A stretch of DNA of 47,301 nucleotides, from the NCBI RefSeq assembly GCF_014359565.1, contig NZ_JACIZD010000003.1:276357-323657 (forward strand), given 5' to 3'. Made by a program: the position numbers and the translations under genes. The stretch is from Immundisolibacter sp. GTDB taxonomy: Bacteria; Pseudomonadota; Gammaproteobacteria; Immundisolibacterales; Immundisolibacteraceae. This document shows positions 1 to 47,301 of this stretch, piece by piece. The first letter of the stretch is position 1. The number at the start of each line of letters is the position of its first letter. The notes under the pieces are model-generated. The model was not told the DNA's origin and did not search any database. It saw only the letters and a list, made by a program, of their open reading frames with translations.

Positions 1-1
1 C

Positions 2-154
2 AGCCGTGGCCAGATCACGGTGCTGGACCGGGCCAAACTGGAGCAGCTGAGCTGCGAGTGCTACGCCGTGGTCAAGCGGGAGACCGATCGCCTGTTGCCG
101 TATCGCGTCTCCCCGCCGGAGAACGTGCTCACGATGCAGCCGATTGTCAAGTAA
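2..154 (+). CDS. Crp/Fnr-type transcriptional regulator, C-terminal end (partial)
   Basis: Only the last 50 codons are in the window, ending in TAA. The segment reads GQITVLDRAKLEQLSCECY and closely matches the end of the complete regulator at 1416-2129 (GRIVILDRKGLEAASCECY). It is therefore the tail of a winged-helix domain from a paralogous cyclic-nucleotide-binding-type regulator, with a short divergent extension. The effector cannot be judged from this fragment. A short hairpin follows at 166-181. What is seen is the sequence match; that it is a full functional paralogue is inferred, because the rest lies outside the window. Confidence 0.75.
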   Translation, partial: SRGQITVLDRAKLEQLSCECYAVVKRETDRLLPYRVSPPENVLTMQPIVK

Positions 155-165
155 GCAACTGCCAG

Positions 166-181
166 CCGCTCGCCTGAGCGG
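166..181 (+). terminator. Short hairpin after the partial regulator
   Basis: CCGCTC-GCCT-GAGCGG forms a perfect 6-bp stem with a 4-base loop, 12 bases after the stop codon. No real T-tract follows, so it is at best a weak intrinsic terminator. Confidence 0.35.
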
Positions 182-335
182 GCGCATTTCCCCGTCGCAG
201 GGGGCCTGATACTACAGCCGGGCGGACACAGGATTCATTTCGGGAAATGCCGAGTCATGCAGCGCTTTCCGCAGCGCGGCGACGCGCCAAAATCAGTGGC
301 AGCAAGCTGCAGATTTTGCGAGCCATCGGAGAATT

Positions 336-361
336 GTGGGAGCCCGGCTGCGCCGGGCGAT
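336..361. repeat. REP-like GTGGGAGC hairpin, copy 1
   Basis: GTGGGAGC is followed by a perfect 7-bp stem GCCCGGC-TGC-GCCGGGC and then GAT. This is the shape of the extragenic palindromes common in Pseudomonas and Xanthomonas relatives (GTGGGAGC, hairpin, GCGA). A second copy in inverted orientation lies at 28742-28768. Confidence 0.6.
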
Positions 362-558
362 CATCGCGCAGTGAAGCTGCGCTCTGACCGGGTTTTACCC
401 GATGGCAGGCGCTGAGAAATTCAGGATGGATTTCAGCGCTTGCCTATGGGTGTTGCCGTACAGACCCGAAGCACGGTGCTGCTTATCGTTGCCATCAGCA
501 AGCCCTGAAGCCGGGTGCAGCCTTGCGCCCACTCGCACACGTTCGATTCGGAGACCGC

Positions 559-735
559 ATGAACAAGGATCAAATCAAAGGCCAGGCCAAGCAGGCGAAA
601 GGCGAAGTCAAGGAATTGGCCGGCAAGCTAGTTGGTGACAAAGCCATGGAAACCAAAGGCGTGATTCAAAAAACCGCCGGAAAAATACAGACCGGCTATG
701 GCAATGCCAAGGACAAGATAAAGAAGGGGCGCTAG
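559..735 (+). CDS. CsbD-like stress protein
   Basis: A 58-residue, highly charged, Lys-rich helical protein starting MNKDQIKGQAKQAKGEVKEL, with the KGxxK...GK...G pattern of the CsbD (YjbJ) family. These are abundant small proteins induced in the general stress response; their biochemical role is not established. The start at 559 was chosen because GGAG lies five bases upstream and the family starts exactly here; an in-frame upstream ATG at 523 would add an unrelated arginine-rich leader. It is followed by the PRC-barrel gene about 100 bp downstream. A distinct CsbD-like paralogue lies at 23971-24183. Confidence 0.9.
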   Translation: MNKDQIKGQAKQAKGEVKELAGKLVGDKAMETKGVIQKTAGKIQTGYGNAKDKIKKGR

Positions 736-837
736 CCTGTCTCTCGATATCTGCGTGGGTGACATTGATTTGTCGACGTCAGTTGGCCGCGTTTCAAGCG
801 GTATGCGGCCTGGCAAATTCGATAACTGGAGATGAAC

Positions 838-1260
838 ATGAGCTACGAAGACAAGGATGCGTTCGGAATGTACGGCGACAAGCGCGCCGGCGCCGGACCT
901 GAGACACGAAAGGGACCCGGGCCAGAACTGATGGGTGCGGACACGCTGGTTGGCAGCGACGTCTATAACCTCGAGGGCGAAGACATTGGCGACATCAAGG
1001 AAATCATGCTCGACATGCGCAGTGGCCGGGTCGGGTATGCGGTGTTGTCCTTCAAGCCCTTTCTGAGCCTGCGCGAGAAATTGTTCGCGGTGCCGTGGGG
1101 CGCGCTGACGCTCGATACCGAACACAAGCGTTTTACGCTGAATGTGGACAAGGATCGTCTCAAGGATGCCCCCGGTTTCGACAGAGGCCATTGGCCCAAT
1201 ATGGCGGATCAGACTTGGGAGAGCGAGATTCACAGTTACTATCGGACGAAGAACGCCTGA
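838..1260 (+). CDS. PRC-barrel domain protein
   Basis: A 140-residue protein whose middle part (about residues 30-105) is a PRC-barrel: MGADTLVGSDVYNLEGEDIG, then DIKEIMLDMRSGRVGYAVLSF and FAVPWGAL. PRC-barrels occur in RimM, photosynthetic reaction-centre H subunits and many free-standing stress or envelope-associated proteins; the role of stand-alone members is unknown. Two ATGs are close together (832, 838); 838 is preferred because GGAG at 828-831 is six bases upstream of it and only one base from 832. The C-terminus (WPNMADQTWESEIHSYY) is typical of this subfamily. Its location beside CsbD and Crp/Fnr genes suggests stress-linked expression. Confidence 0.85.
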   Translation: MSYEDKDAFGMYGDKRAGAGPETRKGPGPELMGADTLVGSDVYNLEGEDIGDIKEIMLDMRSGRVGYAVLSFKPFLSLREKLFAVPWGALTLDTEHKRFTLNVDKDRLKDAPGFDRGHWPNMADQTWESEIHSYYRTKNA

Positions 1261-1415
1261 CGAGTGCCGTACTCTGGGCCACACCGTGCGTTGACATCTG
1301 TGTCCAGAACGCCACGGGCGTTGTCCCTTGCGTCATGTAGACTGTGCCAGCGGGGTAGCTCCAGCGCCTCTCCCGTGCCTTTCTTGGGCGACTCCGGTGC
1401 TGAAGGACAGACCCG

Positions 1416-2129
1416 ATGCCCCCCCCCGTCACTAATCGCCTGATCGGCGGCTTGCCCGCCAGGGACCACGCGCGTGCTTTGGAGCACTGCGAGTCGGTCG
1501 ACCTCGTCTTTGGCACGATTCTGTGTGAGCCCGGCCAACCGTTCCGATACGCGTATTTCCCGTTGACGGGCTTCATTTCACTGGTGGCAACAGTGAGCGG
1601 TCACAAACCGCTCGAGATGGGATTGATTGGTAACGAGGGCATGCTGGGCGCCACGCTTGCGCTCGGGGTCAGGAACTCACCCCAGCGCGGCGTGGTCCAG
1701 GGTTCGGGTACCGCCTTGCGGATGACGGTTGCGCACCTGCGAGCGGAGCTTCGCGACAGCGCGGCCTTGCGACGTACGCTCGATCGCTACCTGTACGTGT
1801 TGATGGCGCAACTGTCGCAGACCGCTGCCTGCACGCGCTTTCATGCGATCGGGGCGCGTCTGGCGCGCTGGCTATTGATGACGCACGACCGGGCGCATGG
1901 GGATCATTTCGATCTCACGCACGATTTCCTGGCCGACATGCTCGGCGTGCGAAGGAGTGCCGTCACCATCGCCGCCGGCGCGCTGCAGCGCCGGAAACTG
2001 ATCAGCTACAGTCGCGGCAGGATTGTCATTCTGGATCGAAAGGGACTGGAGGCAGCGTCCTGCGAATGCTACCGGGCGGTCGTCGACGACTACTTGAACA
2101 TATTCGGCAATGGTGCGCCCGTACAGTAA
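1416..2129 (+). CDS. Crp/Fnr family transcriptional regulator
   Basis: A 237-residue protein. Residues about 25-140 form the cNMP-binding-like beta-barrel (GTILCEPGQPFRYAYFPLTGFISL, ...MGLIGNEGMLGATLALG), and about 160-225 a winged helix with LTHDFLADMLGVRRSAVTIA as recognition segment. It lacks the cysteine cluster of Fnr and the exact cAMP-contact Arg-Ser pair, so the signal is unknown. This subgroup (GxEGMLG motif) is common beside stress genes in proteobacteria. AAGGA lies nine bases before the ATG. The gene begins with a run of eight C's just after the start codon, a spot prone to sequencing or slippage errors. It is a paralogue of the partial gene at 2-154. No operator can be assigned. 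Confidence 0.9.
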   Translation: MPPPVTNRLIGGLPARDHARALEHCESVDLVFGTILCEPGQPFRYAYFPLTGFISLVATVSGHKPLEMGLIGNEGMLGATLALGVRNSPQRGVVQGSGTALRMTVAHLRAELRDSAALRRTLDRYLYVLMAQLSQTAACTRFHAIGARLARWLLMTHDRAHGDHFDLTHDFLADMLGVRRSAVTIAAGALQRRKLISYSRGRIVILDRKGLEAASCECYRAVVDDYLNIFGNGAPVQ

Positions 2130-2296
2130 GTGTCAGTGCGGGGATGGCCCGCGGTGGCGCGGGCCGGGAATGCGCTGCGGCATACGTCGCGCGACGCGGT
2201 TTGAAATCCAGGATGGATTTGTTCGGTACTTCCCTGGCGCTCGGCACGCGAGCGGCGCTGCTCGGGGTTTGACAATTCATACGCCTGGATCAAGCA

Positions 2297-2342
2297 AGCC
2301 CGAGCACTTCGCGCGCGAAAGCGCGTCCGGAGTGCTCGGGCT
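2297..2342. terminator. Long inverted repeat between convergent genes
   Basis: AGCCCGAGCACT (2297-2308) pairs perfectly with AGTGCTCGGGCT (2331-2342), and the loop contains an inner CGCGC-GAAA-GCGCG hairpin. It sits between the convergent Crp/Fnr and collagen-like genes, so it probably ends transcription from both sides, although neither strand shows a strong T-tract. Confidence 0.6.
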
Positions 2343-2354
2343 CCGCCGGGAAGC

Positions 2355-2654
2355 CTACTTGGGCGTCACGATCACGGTCGTGTCGCCACCGGCTTTGCCG
2401 GGTTCGCCTTGCACCCCTTCCGCGCCGGATGAGCCCGTGGCGCCGGTGTCGCCGGTCGCCCCGGTGTCGCCGGTGGCACCCGTATAGCCAGTTGCTCCGG
2501 TAGCGCCGGTAGCACCCTTCTGGGCGGCAGGGCCAGTCGCGCCCGGCGGCCCGGCGGGACCAGGGACCGCGACGACGGTGGTCGCCGGCTGCCGGTCACA
2601 TGCGCCAAGTCCAACTACGGTCATCAGCGCAACAAAAACCATTGAATATTTCAT
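2355..2654 (-). CDS. Collagen-like repeat lipoprotein
   Basis: A 99-residue protein. Residues 1-19 are a lipoprotein signal peptide ending in a lipobox (VGLGAC), so Cys19 is probably lipidated. From about residue 31 to 90 it is made of Gly-X-Y triplets ([19 protein letters not shown]...), interrupted once near AAQKG. The short tail ends TTVIVTPK. Bacterial collagen-like proteins form triple helices and often serve as surface stalks. The DNA repeats produce an exact-looking GGC/GCC periodicity at 2430-2515, so repeat number may vary between strains. It is convergent with the Crp/Fnr gene, with the hairpin 2297-2342 just downstream. Function is inferred only from composition. Confidence 0.8.
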
Positions 2655-2944
2655 GCGGCTTTATCCTGAAGAAAACACCCGCTCCCGGATTTTGCACATG
2701 TGCAGAGCGGGGCGAATGGAATAACAGTGCCAAAACTACGCGAACCGGCCCGCCGCTTCCGTACGCTAACGCACGATTACCGGTTCGCCGTGATCCGGTG
2801 GCCGTACAGATGTCCGTAGGAATCCGAATCGGCACGGCAGATGTTCGATAGAGTACGGTTTGCTTGCAGGCAACCTCGCATGGTCTGCACCCTACAGCGG
2901 CGCACACGCATGCGCGCCGAACCGACCAAGAATTGAGTATTTCG

Positions 2945-3507
2945 ATGAATAGCACAATTGCGCTCGTGGCCGGAGCCCTGACGGGTCTGGCGGCCTATGG
3001 CGCACCGGTATTCGCCGCCGATGTGGGCGTTTCGATCAGTGTCGGTGAGCCGGGTTTTTACGGTCGTATCGACATTGGGGACTATCCGCGGCCACGGGTT
3101 TATTACTCCGAGCCGATATACATCGAGCGCGGCGCCCGCTACCGGGAACCGGTCTACCTGCTCGTTCGGCCAGGTCACTCCCGGAACTGGAAAAAAAATA
3201 CTGCCGCGAGTATGGAGCCTGCGGCGAGCGGGTCTATTTCGTGAACCACGACTGGTACCGCAACGTTTACGTTCCGCACTATCGGGAGCGTCGCGGTCGG
3301 CGCGACGGTGGGTACCAAAACCGGCAGGGTGGGTCTGATGGACGCCGCGATGGCGGTTACCGGAACCGGCAAGGTGGACCCGATGGTCGCCGTGACAGCA
3401 GTCAACAGGACCACGCGGACGGGCGCGATGGTCGTCACGAAGGTGGCCACGACAACCGTCAGGGTGAGCGTGACAATCATGAAGACGGCCAGCGCGGCAA
3501 CCGCTAA
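2945..3507 (+). pseudogene. Secreted basic-tailed protein, frameshifted at an A8 tract
   Basis: The first frame (2945-3190s) encodes a signal peptide (MNSTIALVAGALTGLAAYG..FAA) and a conserved-looking block VSISVGEPGFYGRIDIGDYP..PIYIERG..REPVYLLVRPGHSRNWKK. At A8 (3191-3198) the frame is lost. The continuing family-like sequence YCREYGACGERVYFVNHDWY and a Gly/Arg/Asp-rich repeat tail are in another frame, ending at TAA 3505-3507. Related proteobacterial proteins, as I remember them, have both halves in one chain (PGH..W.K.C.EY.ACG..VYFV..WY..VY). Six or nine A's would restore the frame. It may be a true pseudogene, an assembly error in a homopolymer, or a gene read by slippage. Function is unknown, probably periplasmic or surface. 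Confidence 0.75.
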
Positions 3508-3586
3508 GACCACGATTGCGCAGTGTCGGGCCGGCGGGTGAGAGGGCAGCGACAGCCCGTTCGTCCGGCCGCACCGCTTGGTCGCG

Positions 3587-4285
3587 TCAGCCCGTTTCCC
3601 GTTGTTCGGAATTTGCGGGTTTCCCGAACGCAGGCCGGCGCGAGCGCAGCCAGCGGGCGTGCAGCACCGCGGCCAGCCAGCCCAGCGCCGAGCCGGCGGC
3701 GATGTCCACTGCCACGTGCTGGCGGGTGGCGATGGTCGAATACAGAATTCCCAGCCCCCAGCAGACGTTCGCGATATGCGGCCACAGTGGCGCGCCGACG
3801 CGGCGCAGCAGGCGGTCCAGCCAGATCGCCGTGAACACGGCAAAGGCCGCGTGCAGCGACGGCAGGGCGTTGCCCACGTCGTCGGCGGCGATGATCGGCC
3901 CGAACGGCGGATGCTGCATCCAGTCGATCACCGGGCGTGGACTGGCCGTCGGCCACAGCAGGAACACCGCCAGGCCGCTCAGGCTGAGTGCAACCATCGC
4001 CCGGTAATAGTCCGCAAGCTCGCGTCGCTCCGTGAGCAGGCCCGGCGCGAGCGGCACATAGACCCACAGCGAAACGTACAGCCACAGGGCGCCCGGCCAG
4101 AAGCCGATCCAGCGATCAGGTGCGGTGACCGGCATCCACGTGACCGGCCACAGGGGAGCCTTGAGCAGCAGGAAGTAACAGGGGAAGAAGCCCAGGGCGA
4201 GCAGCCAGGCACAGAACATCTTGAGCCAGAAATGCGCCTTGAACCCGCGCCACAGCTCACCCGCCCAGTTCGTTTGGGCAGCCAC
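3587..4285 (-). CDS. PAP2-family membrane phosphatase
   Basis: A 232-residue integral membrane protein with about six hydrophobic segments. It carries the PAP2 signature: LPSLHAAF (about residues 141-148) and STIATRQHVAVDIAAG (about 183-198), giving the His and His/Asp catalytic residues of phosphatidate or undecaprenyl-pyrophosphate phosphatases. The GTG start at 4285 precedes the upstream fusion gene's stop (4287-4289) by one base, so it appears to be the last gene of the minus arm of the pigment locus. In that setting it might remove phosphate from a lipid carrier or from the polyene lipid intermediate; this is inference. Nothing in the sequence separates it from a general PAP2 phosphatase. 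Confidence 0.85.
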   Translation of the reverse strand: MAAQTNWAGELWRGFKAHFWLKMFCAWLLALGFFPCYFLLLKAPLWPVTWMPVTAPDRWIGFWPGALWLYVSLWVYVPLAPGLLTERRELADYYRAMVALSLSGLAVFLLWPTASPRPVIDWMQHPPFGPIIAADDVGNALPSLHAAFAVFTAIWLDRLLRRVGAPLWPHIANVCWGLGILYSTIATRQHVAVDIAAGSALGWLAAVLHARWLRSRRPAFGKPANSEQRETG

Positions 4286-4286
4286 G

Positions 4287-5891
4287 TCAGGGCCGGGATG
4301 CCGGTTGCGGTGTCGCCGCAGCGCCGGCCTTGCGGCACACGAGGATGATCTCCGCCACCTTGTCGTCGTCGATCAGACCCGGCACCAGCGCGAGTTTCTT
4401 CTGGAAGCGCACGCCCAGCGGCATGAAGACATGGTTGTACCACCACATGGCGCGTTCGCGCCGATGCACCAGGTGCCACATTCCAAGGTCCAGCAGGCGC
4501 GAGGATTTCGGCTGCATGCCGTAAACCGCGCTCTGGTCCACCACGAATCCATGCTCGGCGAGTTTCGAGCGCAGCCGCTGTGGCTCGTAACGGCGGCGGT
4601 GGCCGACGAAATCGTCGAAGGCTGTCCACTGTGCCGGGTGCAGCGGCACCGACAGCAGCAGCGCGGCGCCCGGCGCCGCCACGCGGGACAGCTCGGACAG
4701 GGCGCCGTCGTCATCGTCGACATGCTCGACGATATCCAGCGCACAGACCAGATCGAAGGCGCCATCCGGAAAGGGCAGGGCGGTGATGTTGCCCTGCGTC
4801 GCCCGCCCGCCGCGCTCGCGCAGCCGCGCCAGTGCCGGTGCGCTGATATCGACGAACTGCGTGCCGGCGATCGGCAGGCGTGGCCGCAGGCCAGGGGCGA
4901 CTTCCAGCCGGCGCGGCGACCGGTCCAGTAGTGAACGCACCAGCGGCCAGGTGTTGAAGCGCTCGGGCGTGATCAGGCGCGCGTCGCGCCACAGCGGATC
5001 GTAAAACCCGCGGTTGGCGCCCAGCAGTTCCGGGTCGCCGCGGGCTCGCGCCGTGGCCGGCTGCACGGGGATGCCCGCGTTGGGCTGGCCGCTGCCCAGC
5101 AGCTCGGACACGGTGACGCACCGCAGCTGCCGCTCGCGCAGGCCCTGCAGGATCAGTTGCAGGGCCGGCGCGCAGGCCGGGCGATGGTGGCCGGGCCGGT
5201 CGTGTCCGTCGTGCATCAGCACGATGTCGCCGGGGCGGATCTTGCGCAGCACGCGCCGTGCGATCCGGTGCGGGTCATCGCACTGGCTGTCGCGGCTGTG
5301 CAGCGACCAGGCGACCAGCGTCAGCTGCAGGCGCCGCGCCGCCCGGCCCAGCGGCGGACTTTTCAGGCCGATCGGCGGCCGGTACAGCGGCTGTTGCTCA
5401 GTGCCGGCGAGTGTGGCAACCGCCTGTGCGCCGCGCTCGATTTCCAGCAGCTGGCGTCGGACGCCGAAAAAATTCTGCCAGCGGGAGTGCTGCCAGGAAT
5501 GATTGCCCAGCTCGTGGTGCTCCGCCAGCAGGCGCTGCGCCACTTGCGGATGCGCCTCCAGCAAACGGCCGATGGTGAAGAACGTGGCGCGCGCGCCGTA
5601 TTGCGAGAGCGCATCGAGCACCGCGGGGGTTACCTGCGGGTCCGGTCCGTCATCGAAGCTCAGGGCCACGCGCTGGCCGGTGCGCGGGCCGTGGGTGACG
5701 GTCGGGTAGAACAGGCTCGATCCGGGCCGCGCGATGCCGTCGGCGAACAGCGCCAGCAGGATCGCCGCCGGGATGCCGACGCTCAGCAGCGAGAAACCGA
5801 ACACGCCCACCGACCCGGCGGTGGCCGCGGCATACGCCAGTGCCAGCACATTGGCGCGCGATGACAGCGCTGATCGCGCCGGCAGTCTCAC
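4287..5891 (-). CDS. Polysaccharide deacetylase - SAM methyltransferase fusion
   Basis: A 534-residue two-domain protein. Residues 1-50 hold one or two hydrophobic segments. About 70-255 is a NodB-type deacetylase: RVALSFDDGPDPQ supplies the catalytic base and metal Asp, and HELGNHSWQHSR the metal-binding His pair, with DIVLMHDGHD late in the domain. About 290-515 is a class I methyltransferase: VDIS..ALARL, then ALPFPDGAFDLVCALDIVEHVDDD, and LSVPLHPAQW. The glycine-rich motif I is degenerate (EVAPGLRP). The GTG start at 5891 overlaps the stop of the ketoreductase gene. Methyltransferases are known parts of aryl polyene loci; a fused deacetylase is unusual. It may modify the sugar and the aryl head group, but substrates are unknown. 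Confidence 0.85.
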   Translation of the reverse strand: MRLPARSALSSRANVLALAYAAATAGSVGVFGFSLLSVGIPAAILLALFADGIARPGSSLFYPTVTHGPRTGQRVALSFDDGPDPQVTPAVLDALSQYGARATFFTIGRLLEAHPQVAQRLLAEHHELGNHSWQHSRWQNFFGVRRQLLEIERGAQAVATLAGTEQQPLYRPPIGLKSPPLGRAARRLQLTLVAWSLHSRDSQCDDPHRIARRVLRKIRPGDIVLMHDGHDRPGHHRPACAPALQLILQGLRERQLRCVTVSELLGSGQPNAGIPVQPATARARGDPELLGANRGFYDPLWRDARLITPERFNTWPLVRSLLDRSPRRLEVAPGLRPRLPIAGTQFVDISAPALARLRERGGRATQGNITALPFPDGAFDLVCALDIVEHVDDDDGALSELSRVAAPGAALLLSVPLHPAQWTAFDDFVGHRRRYEPQRLRSKLAEHGFVVDQSAVYGMQPKSSRLLDLGMWHLVHRRERAMWWYNHVFMPLGVRFQKKLALVPGLIDDDKVAEIILVCRKAGAAATPQPASRP

Positions 5892-6625
5892 GTGCTCATG
5901 CCGCCGTTGACCGAGATCACCTGGCGCGTGATGTAGGCCGCGCCTTCCGACATCAGATAGCCGACCAGGCTTGCGACTTCCCCGGGCTCGCCCACGCGGC
6001 GCATCGGGATGTCTCTGAGCAGCTCATCGAGCGGCGCGCCCTCGATCATGTCGGTCCCGATCAGGCCCGGTGCGACGCAGTTGACCGTGATGCCGCGGGT
6101 CGCCAGCTCCAGCGCCAGCGCCTTGCTGGCGCCGATGATGCCGCCCTTGGCTGCGCTGTAGTTGACCTGGCCGCGGTTGCCGGCAAGGCCCGCCATCGAC
6201 GACAGGGTGACGATGCGTCCCGGTTTGCGGCGCCGGATCATGGGCAGCACCAGTGGCCGCAGGACGTTGTAGAAGCCGTCCAGGTTGGTGCCCAGCACGT
6301 CATCCCAGTCGTCCGCGGTCAGAGCCGGAAAGATGCCGTCGCGCCGCATGCCGGCGTTGCACACCACGCCATAGGGCGCGCCATGGGCGGCCACATCCGC
6401 CTCCAGCGCCGCGGCGGCGGCGGCGCGATCCGCGATGTCGAAATGCACGATGCGGGTCGGCACGCCGGCCGCGCGTGCCTGCTCGGCGGTCTGCTTCAAG
6501 TCCGGCGACAGGCTGCGGCCGTGCAGCACCAGACCGAAGCCGTCGCCAGCCAGGCGCAGGGCGATGGCGCGGCCGATGCCGCGGCTGGCGCCGGTGATCA
6601 GAATCCACTGACGCGCAGCAGTCAT
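5888..6625 (-). CDS. 3-ketoacyl-ACP reductase (FabG-like) of the polyene pathway
   Basis: A 245-residue short-chain dehydrogenase. The NADP site is GASRGIG near the N-terminus, then VCNAGM, a catalytic Ser in TLSSMAG, Tyr and Lys in NYSAAKGG, and the C-terminal ITRQVISVNGGM typical of FabG. It would reduce the 3-keto group of ACP-bound chains between KS condensation and dehydration. The ATG at 6625 overlaps the stop of the upstream lipoprotein gene (ATGA), and its own stop overlaps the next start, so translation is probably coupled. It is the only ketoreductase in the locus, as expected for the iterative aryl polyene pathway. Confidence 0.92.
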   Translation of the reverse strand: MTAARQWILITGASRGIGRAIALRLAGDGFGLVLHGRSLSPDLKQTAEQARAAGVPTRIVHFDIADRAAAAAALEADVAAHGAPYGVVCNAGMRRDGIFPALTADDWDDVLGTNLDGFYNVLRPLVLPMIRRRKPGRIVTLSSMAGLAGNRGQVNYSAAKGGIIGASKALALELATRGITVNCVAPGLIGTDMIEGAPLDELLRDIPMRRVGEPGEVASLVGYLMSEGAAYITRQVISVNGGMST

Positions 6626-7248
6626 TGCACTGGCCTCGATTCGACCGACAGCGTGTAGCCGGTCTCGAAATTGCTCAGCCACAGCTGGCCCTGCCAGGGG
6701 TCCGCGCCCGCGTAGTGGACTTCCGCCACCAGCCGACCGTCACGGCGCAGGCGGCGGGTTGCCGGGGCCGGTTCGCTGACCTGCCAGGCACCGCCCGTCA
6801 GCGCCTGCTGCAAGGCGGCCAATGGCCACAGCGCCAGTTGTAGGTCCGCCAGCACGCGAGCGGGGTCCAGTTGCTGCGGCGCCTGTGGGCCGAGCCGAGT
6901 GTCCAGCGTCCGGCCGTCATGGTGCAGGCTGAACCAGCGCTGGCCGAGCGCATCCAGGCCGACCACGGTGAAGGCATCCGGGCGGGCGTCAATCACGCAC
7001 TGAAAGGCCAGGTCATGCTCGCCAAAAGCCGCGTGCAGCAGTTGCCGGGCGCTGTGGGCAGCGCCCAGCGTGGCTGGGGCCAGTACCGGAAATGCCGTCG
7101 AGGCCGTGAGCGCCGGCTTCAGGGCGCAGCCGGCCAGGGCCAGCGTCAGGGCCAGTGTCAGGGCCAGTGTCAGGGCCGGGGCGGACAGACGCAGCACCCC
7201 CGCCCGGCGTGCAGCAGACCGGCATGCAGCAGACTCGAAGGAATTCAC
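6622..7248 (-). CDS. DUF3261-type lipoprotein of aryl polyene locus
   Basis: A 208-residue protein starting at a GTG that overlaps the exporter stop (GTGA at 7248-7245). The N-terminus has a basic region and a hydrophobic stretch made of repeated LTLA units, ending in a lipobox LALAGC. This is coded by a near-perfect tandem 12-bp repeat at about 7140-7180. The rest contains QCVIDARPDAFTVVGLDALGQRWFSL and LQLALWPLAALQQAL, and ends in a beta-rich domain, consistent with the DUF3261 lipoproteins that accompany MMPL and LolA proteins in these clusters. It is probably an outer-membrane or periplasmic lipoprotein helping polyene export; the precise role is not known. Confidence 0.8.
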   Translation of the reverse strand: MNSFESAACRSAARRAGVLRLSAPALTLALTLALTLALAGCALKPALTASTAFPVLAPATLGAAHSARQLLHAAFGEHDLAFQCVIDARPDAFTVVGLDALGQRWFSLHHDGRTLDTRLGPQAPQQLDPARVLADLQLALWPLAALQQALTGGAWQVSEPAPATRRLRRDGRLVAEVHYAGADPWQGQLWLSNFETGYTLSVESRPVQ

Positions 7249-9596
7249 GAAGCATCCATGTGGATCGTCCCGGCCGGCGGGCGCTGCAACAGCAATGCCA
7301 GCAAATAGGTGAAACCGACGCCGATCAGCAGCGTCAGGCCAATGGCGCGAATGAACGGCGTGGCGCTGAAGGCCAGCAGGCCGTAGGACAGCGCCGCCCC
7401 CACCGTCGACAGCGTAATGGCCAGCACCGTGGTGGCGCGCGAGGCCGCGCCTTCGCGCAGGAACACCGCGTAGTCCACGCCAAGGCCCAGCACCAGGAAC
7501 AGGCCAAGCACGTGGAACAGGTTGAGTGCGCCGCAGGCGCCCAGCACGCCGGCAGTGAGCAGCGCGGCGCCCATCGGCGCCATCAACAAGCGGGCGGCGT
7601 CCGTGATGCCGTAGCGCAGTGCCATCGCGCTGCCGATCAGAACATACGCGGCCGCCAGCAGCAGCAGCGCCAGTCGCCGGTAGTGGCCGAGCAGTTCGGA
7701 CACGGCGGCCACCTGGTCCACGAACTGCACGCCCGGCAGACCGGTCGCCAGTGCCCGCAGGGCGGCGAAGTCGCGGATCCCGCTCAGGCTGACGATCGAG
7801 GCATAGCCGTTTGCGTCTGCGCCCAGCCAAAGATCGCGATAGGGCATGGACACGGCATCGGCGAGCCACTGCGCCACACCCAGCGGTGGCGCGGCGGCCT
7901 CGAACTCAGCCAGGCGCTGCGCTACCAGCGCCGGCGGAAAGCCGAGCTCGTCCATCAGCCGCGGACCGATGCCGCCGGGGCGGTAGACCTGCGCCGCCAG
8001 CAGGGCATGGTTTTCCTGTTGCCGCTGCGCGGAAGGCAGGCCGCGGCTGATCGCCCGGTAGCTGTCGAGCCCACCGTGGGCGACCACCGGATCGAGGCCT
8101 TCCCGCAGGCGCTCCTCGGTCTGCAGCACGGCTTCGGGAGACGGCCCCTGGACAAGGAAGAACTGACTGTCGGGAATACTCTGCAGCAGCTCGCGTATGC
8201 GGCTGTCGGCTTCGCGCAGCGGCGCCGGCACGGCATACAGCAGCCTTACATCGTCGGCAAATCGGACGCCGGCCATGCCCAGCACGGCCAGCACGGCGAG
8301 GACCCAGGTCGCGCTGCGGGTGTGCCGGCCGCCCAAGCGGCCAAGGCTGCGATCGAGCCACACCGCCCAGCGCAGCGGTAGCGGCTTGCCGCGCCGAGCC
8401 GGCGGCCCCAGCACGGGGAACCAGCACAGCACGCCGATGCAGGCCACAACCAGGCCGGCGGCCGAAAACACGGCCATTTGCCTCAGCCCCGGCAAGGGCG
8501 TCAGGCCCAGGCTGAGGTAACCCAGCACGGCGCAGCCCATGCCCATGACGATGCTGGGGCCGACATGACGCAGGGCCTGGCGCGGCGTCCAGCCGGCCGG
8601 GTTGCGGAACTGGTCGGCCAGGAAGTGGGTGGAATAATCCGCCGCCACGCCGATCAGGCCGCTGCCGAATACCAGCGCGATCAGCGTCACGCGGCCGAAT
8701 ACCAGCTGGCACAGGGTCAAGGCGGCCAACGCGCCGCTGCCCAGCACGACGACGTTCAGCAGCAGGGGGCGCAGCGAACGGAAGGTCAGCAGGATCATCA
8801 GCGCCACGCCGAGCAGCGACAGCGTGCCGACCAGGTTGATCTCGGCGCGCGCGCGTCGCGCTGCCTGCGCCGCGTGCAGGATGACGCCGGCCGGGATCAC
8901 CTGCGCGCCCGCGCCGCGCGTCTGCGCCACCGCGGCATCGATCGCCGGCATGATCCGGTCCTGGGTATCGACCGAGAACGGGTCGCCGCCGATTTCGGCC
9001 CCGACCAGCACGTAACTGACGCCGGCCTGGGTGAGCATCAGCATGCCGTGGTCCGGGCGCACGGCGCCCAAGGCGGCCAGCTGCTGCGCCAAAAAGTCCC
9101 CGAGCAGGTTGAAGGGGTCCTGCGCCACCGGCAACGCCCGCGGCATGACACCGGGTCCATACAGTCCGGCGAGTGTTTGCGCGCGCAGGCGCTCGGTGCC
9201 GCCCGGCTGGCTCAGCAGCCGGCGCTGCGCGTCCGACAGCAGGCCGAAGCGATGCTCCCGGTACAGCGTCAGATCCGCCATCCCGGCATCGGCTTCCAGG
9301 CTCACGGCCGTGAACACGTGCGCATCGCGCAAGCGATCGGCCAGCAGCCGGGCCGCCTCACGCGCGCGCTGCGGATCGGCGTCGCCCACCAGGAACAGCA
9401 ATTTTCGGCCGACCGCATCGGAGTGGCGTTGCTGCGCGGCCGCGGTCTGATCGGCGGCGCCCGGCAGCAGGGCCATGATGTCGGTGTCGATGCGCAGCAC
9501 CGGGGCCACGCGCAGTGCATAGAACAGCACCAGCGCCGCCACGGCCGCGGTCCACAGCCAGAAGCGCAGGTAAATCCCGCCGGGCTCAGGGCTCAA
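7245..9596 (-). CDS. MMPL/RND-type exporter of the polyene lipid
   Basis: A large inner-membrane protein of about 783 residues with two repeated halves, each with one TM helix, a periplasmic loop and a group of five TM helices. Recognisable parts are RFWLWTAAVAALVLFYALRVAP and TDIMALLPG at the N-terminus, GSGLIGVAADYSTHFLADQF in the first half and LGLGVDYAVFLREG in the second. This is the MMPL exporter found with LolA-like carriers in aryl polyene loci. No ATG fits well; TTG at 9596, just upstream of the LolA stop at 9586, is preferred, while ATG 9647 would run deeper into the preceding gene. The true start is uncertain by about 17 codons. The stop overlaps the next gene. Confidence 0.88.
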   Translation of the reverse strand: MSPEPGGIYLRFWLWTAAVAALVLFYALRVAPVLRIDTDIMALLPGAADQTAAAQQRHSDAVGRKLLFLVGDADPQRAREAARLLADRLRDAHVFTAVSLEADAGMADLTLYREHRFGLLSDAQRRLLSQPGGTERLRAQTLAGLYGPGVMPRALPVAQDPFNLLGDFLAQQLAALGAVRPDHGMLMLTQAGVSYVLVGAEIGGDPFSVDTQDRIMPAIDAAVAQTRGAGAQVIPAGVILHAAQAARRARAEINLVGTLSLLGVALMILLTFRSLRPLLLNVVVLGSGALAALTLCQLVFGRVTLIALVFGSGLIGVAADYSTHFLADQFRNPAGWTPRQALRHVGPSIVMGMGCAVLGYLSLGLTPLPGLRQMAVFSAAGLVVACIGVLCWFPVLGPPARRGKPLPLRWAVWLDRSLGRLGGRHTRSATWVLAVLAVLGMAGVRFADDVRLLYAVPAPLREADSRIRELLQSIPDSQFFLVQGPSPEAVLQTEERLREGLDPVVAHGGLDSYRAISRGLPSAQRQQENHALLAAQVYRPGGIGPRLMDELGFPPALVAQRLAEFEAAAPPLGVAQWLADAVSMPYRDLWLGADANGYASIVSLSGIRDFAALRALATGLPGVQFVDQVAAVSELLGHYRRLALLLLAAAYVLIGSAMALRYGITDAARLLMAPMGAALLTAGVLGACGALNLFHVLGLFLVLGLGVDYAVFLREGAASRATTVLAITLSTVGAALSYGLLAFSATPFIRAIGLTLLIGVGFTYLLALLLQRPPAGTIHMDAS

Positions 9597-10233
9597 AGCG
9601 TTGGCGCTCGGTGGGCGTGAGGCTGGACCGGGGCTGCGCTGTCGCATCCAGGTCGATCTCGGTACGGTCGCCTGCCGCCTCGTACAGGCGCACCTGTTCC
9701 ACGCGCGCGCCACCGCTGATGATGGCTTGCTGGAACCAGGCGGCGAGGCTCGCATCGCGCGGTCGCAGGCCCAGCTGCCAGCGCCCGCCGGAGTCGGTCA
9801 TGAACAGGTCGAAGCTGCGCGCCAGGGTGTCGATGTCGAGCGTGAACAGGGCGAAAAAGACGCTGGCGACGAGCTCCGACCCCGGCTGGCGAAGGCTTGT
9901 GCGGTCCGGCGCCGATGGGCCGGCGTCCAGCTGCACCAGTCCGCCATGGGTCAACGTCACGGCGGAGTCGATCGGCGTCTGGGCATGCCACCACACGCCC
10001 AGATCGCGCACCAGCAGGAACTCGCCACTGGACGTCAGTGGTTGCGGAATCTCGCTCAGATACTTGCGCTGCTCGAAGCGGCCCCGCAGCACCTGAATCT
10101 GGCCCAGATCGGGCATGGCCGCTCGCAGGACGGCCTGCGCCCGGGCCGGCGTTTGCGGGTGATCGAACAGGTCGTCGGCCAGCACCGGCAGGGCAAACAG
10201 CAGGGCGATCAGCCAGCGCAACGCATGCTTCAT
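9586..10233 (-). CDS. LolA-like outer-membrane lipoprotein carrier
   Basis: A 215-residue periplasmic protein with a signal peptide (MKHALRWLIALLFALPVLADD) and a LolA-type fold: LRGRFEQRKYLSEIPQPLTSSGEFLLVRDLGVWW resembles the GxFxQ...L..P..S.G.F...R..G..W pattern of LolA relatives. True LolA carries lipoproteins; versions inside aryl polyene loci work with the MMPL pump and are thought to carry the polyene lipid across the periplasm. The ATG at 10233 overlaps the thioesterase stop (ATGA). It is a pathway-specific copy because it lies in the operon and has divergent loops. Confidence 0.88.
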   Translation of the reverse strand: MKHALRWLIALLFALPVLADDLFDHPQTPARAQAVLRAAMPDLGQIQVLRGRFEQRKYLSEIPQPLTSSGEFLLVRDLGVWWHAQTPIDSAVTLTHGGLVQLDAGPSAPDRTSLRQPGSELVASVFFALFTLDIDTLARSFDLFMTDSGGRWQLGLRPRDASLAAWFQQAIISGGARVEQVRLYEAAGDRTEIDLDATAQPRSSLTPTERQRFEP

Positions 10234-10652
10234 GTCGCCAGTCCGAGTTTTTCGAGCAGCACCACGGGCGAGGGCAGGCACATCTGGCGCGTTTCCAGGT
10301 CCACCGCAACCTGCACCGTCTCGCCCTGGGTCAGGCGCTTGCCGGTGGCGGCGTCGGTGATCCGGTAGCGGATGCGCAGCCGGAATTGCCATTCCAGCAG
10401 GGTGGCACTGACGTTCAGGCATTGCGCAAACACGGCCGGCCGGATGTATCGCACGCGCAGGTCGATGACCGGCCAGCTGTAGCCGGACGCGGCCATTTGC
10501 GGGTAGTTGTAATCGAAGCTCTCAAGCAGCGCGCAGCGGGCGAGCTCGAAGTACTTCGCGTAGTGGCCATGCCAGACGATGCCGGCCGGGTCCAGGTCGT
10601 GGAACGGCACCTGCACCTGTACCGCCGCGCTTCGTGCCGCTGGCGCGCTCAT
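10230..10652 (-). CDS. Hotdog thioesterase (4HBT/YbgC-type)
   Basis: A 140-residue single hotdog domain. The motif FHDLDPAGIVWHGHYAKYFE near residues 15-35 contains the Asp of the 4-hydroxybenzoyl-CoA thioesterase/YbgC class. The motif is followed by RCALLESFDY and a typical VRYIRPAVF strand. It would hydrolyse acyl-ACP or acyl-CoA thioesters, here perhaps releasing or proofreading polyene chains. It overlaps both neighbours by four bases (ATGA at each end), so it is probably translated in step with the glycosyltransferase and LolA genes. Confidence 0.88.
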   Translation of the reverse strand: MSAPAARSAAVQVQVPFHDLDPAGIVWHGHYAKYFELARCALLESFDYNYPQMAASGYSWPVIDLRVRYIRPAVFAQCLNVSATLLEWQFRLRIRYRITDAATGKRLTQGETVQVAVDLETRQMCLPSPVVLLEKLGLAT

Positions 10653-11428
10653 GCGGTGCGCCGCCACAGCAGCCGCGGCAGGCGCAGGCACATGCCGACC
10701 AGCAGCCGCAGGTGCATCCAGGCCAGGCGCAGGTTCTCGCGCACCATGTGGAAGTGCGACACGCCGTCGGCGGGGTAGGTCACGCGCGTGGGCACGCTTT
10801 GCACCGGCACGCCGCGCCAGAACATGCGCACCATGATCTCGGTGTCGAACTCCATGCGCCGGCCGACGTGGCCCTGGTCCCACACCGCCAGCGCGGTGTC
10901 CACCGGGTAGACCCGAAAGCCGCACATCGAGTCGCGGATCTGCAGCGAAAGAGTCTGCAGCCAGACCAGAACGTGCGTCAGGTAGCGGCCATACAGGCGC
11001 GCCTTGGGCACCGACTCGTCATACACCGGGATGCCGGTGACCAGTGCCTGTGGCTGCGCGCGGGACACCGACAGCAGGCGCGGCAGGTCGCTGGCGTCGT
11101 GCTGGCCGTCGGCGTCGATCTGCACCGCGTGCGTAAAGCCGGCGGCGTGAGCCTCCCTGAGGCCGGTCATCACCGCCTCGCCCTTGCCGCGGTTTCGCGC
11201 ATGGCGGCTCAGGCGCACCCACTGCGCCTCGCGGCTGGCGATCTGTTGCAGCACTTCGCGGCTGGGCTCGCCGCTGCCGTCATCGACGATCCAGCAGTTC
11301 AGGCCAAAGGGCTTGAGTCGCTCGATGGTGCCGGCAATGGCGCCTTCGTGACGGTAAAAGGGGATGACGATGCAGGGTCGGTAGGGCGCCGTGCCGCCGT
11401 ACTGCGTGGGGTGCTCGCCCTGGATCAC
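10649..11428 (-). CDS. Family 2 glycosyltransferase
   Basis: A 259-residue GT-A fold glycosyltransferase: PCIVIPFYRHE at the N-terminus, CWIVDDGSGEPS (nucleotide-binding Asp pair), and HAVQIDADGQHD, which contains the DxD-type metal motif. The C-terminal region is amphipathic (RLAWMHLRLLVGMCLRLPRLL), suggesting contact with the inner membrane. Aryl polyene loci usually carry such a GT2, which links the polyene to a sugar or other head group; the acceptor is unknown here. The GTG start at 11428 shares one base with the acyltransferase stop (TAGTG). Confidence 0.9.
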   Translation of the reverse strand: MIQGEHPTQYGGTAPYRPCIVIPFYRHEGAIAGTIERLKPFGLNCWIVDDGSGEPSREVLQQIASREAQWVRLSRHARNRGKGEAVMTGLREAHAAGFTHAVQIDADGQHDASDLPRLLSVSRAQPQALVTGIPVYDESVPKARLYGRYLTHVLVWLQTLSLQIRDSMCGFRVYPVDTALAVWDQGHVGRRMEFDTEIMVRMFWRGVPVQSVPTRVTYPADGVSHFHMVRENLRLAWMHLRLLVGMCLRLPRLLWRRTA

Positions 11429-12267
11429 TAGGCTGCCGCCGAATCCACGGGTGCGGATGCCGCGCCGGCCGCCGTGGCGCTCGGCAGCGCCGCCGAACCG
11501 ACGCGGGCGCTGAAATAGTCCAGCAGGTGGGCCGTCACGCGGCGCGCGGAAACGGACCTTGGCTCACCGGCCACCACCAGGTCGGCCAGGCGGATCGGCT
11601 CGCCGACGCTCACGCACCAGTGCGGTCTTTGCGCCGGCACCCGGTACCAGACGTCGGACTTGGTCAGGGCACTGGGATGGCACACGATGGTGACGGGCAG
11701 CAGGTCGCAGCCGGCGACGAGCGCGATGTGGGCCGGGCCGCGTTTCATCTTCAGCGGCTGGCCCGGCACGCTGCGCGTTCCTTCCGGAAACACCAGCAGC
11801 GAGTCGCCGGCGCGCAGTGTCGCCAGGCAGTCCTCGATCAGGTGTTCGGGGGTGCTGTTGGGGATATAACCGGCCCAGCGCATCGGCGCACCCAGGAATG
11901 GATTGCGCTGCAGCGATTCCTTGACGATGCAGCCGACCTGCGGCATCTGGGCACCGATGAACAGCACGTCGATCAGGCTCGGGTGATTGGCCACCACCAG
12001 CTGGCCGGGCGCCGCCAGCCGCTCGACGCCGTGCAGCTCGAAGCTGAGCATGCCCAGCCGGCGCGCCATGCCCAGGATGAAGCGGTAAAACACATGCGTG
12101 CAATGGCGCACCCGCCGACGCGTGGTGGCCTCGTCGGGCGAACTCAGGCGCAGCAGCGGATACCACACCACGCTGACCACGACGCAGGCCAGGCCGAAGG
12201 TGGCGAAACACAGGCCGGTACTGGCGATCCGCGAGGCGTAATCCAGCCTCTGCCGCCAGCCGCTCAT
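11428..12267 (-). CDS. 1-acylglycerol-phosphate acyltransferase-like protein (PlsC family)
   Basis: A 279-residue protein with an N-terminal hydrophobic region and PlsC motifs in order: VVANHPSLIDVLFIG (H-x4-D, catalytic), PMRWAGYIPNSTPE, and LLVFPEGTRSVPGQP (FPEGTRS, phosphate binding). It is one of two acyltransferases of the locus (the other is at 16222-17148) and may attach acyl or polyene chains to a glycerol or lipid acceptor in the inner membrane. The start ATG at 12267 overlaps the stop of the chorismatase gene. An alanine-rich tail of about 20 residues is not part of the fold. Confidence 0.9.
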   Translation of the reverse strand: MSGWRQRLDYASRIASTGLCFATFGLACVVVSVVWYPLLRLSSPDEATTRRRVRHCTHVFYRFILGMARRLGMLSFELHGVERLAAPGQLVVANHPSLIDVLFIGAQMPQVGCIVKESLQRNPFLGAPMRWAGYIPNSTPEHLIEDCLATLRAGDSLLVFPEGTRSVPGQPLKMKRGPAHIALVAGCDLLPVTIVCHPSALTKSDVWYRVPAQRPHWCVSVGEPIRLADLVVAGEPRSVSARRVTAHLLDYFSARVGSAALPSATAAGAASAPVDSAAA

Positions 12268-13283
12268 GCGGCTGCCTGCGCCGATGCGCTGTGCGCGGTG
12301 GCGGTGAACAGCCCCTCGATCTCCAGCAGCAGGTCGCGGCGGCAGATATCACCGACCAGGCACAGCAGCGGTACCTGGTCGCCAAACAGCTGCCGCACGC
12401 GCGGCAGCAGCGCGGGGTCTTCGTGGCCGGGACGGATGTAAACCTTGAGCGCAGCCGCGCGAAAAGGCCCGGCCGCCGGCTCGAACGCGCTGGCCTCACC
12501 GAGCAGCGCTTCGACGTTGCGATGAGTTTCGTCCAGCTGGGCCAGCAGGTCGCCCGGATGCAGCGTCCGGTGACCCACCACGCTGGCGGTGCCCGAGACG
12601 AACAGGTGACTGCAGTCGGCCCAGCGCTTCAGGCAGGCGCGCGAGAAACTCGGGCTCTTGGGGCCGTAGGTCGGCGGGTAGCGAAAGGCGCTGACCTGGC
12701 GCGGGTTCTCGATCTGCGCGCCCGGATCGCGCGCGGCCAGGAAGTACACCGTCATGCCGCCCTCCTGGGTGCCGATGGCGGTGGCGGCCGGCAGTCGGCC
12801 TTCAAAACCCGGCTGCCGGGCGAGGGCGTCATGCCGTCCCTGGCTGAATTGGCGGTAGCGCTCGGCGTCGCCTTCGCCGTGGTTGATGTGGCCCAGGAAA
12901 TTCCACATCCGCAGCCAGCACGGGTAACCGAGGCGCCGCAGCAGCAGGTCGATGCGCAGGTACGCATGCGCGGTGGCGCGAACCAGGTCGGTCAGTTCGC
13001 CTTCCTCCAGGCGCAGATGCCCGAACAGCACCTCGCCATCGTGGGCGTAACCGAAGCCGTCGGACCAGCCGTGCTCGACCGGCCGGCGACTGCGCCAGAC
13101 CTCGGCCACCGGCGCGCCACCGGTCTGCGGCAGCGCGATGTTGACCTCGCGGGGGTCCTGCGCTGTGCTCAGGTGGGTGCCGAAGTGAATCCGCGCCAGT
13201 ACATCGTGATCGAGCGTCTCGTGCGCGTCCGGCTCGTGGGACAGCTGATAGGAACAGCCGTCGCTAGGTAACGTGGGTGCCAT
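12264..13283 (-). CDS. xanB2: XanB2-type chorismatase (3-/4-hydroxybenzoate synthase)
   Basis: A 339-residue protein of the chorismatase family. The conserved stretch ENPRQVSAFRYPPTYGPKSP, then SGTASVVGHRTLHPGDLLAQ and LDETHRNVEALL, matches XanB2 and related FkbO/Hyg5 enzymes as I recall them. In Xanthomonas, XanB2 cleaves chorismate to 3-hydroxybenzoate (starter of xanthomonadin) and 4-hydroxybenzoate (ubiquinone precursor). Sitting at the head of the minus arm it would supply the aryl starter, replacing the ammonia-lyase used in enterobacterial aryl polyene loci. Whether this copy makes 3-HBA, 4-HBA or both cannot be decided from sequence alone. The start is at ATG 13283; the opposite arm begins about 310 bp away. 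Confidence 0.88.
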   Translation of the reverse strand: MAPTLPSDGCSYQLSHEPDAHETLDHDVLARIHFGTHLSTAQDPREVNIALPQTGGAPVAEVWRSRRPVEHGWSDGFGYAHDGEVLFGHLRLEEGELTDLVRATAHAYLRIDLLLRRLGYPCWLRMWNFLGHINHGEGDAERYRQFSQGRHDALARQPGFEGRLPAATAIGTQEGGMTVYFLAARDPGAQIENPRQVSAFRYPPTYGPKSPSFSRACLKRWADCSHLFVSGTASVVGHRTLHPGDLLAQLDETHRNVEALLGEASAFEPAAGPFRAAALKVYIRPGHEDPALLPRVRQLFGDQVPLLCLVGDICRRDLLLEIEGLFTATAHSASAQAAA

Positions 13284-13597
13284 GCGTGGACTCGGTGGTC
13301 GCCACCGATTCCTGTTGGTATTTACAGTAAATCAGGGGGGGCTTCCCTTGGAGAAGGGTAGGCGTTGCAGGTGGCGAGGTCTGTCCGCTACCACACACAA
13401 AACTTGCGATCCTGTCAGCCATGCCGCCGCCGAGCCGCGGGCCGACCGCACCGTCCTGCGCACACGCATTGACGGGCCAGGTTACGCCCGCAACCGGCGG
13501 CATATGTGCGATGCGCAACGTACGTGGTGCTGCCGAACCGGATTATAGTTCAACCACTATGTCAGCCATTGAACCAGCCACTGAAGGGGAATCAGGC
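13284..13597. promoter_or_regulatory. Divergent promoter region of the two pigment operons
   Basis: These 314 bp separate the chorismatase gene (minus) from the ACP gene (plus) and must hold the promoters for both arms. The left part is AT-richer than its surroundings, with the palindrome at 13320-13332. The right end has GAAGGGGA seven bases before the ACP start. No confident -35/-10 pair can be named. Confidence 0.6.
13320..13332. promoter_or_regulatory. 13-bp palindrome, candidate operator
   Basis: ATTTAC-A-GTAAAT is a perfect palindrome about 37 bp upstream of the chorismatase start, in the middle of otherwise GC-rich DNA. Its location between divergent operons fits a regulator site; the binding protein is unknown. 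Confidence 0.4.
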
Positions 13598-13876
13598 ATG
13601 TCCCCACTGTCCGACGCAGAGCGCGAGATGGCGCAATTTCTGGTCACCGTGCTCAACCTGGAAGGCGTGGCGCCGGACGACATTTCGCCCGAGGCGCCGC
13701 TATTCAGCCATGAGGCCGCCGGCCTGGGTCTGGATTCGATCGATGCCCTGGAGATCGCACTGGGCGTGCAGCAGAAATACGGCGTCGAGCTGCGGGCCGA
13801 CGACGAGGACAACAAGCAGATCTTCGGCTCGCTGCGGGCGCTCAGCGCCTACGTGCAAAGCCGCCGCCCTGCCTGA
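13598..13876 (+). CDS. Acyl carrier protein of the polyene pathway
   Basis: A 92-residue acidic protein with the phosphopantetheine motif GLDSID; Ser47 is the attachment site. The upstream AUG at 13559 is in frame, but 13598 is chosen because GAAGGGGA lies at ideal distance before it and the family starts near MSPLSDAEREM. It would carry the aryl starter and the growing polyene. It is the first gene of the plus arm, and its stop overlaps the next start (TGATG). Only this one ACP is visible in the locus, whereas many aryl polyene clusters carry two. Confidence 0.92.
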   Translation: MSPLSDAEREMAQFLVTVLNLEGVAPDDISPEAPLFSHEAAGLGLDSIDALEIALGVQQKYGVELRADDEDNKQIFGSLRALSAYVQSRRPA

Positions 13877-14469
13877 TGCCGGTGCTGCTGCTCGCCTATC
13901 CGGTGCTGGTGCACCTGGCCGTGTTGTGGGGCGCGCCGCGCCTTGAATGGCTGGCGCTGGTGGTGATGTGCGCAATCCCGCTGTATCAGGGCCTGCGGGC
14001 GCTGCGCCCCGGCCACTGGCTGAGCCTGCTGGCCCTGGCCGGTTTGCTGCACGTACTGACGCGCATGGGCGGCGGCATGTACGCCCTGTTCGTGCCGGCG
14101 GTGGTCACGCCGGCCGCCGTGCTGGCGGTGTTTGCCGGCTCGCTGCGCGCCGGTCAGGTACCGGTGGCGACGCGTCTGGCGCAGCTGAGCCGCGACGCGC
14201 TGGAGCCGGACGTGCTGGTCTACACGCGGCGCGTGACGGCGCTGTGGGTGCTGATCCTGGCGGCCATCGCGGTCGGCAACGCGGCCCTGGCCCTGTTCGC
14301 GCCGCTGCCGGTGTGGTCGCTGTTCAGCAACTTCGTGAATTACCTGCTGGTCGGCCTGGTGTTCGTGCTGGAGTACCTGTACCGGCGGCTGCGCTTCCCG
14401 GCCCATGTTCACGGCGGATTTCTGGCCCACCTTCGCCTGGTCGCGCGCACCGACTACAAGGCGGTCTGA
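13876..14469 (+). CDS. COG4648-type membrane protein
   Basis: A 197-residue integral membrane protein with about six hydrophobic segments (MPVLLLAYPVLVHLAVLWG, HWLSLLALAGLLHVL, LWVLILAAIAVGNAALALF, FVNYLLVGLVFVLEYLYRR). It matches the predicted membrane protein that commonly sits between the ACP and ligase genes of aryl polyene loci. Its function is not known; a role in anchoring the synthesis complex to the inner membrane is a guess. It overlaps the ACP stop by the A of its ATG. Confidence 0.82.
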   Translation: MPVLLLAYPVLVHLAVLWGAPRLEWLALVVMCAIPLYQGLRALRPGHWLSLLALAGLLHVLTRMGGGMYALFVPAVVTPAAVLAVFAGSLRAGQVPVATRLAQLSRDALEPDVLVYTRRVTALWVLILAAIAVGNAALALFAPLPVWSLFSNFVNYLLVGLVFVLEYLYRRLRFPAHVHGGFLAHLRLVARTDYKAV

Positions 14470-14470
14470 C

Positions 14471-14557
14471 ATGGTCTTGCACCCGTTCAGGCATTACGCC
14501 CAGGATCCCGGGGCGCGGCGCGCGCAAGCCCTGCGCGTGCGCGGAGGGGAGCATTAG
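14471..14557 (+). CDS. 28-codon ORF overlapping the ligase start
   Basis: ATG one base after the membrane-protein stop opens MVLHPFRHYAQDPGARRAQA... and ends in TAG at 14555-14557. It reads through the GGAGG that serves the ligase and its stop overlaps the proposed ATT start codon of the ligase (ATTAG). It may be a real leader that couples translation, or the remains of the original ligase N-terminus after a frameshift. No homology is recognised. Confidence 0.35.
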   Translation: MVLHPFRHYAQDPGARRAQALRVRGGEH

Positions 14558-15890
14558 CGCCATCGCGCGGCTGCCGCTCATCGATCTCAATCACCCGCCA
14601 GGTCCGGTGGCGTGGCGCGGTTCGGATGGCGTGAGCCGGCAGCGATTCCTGATCGACGTGCTCGCCCTGGCGAGCCGACTTCCGGAAGCGACTCACGCGC
14701 TCAACCTGTGCGAGGACCGCTACCGCTTCATGACCGCCTTCGCCGCAGTGTGCCTGCGCGGCCAGACCAATCTGCTGCCGCCGAGCCAGGCGGCCGGTGT
14801 CATGGCGCAAATCGTCGGTGCGTATCCCGGTTGTTACGGGCTGGCCGACACGGTGCCGCCCGACCTGCCGCTGACATGGATCGCGGTGAGCGACGAAGCG
14901 GGCGCCGATATCGCGCCGCACGCGGTTCCGACCCTGCTCCACGACCACATCGCCGCAGTGGTTTTCACCTCCGGCAGCACCGGCACGCCGCAGGTGCATG
15001 CCAAGACCTGGGGCACGCTGGCGCGCACGGCGCAGCTGATCGCGCAGCGCTTTCTGGGAGACGGGGCTGTCGCAGCCAACATCGTGGCCACTGTGCCACC
15101 GCAGCACATGTACGGCCTCGAAACCACGGTGATGATGGCCTTGGCCAGTGGCTGCGCCGTGCACGTCGGCCGCACCTTCTTTCCGGCCGAGTTGCGCGAC
15201 GCCCTGGCGCAGGTGCCGGCACCGCGGGTGCTGATCACGACGCCCGTTCACCTGCGCGCGTTCATCGCTGCCGGTGGGTCGTTCCCGGCGTTGCAGCTGG
15301 TCGTGTCGGCCACCGCGCCCCTTGCAACGGAGCTGGCGGCGGCCGCCGAAGCCGCGCTCGGGGCGCCGGTGCATGAAATCTATGGCTGCACCGAGGCCGG
15401 CAGCATGGCCACGCGCCGTACCATCGCCACGCCGGTCTGGCAGTTGTTCCCCGGCATGCACCTGAGCTGGCACAACGGCACGGACCTCGTGCACGGCGAG
15501 CATCTGCCGGCGCCGGTAACGCTGCCGGATCTTGTCGACGACCTGGGTGATGGCCGGTTCCACTTGCGCGGACGCAGTACCGACCTGCTCAAGGTGGCCG
15601 GCAAGCGCGCGTCCCTGAGCGAGCTGACGGCGCATCTGCTGCGGATTCCGGGCGTCGTCGATGCCGTGGTGTTCGTGCCCGAAGCGGCGCGGGGCGGCGA
15701 GGCGCGGCCCGCGGCGCTGGTGGTGGCGCCTGAGCTGAGTGAGGCGCACATCCTGGCGGCGCTTGGCACGATGGTCGATCCGGTGTTCCTGCCCCGGCCG
15801 CTGGTCCGCGTGGCGCGCCTGCCGCGCAACACGGTCGGCAAGCTGCCGCAGGCGGCGCTGCTGGCCGAGCTGGAGCGTGGCCGTGCCTGA
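14553..15890 (+). CDS. AMP-dependent acyl/aryl ligase
   Basis: An adenylate-forming enzyme of about 445 residues. FTSGSTGTPQVHAKTWG is the P-loop (A3), EIYGCTEAGSMATR the A5 region, and RGRSTDLLKVAGKRASLSE the A8 hinge, with GKLPQ near the C-terminal catalytic Lys. It would activate the hydroxybenzoate starter and load it on the ACP. The protein family starts just before LPLIDL. No ATG, GTG or TTG exists there; ATT at 14553 has GGAGG five bases upstream, so a rare ATT start is proposed. A gene finder would likely pick GTG 14607 and lose 18 residues. Confidence 0.88.
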   Translation: MSAIARLPLIDLNHPPGPVAWRGSDGVSRQRFLIDVLALASRLPEATHALNLCEDRYRFMTAFAAVCLRGQTNLLPPSQAAGVMAQIVGAYPGCYGLADTVPPDLPLTWIAVSDEAGADIAPHAVPTLLHDHIAAVVFTSGSTGTPQVHAKTWGTLARTAQLIAQRFLGDGAVAANIVATVPPQHMYGLETTVMMALASGCAVHVGRTFFPAELRDALAQVPAPRVLITTPVHLRAFIAAGGSFPALQLVVSATAPLATELAAAAEAALGAPVHEIYGCTEAGSMATRRTIATPVWQLFPGMHLSWHNGTDLVHGEHLPAPVTLPDLVDDLGDGRFHLRGRSTDLLKVAGKRASLSELTAHLLRIPGVVDAVVFVPEAARGGEARPAALVVAPELSEAHILAALGTMVDPVFLPRPLVRVARLPRNTVGKLPQAALLAELERGRA

Positions 15891-16221
15891 GCCGGGCGTG
15901 CCGGTGAATGCGTCACCGACCCGCGCCCGGCACTGCGCCAGCGCGCAGGTGCCTGGCGGACATCCGTGCCTGGCCGGTCACTTTCCGGGCAACCCGGTGG
16001 TGCCGGCCGTGGTGCTGTTGGATCGGGTGCTGGACGCCCTGCACGCCTGGCGCGGGCCGCAGTGGCGGCTGCACCGCATAGTGGCGGCGAAGTTCGTGTC
16101 GGCATTGCGGCCGGACGAGCGCTTCCAGATCGAGCTGACCATGGACGGCACGCGCCTTGATTTTCGCTGCCAGTGCGACGACCGCCTGTTGGCCCACGGC
16201 AGCTGGGAAGTGGCGCAGTAG
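15883..16221 (+). CDS. 3-hydroxyacyl-ACP dehydratase (FabZ/ApeI-like hotdog)
   Basis: A 112-residue hotdog protein with LAGHFPGNPVVPAVVLLD, the HFPGxPVxP active-site loop of FabA/FabZ dehydratases (catalytic His33), then a family-like strand KFVSALRPDERFQIEL. It would remove water from 3-hydroxyacyl-ACP to make the conjugated double bonds. The GTG at 15883 overlaps the ligase C-terminus; GGAG at 15872-15875 supports it, though GTG 15877 is possible. It ends in TAG directly before the next start. Confidence 0.85.
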   Translation: MPEPGVPVNASPTRARHCASAQVPGGHPCLAGHFPGNPVVPAVVLLDRVLDALHAWRGPQWRLHRIVAAKFVSALRPDERFQIELTMDGTRLDFRCQCDDRLLAHGSWEVAQ

Positions 16222-17148
16222 GTGCCCAGCATGCCGGCGCACGAGGTCTGGGAGGCACAGCCCGAGCGCAGCAACCCGCGCACGCTGCGGCTGGTGATCT
16301 GGCTGGCGCTGCACCTGGGCCGCACGTTCACCCGCCTGCTGCTGTACCCGATCGTGGCCTATTTCCTGCTGACCGGGGGCGAGCCGGCGCGCGCCTCGCG
16401 CAGCTTCCTGCGCCAGGCGCTGGGGCGCGAGCCGACCTGGCTCGACCGCGTCCGTCACTGGTATACCTTTGCCGCCGTGGTGCTGGACCGGGTATTCCTG
16501 CTCGGTGACCGCACGCACTACTTCGCGGTGCAGGTAGAGCACGAAGACGTGGTCCTGGAAGCCGCGCGGCAGGGGCGCGGCGCCGTGCTGCTGGTGTCGC
16601 ATTTCGGAAGCTTCGATGTGATTCGGGCGATCAGCCAGCGTGCGCCGGATCTGCGCCTGCGCATCGTCGTGGACCGCCAGCACGGCGCCATGCTCACGCA
16701 GCTGCTCGAAGCGCTCAACCCGACCCTGGCCGCTGGCGTGATCGATGCCTCGCAGCGCGGCCCGCAACTGGCGCTGGTGCTCAAGCAGGCGCTCGATCAG
16801 GGCCACGTGCTGGGCATGATGGGCGATCGCGCCTACGCCAATGAGCGCACGGTGCCGGTGCGTTTCATGAACCGCACCGCGCACCTGCCGGAAAATCCCT
16901 GGATCCTGGCCAGTGTGCTGCAGGTGCCGGTGTTCCTGGCCTTTGGAATCTATGACGGCGGCAACCGCTACCGCATCCGCTTCGAGCGGCTGGCCGAGCG
17001 CGTGGTGCTGCCGCGCGCCACGCGTGCCGCGGCCGTGCAGGGCTACGCCCAGGCCTATGCCGAGCGGCTCGAAACCCAGGTGCGGGCGGCGCCCTACAAC
17101 TGGTTCAACTTCTACGACTTCTGGACCGATGAAACCGCTGCGGATTAG
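16222..17148 (+). CDS. LpxL/HtrB-like acyltransferase
   Basis: A 308-residue membrane-associated acyltransferase with an N-terminal hydrophobic segment, GRGAVLLVSHFGSFD (the HxxxD/E-type motif), LGMMGDRAYANERTVPVRF and a C-terminal APYNWFNFYDFW. These features are typical of lipid A late acyltransferases and of the similar enzymes found in aryl polyene loci. It probably joins an acyl or polyenoyl chain to the lipid head group. GTG 16222 begins right after the upstream TAG; ATG 16231 is an alternative three codons in. Its 3' end overlaps the ketosynthase start by 20 bases. Confidence 0.88.
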   Translation: MPSMPAHEVWEAQPERSNPRTLRLVIWLALHLGRTFTRLLLYPIVAYFLLTGGEPARASRSFLRQALGREPTWLDRVRHWYTFAAVVLDRVFLLGDRTHYFAVQVEHEDVVLEAARQGRGAVLLVSHFGSFDVIRAISQRAPDLRLRIVVDRQHGAMLTQLLEALNPTLAAGVIDASQRGPQLALVLKQALDQGHVLGMMGDRAYANERTVPVRFMNRTAHLPENPWILASVLQVPVFLAFGIYDGGNRYRIRFERLAERVVLPRATRAAAVQGYAQAYAERLETQVRAAPYNWFNFYDFWTDETAAD

Positions 17149-18310
17149 CGACTACACCAACACCTCGGCGCTGGGCGCGGGCAAGGCGGCGCATCTGGCG
17201 GCGTTGCGGGCGCAGCGCAGCGGCCTGCGCCAGACGCCGTTTGAAACCTGCGATCTGACAACCTGGACCGGATACGTCGAAGGTCTGGACACGCCGCTGA
17301 GCGGCGAACTGGCCGGCTGGGACTGCCGCAACAACCGCCTGGCCGAGCTGGGCCTGCGTCAGGACGGGTTCCTGGAGTCGGTCGAGCGGCTGCGCCAGCG
17401 CCACGGCCCGCAGCGCGTGGGGGTGTTCCTGGGCACCAGCACCTCGGGCATCCAGCAGGCCGAGCTTGCCTACCGCGCCCGCGCCGCCGCAGGTGACGGT
17501 GCCCTGCCGGACTGGTTCGACGTCGCCAAGACCCAGAACATCTTTTCCTGCGCCGATTACGTGCGCCGCCGGCTGCGTCTGGACGGCGTCGCGCACGTGA
17601 TCTCGACCGCCTGTTCGTCCAGCGCCAAGGCCTTTGCCTCGGCCTACCGGGCCATGCACAGCGGCCTATGCGATGCGGCCGTGGTCGGCGGCGTCGACAG
17701 CCTGTGCCTGACCACGCTGTACGGCTTCAACTCCCTGCAGGTGCTGTCGACCGACATATGCCGGCCGGCGGATGCGCAGCGCAACGGCATCTCGATCGGC
17801 GAGGCCGCCGGCTTTGCCATCGTCGAGTTCTCGGACCAGCCCGGCCCGGCGCTGCTCGGCTATGGCGAGAGCAGCGACGCCCACCACATGTCCTCACCGC
17901 ATCCCGAGGGACACGGCGCGCTGGCGGCGATGACAGCGGCCTTGCAGCGCGCCGGTCTCACTGCCGCTGACGTCGGCTACGTCAACCTGCACGGCACCGG
18001 CACGCCGGCCAACGATCTGGCCGAGGACAAGGCGGTCTGCGCCTTGCTGGGCAGCGCAACGCCGTGCAGCTCGACCAAGGGCTGGACCGGCCACACGCTG
18101 GGCGCGGCAGGAATCCTCGAAGCGGCGATCAGCCTGCTGGTGCTCGAACACGGCCTGCTGCCGCGCAGCCTGAATACGCGCCAGCGCGACCCGCAACTGG
18201 GCGCGGCGATCCTGATGGAAAACCGCGAGCAAACGGTGGCGCACGTCCTGTCCAACTCGTTCGGTTTTGGCGGCAGCAACTGCAGCCTGCTGTTCGGGAT
18301 GCAGGCGTGA
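17129..18310 (+). CDS. 3-ketoacyl-ACP synthase (chain extension)
   Basis: A 393-residue thiolase-fold condensing enzyme with a complete catalytic set: Cys162 in STACSSSAK, His288 in HGTGTP, Lys and His322 in STKGWTGHTLGAAG, and the terminal NSFGFGGSN loop. It catalyses decarboxylative condensation of malonyl-ACP with the aryl-primed chain. The start ATG lies within the 3' end of the acyltransferase gene and the stop overlaps the next GTG. It is the only full ketosynthase in the locus, so it should perform all extension rounds together with the adjacent chain-length-factor-like protein. Confidence 0.93.
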   Translation: MKPLRISDYTNTSALGAGKAAHLAALRAQRSGLRQTPFETCDLTTWTGYVEGLDTPLSGELAGWDCRNNRLAELGLRQDGFLESVERLRQRHGPQRVGVFLGTSTSGIQQAELAYRARAAAGDGALPDWFDVAKTQNIFSCADYVRRRLRLDGVAHVISTACSSSAKAFASAYRAMHSGLCDAAVVGGVDSLCLTTLYGFNSLQVLSTDICRPADAQRNGISIGEAAGFAIVEFSDQPGPALLGYGESSDAHHMSSPHPEGHGALAAMTAALQRAGLTAADVGYVNLHGTGTPANDLAEDKAVCALLGSATPCSSTKGWTGHTLGAAGILEAAISLLVLEHGLLPRSLNTRQRDPQLGAAILMENREQTVAHVLSNSFGFGGSNCSLLFGMQA

Positions 18311-19101
18311 AAGCGCTGTACATCGACGCCGTCGGCTGCTGCGCGCCGGGGCTCGACGGCTGGGAGCAGGCGCAGCCGGTGCTGCGCGGTGAGCGCCCGT
18401 ACCAGCGCCAGGATCTGCCGCCACATCAATCGCAACTGCTGCCCGCCAACGAGCGCCGCCGCGCGCCGCTGTCCGTGCGCCTCGCCTTTTACGTGGCCGA
18501 GGATGCGCTGCGCCTGGACCCACGCCCGCCGCAGCGCCTGGCGTCGGTGTTTGCCTCGTCGGATGGCGACACGCATATCTCGCACCGCATCAGTCAGGCG
18601 CTGGCGCAGCCGCAGCGCGTGGTGTCGCCCACCGATTTTCACAACTCGGTGCACAACGCCGCCGCCGGCTACTGGAGCATCGCCACCCAGGCCAGGCTGC
18701 CGTCGGTGAGCCTTTCGGCCTGCCACGCGAGTTTTGCCGCCGGCCTGCTGGAAGCCGGCGGCCTGGCCCAGGTCGAGGATCTGGATTGCCTGCTGGTGGC
18801 GTTCGACGTGCGGCCGCCGGACCTGTGGCAGCCGCTGTGGCCGGTTACCGAATCGGCCGCGTTCGCGCTGATCCTGTCGCCGCGGCGCAGTGCCGGTTCG
18901 CTCGCGGTGATGCACGTCGAGCCGATCCCGCGCGTGGCCGATACCGGCATGCCGCAGGCCGGTTTGGAAACCCTGCGCCTGAGTAATGCTGCCGCCCGCG
19001 CGCTGCCCCTGCTGGCACTGCTGGCGCGCGGCGAGCCGGGCACCGTGCTGCTCGATGGCGCCGGCGAACACAGCCTGCGGCTGGACCTGGAACCGTTGTG
19101 A
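18307..19101 (+). CDS. Chain-length-factor-like ketosynthase N-terminal domain protein
   Basis: A 264-residue protein resembling only the N-terminal half of ketosynthases (Ketoacyl-synt_2 type): FASSDGDTHISHRISQAL, SPTDFHNSVHNAAAGYWSIAT and SLSACHASFAAGLLEAGG. The His residues of a working ketosynthase are absent. A Cys (Cys139) sits near the nucleophile position but in a different context (SACHAS). In aryl polyene systems such proteins pair with the ketosynthase as a chain-length factor. The GTG start overlaps the ketosynthase stop (GTGA) and its end overlaps the next GTG, so a 1:1 complex made by coupled translation is likely. Confidence 0.85.
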   Translation: MKALYIDAVGCCAPGLDGWEQAQPVLRGERPYQRQDLPPHQSQLLPANERRRAPLSVRLAFYVAEDALRLDPRPPQRLASVFASSDGDTHISHRISQALAQPQRVVSPTDFHNSVHNAAAGYWSIATQARLPSVSLSACHASFAAGLLEAGGLAQVEDLDCLLVAFDVRPPDLWQPLWPVTESAAFALILSPRRSAGSLAVMHVEPIPRVADTGMPQAGLETLRLSNAAARALPLLALLARGEPGTVLLDGAGEHSLRLDLEPL

Positions 19102-19571
19102 GCGACGCCCGTTTCGACCCGGCCCGGATTGGCGATCTGGCCCAGCTGATTCCCCACGCCGGGCGCATGTGCCTGCTGGAGGCAGTGCTGGTCTGGGACG
19201 AGCAGATCATCCGCTGCACCACCCACAGCCATCGCGATCCGCATAACCCGCTGCGCAGCGGCGACCGGCTGGCGGCCCTGCACCTGTGCGAATACGGCGC
19301 GCAGGCGATGGCCGTGCACGGCGGCCTGCTGGCGCGACTCGAACACGGCGGCAAGGCCGTGCCCGGCGTGCTGGCCGCCCTGCGCGAGGTGGAGTTCGCC
19401 GTCGAGCGCATCGACGACATCGAGGGGCCGCTGACAGTGGTCGCGTACAAAAAGATAGCCGGCCCGACCGGCTGGCTTTACGAGTTCGAAGTCGCTGCGG
19501 GCGCCCGCTGGCTCGCCCGCGGGCGGGTGTCGGTGATCCGGCCTCAGCGGCTGGAGGCACCCGCAGCTTGA
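19098..19571 (+). CDS. ApeP-like hotdog dehydratase
   Basis: A 157-residue hotdog protein starting at GTG 19098. LIPHAGRMCLLEAVLVWDEQIIRC and HRDPHNPLRSGDRLAALHLCEYGAQAMAVHGGL are the hallmark of the ApeP family of 3-hydroxyacyl-ACP dehydratases in aryl polyene loci. In other systems this type partners with the smaller dehydratase (ApeI). It closes the plus arm; its stop lies one base from the stop of the convergent phospholipase-D gene, leaving no room for a separate terminator. Confidence 0.85.
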   Translation: MSDARFDPARIGDLAQLIPHAGRMCLLEAVLVWDEQIIRCTTHSHRDPHNPLRSGDRLAALHLCEYGAQAMAVHGGLLARLEHGGKAVPGVLAALREVEFAVERIDDIEGPLTVVAYKKIAGPTGWLYEFEVAAGARWLARGRVSVIRPQRLEAPAA

Positions 19572-19572
19572 G

Positions 19573-21000
19573 CTACAGCCAGTAAGCCACTAGCCGGGCC
19601 ATCTGCTCTTTCAGTCGGTCCAGCAGCGGCCGCTTTTCCCATTCTTCGAGGGTGATGATGTCCGACTCGGCCAGGTCGGCGGCAAACATGGCTTCCATTT
19701 CTCGGGCAAAGCCGCGCCCCAGAACGACAGCGTTGATTTCGTCGTTGTGCAGGAAACTGCGCCAGTCCAGATTGGTCGAGCCGATGGTGCTCCAGACGCC
19801 GTCGATGCTGGCGGTCTTCGAATGCATCACCGAACCGTGCCGCTCGTAGATGTGCACGCCCGCGCGTAGCAGCTCGGTGTAGTAGGAACGGCCCAGGTAG
19901 AAGACTGGGGCCGAATCGGCGTAGCTTGGAAGCACCAGTTTGACGTCGACACCGCGCCGCGCAGCGTCGCGGAGGGCCTTTCGCAATTGCGGGTCGGGTG
20001 CGAAATAGGCAATCGTCAGATGCACCTGCAGTTCCGCGTGGGTGATCGCCGACATCAGGGTCAGATAGATCGGGCTGTTGGCATCGTCGGGGGTGCTGCC
20101 GATGGCGCGCACGATTTCGTCGCCCTCGGCAGCAAGTTCTGGAAAGTAGTTCCTGGCCGGTAGCGGCTCGCCTTTTTGCCGCGCCCAGGTGTCCATGAAC
20201 AGCCGCTGGAAATCGGCGACCACCGGCCCTGCGATCTGAATGTGAGTGTCGCGCCAGCCACTGGCGGGGTCCTCGATCGGAGTGTCCCGTTTTCGGTCAC
20301 GTCGGCTTTTCGGCGCGCTGGTGTAGGTATCGCTGATATTGATCCCGCCGACGAATGCGATACGGCCGTCGATCAACAGCAGCTTGCGATGGTCGCGGTT
20401 GTTGAGCTTCCAGGCCTTCGTGTTGCCGGCCAGAGGATTCACGGGATTGAATTCGAGCACCCGGACACCGGCTTGGCGCAGACGGTCGAAAAACGCTTTG
20501 GGCGTCGACAGACTGCCGACACTGTCATAGATGACGTTTACCTGGACTCCGGCGGCTTGCCGTTCCAGCAGCAGATCCGAGAACTGCCTGCCGACTTCGT
20601 CGTCAGAAAAAATATAGGTCTGGAGGTTGATGTGGTCCCTGGCGGCGCGCATGGCGGTGAACATCGCCTGGTAGGTGGCTGGCCCGTTCTGCAGCAGGCT
20701 CAGTTTGTTGCCCAGCACCAGCGGGGTGTCGGAGTTCACCGCCTGTTCGTAGGCCAGGTGTTTTTCCAGCAGGTCGGAATCGGCGCCCTTGCCCTCCAGC
20801 CGGGCAACGATCGCGTCGCTGCGTGCGGCGGAAACCGGGCCTCGCGCACCCTCGAACTCGACCTCCTGCGGGTGCGGTGCGGCCATTTCGGTTTTGGCGT
20901 TGGGCAGGCTCGCGCAGCCGGCCACCGCGCACAGGCACAGCACGGTGGCCGCGACATGTCCCGGCGCCGCACCCGGATGCAGCCTGGGCCAGGTTTTCAC
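19573..21000 (-). CDS. Phospholipase-D family cardiolipin synthase-like lipoprotein
   Basis: A 475-residue protein with two HKD motifs: NRDHRKLLLIDGRIAFVGG (about residues 205-222) and GSVMHSKTASIDGVWSTIGS (about 395-415). These form the double active site of PLD-type phosphatidyltransferases. Length and layout resemble the ClsC-type cardiolipin synthases. The N-terminus carries a signal with a lipobox (AVAGC), so it is probably lipid-anchored, which is unusual for a cardiolipin synthase and leaves open a different phosphodiesterase role. It is convergent with the pigment operon and seems to be a separate transcription unit; the 256 bp before it show no clear gene. Confidence 0.88.
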   Translation of the reverse strand: MKTWPRLHPGAAPGHVAATVLCLCAVAGCASLPNAKTEMAAPHPQEVEFEGARGPVSAARSDAIVARLEGKGADSDLLEKHLAYEQAVNSDTPLVLGNKLSLLQNGPATYQAMFTAMRAARDHINLQTYIFSDDEVGRQFSDLLLERQAAGVQVNVIYDSVGSLSTPKAFFDRLRQAGVRVLEFNPVNPLAGNTKAWKLNNRDHRKLLLIDGRIAFVGGINISDTYTSAPKSRRDRKRDTPIEDPASGWRDTHIQIAGPVVADFQRLFMDTWARQKGEPLPARNYFPELAAEGDEIVRAIGSTPDDANSPIYLTLMSAITHAELQVHLTIAYFAPDPQLRKALRDAARRGVDVKLVLPSYADSAPVFYLGRSYYTELLRAGVHIYERHGSVMHSKTASIDGVWSTIGSTNLDWRSFLHNDEINAVVLGRGFAREMEAMFAADLAESDIITLEEWEKRPLLDRLKEQMARLVAYWL

Positions 21001-21256
21001 AGCGGCGTCGGGGCGAATGACGACGGCCCACCCGCAGCCACGCTGGACCGGTCGTCACAGCCCAGAACGGCGATCACGAGATACGGTTCATTGGGCGTTT
21101 GTGCCGGCATGGTCCTGCGCGCGCTTTCGCGGGTTTCCCGAATCGGAAAGCGAAGGCGGACGCCGACATTGTCACCCCGCGGTAGCGAGATGTTTTGTGA
21201 GATGGCGTATGGATTGCCTGAGCGGCAACCGGCGCGGATGTATAACTGAAACAACC

Positions 21257-22171
21257 TTACCTTGCTGTCGCGGTGGGGCTTGGCGCTTGCTGGCGCGCAA
21301 TTTCCCTGCGTTTCATGTCGAGGTACTCGCCGCGTTCCATTTCGTGCAACTGAGCCGGATAACGTTCCACGCCGTCGAACCATGCATTCAGGCGCTTTTC
21401 GGCTTGCTGCGCGGCCGGTGCCGACAGGGCGCCAAGGTAGGCTTCGATCGCCAGGTAGTAACGCATGGTGTTGCGCTCGATCACGCCGCGCGTGCCGCCG
21501 ATGTAAACGGGACGGCCGTCGGCAGTGTGCCCGGTGACGCTGAAACCCAGCTTGTTGCGCCCGATGGTGCCCAGGTAGCCCTGCATGGCGAGGCGGGCGG
21601 TCATGCCGTAGGCGTATGCATAGGACAGGTGCAGGAAGCTGCGCCGGGCATCGAGCGGCACCACTTCGAGCACGACGTGGTAGGCACTGGTACCCAGCGG
21701 GCCTTCGTCGGCACTTAAAACGACCTGCAGATAATCGGCACTTCTCGTCACCACCCGGTACAGAAACTCGAACCCGTAGGCATCGCCCAGCGGTTGATCG
21801 AACTTGCGTCCGATGCTCACGCTCAGCGTGCCGCCGGCCTTCGGGGAGGAAGCGCGGCAGCCTTTCACATTCAGGTGCAGGATCAGGATGTCGCACCAGC
21901 GATCCATGCCTTGCAGAGCCGGAGCCATCTCGCCGAAAGGCTGTTCGATCTGCGTGTAGATATCGCCCTGCAGCCGACCGGCAGTCTCGAGGGATTCGAG
22001 GTACAGGGGGCGCTTGAACTGGTTGCTGGCCAACTGTTCGCGCAAAGCGGCGTGGCGCGCCGTCAGGGACGCCGCGTCGAGCGCGTGGGCAGGCGCCATG
22101 CCGGCCAGCGCCCACAGCAGGACCACACGCTGCCATCGGCATCCGCCCGCCATGCGTGCGCCAAATTTCAT
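21257..22171 (-). CDS. Secreted protein of unknown function
   Basis: A 304-residue protein with an N-terminal signal peptide (VVLLWALAGMAPAHALD, cleaved near AHA-LD). The rest is not recognised: it contains LYLESLETAGRLQGDIYTQI, DRWCDILILHLNVKGCR (two Cys), FLHLSYAYAYGMTARLAMQGYL and a charged C-terminal helix. The beta-rich middle and the paired cysteines suggest a periplasmic or outer-membrane-associated fold. ATG 22171 was chosen because the signal peptide starts there, with a weak AGAGG before it; an upstream extension to 22318 would add an unrelated leader. It precedes no obvious partner gene. Confidence 0.75.
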   Translation of the reverse strand: MKFGARMAGGCRWQRVVLLWALAGMAPAHALDAASLTARHAALREQLASNQFKRPLYLESLETAGRLQGDIYTQIEQPFGEMAPALQGMDRWCDILILHLNVKGCRASSPKAGGTLSVSIGRKFDQPLGDAYGFEFLYRVVTRSADYLQVVLSADEGPLGTSAYHVVLEVVPLDARRSFLHLSYAYAYGMTARLAMQGYLGTIGRNKLGFSVTGHTADGRPVYIGGTRGVIERNTMRYYLAIEAYLGALSAPAAQQAEKRLNAWFDGVERYPAQLHEMERGEYLDMKRREIARQQAPSPTATAR

Positions 22172-22290
22172 GCCTCTGTCGCTCCATGGCCGCGCCGGTG
22201 AAGGATTGCCATGCGCCCGCAATGTATCCGATGGACAGGCGGCAAGGCGTGCCGGTTGCCCGTCCTTGGGACAGCCGTGCGCCGGAACGC

Positions 22291-22334
22291 CAAAAAACCG
22301 CCGCGCAATCCCATGCATCGGGATGCGCGGCGGT
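22291..22334 (-). terminator. Intrinsic terminator after the BON gene
   Basis: On the minus strand ACCGCCGCGC pairs with GCGCGGCGGT, extended inward by ATCCC/GGGAT with one bulged base and a 7-base loop, followed by TTTTTT (A-run at 22292-22297). It lies 18 bases after the BON gene stop. Confidence 0.85.
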
Positions 22335-22351
22335 CTTCCGGTTGTTTTGCG

Positions 22352-23191
22352 CTAGTTCAGGACCGTGAGGCCCTCGGACCGAACGCTTTTGACGCCACGC
22401 ACGTTGTCGGCCAGTTCGATGGCCAGGGCACGCTCGGCGCCGCTGTCCACCTTGCCCTTCAGCGTGACGACGCCAGCAGTCGTGCTCACATCGATATCCG
22501 AACCGTCGACATTGCTCGAATACATCAAGGTGGATTTCACCTTGGTCGTGATCCAGCTGTCGGAGATGTCCTGCTCAGCCTCTTTTGCGGCACTCTTGGC
22601 GCTGTCGGCCACGGTGGGCTTCTTCGGGGTCACGACCAGCTGATTGTCGACCGACGCCACGCCACGGCTGTTCAGGGCCAGCCGACCGGCGAGCGCCTTG
22701 GCGTCCTTGCTGTCGGCAGTGCCCTTGAGGGTGACACGGCCGCGATTCGTGTCCACGTCGGCGGCCAGACCATCGGTAGATTTGCTCCACAGCAGCTTCG
22801 ACTTGACGGTCGCGGTGATCGTCGCGTCGTCGATTGCCTCGCCATAACTGCGGGTCGAAGAGGCCGCCGGGGCGACATAGTCGGGTTGCACCACGATCTG
22901 GTTGTCCACTTCCTTGATGCCGTTGACACCCAGCGCGATCTGCTCGGCCAGATCCTTGTTGACGCTCTCGTCGACCTTGCCGGTCAGCGTGGCCTTGCCG
23001 TTGTCCACCGACACCTTGAGGTCGTTGGCACGCAGATAGGGACTCAGGGCGTATGTCGTCCAGATCTGGGTTTCCTGCCGCGCTTCGGTGACATCCTGCG
23101 ACACCGTGTCGGCACTGGCCGCGCCGCTGATTCCGCCAATCGCCAACGCGACCGCTGAGGCGAGTACTGACTTGCGAAATGGTATGTACAT
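22352..23191 (-). CDS. Triple BON-domain periplasmic protein
   Basis: A 279-residue protein with a signal peptide (SAVALAIGGISGAASA) and three BON domains at about residues 38-105, 118-190 and 207-279. Each has the pattern ...V...V..G.V.L.G.V.s...a..A..ia..v.GV..V.n.l.v (for example KATLTGKVDESVNKDLAEQI and GVVTLKGKVDSGAERALAIE). BON proteins such as OsmY bind phospholipids or act as periplasmic stress chaperones. An AGGA ribosome site precedes the ATG. It lies near SYLF and CsbD-like genes on the same strand, and may be co-regulated with them. Confidence 0.9.
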   Translation of the reverse strand: MYIPFRKSVLASAVALAIGGISGAASADTVSQDVTEARQETQIWTTYALSPYLRANDLKVSVDNGKATLTGKVDESVNKDLAEQIALGVNGIKEVDNQIVVQPDYVAPAASSTRSYGEAIDDATITATVKSKLLWSKSTDGLAADVDTNRGRVTLKGTADSKDAKALAGRLALNSRGVASVDNQLVVTPKKPTVADSAKSAAKEAEQDISDSWITTKVKSTLMYSSNVDGSDIDVSTTAGVVTLKGKVDSGAERALAIELADNVRGVKSVRSEGLTVLN

Positions 23192-23272
23192 GGGGGGTTA
23201 TCCTTATCAATTAAAAACTAAACTTTCGTGGCGCCGTCGATTTATTTCGATGGCTTGAAATGCGGCGGTTGC

Positions 23273-23839
23273 TTATCGCTTGATGCGCGTGACTTTGGTG
23301 CCTTCGATGCTCAGGCTCGCCATCAGGCCCTGCTGATCGAAAATGAAGGCATAGGCGTCGTCTTTCAGCGTCGAGGTCGAAAGATTCTTCGCTACGCCCT
23401 CGTTGACCGCCACCACTGTGGGGCCGACGCCAAGCTCCCAGCCTTCCGACTTGTCCAGATATTCCAGGGCCTTGTCATTCATCAGGAAAACCGCATAGCC
23501 AAAGGACTGGGCGCCGATCTGCAGACCCCAGGATGCCGATACGGAGTTGTAGTAGCCGGCGACGGTGTTGCCCTTGATCAGGGCGCCTTCGCCATACGCG
23601 CCGCCGAATACGAATCCGGCCTTGACGATGTTCGGGAACACCAGGACTGCCTTGGCTTTCTTCGAAATATCCAGCGCGAGCGGATTGTTCTTGTACAGGG
23701 TTTGCAGCGCCTGCTTGGCATCCCGGTCAAGCTCGGCTGCGGTAGATGCCGCCGCCGCCGACCCGCTGAACAGGCCTGCGCACAGGGCGGTGGCGGTTGC
23801 AAGGAACAGCGCCAGGGCGCCATGTCGTAGTGTGTTCAT
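23273..23839 (-). CDS. SYLF-domain (YSC84-type) lipid-binding protein
   Basis: A 188-residue protein with a signal peptide (ALALFLATATALCAGLFSGSAAA) and the SYLF pattern: ALDISKKAKAVLVFPNIVKAGFVFGG, GYYNSVSASWGLQIGAQSFGYAVFLM and a C-terminal EGTKVTRI. Bacterial members are secreted and lipid-associated, with an unknown exact role. The start at 23839 is supported by GGAG about seven bases upstream (ctccagttgg on the plus strand). A short CATCGA/TCGATG-type hairpin lies between it and the BON gene. Together with BON and CsbD genes it forms an envelope-stress group. Confidence 0.9.
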   Translation of the reverse strand: MNTLRHGALALFLATATALCAGLFSGSAAAASTAAELDRDAKQALQTLYKNNPLALDISKKAKAVLVFPNIVKAGFVFGGAYGEGALIKGNTVAGYYNSVSASWGLQIGAQSFGYAVFLMNDKALEYLDKSEGWELGVGPTVVAVNEGVAKNLSTSTLKDDAYAFIFDQQGLMASLSIEGTKVTRIKR

Positions 23840-23970
23840 GAAATTCTCCAGTTGGATAAAGAGTTGCGGATCGTCCGGCCATCATTGGGTGGGCGCGAAT
23901 GATCCTGTGCGGATCAAGTGGGCTTGGTTCACATCACAGCGCGTCAATCGCACGGTGGTTTTGGCCTGTT

Positions 23971-24183
23971 TCAGGGTTTGTTTTTCTCGAAGAATGCCTT
24001 GACCTGCGCCATTGCTTCTTCGCGCGTTATGGCATAACGCTCCTGAATCAGACCGGCCAGTTTCTGCTCATGGCCTTCGACTTTCAGCAGTTCGTCCTCG
24101 GTCAGATTGCCCCAGGCAATCTTGGCGGCACCGATCTGCTGTTTCCATCGGCCCTTGATTTCGTCGCTGCTAGGTAGGTTCAT
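23971..24183 (-). CDS. CsbD-like stress protein (YjbJ-type)
   Basis: A 70-residue protein, MNLPSSDEIKGRWKQQIGAA, followed by WGNLTEDELLKVEGHEQKLAGLIQERY. This W-G-x-L-T-x-D-E-L pattern is the classical CsbD/YjbJ signature, more so than the Lys-rich paralogue at 559-735. It is likely an abundant stress-induced cytoplasmic protein; molecular role unknown. An AGGAG ribosome site lies about seven bases before the ATG (plus-strand ctcct at 24191-24195). Confidence 0.9.
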   Translation of the reverse strand: MNLPSSDEIKGRWKQQIGAAKIAWGNLTEDELLKVEGHEQKLAGLIQERYAITREEAMAQVKAFFEKNKP

Positions 24184-24873
24184 GATGTATCTCCTGTGTT
24201 GTTGGCTTGCCAGGTCGTCAGCGCTCCAGCTGCGTGCAGTCGGATCCGGATTGGGGCTACTTCGAGAACCGGATCAGCGCTGCAATTTCGCCTTGCGTCA
24301 GGTTCGACTTGAGAACCTCTGCAAAGTTCACGTCGGGTCGACGCGTTCGAAGTTTCCGCGATGCCGGATAGCGGGCCGGCAATGCCCGCGGCGAGGCGTC
24401 TGTTGGTGGTGATTGATTAAGGAATTTCTGAACTCCGCGTAATCAGCAGGCCGGTCAAGGTGCCGTGCACGGTAGCCCCGCGCGTCGCCGGCGTCGGTAC
24501 GCTGCCGCGCTTATGGCGCTACCGGCGCTTGTCCCGGCCGCCGTATCGCGCCGGGTCTGTGGCGGGGCTTGAAGCCCAGTACAGACCCGGTTCGGGGTCC
24601 TGGCGGGTCCAGGAAGCCGGCGGAGTGGCGGCTGGCCGTCTCGTGATTGAGCGCCACGCGCTGGGCCATGGCGTGCAGGTCGCGCCCGCGCCGCCGCTGG
24701 GCTTTGCCGCCATAGATCGCCGTGGCGCCGCTGTGGATGAACAGCTGCGTGTGGTTGTCGCGCGCCTCGTGCCCAGCCCGGCGCGCCACCGACCTTGGTG
24801 GGTGCGAGCGCATCGACAGGCCTGGGACGTCCTTGCTAGGCTGGAGCCCGGTCCAAATCCAGCGGAGCGTGCC
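24184..24873. other. 690-bp region without a convincing gene
   Basis: It lies between the CsbD-like gene (minus) and the molybdenum hydroxylase operon (plus), so it should hold divergent promoters. Long open frames exist on both strands at 24460-24873, but their translations are Arg/Pro-rich with no motifs and look like GC-rich shadow frames. GGAG at 24864-24867 is the ribosome site of the downstream gene. Confidence 0.5.
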
Positions 24874-25338
24874 ATGACCCGCATGCAAGTGAACGGCAAG
24901 ACCTTCGAGGTCGATGCCGAGCCGGACAAGCCCCTGCTGTGGGTGCTGCGCGAGGATCTGGGGCTCACCGGCGCCAAGTTCGGCTGCGGGGTGGGGCAGT
25001 GCCTGGCCTGTGTGGTGCTCTTGGATGGTCAGCCCGCGCCGGCCTGCATGATGCCCCTGGCGGCGGTCGGGGCGCGGCAGGTGACCACCATCGAGGGCTT
25101 GTCGGCCGAAGGCAGCCACCCGGTGCAGCGCGCCTGGAGGGAGCTGAACGTGGTGCAGTGCGGCTATTGCCAACCCGGGCAGATCATGGCCGCGACGGCG
25201 CTGCTGGCGCGAACGCCGGATCCGGACGACGCCGCCATCGACGCCGCGCTGCGCGGCAACCTGTGCCGCTGCGGCACCTATCAGCGCATCCGCCAGGCCG
25301 TGAAACGTGCCGCCGTGTTGAGCAGGGAGCAGGCCTGA
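24874..25338 (+). CDS. 2Fe-2S subunit of a molybdenum hydroxylase (IorA/CoxS-like)
   Basis: A 154-residue protein carrying both iron-sulfur sites of xanthine-dehydrogenase-family small subunits: the plant-type cluster [21 protein letters not shown] (about residues 42-62) and the helical cluster CGYCQPGQ...[14 protein letters not shown] (about 100-145). It passes electrons from the molybdenum subunit encoded downstream. The pair resembles isoquinoline 1-oxidoreductase, which has no FAD subunit. ATG 24874 is chosen because GGAG lies six bases upstream and the family starts here; the frame stays open upstream to 24460 but that part has no similarity. The next gene starts one base after its stop. 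Confidence 0.93.
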
Positions 25339-25339
25339 C

Positions 25340-27451
25340 ATGGTCGCCCTGACACGCCGCGCGTTTCTGGTCAGCGGCACCAGCCTGGCCGGCGGGCTGT
25401 GCCTGGCCTTGCGCCTGCCGTTGGCGGGGGCAGCCGGGAAAGCTGCCGAGGCCGGCTTTGCGCCCAACGCTTTCGTGCAGGTCGCCGGCGACGGGGTGGT
25501 GACGCTCACGCTGCACAAATCCGAGATGGGGCAGGGCACGCACAGCGGCCTTGCTGCCATCCTGGCCGACGAGCTGGACGTGGATCTGGCCACCGTGCGC
25601 CTGACCATGGCCGACGAAGACCCGGCCTATTACCTGTCCGGGGGCATGATGGGCACCGGCGGCAGCACCAGCATCCGCCTGTCCTGGGATGCCCTGGCGG
25701 ACGCGGCGGCCAGCGCCCGCGCCATGCTGGTGGCCGCCGCGGCGCGTACCTGGCAGGTCGGGCCGGCCGCCTGCCGCACGGCTGTCGGCAAGGTGCTGGG
25801 CCCGACCGGGCAGGCGCTCGGATATGGCGAACTGGCGGCCCTGGCCGCCACCTTGCCGGTGCCCGAGAAAGCGCTGCGCAAGCCGCCGGCCGAGTACCGC
25901 TACATCGGCAAGCCCACGCCACGCGTGGACAACCTGCAAAAGATCACCGGGCAGGCGCGGTTTGGCATCGACGTGACGCTGCCGGGCCTGCTGACGGCGG
26001 TGGTGCTGCGCCCGGCGCAGTTCGGCGGCGCGCTGGAGAGCTTCGATGCCGCGGCCGCGCAGGCGCTGCCGGGCGTGCGCAAGATCGTCGCCATCGATTC
26101 GGGTGTCGGCGTGATCGCGGATGGCTACTGGCAGGCGCGGCGGGCGGCGCAGAAAATCATCGTCAAGTGGCGCCCGGCGGCGCAGGCGATGGACAGCATG
26201 GACATCGCCAAGGCGCTCGATGCGGCGCTGGAGCAGCCCGGCAGTCCGGCGCGCCGGGACGGCGATGTCGAGGCCGCGCTCAAGGCCGGTGGCCAGACGC
26301 TGGAGGCGACTTATCGCCTGCCGTTTCTGGCCCACGCCTGTCTGGAGCCGATGAACGCCACCGCCCATGTGCGGGACGGACACTGCGAAATCTGGGCGCC
26401 GACGCAGGGCCAGACGCGCGCCCGCGACGCCGCCGCCAAGCTGCTGGGCATCCCGCGCGAGCGCGTGACGGTGCACACCACGTACCTGGGTGGCGGCTTC
26501 GGGCGGCGTTTCGAGGTCGACTTCGTGCTCGATGCGGTGGCGCTGTCGCGCGCCGCCGCGGCGCCGGTCAAGGTGATCTGGTCGCGCGAGGACGATCTCG
26601 CGCACGACTTCTACCGCCCGGCGGCGGTGCACCGGCTGGTGGCGGCGCTGGACCAGCAGACGCCGACGGCCTGGCAGCACCGCATCGCCAGCCCGTCCAT
26701 CCAGGCCCGTCTGGCGCCGGAGACCCTCAAGGACGGCATCGACCGCTCGGTGGTGGAGGGCGTGCGCGAGCTGCCCTATGCCATTCCCAACGTGGCGGTG
26801 GACTGCGCGCTGGTGGAAACCGGCGTGCCGGTCGGCTACTGGCGCTCGGTGGGCAACTCCGGCAATGCCTTCGTGGTCGAGTCCTTCATCGACGAGCTGG
26901 CCCATGCTGCCGGGGAAGACCCGCTGGCATTCCGCCGCCGCCTGCTGGCCGAGCAGCCGCGCCACCTGCGGGTGCTGGAGCTGGCCGCCGAGCGTGCCGG
27001 CTGGGGCCAGCCGTTGCCCAAGGGTCGGGCCCGCGGCCTTGCCGTGCACAGGAGCTTCGGCAGCTACGTGGCGCAGGTGGCCGAGGTCGAGGTGGTGGAC
27101 GGCACACCCCAGGTACGGCGGGTGGTGTGCGCCATCGACTGCGGACGCCATGTGAACCCCGACCAGGTGGTGGCGCAGATGGAAGGCGGCATCGTCGACG
27201 CCCTGTCGGCGGCCCTGTATGGCGAGGTGCCGATTGCCGGCGGCAGCGCGCGGCTTGGCAATTTCGACACCTATCCTTTGCTGCGGCTGGACCGGATGCC
27301 GCGCATCGAGGTGCACATCGTCGGCAGCGAGGAGCCGCCCGGCGGCACTGGCGAACCTGGCGTGCCGCCGCTGGCGCCGGCCGTGGCCAACGCGTTGTTT
27401 GCACTGACCGGACAGCGTCTGCGCTCGCTGCCGCTGCGCCTGCCGACCTGA
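25340..27451 (+). CDS. Molybdopterin subunit of an IorB-like hydroxylase
   Basis: A 703-residue molybdopterin-cytosine-dinucleotide-type subunit. The N-terminus [20 protein letters not shown] is a twin-arginine signal, so the enzyme should fold in the cytoplasm and go to the periplasm. Later segments include [53 protein letters not shown] and, at the C-terminus, [19 protein letters not shown] with the conserved catalytic Glu. The substrate could be an N-heterocycle or an aldehyde; it cannot be told from sequence. The partner 2Fe-2S subunit has no signal of its own and would be carried across bound to this one. No FAD subunit or XdhC-type maturation gene is adjacent. Confidence 0.9.
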
Positions 27452-27463
27452 TTCCAGCCCGCT

Positions 27464-28069
27464 TCAGGCGCCCGGCTCCAGCCGCAGCAGCGCGAACAGC
27501 AAACCGTGCGGCGTGTGGTCCAGGCGCAGCCGGGCCTGGCCCGCATAGCCCATGCGTACCCGCCAGCTGTGACTCAGCGGCATGCCCAGCACACCGCGTA
27601 GCAGCATGGCGATGGTGCCGCCGTGGGCCACCACCAGCACGCGCTGGCCGCGCGAGTCGTCAATCAGGCGCTGCCAGGCGGTCTCGACCCGGGCGCAGAA
27701 GTCGGCCAACGGCTCGCCCTGCGGCGGGGGATGGGCCACCGGGTCATTCCAGAAATTTGCCAGCGCAGCGCCGTAGGCGGCCTCCACCTGCGCCGACGTG
27801 AGCCCTTCCCACAGACCGAAGCTGATTTCGCGAAAATCGGCCTCGACCCGGCACTCAAGCCCCTGCTGCCGGGCCAGCGCCTCGGCAAACTCCCGGCAGC
27901 GGCGCAGCGGCGAGCAGACCACGCGGTCCCAGGCGCCGCCCGCGGTGGCCGATTCCATCTGGGCCCAGCCGGCGGGCGACAGCGGATCGTCCACGGAGCC
28001 GCGAAAACGCGGGCCGCCCGCCGGTTCGCCGTGGCGCAGCAGGTCGATGGTGGTGACTGGCGCGTCCAT
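27464..28069 (-). CDS. Histidine phosphatase family protein
   Basis: A 201-residue phosphoglycerate-mutase-like enzyme. [11 protein letters not shown] (His near residue 13) is the phospho-acceptor site; [24 protein letters not shown] and [16 protein letters not shown] complete the active site (second His in AHGG). It resembles CobC-type alpha-ribazole phosphatases and other small phosphatases, but there are no cobalamin genes around, so the substrate is open. The ATG overlaps the ampD stop (ATGA), making an ampD-phosphatase operon. Confidence 0.88.
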
Positions 28070-28656
28070 CAGGCCGCCATCAGCGCCGCGCGGTAGACCG
28101 CCCAGTCGAAGTGCGGGCCCGGATCGGTCTTGCGGCCGGGCGCGATGTCGCTGTGGCCGACGATGTTCTCGGCCCGAATGGCCGGGCAGGCGGCGCGCAC
28201 TGCCCGCGTCAGCGCGGTCAGCGCGGCGTACTGGGCGGCCGTGAAGCGGTCGCGGTCACTGCCCTCCAGCTCGATGCCGACCGAAAAATCGTTGCAGCGC
28301 TCGCGCCCGGCAAAGCACGACACGCCCGCATGCCAGGCGCGCCGGTGCACGGGCACGAACTGCTGCACCTGTCCCTCGCGGCGGACCAGGAAATGGGCCG
28401 ATACGCGCAGATTCGCCAGCTCGCCGTAGTCCGGCCGGTGGGTACAGTCGAGCGTGCCCAGGAACAGCGCCGCCACGTCATCGCCGCCGTATTCGCCGGC
28501 CGGCAGACTGATGGCGTGGATCACCAGCAGGTCGATCGCAATCCCCGGCGGGCGGGCGTCGCAGTGTGGCGAGGGCAACTGGATCGCGCCCTGCGCCAGG
28601 CCGGTTTCGCGGTCGATAGGGAAATCGCAAGCGGCGGGTGGCAGGGGCGCGGTCAT
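28069..28656 (-). CDS. ampD: 1,6-anhydro-N-acetylmuramyl-L-alanine amidase AmpD
   Basis: A 195-residue cytoplasmic zinc amidase of cell-wall recycling that removes the peptide from anhydro-muropeptides. Zinc ligands fit the family: His in LLVIHAISLP, His in GHSDIAPGRKTDPGPHFDW and the Asp (DPGP) following, with Glu in GIELEGSD as catalytic residue. Length equals that of E. coli AmpD (about 183) plus a short N-terminal extension. Start at ATG 28656; an open frame extends upstream but without similarity. It is divergent from gmk. Confidence 0.93.
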   Translation of the reverse strand: MTAPLPPAACDFPIDRETGLAQGAIQLPSPHCDARPPGIAIDLLVIHAISLPAGEYGGDDVAALFLGTLDCTHRPDYGELANLRVSAHFLVRREGQVQQFVPVHRRAWHAGVSCFAGRERCNDFSVGIELEGSDRDRFTAAQYAALTALTRAVRAACPAIRAENIVGHSDIAPGRKTDPGPHFDWAVYRAALMAA

Positions 28657-28741
28657 GGCGCAAGCTCGGACAAGGGCGATCGTTGCGTGGGGAGCGCATT
28701 GTCCCGCCAAAACGGAGCGGCGGCCACGGCCAGGTCCGAGG

Positions 28742-28768
28742 ATTCGCGGCGGGGCGCCGCTCCCACAA
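28742..28768. repeat. REP-like GTGGGAGC hairpin, copy 2 (inverted)
   Basis: On the minus strand it reads CTTGTGGGAGC followed by a GCGGC/GCCGC hairpin and GCGAAT. It has the same layout as the copy at 336-361 and lies between the divergent ampD and gmk genes. Confidence 0.55.
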
Positions 28769-28849
28769 GGGCCTCGCACACCCTGTGCCCGGCCAAGCGG
28801 ATAATTTGCCGCGAATCCCACCCCCGTGACCCCACCTGAAGCCACCGCC

Positions 28850-29476
28850 ATGTCTGCCAATCCCGGTCTCCTGTACGTCGTCTGCGGCCCGTCCGGGGTC
28901 GGCAAGACCAGTCTGGTGCACGCCCTGGTGGGGCGTCGGCCGGGGTTGTCGTTGTCGGTGTCCTACACCACCCGCCCGCCGCGGCCAGGTGAGCGGGACG
29001 GCGTGGCCTATCACTTCGTGAGCGTGGAGCGCTTCGCGGCCATGCAGGCGGCCGGCGAATTTCTGGAGTGCGCGCAGGTGTTCGACCATCACTATGGCAC
29101 CTCGGCGGTGGCCGTGGCCCGGTCGCTCAAGGCGGGTGAGTCGGTGGTGCTGGAAATCGACTGGCAGGGCGCGCGTCAGGCGCGGGAAAAGCTGCCCGGC
29201 TGCGTCACGGTGATGATCCTGCCGCCGTCGGTGGCGACGCTGCGCGCGCGCCTGGGTGGCCGCGGCGATGATTCGACCGTCATCGACCGGCGCATGCGCG
29301 ATGCCCTGGCGGAGCTCGGCCACTGGCCGGAGTTCGACTATCTGGTGGTCAACGACGCCTTCGAGCAGGCGCTGGACGACCTGTGCGCCATCACCCGCGC
29401 CACGGAACTCGCGCGCGATCGGCAGCGGCCGTGGCTGGCGGCGAACCTGCCGCAGTTGCCGGATCTGTCGGGCTGA
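28850..29476 (+). CDS. gmk: Guanylate kinase
   Basis: A 208-residue protein with P-loop GPSGVGKTSL, the GMP-binding region SVSYTTRPPRPGERDGVAYHFV, VVLEIDWQGARQ and the lid RLGGRGDDSTVIDRRM. It phosphorylates GMP to GDP. ATG 28850 gives the usual length; GTG 28826 would add eight residues. In many proteobacteria gmk is followed by rpoZ and spoT; here it is followed by a convergent pbpG-like gene, so that linkage is broken. Confidence 0.95.
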   Translation: MSANPGLLYVVCGPSGVGKTSLVHALVGRRPGLSLSVSYTTRPPRPGERDGVAYHFVSVERFAAMQAAGEFLECAQVFDHHYGTSAVAVARSLKAGESVVLEIDWQGARQAREKLPGCVTVMILPPSVATLRARLGGRGDDSTVIDRRMRDALAELGHWPEFDYLVVNDAFEQALDDLCAITRATELARDRQRPWLAANLPQLPDLSG

Positions 29477-29497
29477 GGCCGCGCCGCCGCCGCTCGA

Positions 29498-30361
29498 TCA
29501 GCGGCTGGCGGCGACCTGGGTTGTGCGCGCCGAGGCTTCCATCCAGCGGCGCGCCCGGCCGGCATCGCCGACGCGGGTCAGCGTGCCCGACGAGTCCATC
29601 AGCACCATCACCACCGGCTTGTTGCCGACGGTGGTGTGCATCACCAGGCAGCGGCCCGCTTCGTTGATGTAACCGGTCTTGGTGACGGCGATGTGCCACT
29701 GCGGGTTGCGCACCAGTGGGTTGGTGTTGCGGTACTGGGTCAGGTGCCGCCCGACCTTGACCGTGTACTCGGGCGTGGTGGAGTAGGCGCGGATGGTCGA
29801 GTAGCGTGCGGCGGCCTGCACCATGCGCGCCAGATCGCTCGGCGTCGAGCGGTTGTCGCCCGACAAGCCGGTGGCTTCCACGAAGCGCGTGTGGGTCATG
29901 CCCAGCGCCCGCGCCTTGCGGTTCATGGCCGCCACGCCGGCCGCCGGGCCGCCCGGGTAATTGCGCAGCAGCGCCGCCGCGGCGCGGTTCTCGGACGACA
30001 TCAGCGCCAGGCGCAGCAGGTCGCTGCGGGACAGCTTGGTGCCGATGGCCAGACGCGAGGTAGTGCCGCGCAGACGGTCGCGCTCGGCGTCGGTGATGGT
30101 CAGTATCTGGTTCATCGGCTGACCGGCATCCAGCACCACCATGGCGGTCATTAGCTTGGTGATGGAGGCGATCGGCAGGGTCTGGTCGGGGTTTTTGGCG
30201 TACAGCACCTGGCCGGTGTCGGCGCGCATGATCAGCGCCGCGCGCGAGCGCAGGTCCACGGCGGGTCGGGTCGCCGGCGAGCGGGGTGCTGCCTGGACGG
30301 TGCTGAGGCACGCGGCGATCAGCGTGCCGACCATGAGGCGCAATACCGGGGATGGCCGCAT
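29498..30361 (-). CDS. pbpG: D-alanyl-D-alanine endopeptidase (PBP7/PbpG-like)
   Basis: A 287-residue periplasmic S11-family peptidase with a signal peptide (MVGTLIAACLSTVQA). The three active-site motifs are present: SITK (SxxK), SSEN (SxN) and KTGY (KTG). Size and the context AALIMRADTGQVLYAKN match PbpG, which cleaves D-Ala-meso-DAP cross-links, rather than the longer DacA carboxypeptidases that have a C-terminal membrane anchor. It is convergent with gmk; the gap is 21 bp. Confidence 0.9.
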   Translation of the reverse strand: MRPSPVLRLMVGTLIAACLSTVQAAPRSPATRPAVDLRSRAALIMRADTGQVLYAKNPDQTLPIASITKLMTAMVVLDAGQPMNQILTITDAERDRLRGTTSRLAIGTKLSRSDLLRLALMSSENRAAAALLRNYPGGPAAGVAAMNRKARALGMTHTRFVEATGLSGDNRSTPSDLARMVQAAARYSTIRAYSTTPEYTVKVGRHLTQYRNTNPLVRNPQWHIAVTKTGYINEAGRCLVMHTTVGNKPVVMVLMDSSGTLTRVGDAGRARRWMEASARTTQVAASR

Positions 30362-30543
30362 CGTTCTCCCTGAAGGTGCTGGTCCGACCGGTCGGGTCGG
30401 CGGTTAGGCGCGCCCGGCATCAGGCGCGGCGCGCACAGTATCGCCATTTTTGCGCGTGGCGCCAGTGTCTGCCTTGTTATTCGGGTGATGCCGGGGTGAT
30501 CGTCGTTGCCTGACGGGCGCCGCCGGTGGCCTGTTGCGGTGCC

Positions 30544-32787
30544 TCAGACCTCCAGCTCCAGTCCGCGCACCCGGGCGAAGCCGCGCGGCAGCGGCTTGCC
30601 GCGCGCGCCGCGCGCGGCGCTGTAGGAGTCCAGATCACTGCCGCGCAGGGTCAGGTGACGACCGCCAGACAGCACCCGAAGCGCCGCACCGTCCGGCAGG
30701 GCGAGCACGCACAGCAGCTTCTCTTCGCCGCTGGCGGCCAGCTTGCCGGGGATGCCGAGCAGCTTCACGCCCTTGCCGCGCGCCAGCTCCGGCAGCTCGC
30801 GGGCCGGGAACACCAGCAGCCGTCCGGCCGTGCTGACGCAGGCCAGGCGAAGGTCAGCATCGCCGTCGCCATCGACGCGCAGCGGCGCCAGCGGCAATGC
30901 GCCCTCGGGCAAGCTCAGTACCGCCTTGCCGGTGCGCTGGCGCGAAATCAGCGACTCCAGCGGTGTGACGAAGCCGTAACCGGCGTCGCTGGCGATCAGG
31001 TAGCGCTCGTCCGGCTCGCCGAGCACCACGTGCAGCATGCGCGCGCCGGCTTCCAGCGTCAGGCGCCCGGACAGCGGTTCGCCGTGGCCGCGCGCCGAGG
31101 GCAGCGTGTGCGCCGGCAGGGCGTAGGCGCGCCCGGCCGAGTCCAGGAACACCGCCTGCTGGTTGCTGCGTCCGCGCGCGGCGGCCAGGTAGCTGTCGCC
31201 GGAGCGATACGTCAGCCCCTGCGGGTCGACATCGTGGCCCTTGGCCAGGCGCACCCAGCCGTGGGCGGACAGCGCCACCGTCACCGGCTCGCTGGGCGTC
31301 AGGTCGGCTTCCGCCAGCGCCCGCGAGGCGCCACGCTCGACCAGCAGGCAGCGGCGCGGGTCGCCGTATTTTTCGGCATCGGCCTCGATCTCATCGCGGA
31401 TCAGGCCGCGCAGCAGGCTGTCCGAGCCCAGCGTCGCCTGCAGCGAATCGCGCTCGGCGGCCAGCTCGTCGCGCTCGCCGGTCAGGCGCGTTTCTTCCAG
31501 CCGGGCCAGGTGGCGCAGCTTCAGTTCCAGAATCGCCTCGGCCTGCGCGTCGCTGAGCGCGAAGCGCTCCATCAGCACCGTCTTGGGCCGGTCCTCGTAA
31601 CGGATGATGGCGATCACCTCGTCGATGTTCAGGAACGCGATCAGCAGGCCTTCCAGGATGTGCAGGCGGTCCTGCACGCGCGTGAGGCGGTGCTGCAGGC
31701 GCCGGCGCACGGTGACGGTGCGAAATTGCAGCCATTCCAGCAGCAGCCCGCGCAGGTCGCGCACGCCCGGCCGGCCATCCAGGCCAATGCAGTTCAGGTT
31801 CACGCGGTAGCTTTTTTCCAGCTCCGTGGTGGCGAACAGGTGCCCCATCAGGGCCTCGACATCGATGCGCTTGCTGCGCGGCACCAGCACCAGGCGGGTC
31901 GGGTTCTCGTGATCGGACTCGTCGCGCAGGTCCTCCAGCCAGGGCAGCTTCTTGGCCTGCATCTGGGCGGCGATCTGCTCCAGCACGCGCGCGCCGGACA
32001 CCTGGTACGGCAGCGTGGTGATGATGATGTCGCCCTCGTCCAGCTCGTAGCGCGCCCGCGCCCGCACGCTGCCGTTGCCGCTGCGGTACATGTCCACCAG
32101 CTCGGCGCGCGGGGTGATGATTTCGCAGCCGGTCGGAAAATCCGGCGCCGGCAGCAGGCGGCATAGGGCCTCCAGGTCGGCATCCGGGTGGTCCAGCAGG
32201 TGCAGCACGGCGGCGGCCACTTCGCGCAGGTTGTGCGGCGGGATGTCGGTGGCCATGCCCACGGCAATGCCGTGGCCGCCGTTGAGCAGGATGTTCGGCA
32301 GCCGCGCCGGCAGCAGCTGGGGCTCGTCCAGCGTGCCGTCGAAATTGGGCGTGAAATCCACCGTGCCCTGGCCGAGTTCGGCCAGCAGCACGTCCGCGTA
32401 GCGCGACAGCCGCGCCTCCGTGTAACGCATGGCAGCAAACGACTTCGGATCGTCCGCGCTGCCCCAGTTGCCCTGGCCCTCGACCAGCGGGTAGCGGTAG
32501 GAGAAGTCCTGCGCCATCAGCACCATGGCCTCGTAGCAGGCGCTGTCGCCGTGCGGATGGAACTTGCCGATCACGTCGCCGATGGTGCGGGCCGATTTTT
32601 TCGGCTTGTTGCCGGCGGCCAGGCCCAGCTCCGACATGGCATACACGATGCGCCGCTGCACGGGCTTCAGGCCATCGGCCAGGTGCGGCAGGGCGCGGTC
32701 CAGGATCACGTACATGGCGTAATCCAGGTACGCCTTCTCGGTGAAGGTCTTCAGCGGCAGGCGTTCGATGGTGTCGTCGAGGCTCAT
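30544..32787 (-). CDS. parC: DNA topoisomerase IV subunit A
   Basis: A 747-residue type II topoisomerase subunit, the same length class as E. coli ParC. The active-site Tyr is in [11 protein letters not shown] near residue 120. The quinolone region reads [20 protein letters not shown], that is, Ser and Glu at the positions equivalent to Ser80 and Glu84, the drug-sensitive state. The rest shows the tower and coiled-coil region ([13 protein letters not shown]) and a ParC-type C-terminal domain. It decatenates daughter chromosomes with ParE, which is not in this window. An AGGAG-like site is not obvious; ATG 32787 is the family start. Confidence 0.97.
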
Positions 32788-32963
32788 TTACGCGGCGCGG
32801 GATCGGCGAAAGGGGCGCGTATGGTGACGCAAGCGGCTCGGCGCTGCCCAGTTTCGGTGAGCTGGTTCATACTTTCCGGGCGAATTCGACGTGCGGGCCT
32901 GCGACCCGCGCTCACGCCACGGATGGCGGCCAATCCAGCTTTCCCAATCAAGAGGAACCCGCC

Positions 32964-34613
32964 ATGTCCGCCGTTCTGAAATCCACCCTGCGCTCCAGCG
33001 ACGTGCCCATCGATTTTCGGGAGCACATACAGAACCTGCGCGCCCGCGACCTGCTGTGGGAAATCGACGCGCCGATCACCATCGAGACCGAAGCCCATCC
33101 GCTGGTCAGGCTCCAGTTCCGCGGCCTGAAGGAAGACCAGCGGCGCGGCTTTCTGCTCAAGAACGTGCGCAGCGCCGACGGGCGCAGCTTCGGCGGCGAT
33201 CTGGCCATCGGCTGCCTGGCGGCGTCGCGGAAAATCTTCGAGACCGGCCTTGGCATGCAGCCGGGCGACAACCTGCTGGAGCTGGTGTCCCACGCGCTGC
33301 GCAATCCGCTGCCGCCGGAAGTGGTCACCAACGCGCCGTGCCAGGAAGAAGTCCACATGGGCGCCTCGCTGACCGAGCACGGCGGCCTGGGCGAATTCCC
33401 GATTCCGATTTCCACGCCCGGCTACGACAACGGGCCGTACACCACCTTCTCGCACTGGGTCACCAAGGACCCCGAGACCGGCATCTACAACATCGGCAAC
33501 TACCGCGGCCAGGTGAAAGCCCCGGACCGCATCGGCTGCTTCACCTACCCGCCGCAGCACCTGGGCCTGCACTGGGTCAAGTGCAAGCGCCTGGGCATTC
33601 CGCTGGAAGCGGCGCTGGTCATCGGCGTGCCGCCGTACGTGTCCTACGCCGCCAACGCCAAGATTCCCTACGAGGCCGACGAGCTGCACGTGGCCGGCGC
33701 CCTGTCCGGTCGGCCGCTGCCGGTGGTGCAGGCCAAGACCGTCGACCTGCTGGTGCCGGCCTACGCCGAGATCGTCATCGAGGGCCGCATCTCCACCATG
33801 GAGCTGGAGCCGGAAGCGCCGTTTGGCGAGACCCACGGCTTCATGTCCCAGCCGGTCATGTCCTACTTCATGGAAGTGACGGCCATCACGCACCGCAAGA
33901 AGCCGACCTGGTGCTCCATCCTGTCGCAGTTCCCACCGTCGGAGAGCACGCGCCTGCGGTCCATTTCCTTCGAGGCCTCGTTCTTCAAGCACCTGAAGTA
34001 CGACTGCAACCTGGCCGGCGTGCTCGACGTGCACTTCCCGCAGCAGACCTCGGCCTACTACACCTGCTTCATCAAGATCCGGCGCAACACCAAGGCCGAC
34101 CCGTGGCAGGCGCTGTACGCCGCCGCGGCCTACGACCCGTTCGTCAAGATGTTCGTCGTCACCGACGAGGACGTGGACATCCACGACCCGGAAATGATGC
34201 TGTGGGCCACCGCCACGCGCGCCATGCCGCACCGGGACATGCGCATCATCGACGGACGCATGTCGGCCATGGACTTCTCCGCCATCCGCGCGGAAGAGGC
34301 CGAAGGCTTCAAGTACATGGAGCCGAACGGCTCGTCCGCCATCCTCATCAACGCCTGCCGGCCGTGGGCCTACCCGCCGGTGGCCCTGCCGCGCAAGGAC
34401 TTCATGGAAAACGCCATCCAGCGCTGGCAGGAACTCGGCCTGCCGGCACTGGAACTGAAAAAACCCTGGCACGGCTATGACCTGGGTTTCTGGTCCGAGC
34501 AATGCGAACGCGAGGCGCAGATGGCCGTCGAAGGCCGGCACTACGAGATCGGCGAAGCCGCCAAACTGCGGCGCGTGAAGGCGACGGATGAGAATACGGG
34601 TGGGGTGACGTGA
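32964..34613 (+). CDS. UbiD-family prenylated-flavin decarboxylase
   Basis: A 549-residue protein. Conserved UbiD segments are GIYNIGNYRGQVKAPDR, the metal/prFMN region before AAALVIGVPPYVSYAANAK, and GRISTMELEPEAPFGETHGFM, which holds the Glu residues of the catalytic Glu-Arg-Glu set. It is longer than UbiD proper (about 490 residues), so it is more likely a catabolic or detoxifying (de)carboxylase of an aromatic or unsaturated acid than the ubiquinone enzyme. GAGG lies before the ATG. No ubiX or flavin prenyltransferase gene is adjacent; cofactor must come from elsewhere. It is divergent from parC. Confidence 0.88.
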   Translation: MSAVLKSTLRSSDVPIDFREHIQNLRARDLLWEIDAPITIETEAHPLVRLQFRGLKEDQRRGFLLKNVRSADGRSFGGDLAIGCLAASRKIFETGLGMQPGDNLLELVSHALRNPLPPEVVTNAPCQEEVHMGASLTEHGGLGEFPIPISTPGYDNGPYTTFSHWVTKDPETGIYNIGNYRGQVKAPDRIGCFTYPPQHLGLHWVKCKRLGIPLEAALVIGVPPYVSYAANAKIPYEADELHVAGALSGRPLPVVQAKTVDLLVPAYAEIVIEGRISTMELEPEAPFGETHGFMSQPVMSYFMEVTAITHRKKPTWCSILSQFPPSESTRLRSISFEASFFKHLKYDCNLAGVLDVHFPQQTSAYYTCFIKIRRNTKADPWQALYAAAAYDPFVKMFVVTDEDVDIHDPEMMLWATATRAMPHRDMRIIDGRMSAMDFSAIRAEEAEGFKYMEPNGSSAILINACRPWAYPPVALPRKDFMENAIQRWQELGLPALELKKPWHGYDLGFWSEQCEREAQMAVEGRHYEIGEAAKLRRVKATDENTGGVT

Positions 34614-34636
34614 CAGGAGGACGGGCAGGGTCGGCC

Positions 34637-34670
34637 GGATGGGTTGCGGCCTGATGGCTTCCACCCATCC
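34637..34670. repeat. Perfect 8-bp inverted repeat after the UbiD gene
   Basis: GGATGGGT pairs with ACCCATCC across an 18-base loop, with GCC/GGC a few bases outside. It starts 23 bases after the UbiD stop and could serve as a terminator or be a member of the GGATGGGT-type extragenic repeats common in these bacteria. Confidence 0.5.
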
Positions 34671-34857
34671 TATGGCGGGCTTGTCCCACTCCATCGGGTG
34701 GCGCTTGCCGTGAAAGTAGATGTATATTTTTCACTCACTGAGCATACGCACGCTCGGTACGCAGGCTGTAGTGCTTCAGCCGGGTAAGATACCAAAGCTG
34801 ATCGAGCAGCCGGGGCACCGAAGGATCGCCAGGAGCCTGTTCATGTGTAGGCCCAGC

Positions 34858-34958
34858 TTATCGGACATGGTGAATGTTATGAATCATGAGGTTGGCACAC
34901 GACGCCCAGGTTACCGGACGTGTCCGATAATTTATTTACCCTGATAAATTCCGGATAA
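34858..34958. promoter_or_regulatory. Cluster of TTATCGGACA-like inverted repeats
   Basis: TTATCGGACA at 34858-34867 recurs in TTACCGGACGTGTCCGATAA (34911-34930, a 20-bp near-palindrome with mirrored half-sites), and TTCCGGATAA lies at 34949-34958. AATTTAT/ATAAATT form a further 7-bp inverted repeat around TTACCCTG. They sit just before the HTH/GIY-YIG gene. They may be operators of its promoter or a recombinase site. The rest of the 34614-34987 gap shows no gene. Confidence 0.4.
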
Positions 34959-34964
34959 CTCATG

Positions 34965-35660
34965 TTAGCCACAGTGCAGGAGGGCAGATGACGGATCGAA
35001 GCGATATCTTGCGGTACTTCATTGACGAGTACTTTGAGGGAGACGCAAAGAAAGCCTCTGAAGCGACAGGCTATTCCGTCGCTCAGTTTAAGGCTTGGAT
35101 TTCGAGGCAGCGTTTGCCCCGGAAGAGTACCATTGAGTACTTAGTCCACTGCGTCTTTACGCCTGAATTCAGGGTAATTGTCGAGTTTGGTGAGTTCAAT
35201 CAATCTGAGCCGATCTTAACCCAGCTTCGGAGATTACTGAAAGGTCACGAAGAGCGACCGGGTATTTATGCTTTTTATGACTCCATGGCGAACCTCGTAT
35301 ATATAGGAAAAGCAACCAAACTTCTACGTGAATGTGACAATGCAATTCGGCGCGAGGTGCACGTCCGTTTTCCGAATGACGTAAAAAACAAGCCAGAGAA
35401 TAGAGCGGAAGTTGTACGTTACATCTCTGCTTACGATGTTGGAAAATCTAATTGGGTAGATTACCCAAAGCATGTTGAATCGCTCATACTTCGAATTTCA
35501 AAGCCTGTTTTAAACAAGAATATAGGCCAGTTAGAAAAGGCGTATGTGATTCCAGAGGATGGGTAAGGGTGTTTGCAAATTCAGGCAGTGGCCTAGCTCG
35601 GCGAAATATTCGGCACCCCGGAGGCGTAAAAATGACGTCTTTTGGGGTATCTATTTATAG
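34965..35660 (+). mobile_element. Candidate integron cassette 1 (HTH/GIY-YIG gene)
   Basis: It is bounded by core-like sites GTTAGCC (34964-34970) and GTTAGGT (35660-35666). The gene starts 18 bases after the first site. The expected attC at its 3' end (35570-35660) is poorly conserved: a palindromic GC-rich stretch is present but the predicted GGCTAAC core is not. Assignment therefore depends on the better cassette 2. Confidence 0.4.
34988..35566 (+). CDS. HTH and GIY-YIG nuclease-superfamily protein
   Basis: A 192-residue protein, AT-richer than the genes around the island. Residues about 1-50 look like a helix-turn-helix (DAKKASEATGYSVAQFKAWI). Residues about 90-175 contain the GIY-YIG signature PGIYAFYDSMANLVYIGKATKLL, followed by the conserved Arg-containing helix and a late Glu (HVESLILRISKPVLN) as expected for the catalytic metal site. 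Such proteins cut or nick DNA. The coupling of a DNA-binding HTH with a small GIY-YIG domain suggests a defence, mobile-element or regulator-nuclease role. It is preceded by AGGAGGG. The palindrome cluster just upstream might be its binding site. Function is not known. Confidence 0.8.
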   Translation: MTDRSDILRYFIDEYFEGDAKKASEATGYSVAQFKAWISRQRLPRKSTIEYLVHCVFTPEFRVIVEFGEFNQSEPILTQLRRLLKGHEERPGIYAFYDSMANLVYIGKATKLLRECDNAIRREVHVRFPNDVKNKPENRAEVVRYISAYDVGKSNWVDYPKHVESLILRISKPVLNKNIGQLEKAYVIPEDG

Positions 35661-36085
35661 TTAGGTGCTTATGCCTAGTCAGTCTTTTTTCTTGGTTTAT
35701 GTCGGTTCCGAAATTGAGTCTTCGGAGTTCGCCCACCTTCATCGCTTCCTTCATCCCGGCTCGCAGCATGAGAGTGGGTGGAAAGCCTTTGTTTGTTCCG
35801 AGGTGACGCCAAGCAACCACCCGGGATTTGTTCTCCTTCAAGCGAAGGACTTTGCGGGAAAGGGCACAAAAAGCCTCCATCTACGCTATAGCCTTGTTGC
35901 GTCAATACTTGAATATCAGTTTCAAAAAAACCCAATTGGGTTTATTGGCCCAGAGAATTTCCTATAACAATCAAAGGTTCGTCGTCCATGTTCATTCGCC
36001 ACTCACCTAACATGGCGGTCAAGCGGACACCGGAAAGCTGCATTTCCCGGCACCCTCGCTCCGCCCGGTGCCACTTACCTTTATG
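35661..36085 (+). mobile_element. Integron-type gene cassette 2 with complete attC
   Basis: The cassette begins TTAGGT (core GTTAGGT at 35660-35666) and its 3' attC (36005-36091) begins with ACCTAAC, the exact complement of its own 5' core, which is the defining property of a cassette. It contains one 98-codon gene filling most of its length. The second core GTTGGCT starts the next unit. No integrase gene is in the window. Confidence 0.65.
35671..35967 (+). CDS. Small cassette-encoded protein, unknown
   Basis: A 98-residue protein beginning MPSQSFFLVYVGSEIESSEF; no family is recognised. It has mixed alpha/beta composition, no signal peptide and no membrane segment. It starts 11 bases after the cassette core site and stops 38 bases before the attC, the normal cassette layout. 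A GTG two codons upstream (35665) is an alternative start. The base composition differs from the neighbouring chromosome. Confidence 0.6.
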   Translation: MPSQSFFLVYVGSEIESSEFAHLHRFLHPGSQHESGWKAFVCSEVTPSNHPGFVLLQAKDFAGKGTKSLHLRYSLVASILEYQFQKNPIGFIGPENFL

Positions 36086-36091
36086 TTGGCT
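36005..36091 (+). other. attC recombination site (87 bp)
   Basis: R'' core ACCTAAC (36005-36011) and R' core GTTGGCT (36085-36091) enclose an imperfect stem: GGTCAAGCGGACACCGG (36017-36033) against CCGGTGCCACTTACC (36065-36079), pairing except for two extra unpaired bases on the left arm and one mismatch. Unpaired extrahelical bases on one arm are the known recognition feature of attC sites folded as single strands. Confidence 0.7.
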
Positions 36092-36102
36092 TTCTTCAGG
36101 AC

Positions 36103-37437
36103 ATGCTCATGCTCGATGAAATTCTTGTGGATAGTGTTACTACCGTACCAGCGGAGAACCACCCGCCCTTTGCAACGAAAATTGACTATGATGCGGAGAG
36201 CAAGAGGCGGGAAGCAGTCATAAAGAAGTGGGCTGCTCTTCCCAAAGATGATCGAGCCAACTTTAACGATAAGCTGGAGCAATATCTCAGCAGTGAAGGA
36301 GTTCTCAACCTAAAAGACCCGTCGGTCGTTTCCTCGAAGAACTACTATCTCCTTCAGCGTGAGATCGCCGCCCGCGTCTCCGCTGAAAACCTCTTTGAGC
36401 CGCTTCCGATCGACGAACTTCATTTTGAAAACGCCTTGATGGAGTTGATAGAAAACATCGAGAACGTCGCTCACATCAAGGAACTCTATAAATTGCGCAA
36501 GCGCACGGTGGGCAGCACGAAGAACGCTGGTATTACCACGGAAGACGCCGGGCGACTCAAGAACTGCATGAGGCAGGGGCGCGAACTCTATTTATCCGGG
36601 AGGTTTGGCTCCTTAATGGTCAAACCCTTGAACTTCTTTTACTCGCTGACAGCGTACGCATATGCAGTCGTCATTCTCAATAATCCAATCCGGTACTCGC
36701 TGGACGGGCTCCCGGGTTCGCATGGAATTAACTATCTTCCGGATGGAGTGAAGACGCAATTTGGTGGAGATATGCCCCATGGGACATTCAGTGACCTGTT
36801 CGCCGCCTTCCCAACAATGTCATTGCGCAACCATCAGTTTGAAATTACGCAGGACTGTAAAGACTCCTTGCTCACTTTCTACAAGGTCAGAACTACAGTA
36901 AGTCCCGGTACCTTGCTCAGCATGATTCCTGAGCTTCGCGATTACTACAAGCTAATTACAGGCCGAAACAGTAGAGCGCACCCATTGGAGTTATCCATTA
37001 CCAACGATACTCGATCCGTTAAGTGGGAGTTTCAAATCGGGGATGGCGAGTTCCGCCCACCGCTGGGCGGCGTTGAAAAAGCATTCGACGGTTTTAATTT
37101 TTCCGAGCGGTACGGCAAGATCATCGTAGCGGTCCCCGGGTCGGACGCACATCGTATTAAGGCATGTATCTACTCGGACGCTAGAGGGAGGTTTTGGTAT
37201 ATCGAGAACCCGTTCTTCCCAATCATCTTGCCAGAGGTTTGCGTTCATTTCCTACTGAGCAATTCGTTTAGCAACATCATGCGCTACTCTCCAGACCGAT
37301 GGGGGAATATCCTCCTCAACGAAGCAGACTCAAACGTTTCGTTGATTACGAGAAAGTATTTGTCTGCCTTTGAAAATAAGTTTCCCTTTCTCGTTCTTCG
37401 GTCAATATCGAGATTCCAGCCCTATGTAGCGGCATAA
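36103..37437 (+). CDS. YaaC-like protein
   Basis: A 444-residue soluble protein. The second half resembles the YaaC-like family as I know it: NFFYSLTAYAYAVVILNNP, HGINYLPDG, a central basic segment, then VCVHFLLSNSFSNIMRYSPDRWGNIL and FPFLVLRSISRFQPY. The YaaC family is uncharacterised but appears in variable genomic islands. Residues 1-100 form a separate helical region. Start: ATG 36103, or ATG 36109 two codons later. It lies 12 bases after the GTTGGCT core, like a third cassette whose own attC is missing; a 34-bp repeat begins 20 bases after its stop. Composition is AT-richer than the chromosome, indicating transfer. Confidence 0.65.
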   Translation: MLMLDEILVDSVTTVPAENHPPFATKIDYDAESKRREAVIKKWAALPKDDRANFNDKLEQYLSSEGVLNLKDPSVVSSKNYYLLQREIAARVSAENLFEPLPIDELHFENALMELIENIENVAHIKELYKLRKRTVGSTKNAGITTEDAGRLKNCMRQGRELYLSGRFGSLMVKPLNFFYSLTAYAYAVVILNNPIRYSLDGLPGSHGINYLPDGVKTQFGGDMPHGTFSDLFAAFPTMSLRNHQFEITQDCKDSLLTFYKVRTTVSPGTLLSMIPELRDYYKLITGRNSRAHPLELSITNDTRSVKWEFQIGDGEFRPPLGGVEKAFDGFNFSERYGKIIVAVPGSDAHRIKACIYSDARGRFWYIENPFFPIILPEVCVHFLLSNSFSNIMRYSPDRWGNILLNEADSNVSLITRKYLSAFENKFPFLVLRSISRFQPYVAA

Positions 37438-37456
37438 AAAAAGAAATCGTATGAAT

Positions 37457-37490
37457 CGTAGCCTGGATGGAGCGCAGCGGAATCCGGGAT
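37457..37490 (+). repeat. 34-bp CGTAGCCTGGATG repeat, copy A
   Basis: CGTAGCCTGGATG-GAGCGCAGCGGAATCCGGGAT. It is shared with copies at 37860-37893, 38675-38708 and (inverted) 38038-38069. It lies directly after the YaaC-like gene, where the third cassette's attC would be expected. Confidence 0.85.
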
Positions 37491-37585
37491 GATCGGGCGG
37501 CCAGGCCGCGCCAAGCGCCAAAATTGATTGTTTCGTTCGATTCGACCAGACTTCACTCATTCTCCTGCTGACTGCCGGGTGACCC

Positions 37586-37837
37586 ATGCAGACCTTTATC
37601 GCCAACGAAGCCAAAACCCGCTTCGGTGAATTGCTGGACCGCGTGCAGCGTGCGCCGGTGCAGGTGACGCGGCACAACCGCGTGGTCGGGGTGATGGTGA
37701 ACGCCGAGGATTACGAGGCCATGCGCCGGTTTTATGCCGACCGCCTGCGCAAAACGCTGCACGATACGGCCGACGAAGCCGCAGCGGCCGGGTTGACCGA
37801 GGAAAAGCTGGCGCAGTTGCTGGCCGACGAAAGCTGA
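37586..37837 (+). CDS. Phd/YefM-type antitoxin, apparently without toxin
   Basis: An 83-residue protein with the Phd/YefM DNA-binding N-terminal domain: IANEAKTRFGELLDRVQ...VQVTRHNRVVGVMVNAEDYEAM. The C-terminal helical tail would normally bind a RelE- or Doc-type toxin. No toxin gene follows: the stop at 37837 is 22 bp before a repeat and a transposase remnant. It may be an orphan regulator, or the toxin was lost when the repeat-bound segment arrived. GC content is chromosome-like, unlike the cassettes upstream. Confidence 0.85.
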   Translation: MQTFIANEAKTRFGELLDRVQRAPVQVTRHNRVVGVMVNAEDYEAMRRFYADRLRKTLHDTADEAAAAGLTEEKLAQLLADES

Positions 37838-37859
37838 TCAGTCATGCTGGTGCAAAAAT

Positions 37860-37893
37860 CGTAGCCTGGATGCAGCGTAGCGGAATCCGGGAT
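37860..37893 (+). repeat. 34-bp repeat, copy B
   Basis: CGTAGCCTGGATG-CAGCGTAGCGGAATCCGGGAT. With the inverted copy C it flanks the transposase remnant at 37899-38036, six bases from the remnant's stop codon. Confidence 0.85.
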
Positions 37894-37898
37894 TCCCA

Positions 37899-38036
37899 TC
37901 ACTCCCCGAACTGCCCTTCGTCCACGCCGACGGCACAGTCGGGCGGAACACTGCCCTGCCGGATGTAGCGGTGCAGGGGGACCACCGCCAATCCACGGAT
38001 CGCTGTGCCAGGCCGTGCTTCACCATGAGCAAGGAA
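37899..38036 (-). pseudogene. REP-associated tyrosine transposase remnant 1
   Basis: Reading on the minus strand, MVKHGLAQRSVDWRWS is followed, after a one-base deletion, by LHRYIRQGSVPPDCAVGV and DEGQFGE then TGA. This is the C-terminal end of a RAYT (Y1-type) transposase; the part with the catalytic HuH and Tyr motifs is gone. It is almost identical to the second remnant at 38657-38920. It is enclosed by inverted copies B and C of the 34-bp repeat, the arrangement expected for a RAYT and its target palindromes. Confidence 0.75.
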
Positions 38037-38037
38037 G

Positions 38038-38069
38038 TCCCGGATTCCGCTGCGCTGCATCCTGGCTAC
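38038..38069 (-). repeat. 34-bp repeat, copy C (inverted)
   Basis: It reads TCCCGGATTCCGCTGCGCTG..CATCCTGGCTAC on the plus strand, the inverted form of copies A, B and D. It closes the transposase remnant 1 segment. Confidence 0.85.
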
Positions 38070-38152
38070 ACGCTGGCGTTACCCGAGTCGTCACCGGCGG
38101 TTTCAGGGGTGTTTAGGCAGGTGACCGGCCAGGCCCGCCCTTCGCGCACCGA

Positions 38153-38623
38153 TCAATCGTCACGCCGCTTTTTGAGGACGCTGATACTTCCGTCGGCTTC
38201 CAGATAGGCCCGATGCATTTCCTCTTGCCGGCAATCGGCCTCGCGCAGCGACTTGTGCATGTCCGCTTCGCTGATGCGATGTCGCCGCAGTACGTCGGTC
38301 AGGATGGTGCCATCTTTTCCAATCAGCACGGCTGTGCCTTCGACGAGCTGCTCGAACTTGCGACTACGGGAGGCAACGAATCCCACGACCGCGTTCAGCA
38401 GCACAAGTGTTGCGGCGGCAATGAGCCCGCCCGGCACGGAGCTGTCATCCCCGGTAAGTCCGGGGCTCACAGATTCGCTCAGCAGCATGATGACGAGAAG
38501 ATCGAACGGCGTGAGCTGGCCAAGGGAGCGTTTTCCCGATAGGCGCATCAGCAGCAACAGAATCAAGTAGATCGCCGTGGCCCGTATTGCAGGCTCCCAC
38601 CAAGGGATGCTGATGTCCAACAT
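38153..38623 (-). CDS. DUF421 (YetF-type) membrane protein
   Basis: A 156-residue protein with two to three N-terminal TM helices (AIRATAIYLILLLLMRLSG, LTPFDLLVIMLLSESVSPG, LIAAATLVLLNAVVGFVAS) and a cytoplasmic domain with VLIGKDGTILTDVLRRHRIS. The motif GKRSLGQLTPFDLL is typical of DUF421/YetF proteins, whose function is not established. ATG 38623 has GAGG six bases upstream; TTG 38635 is a weaker choice. The final part (EADGSISVLKKRR) completes the family domain, so the gene looks intact. Confidence 0.88.
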   Translation of the reverse strand: MLDISIPWWEPAIRATAIYLILLLLMRLSGKRSLGQLTPFDLLVIMLLSESVSPGLTGDDSSVPGGLIAAATLVLLNAVVGFVASRSRKFEQLVEGTAVLIGKDGTILTDVLRRHRISEADMHKSLREADCRQEEMHRAYLEADGSISVLKKRRDD

Positions 38624-38656
38624 TGGACGCCTCAATCAAGCGGCAGGAGCATTATT

Positions 38657-38920
38657 TTAGCCCGCGAAAGAAATCGTACCCTGGATGCAGCGCAGCGGAA
38701 TCCGGGATCCCCACCACGCCCCGAACGGCCCGTCGTCCACGCCGACGGCACAGTCGGGCGGAACAATGCCCTGCCGGATGTATCTGTGCAGGGAGGACCA
38801 CGCCCAATCCACGGGTTGCTGCGCCAGGCCGTGCTTCACTGGGTTGAAGTGCATGTAGTCCGCGTGCTGGGTGAAATCCGTGCCGTCCCGAATCAGGTGC
38901 TCCCAGAACCTGCCCGGCAC
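38657..38920 (-). pseudogene. REP-associated tyrosine transposase remnant 2
   Basis: An open frame of 87 codons, PGRFWEHLIRDGTDFTQHAD, then YMHFNPVKHGLAQQPVDWAW, SSLHRYIRQGIVPPDCAVGV. RFWEHxIRD and DYxHxNPVKHG are C-terminal signatures of RAYT transposases (Y1_Tnp fold). The catalytic N-terminal half is missing; upstream minus-strand sequence is unrelated. The frame runs on into repeat copy D, which encodes its last residues, so the natural stop is lost. It is a remnant. Confidence 0.75.
38675..38708 (+). repeat. 34-bp repeat, copy D
   Basis: CGTACCCTGGATG-CAGCGCAGCGGAATCCGGGAT, overlapping the 3' end of transposase remnant 2. No inverted partner is seen on the other side of this remnant. 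Confidence 0.85.
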
Positions 38921-39073
38921 AGCCGCACCTTGCGCGTGTTGCCGGACCGGAAATAGCCAAACAGCTGCATTGTCTGTGCTCCCGCCAATGCGCTGCGGCT
39001 GTATGTCGCATTCTCAAATGCCTGCCGCGTGGCCACACTCCCGCCCCGTTTTTTAACAAGGGAGCTTGAGCGC

Positions 39074-40115
39074 ATGCGCAACCACATTCTTGCCACCGTC
39101 CTGCTGGCCTGCCCGCTGGCATATGCCGATGCGCCGCAGACCGGCCGCGCCGACGGCCACGCGCCGATCGGCGTGATGGCCGATCACCTGCACCGTGGCG
39201 GCGAATGGATGGTCGGCTACCGCTTCATGCGCGCCTGGCAGGACCAACTACGCGATGGCACCGACCGCGTGAGCAAACAGCGTGCGTATTCCAGCACGGC
39301 GGCGGGCGGCTATGGCTACCACGACGCCCCGACGCGCATGGAAATGAACATGCACATGTTCGAGGCCATGTACGGCTGGTCGGACCGCATCACGCTGATG
39401 CTGATGGCCAATTACATGGACATGAGCATGGATGCCGAGCTGCATGCGCATGGTCACGCAGCGCCAGTCCAGTACCGCATGGACTCCAGTGGCTGGGGCG
39501 ATATGGAAGTCGCGGCGCTGTTTGATGCGGGCCACACGACACGGGCGCTGGGTCGGCAAGCTCGGCCTGAGCCTGCCTCTCGGCAGCATCACCGAGCGCG
39601 ACGGCATGCCGCACGGCGCGCTTGGCGCGATGATTCCCGTGCGCATGGAATACAGCATGCAGTTGGGTTCCGGCACTTACGACCTGCGTCCGGCCATGAC
39701 CTATTCCGAGCAGCGCGACGGCTGGTCGTGGGGCGCGCAGGCCAGCGCCGTGCTGCGCCTGGGCGAGAACGACCAGGATTACCGCCTCGGCCACCGGGGC
39801 GAGCTGACCGCCTGGGCCGCGCGGCTGTGGACGCCGGCGGTCAGCACATCGCTGTGCCTGCTCGGCTCGCGCTGGGGCAACATCCAAGGCCGCGACGATG
39901 CCATCGACGCGGGCATGTCGCCCGCCGCCGATCCGGATGCCCAGGGCGGACAGCGTGTCGATGTCGGGCTGGGCATGAACCTGTACGCGCCAACGGGCGC
40001 ACTGAAGGGCCAGCGTCTGGCGCTCGAAATGCTGCGCCCGGTGTATCAGGATCTCGACGGACCACAGCTGGCCAATGACTGGACCCTGAACGCCGGCTGG
40101 CAATTCGCGTTCTGA
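39074..40115 (+). pseudogene. Met/His-rich outer-membrane-type protein, frameshifted
   Basis: Frame one from ATG 39074 gives a signal peptide (ILATVLLACPLAYA), GRADGHAPIGVMADHLHRGGEWMVGYRF and a region rich in Met, His and Tyr (MEMNMHMFEAMYGWSDRITL). At 39531-39552 the coding signal moves to another frame (WVGKLGLSLPLGSITERDGM...) and ends at TGA 40115 with the C-terminal WTLNAGWQFAF typical of outer-membrane beta-barrels. A single base change in length would join them into one protein of about 346 residues, resembling the PF13557-type (phenol-degradation MetA-like) porins. Met/His richness suggests metal, perhaps copper, contact. It may be a true pseudogene or a sequencing error. Confidence 0.75.
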
Positions 40116-40212
40116 GGTCGGCGCGCGGCGCAGGGACGCGCCGGCGCGATCGGCAGCGGCTGCTGATCGTGGCGCCGATCGACAACCGGTGGCGCTCGGC
40201 TGAGCCGGGGGC

Positions 40213-41091
40213 TCATTGCCCGCGCGTGGCGCACCGCCAGTAGGCTTTCAGGCGGCGTTTGTAGCTGGCGCTGCGTTCGGCATACAGCCGCCGGCAGATA
40301 TCGAGCGCCTCGGGCGCCAGGCTGTCCTGGCGCTTTGCCGCGAGTGTGTCCACGCGCATCCGGTCGGTTGGCGGCAGGGTGCTGCTGGCAAGCCGCTCGC
40401 GCAGCACGGCGCAGTCGTGGTGCAGGCCAAGCAGGTCCGCGGCCCGGTCGGCCTGCGCGTGCAGGGCGCCCAGCGGCCCGGGCCATAGCGGTTGCAGCAG
40501 GCGCAGCTGGTAGATGTGGTGTTTCAGCTGCCGGCGCAGGGCGTGCAGGCGCTCGGCGTCGGGATTGCGCAGCGCCCGCTTCAGGGCACGGCGGCCGGCC
40601 CGGTAGGTGGTGGCGAATCCCCGGGCCAGCGTGTCGAAGTCACAGGCGCCTGCCGCAGGCCCGGTCAGCGTGGCGGCGGATTCCTGCAACGCGAGGCGCG
40701 CGGTCATCAGGTCCCCGGCGTCCAGCTGGGGGGTGCCGGGGGTCTGCCAGGCCTGACGCATGGCCTGCAGGGCACTGGCAGTCGCCTTCGGCGGGCGCGC
40801 CCTGCTCAGCGTGTCGATCGTGCGCAGCAGCACGGCGGCGTCGCGGCTGGGTGCCAGGGCACGACCGGCCGCGCGCAGTTCGTTTTCGCAGCGGGCCAGC
40901 GCGCGCGCGTGCACATCGCCGTCCAGCAGGCGCAGTGTCGCGCGGGCTTTCTTTATGTGCCGACGGGCGGCGTGGATGGCCGCCTCGTCGGGCGTACCGG
41001 CCAGCTCGCCCAGCGCGCCGCCGATTTCGTCCTGCAGCAGGCGCAGCAGCTCCGCCGCCAGGGGCCGTCCGATGTGCAGTTCGAACGCCAC
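40213..41091 (-). CDS. CHAD-domain protein
   Basis: A 292-residue all-helical protein rich in His, Arg and Lys. HAARRHIKKARATLRLL near residue 40 and LRRQLKHHIYQLRLL later are the two repeated histidine-bearing helical units of the CHAD domain, which binds polyphosphate. Stand-alone CHAD proteins may associate with polyphosphate granules or act beside CYTH phosphatases; no CYTH domain is present here. The start ATG is at 41091. The RlmI gene upstream on the same strand ends 10 bp away, suggesting co-transcription. Confidence 0.88.
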   Translation of the reverse strand: MAFELHIGRPLAAELLRLLQDEIGGALGELAGTPDEAAIHAARRHIKKARATLRLLDGDVHARALARCENELRAAGRALAPSRDAAVLLRTIDTLSRARPPKATASALQAMRQAWQTPGTPQLDAGDLMTARLALQESAATLTGPAAGACDFDTLARGFATTYRAGRRALKRALRNPDAERLHALRRQLKHHIYQLRLLQPLWPGPLGALHAQADRAADLLGLHHDCAVLRERLASSTLPPTDRMRVDTLAAKRQDSLAPEALDICRRLYAERSASYKRRLKAYWRCATRGQ

Positions 41092-41101
41092 GTGCCGGCC
41101 C

Positions 41102-42298
41102 CTACAACACCCGGCAGAAGGCCACTTTCAGGTAATCCGCCTCCGGCATGCCCGGCATCTGCGGGTGGTCGGCGCCCTGGTGGCCGCGTTCCAGCATCTG
41201 CAGACGGCGGTTCAGGGGCAGCGCCGCGCGGCGCAGCAGATCCCGGAAATCGGCCTCCGGCAGGTGATGTGAGCAGGAGGCACTGACCAGAAAGCCACCC
41301 GGCACGACCAGCTGCATGGCCAAGCGATTCAGGCGCTGGTAGGCCTCCATGCCGGCCTCGGCATCGCGCTTGCGCTTGATGAAGGCCGGCGGGTCGACGG
41401 CGACCAGATCAAAACGCTCGCCCGCGTCCAGCAGGGAGGCCAGCACGTCGAAGGCATCGCCCTGGCGGCTTTCGACGGTCTCGCCGAGCCCGTTGTGCTG
41501 CGCATTGCTGTCGAGCAATGCCAGCGCCGGCGCGGACGCATCGACGCAGATCACTTGCCTGGCGCCTGCCGCCGCGGCTTGCAGTCCCCAGGCGCCGACG
41601 TAGGAGAACGCGTCCAGCACCCGTCCGTCGCCGACGTAGGCGCGCAGGCGCTCGCGATTGGGACGCTGGTCGAAGTACCAGCCGGACTTCTGGCCGCCGT
41701 GCAGCGGTACCGTGAAGTCGAGCCCGCCTTCCAGCACCTGGCCGAACTCGGGCACGCTGCCGTACAGCACCTGCGGTTCGCCGGTCTCGAGGCCTTCCAG
41801 CTCGCGTCCGAAGCCATCGTTGCGGGCCAGGATGCCGGCCGGCCTGAGCAGCTCGACCAGGGCGCCGACGATAGCGTCGCGCAGGGCTTCCATGCCGGCG
41901 GTGCTGACCTGCATCACCAGGTGGTCGCCGTAGCGGTCCACGACCAAGCCCGGCAGGCCATCGCCCTCGGCGTGGACCAGACGGTAATGCGGCGTGCGGT
42001 ACAGGCGCTGGCGCAGCGTCAGCGCGTCGGCCAGGCGCCGTTGCAGCAGTGCCGTCACCGCATCGGCGTTGCCCAGCACCCGGCGCGACAACAGACGCGC
42101 GCAGATCAGCGAACGCGGGTTGACGTAAGCCGTGCCCAGTGGCCCGCCGCGGGAACTCTCGACGGTGACCAGTTGCCCCGGTGAAAAGGCCGTCAGCGGC
42201 GTGGCGGCGATGTCCACCTCGTTGCTGAACACCCACAGGTGCCCGGCACGCAGGCGCCGCTCTTCGTTACGTTTCAGGCGCAGCGGTGCAAAGCTCAC
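41102..42298 (-). CDS. rlmI: 23S rRNA (cytosine1962-C5)-methyltransferase
   Basis: A 398-residue protein, the usual length for RlmI. An N-terminal PUA-type domain (LRLKRNEERRLRAGHLWVFS) is followed by the catalytic domain: KSGWYFDQRPNRERLRAYVG, motif I DAFSYVGAWGLQAAAAGA, and motif IV VAVDPPAFIKRKRD, then SCSHHL with the catalytic Cys. It uses SAM to methylate C1962 of 23S rRNA. GTG 42298 is the family start; the frame continues upstream to 43207 but without similarity. It is followed by the CHAD gene. Confidence 0.92.
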   Translation of the reverse strand: MSFAPLRLKRNEERRLRAGHLWVFSNEVDIAATPLTAFSPGQLVTVESSRGGPLGTAYVNPRSLICARLLSRRVLGNADAVTALLQRRLADALTLRQRLYRTPHYRLVHAEGDGLPGLVVDRYGDHLVMQVSTAGMEALRDAIVGALVELLRPAGILARNDGFGRELEGLETGEPQVLYGSVPEFGQVLEGGLDFTVPLHGGQKSGWYFDQRPNRERLRAYVGDGRVLDAFSYVGAWGLQAAAAGARQVICVDASAPALALLDSNAQHNGLGETVESRQGDAFDVLASLLDAGERFDLVAVDPPAFIKRKRDAEAGMEAYQRLNRLAMQLVVPGGFLVSASCSHHLPEADFRDLLRRAALPLNRRLQMLERGHQGADHPQMPGMPEADYLKVAFCRVL

Positions 42299-42537
42299 GG
42301 TGGGCGGTCCGACTGATGGGTGGAACGGAATTATGAACGGTTCGTTACGAGACGGCTGGCGGCGGCGCAAGGGCGCCTCGCGATCTGGCGACGGCGGGCC
42401 TGCAAGAGACTTCCCAGACCGTGCTGGCGCGGGCCGCTGGCCATGCGGAAAGTCGGCAGCGCGGTGTGCCGTCAGCCTGTCGCGGGGCGTCTTCGGGCGC
42501 CGGCCGTGAGCCTGCATCCGGCCCTTCTGAACTTGGC

Positions 42538-43743
42538 CTACCGCCGCATCCAGGCCAGCAGCGCGATGTCGTCCGATTGTTCCGCCCCGGCCGCAAAGGC
42601 GTGTATGCCATCTGCAACTGATGCCACCAGGTGATGCGGCAATTGGCTGGTAGAGCCGGTCAGCAACTGTGCCAGCCGGGCGTCTCCAAAGGCCGTTCCG
42701 CCGCTGTCGAATGCCTCGGTGACGCCGTCCGAGTACGCCAGCAGGCGGGCGTGCGGCGGCACGTCGACAGTTTCCACGCGGATTCGGTAGCCCGGCATCA
42801 CGCCCAGCGGCAGGCTGGGCGAGACGCCAAGCGTCTGGACCGAACCGGGCGTGCACAGGTACGGGGCCGGATGCCCGGCGCAGGCGTAGCTCAGGCGGTC
42901 GGCGTGCAGGTCCGCAATGCCCAGGAACAGGGTGACGAACTGCGCGCTGTCGTTGGCCTCGGCCAATGCCTCGTTGGTTTCGGCCAGGATCGCGGCCACG
43001 GCCTGGGCCGGATCCTGGCCGGCGCGCCAGTGTTGGCGGGCGGTTGCACGCAATAGGCTGACGGTGCGGGCCATGTACAGGGCCGCTTCCGCGCCCTTGC
43101 CGGACACGTCGCCAAGCGCCAGCAGGTAATAACCGTCGCTCAGCGGGAAGTGGTCGATCAGGTCGCCGCCGATTTCCCGCGCCGGCTTGAGCCGGGCCGC
43201 CACGCACAGCGGTCCATGCGGGCCCGGTTCCAGCTGGTCAGGCGGCACCATCGAAAGCTGCAGACGGCGGGCGGCCAGCAGGTCGCGACGCGTGCGCTCC
43301 AGTTGCGCCGCCATCAAGTCACGCAGCTGCTTGCGCTCCAGGGTCGCGCGCACGCGCGCTTCCAGCAGCGGGGCATTGATGGGTTTGGTCAGGTAGTCCT
43401 GCGCCCCCAGTTCGATGCAGCGAATCACGCCGGCCATTTCGTCTGCCGCCGAGACCATGAGCACCGGCAGTTCGGGCAGCTGACCTTCGGCACGCAGGGT
43501 AGTGAGCACGCCGTAGCCGTCGAGCACCGGCATCATCAGATCCAGCAGCACCAGGTCGTAGGCGTGCGCGCGCAGGCACTCGAGCGCTGCCTCGCCGTTG
43601 TCGACGCAGTCCACCCGCTCCAGGCCCATGCGTCGCAGGCGGCGCGCAAGCAGATCGCAATTGAGTGGGTTGTCATCCACCACCAGCACGCGCTGCGTAC
43701 GCGGTTGCGGCGTCGGCAGCGTCTCGCCGCTGGCAGGGGTCAT
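42538..43743 (-). CDS. Response regulator - PP2C phosphatase (RsbU/HsbR-like)
   Basis: A 401-residue protein. Residues about 18-135 form a receiver domain: VLVVDDNPLNCDLL, phospho-acceptor Asp in LVLLDLMMPVLDGYG, and late Lys in YLTKPINAPL. A short coiled linker (LRDLMAAQLERTRRDLLAARRLQ) leads to a PP2C/SpoIIE phosphatase domain from about 180: AREIGGDLIDHF, LALGDVSGKGAEAALYMA, YACAGHPAP, LLAYSDGVTEAFD, SDDIALLAW; metal-binding Asp residues are intact. It would dephosphorylate the STAS protein when activated by a histidine kinase, which is not in the window. It is the third gene of the module. Confidence 0.92.
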   Translation of the reverse strand: MTPASGETLPTPQPRTQRVLVVDDNPLNCDLLARRLRRMGLERVDCVDNGEAALECLRAHAYDLVLLDLMMPVLDGYGVLTTLRAEGQLPELPVLMVSAADEMAGVIRCIELGAQDYLTKPINAPLLEARVRATLERKQLRDLMAAQLERTRRDLLAARRLQLSMVPPDQLEPGPHGPLCVAARLKPAREIGGDLIDHFPLSDGYYLLALGDVSGKGAEAALYMARTVSLLRATARQHWRAGQDPAQAVAAILAETNEALAEANDSAQFVTLFLGIADLHADRLSYACAGHPAPYLCTPGSVQTLGVSPSLPLGVMPGYRIRVETVDVPPHARLLAYSDGVTEAFDSGGTAFGDARLAQLLTGSTSQLPHHLVASVADGIHAFAAGAEQSDDIALLAWMRR

Positions 43744-43750
43744 GTCGCGC

Positions 43751-44194
43751 CTAGCCAGCCGGACTGAAGCGCAGTCGGTTCCAGGCGCCGACGCGTGCGT
43801 AACTGAGCTGGCGCGTGAACTTGCGTACCAGGTCGATGCCCAGGCCGCCGATGTGCACATCGGAAAGCTCGGTGACGGCCGGCGGCGCGGCCTGTTCCAG
43901 GGGATTGAAAGCTGGCCCTGCGTCCCAGAGGGTGACCTCGACCGTGTCGGTAGCGGGCGTGGCATCCACCACGATCGATGCCGGTCCGGCCGCCGGGTAG
44001 GCGTATTCGATGATGTTGGTCACCAGCTCGCACAGGCACAGATCCAGTGCGTGGGCGCCGCGCGGGCTCAGTTGATGGGTGTCCGCCACGCGCGCGCACC
44101 AGCTGGCCAGATTCGCCAGCGCCGAGTAATCGCCGTTCAACACACAGCGCTCGGCGCCGGGCGGTTGCGGCGGCAGCGCGGGCGACTGTGACAC
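43751..44194 (-). CDS. Anti-sigma-type HATPase kinase (RsbW-like)
   Basis: A 147-residue GHKL ATPase with N-box ELVTNIIEYAY, D/G1-box LWDAGPAFNP and G2-box GGLGIDLVRKF. In partner-switching systems this kinase phosphorylates the STAS antagonist and otherwise binds a sigma factor or other target. It lies 20 bp after the STAS gene and 7 bp before the phosphatase gene. The GTG start at 44194 was taken because no nearer ATG fits. The output protein is not identifiable here: no sigma factor gene is adjacent. Confidence 0.9.
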   Translation of the reverse strand: MSQSPALPPQPPGAERCVLNGDYSALANLASWCARVADTHQLSPRGAHALDLCLCELVTNIIEYAYPAAGPASIVVDATPATDTVEVTLWDAGPAFNPLEQAAPPAVTELSDVHIGGLGIDLVRKFTRQLSYARVGAWNRLRFSPAG

Positions 44195-44214
44195 GCGGCC
44201 CGTCCCGGGGCGGG

Positions 44215-44562
44215 TCAGCTGTCGTTCAGCAAGGCCGCACAGGCCTCGTCGAGGGTGGCAAAGACGTTGATGATCTGCTCCACGCCGGTCGCATCCAGTA
44301 CCGCCCGCACATCCTCCTGGGGGGCTGCCAGTACCATTCTGCCGCCCCGCCGCTGCAGGGTGCGCGCGTTGGCGAAAAACAGCCGCAGACCGACCGACGC
44401 CAGAAAATCGACCTGTGACAAGTCGATTACAACCGGGGCTTTGCGCGTGGCAGTCGCGGCCGTGAAGGGCATGGCAATGTCCTCGACCCCAAGGGCATCC
44501 ATGCGCCCAACCAGGCTTATCTGGACAAGGTCATCGCTTCGATCGGCGACAGCCATTTTCAT
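44215..44562 (-). CDS. STAS-domain anti-anti-sigma factor
   Basis: A 115-residue STAS protein of the RsbV/SpoIIAA type. The motif DLSQVDFLASVGLRLFF near residue 60 carries the regulatory Ser in the expected place, so it can be phosphorylated by the adjacent kinase and dephosphorylated by the REC-PP2C protein. GAGG lies eight bases before ATG 44562. It is first in a three-gene operon transcribed leftwards. The upstream 290 bp to the IS transposase contain the promoter and the left end of the IS element. Confidence 0.92.
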   Translation of the reverse strand: MKMAVADRSDDLVQISLVGRMDALGVEDIAMPFTAATATRKAPVVIDLSQVDFLASVGLRLFFANARTLQRRGGRMVLAAPQEDVRAVLDATGVEQIINVFATLDEACAALLNDS

Positions 44563-44710
44563 GAGTGATCCTCTGCTGCTGCAGCGATTTGGTGAGCCCG
44601 ACCCAGTCCGGCAGTGTACGTATTCATTTATGACAGTCTGATGACAAGGCCCAGCGTGGGTTGGCGCTTGCTCATGCCGGCCTGAACGGCGGCCTTGCCG
44701 AACGCGCTAG

Positions 44711-44725
44711 CAGCCTGTCGGACTT
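44711..44725. repeat. IS1182 left terminal inverted repeat
   Basis: CAGCCTGTCGGACTT, preceded by CTAG (44707-44710). It matches the right repeat perfectly. Confidence 0.85.
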
Positions 44726-44852
44726 GAAAACGCGGGCTACCTGCTGCGTGCTGGTGCGGTCATTTTTTGACCGCCATGATCTGGGCCGGATTCGCGCAGC
44801 GGGACGAAAAGCCGCGTGCAGGGCATGAAACCGGACCTTTCCTTGGCTTTTC

Positions 44853-46211
44853 TCATCCGTTCAAGAGCGCCATCCGCTTCAGGTTGAACGCCAGGCACAC
44901 CAATCCCCATTCAGCCTGGACGTTTTTGAGGCCCCGCACCAGGAATTGTCGGAAGCGCATCACCTGTTTGATGATGCCGAAGGTGGGCTCGACCGTGCAC
45001 TTGCGCAAGCCATAGGCGGCCTTGCCTTCAGGCGTGGCAAGGCGATGGCGCCTCTTCTCCAGAGCGGTGGGGGTGTCCGGCATCGCGGGCGTCGGCGCCA
45101 GACGCCGATCCAGCCAGCCCGAATGCGATTCACGCTTCTGGGCGATCAACGGCGTGATCTTCGCGGCCTCGCAGGCTTCGACATTGGCCTCACTGAAGTA
45201 GCCGGTGTCGGCCGCCAGCGCGATGGGCGTGTCTTTGTCCTCGCCGATCTGCTGCGGCAGCGCCCTGAGCGGTTCGAGCATCGGTGTGATCTGCTGCTTG
45301 TCGTTGGCAGCTTGCACGCAGTCGTAGGCCAGAATCAGCATCGAGGCGGCATCCACCGCGGCCTGGGCGTTGTAGCCCTGCACGAAGTCCGAACCCGCCG
45401 GCAGAATCCGGGATTCGGGGTCGGTGAGATTGATCTGGTCGCTGTCCCTGGGGCCGCCCTGCGGCGGCTGGGGTTGTTTACCACGGGGCTTCTGGCCCTG
45501 CTGGCGCTGTGCCTCGCGCGCCTGGACCTTGGCCTCGTATTCCGCCTGGGCTGGCGCATCGCGCTCGGCGGCACGGGCTTCGATATCGGCCTTGGCCTTT
45601 CGGATCGCAGCCAGCCGATCCTCCCGGCGCTGCAGTTCTTCTGGCAACGACAGATCGTCGGGCAGGCCTTCCGCCGCTGCAGCCCGGCGCTTCAGTTCCG
45701 CGATCTCGGCCTGGATCTGCGCCTCCAGCTTCTGCGCGTGGCCATACGACAGCGCCGAGTGCTTCGAGGCATTGGCCTTGATCCTGGTGCCGTCCAGGCT
45801 GACGACGCCGAACTTCACCAGCTTCATCCCGGCCGCGATTCGCAGCACCTGCCGGAACGCCGATTCGATCTCGCCACAGAACAGCTTGCGGAAGGTATTG
45901 ATCGTGTCGTGATCCGGATGGGTGTTGGCGGCCACATAGCGAAACGCCACCGAGTCGTACGTGGCCCGCTCGATCGCCCGGCTCGAATACACGCCGGTGG
46001 CATAGCCGTAGATCAACAGGCCCAGCAGCATCGACGGGTGATACGGCATCGAACCGCGTCCGGCGTACGCCGATTCCAGCCGCGACAGGTCCAGCTGATT
46101 GACCACGTCCACGACAAACCGCGCCAGATGGCCGTCAGGCAGCCACTCCTGCACCGAGGGCGGGAACAGATACTCCGTATCGCGATCCACCGGGACGAAT
46201 CGGGCTGCCAT
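44853..46211 (-). CDS. IS1182-family transposase
   Basis: A 452-residue DDE transposase. The N-terminal DUF772-type domain reads VPVDRDTEYLFPPSVQEWLP and MPYHPSMLLGLLIYGYATGVYSSRAIER. The first catalytic Asp is in VVSLDGTRIKANASKHSA, the second in IALAADTGYFSEANVEA, and the Glu in KCTVEPTFGIIKQVMRF. A charged, low-complexity Glu/Arg/Gln-rich linker separates the first two. The gene looks intact and is preceded by AGGGG at good spacing, so the element may be active. A GTATCA/TGATAC inverted repeat at 46233-46252 overlies its likely promoter. Confidence 0.95.
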   Translation of the reverse strand: MAARFVPVDRDTEYLFPPSVQEWLPDGHLARFVVDVVNQLDLSRLESAYAGRGSMPYHPSMLLGLLIYGYATGVYSSRAIERATYDSVAFRYVAANTHPDHDTINTFRKLFCGEIESAFRQVLRIAAGMKLVKFGVVSLDGTRIKANASKHSALSYGHAQKLEAQIQAEIAELKRRAAAAEGLPDDLSLPEELQRREDRLAAIRKAKADIEARAAERDAPAQAEYEAKVQAREAQRQQGQKPRGKQPQPPQGGPRDSDQINLTDPESRILPAGSDFVQGYNAQAAVDAASMLILAYDCVQAANDKQQITPMLEPLRALPQQIGEDKDTPIALAADTGYFSEANVEACEAAKITPLIAQKRESHSGWLDRRLAPTPAMPDTPTALEKRRHRLATPEGKAAYGLRKCTVEPTFGIIKQVMRFRQFLVRGLKNVQAEWGLVCLAFNLKRMALLNG

Positions 46212-46290
46212 ATAAACCCCTAAATCGTTATCGTATCAATGCCTTATGATACAACACCCACACCGGATTCAAGGCCCGGGACCACGGCGA

Positions 46291-46305
46291 AAGTCCGACA
46301 GGCTG
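46291..46305. repeat. IS1182 right terminal inverted repeat
   Basis: AAGTCCGACAGGCTG, followed by CTAG (46306-46309). It is the reverse complement of the left repeat. Confidence 0.85.
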
Positions 46306-46395
46306 CTAGACCTCGCAAAGCCGAAGTCGGCTTGCGGCAGGTGTCTGGCGCCCGGAAATCCAGAATGGATTGCTTCAGATACTGTCTTCCTCCGA

Positions 46396-47301
46396 TCATG
46401 GCAAGCCGATGGCTGGGTCGAAGGGACGCCCGGATTTGAGAACGCCCCAAATCAGGTGTACGAGCTTGCGCATGGCGGCGACCACGACTTGCTTGGGACG
46501 TTTGCCCCTGGCCGCAAGACGCTCACAAAAGGCGCGTAGCACCGGGTTGTGCCGCTTGGCCACCAGGGCCGGCATGTACAGGGCCTTGCGGATGGCGCTC
46601 GAGCCTTGTTTGCTGATCGGGCTTGCCCCGGTCCATTGCCCGGACTGGCGTACCCGCGGGTTGAGACCGGCATAGGCCACCACCTGGCGGACGCACTCGA
46701 ACCGCTCCAGCGGCCCAAGATAGGCCAGCACACGGCCGATGGTTTCCTGGCCGATGCCCGGAATACTTTCCAGCAGTGCGGCCTTGTGGCGTTGGTCCGG
46801 GTCGTGGTCGATATGATCCCGGATCGCATCACGCAGGCGCGCGATCTCATCCTCCAGGGCCTTGAGGACGTTGGCCACCGAGCGCAAGGCCTCGCCTTGC
46901 ACCTGCTGCGCGCGCGCCTGCTCCATCGTGCGCATCACCAGCAGGTCGTCCAGACGGCTGACGAGCGCGTGCAGGCGCTCCTCCTGCGCGCTGGGCGGTA
47001 TCCAGCGGCGGGGCGGGTGCTGCCTTGCATAGCGGGCAATCAGCCGCGCATCGGCCCGGTCGGTTTTCACCCGTGCCCCGAGCAGGCGGGCGAAGGCCTG
47101 AATGCGGGCCGGGTTCTCGATGGCCACCACCACCCCGGCCTCGTGCAGTGCGCACGCCAGGGGCTTGCCGTAGGGGCCGGTGGCCTCCAGACACACCCCG
47201 GTCTGCATCCAATCCACCCCCTGCGCCCGACCCCAGGCAAGCAGCGCCGCGAAGCCTTCGGCATCGTTCGGGAACACCTTGCTCTTGCCCCGCCCGTCGG
47301 G
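46396..47301 (-). CDS. IS110-family transposase (5' end outside window)
   Basis: At least 302 codons, continuing past the right edge of the window. The DEDD domain shows CLEATGPYGKPLACAL, NPARIQAFARLLGARVKTDR and ADARLIARYARQ. The C-terminal Transposase_20 domain has LLESIPGIGQETIGRVLAYL, VAYAGLNPRVRQSG and ISKQGSSAIRKALYM with the conserved Ser. The chain is in frame with PDGRGKSKVFPNDAEGF at the edge, so the internal GTG at 47277 is not the real start; about 20-25 residues are missing. IS110 elements lack long terminal repeats, so the element's left end cannot be fixed; it lies within 46310-46395, abutting the IS1182 copy. Confidence 0.92.
   Translation of the reverse strand, partial: PDGRGKSKVFPNDAEGFAALLAWGRAQGVDWMQTGVCLEATGPYGKPLACALHEAGVVVAIENPARIQAFARLLGARVKTDRADARLIARYARQHPPRRWIPPSAQEERLHALVSRLDDLLVMRTMEQARAQQVQGEALRSVANVLKALEDEIARLRDAIRDHIDHDPDQRHKAALLESIPGIGQETIGRVLAYLGPLERFECVRQVVAYAGLNPRVRQSGQWTGASPISKQGSSAIRKALYMPALVAKRHNPVLRAFCERLAARGKRPKQVVVAAMRKLVHLIWGVLKSGRPFDPAIGLP

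Follow-up and report, generated by a model that had tools for sequence, protein, structure and literature searches.

The standard order of an integron places intI beside attI and divergent from the cassettes, and clusters of cassettes that lack an integrase are common and usually taken as degraded integrons. Cassette arrays and attC sites without intI (CALIN and SALIN) are frequent in bacterial genomes and are held to be mobilisable in trans (PMC12444791, PMC9024848, PMC9229058). In Xanthomonas, the sedentary chromosomal integron has its intI next to ilvD, and CALINs recur at seven chromosomal loci (PMC12444791). Of all intI genes about one third are pseudogenes, and one in five integron-carrying bacteria has more than one intI (PMC2426708). 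Cassettes of the delta-attI type work in assays (PMC12901181), and common software is blind to attI sites outside class 1 (PMC9024848).

Anatomy of the locus

The region 34694-37452 of the window (the whole stretch of 47,301 nucleotides of Immundisolibacter sp. DNA that was analysed) is very probably a decayed integron which belongs to a dispersed family of platforms in the genus and whose cassettes were exchanged by IntI at attI. From left to right it comprises a leftward 5' remnant of intI, attI, two cassettes with attC, of which one attC is degenerate and one good, and a final cassette without attC (Table 1). The first-pass annotation had described the locus as an integrase-less cluster of attC sites with three core-like 7-mers, GTTAGCC at 34964, GTTAGGT at 35660 and GTTGGCT at 36085. 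All three are present, the cassettes and attC are real and a working integrase is lacking, but the first core is that of attI and a truncated intI lies upstream; the assertion that no integrase is nearby is thus mistaken, as the remnant (34694-34844, minus strand) adjoins the array.

Table 1. Features of the decayed integron and its right-hand border in the window
Feature	Position	Strand	Details and evidence
intI pseudogene, first ~42 codons, stop codon and frameshift	34694..34844	-	tblastn; paralogous units
Leader and attI, ending at core GTTAGCC (34964-34970)	34845..34970	+	Unit alignment; consensus
Cassette 1	34964..35659	+	CDS 34988-35566, HTH-like N-terminus and divergent GIY-YIG nuclease domain
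Degenerate attC of cassette 1, R'' GCCTAGC, R' GTTAGGT	35591..35666	+	81% identity to L084:8005-8087
Cassette 2	35660..36084	+	CDS about 35671-35967, unknown protein of ~98-100 aa; core/R'' 7/7
attC of cassette 2	36005..36091	+	Covariance model, 32.1 bits; bottom-strand fold
Cassette 3 without its attC	36085..37452	+	CDS 36103-37437, YaaC-like protein, 444 aa, PF14175
REP-type repeat at the expected place of the third attC	37453..37489	+	Fuzzy repeat search

Intact IntI proteins match the minus strand at 34824-34741 (68%) and 34724-34689 (83%) with an E-value of 1.3e-8 in tblastn, and the translation reads PSVPRLLDQL..LRTERAYA followed by a stop, a frameshift and then YIYFHGKRHPME. The DNA of the remnant is 81-85% identical to that of paralogous units in which TIGR02249 or tblastn recognises the intI part. 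The remnant is divergent from the cassettes and 120 bp away from the core at 34964, which is taken as the attI core because intI adjoins it in the standard divergent order; homology to the paralogous units ends at this very core (34964-34970). Since intI remnant and attI lie directly left of the array, the locus represents a decayed whole integron and not a bare attC cluster, and with only N-terminal remnants of IntI present it is not a complete, functional one. That the cassettes entered a secondary chromosomal site (attG) which never had its own attI or intI, as in a plain CALIN, is highly improbable. Such an origin would be in line with the absence of an intact intI from the genome and with its other attC sites, which are isolated and have no intI remnant, but it is contradicted at the window locus by the divergent remnant and attI directly upstream and by paralogs in the same order; it may still apply to loci that consist of attC only, for example C4:57543. 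The locus also differs from a CALIN as defined by at least two attC and no intI nearby, having one scored attC and the adjoining remnant. Software blind to the remnant would report a lone attC that has no integrase, i.e. a SALIN.

The attC of cassette 2 was evaluated with a covariance model (R1) that was trained on 26 attC sites adjoining intact intI in other Gammaproteobacteria and includes no sites from the studied genus; in the model alignment 89% of cells are paired and covariation exceeds every shuffle. This independent model, a check that the first-pass annotation had itself proposed, matches 36005-36091 with 32.1 bits (E 1.3e-4 in 248 kb), and in an unfiltered scan of 3.1 kb the site has an E-value of 1.6e-6 and is the only credible match; it is the sole scored attC in the window. 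The site has the paired R and L boxes and the extrahelical base of a gene cassette, its bottom strand folding into an R-box/L-box hairpin with a bulged base at -16.0 kcal/mol vs -13.4 for the top strand. Shuffled sequences are nearly as stable (z -1.1), and it is therefore the covariance score and not the energy that supports the site. A strict GTTRRRY/RYYYAAC search missed it because its R' is GTTGGCT, and a relaxed pattern followed by the covariance model was used instead. The complementary core pair described in the first-pass annotation is exact: R'' ACCTAAC at 36005 complements the first core of its own cassette, GTTAGGT at 35660, in 7/7 positions, as do the starts of the seven tested cassettes outside the window with their own R''. 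Cassette 1 matches its own R'' in only 5/7 positions, and its degenerate attC, which receives no score from the attC covariance model, resembles its counterpart in the sister genome, which adjoins a different unit (L084, Table 1).

The third attC is missing and, as had been proposed, a repeat stands in its place, starting about 15 bp past the stop codon of the yaaC-like gene. Further copies of this REP-type repeat are found at 37856, 38038 and 38672 by fuzzy repeat search. The region 37453-38920 contains four REP-type repeats, which surround an orphan phd/yefM antitoxin gene along with a RAYT-like fragment; in the counterpart of this region in the sister genome the repeat occurs eight times and the antitoxin gene is also duplicated in truncated form. 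Only 6 of 28 loci have this REP type, and the idea that it marks the end of every array was dropped. A scan of the window against Rfam at gathering thresholds gave no match.

The three cassette genes are AT-richer than their surroundings, as had been noted, with a GC content of 0.447, 0.472 and 0.493 vs 0.665 for the window. The protein of cassette 1 has a PGIY...YIG motif that was read in the sequence, and its matches to Pfam GIY-YIG (E 0.099) and a UvrC-type NCBIfam (E 0.003) are both weak. The cassette 2 protein matches no family above cut-off, and the cassette 3 protein matches PF14175 (YaaC-like) with an E-value of 6.8e-26. Among 369 sampled gammaproteobacterial genomes the YaaC-like and GIY-YIG proteins find a match only in their own genome, a plasmid collection yielded no relatives of the three proteins or of the attC DNA, and the three genes were not found elsewhere in the fixed order that would speak for an arrangement other than cassettes. 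Accessory or defence genes typically lie downstream of a tyrosine integrase, and on a viral contig (L039:1-3633) a YaaC relative of 63% identity is encoded just downstream of a tyrosine-integrase-like gene; no attC accompanies it and the other two cassette genes are absent. The cassette genes of the window may serve phage defence.

A dispersed family of platforms

The genome under study (G000) is a draft assembly with 27 contigs, whereas the sister genome (G001) is one closed contig. A search of the rest of G000, which the first-pass annotation had recommended, yielded no intact intI but further units of intI remnant and attI as well as attC sites. The 280-bp unit recurs at C2, C6, C12, C13 and C21 with 81-85% identity, and two further subtypes are found at C1 and C14, so that intI-remnant and attI units occupy eight loci in G000, the window included, and six in G001. 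C26 and the 11.8-kb position of C21 have attI of the second subtype but lack intI, and there are about ten related capture sites around the G000 chromosome. More attI-B-like sites without an intI remnant are located at L148:103-128 and L140:5809-5834. No IntI (TIGR02249) over cut-off is found in the family's seven genomes, G000 and G001 included, and an IntI over cut-off is encoded in 103 of 274 sampled Gammaproteobacteria. Other family members have longer yet partial pieces of intI, about 122 codons in G002 and about 100 in G006.

An alignment of the eight group-A units, five from G000 and three from G001, shows mean pairwise identities of about 0.84-0.85 inside the unit, 0.49 on its left side and 0.28 immediately past the core, where a different gene follows each attI. 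The attI consensus of the units reads ...CCGACAAATGTCGGATAACTCACGTTRG. Conservation is 0.846 for attI vs 0.839 for the pseudogene part (permutation p 0.39), and as attI is no better conserved than a pseudogene there is no sign of platforms still under selection. A scan of the attI/intI part with a promoter consensus, aimed at the cassette promoter Pc, detected no promoter facing the cassettes, with counts no higher than in shuffles.

The left edges of the units in the window and at C2, C6, C12, C13 and C1 fall within ~15 bp of each other at intI codon 41-46 despite different flanks, C6 and C12 have 21 further bp in common beyond this edge, and the tree of the units is a star. The window copy is moreover missing at the orthologous site of G001, where a different insert of ~2 kb with an IS transposase gene is found. 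All this could suggest that the unit is a transposing element with a fixed left end which spreads the capture site, and yet no terminal repeats or target duplication were recognised at the units, other copies reach codon 54-82, group B has the same edge with a different attI sequence and there is no clean empty site, which makes transposition unlikely. Within the units the identity of orthologs (85-86%) is scarcely higher than that of paralogs (80-90%), and together with the star tree this implies that the units dispersed near the time of speciation or that conversion took place; gene conversion or independent decay of the units is conceivable.

Cassette content of orthologous platforms in two sister species

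Judged by flanks that are about 94-95% identical, five platforms of G000 have orthologs in G001 (C6=G1c, C13=G1b, C21=G1a, C1=G1f, C14=G1e), unit and chromosomal flank being common to both species at these five loci. Further common loci are C26=L146, C4:57543=L150 and C9=L147. The end of C9 (L142) carries an attC near the 3' end of ilvD, beside which the Xanthomonas integron also lies (PMC12444791). At the C2 locus a group-A unit in G000 (L026:4384-4402) has a group-B unit as its counterpart in the G001 ortholog (L053:11588-12057). Cassettes were compared at core level for three platforms, C6, C13 and C1, and there the ortholog alignments stop at the attI core, within 0-4 bp (L027 6246/L052 4828; L029 592/L051 4987; L031 4894/L085 8640). 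These are the ends of local alignments, global identity left and right of the core being uninformative since random pairs reach 0.73. No cassette is common to the compared arrays of the two species; matches are confined to IS and short repeat copies, apart from one distant (31%) protein pair at different loci. The platforms contain an NsnA-like DUF262 and HEPN pair, HicA, an aquaporin, a methyl-directed restriction enzyme and unknowns, contents which are typical of integrons. At C2 of G000 (L026:4706-10412) the first cassette pair, NsnA-like DUF262 and HEPN-family, lies beside a type IIG restriction enzyme-methyltransferase, and the segment forms a small island of defence genes at an attI platform. 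The contig ends of C6, C12 and C21 (L027, L028, L030) lie inside an IS30-like element in or near the first cassette, and these arrays are broken by the assembly.

The truncation of intI is common to both species and the cassettes are not, and hence exchange probably took place after the local intI was destroyed, which would imply that an integrase worked in trans or has disappeared since. In the proposed mechanism cassettes would be swapped at the attI sites of the platforms by IntI-catalysed attI x attC recombination. The integrase would have served the truncated platforms in trans once the two species had separated, and it may have come from other strains, from a plasmid or from an intact copy that no longer exists. 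An assembly gap of G000, where several platforms stop at contig ends by the IS30-like element, could conceal an intact intI, and G001, which is closed, could have had a plasmid. The sequences directly show how the platforms are built, that they have paralogs and orthologs, that homology stops at the core and that neither cassettes in common nor an intact intI are found; the identity and source of the integrase and any present movement of cassettes are inferred. The arrays might instead have been exchanged as whole alleles by homologous recombination between strains, with an integrase active only in other strains or in the distant past. Flanks of this similarity would make such an exchange easy and neither genome has intI; several alignments stop at the core and not at ragged points, however, and the alleles would still require cassette insertions made by an integrase after the truncation of intI, so that this route appears rather unlikely. 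Returning to exchange by IntI at attI, a tentative extension is that the platforms form a distributed integron, in which a truncated intI-attI unit copied to about ten chromosomal sites would be refilled independently at each site by one integrase in trans, lost or located elsewhere, leaving sister species that share the sites but no cassette.

The platforms provide a natural experiment, namely several sites where the cassettes changed completely after the integrase had been broken. They make testable both the origin of CALINs and whether integrases act in trans on natural chromosomal attI sites. Such platforms escape common software because attI sites outside class 1 go undetected (PMC9024848).

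Comparison with known systems

Pseudogenes of intI, CALINs, SALINs and mobilisation in trans are already known as parts. The open-access literature yielded no description of intI-remnant/attI platforms that form a conserved family and whose cassettes have turned over completely, and such an integrase-less family appears, as far as found, to be new. Like the sedentary chromosomal integron of Xanthomonas, from which intI is often lost, the locus has a divergent intI, attI and mostly single-gene, AT-rich cassettes with attC (PMC12444791); unlike it, only a remnant of intI is present, the genome has many platforms instead of one and the arrays hold one to three cassettes. With CALIN and SALIN the platforms share attC sites without a functional integrase, and Xanthomonas CALINs too are found at conserved chromosomal places, but the platforms retain an attI and an intI remnant of their own, and orthologous occupied sites have different contents in the two species. 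Broken intI genes, several per genome, are also reminiscent of the intI pseudogenes and multiple intI described earlier (PMC2426708), whereas here all copies found are 5' remnants, several of which have nearly one end point and are conserved in two species.
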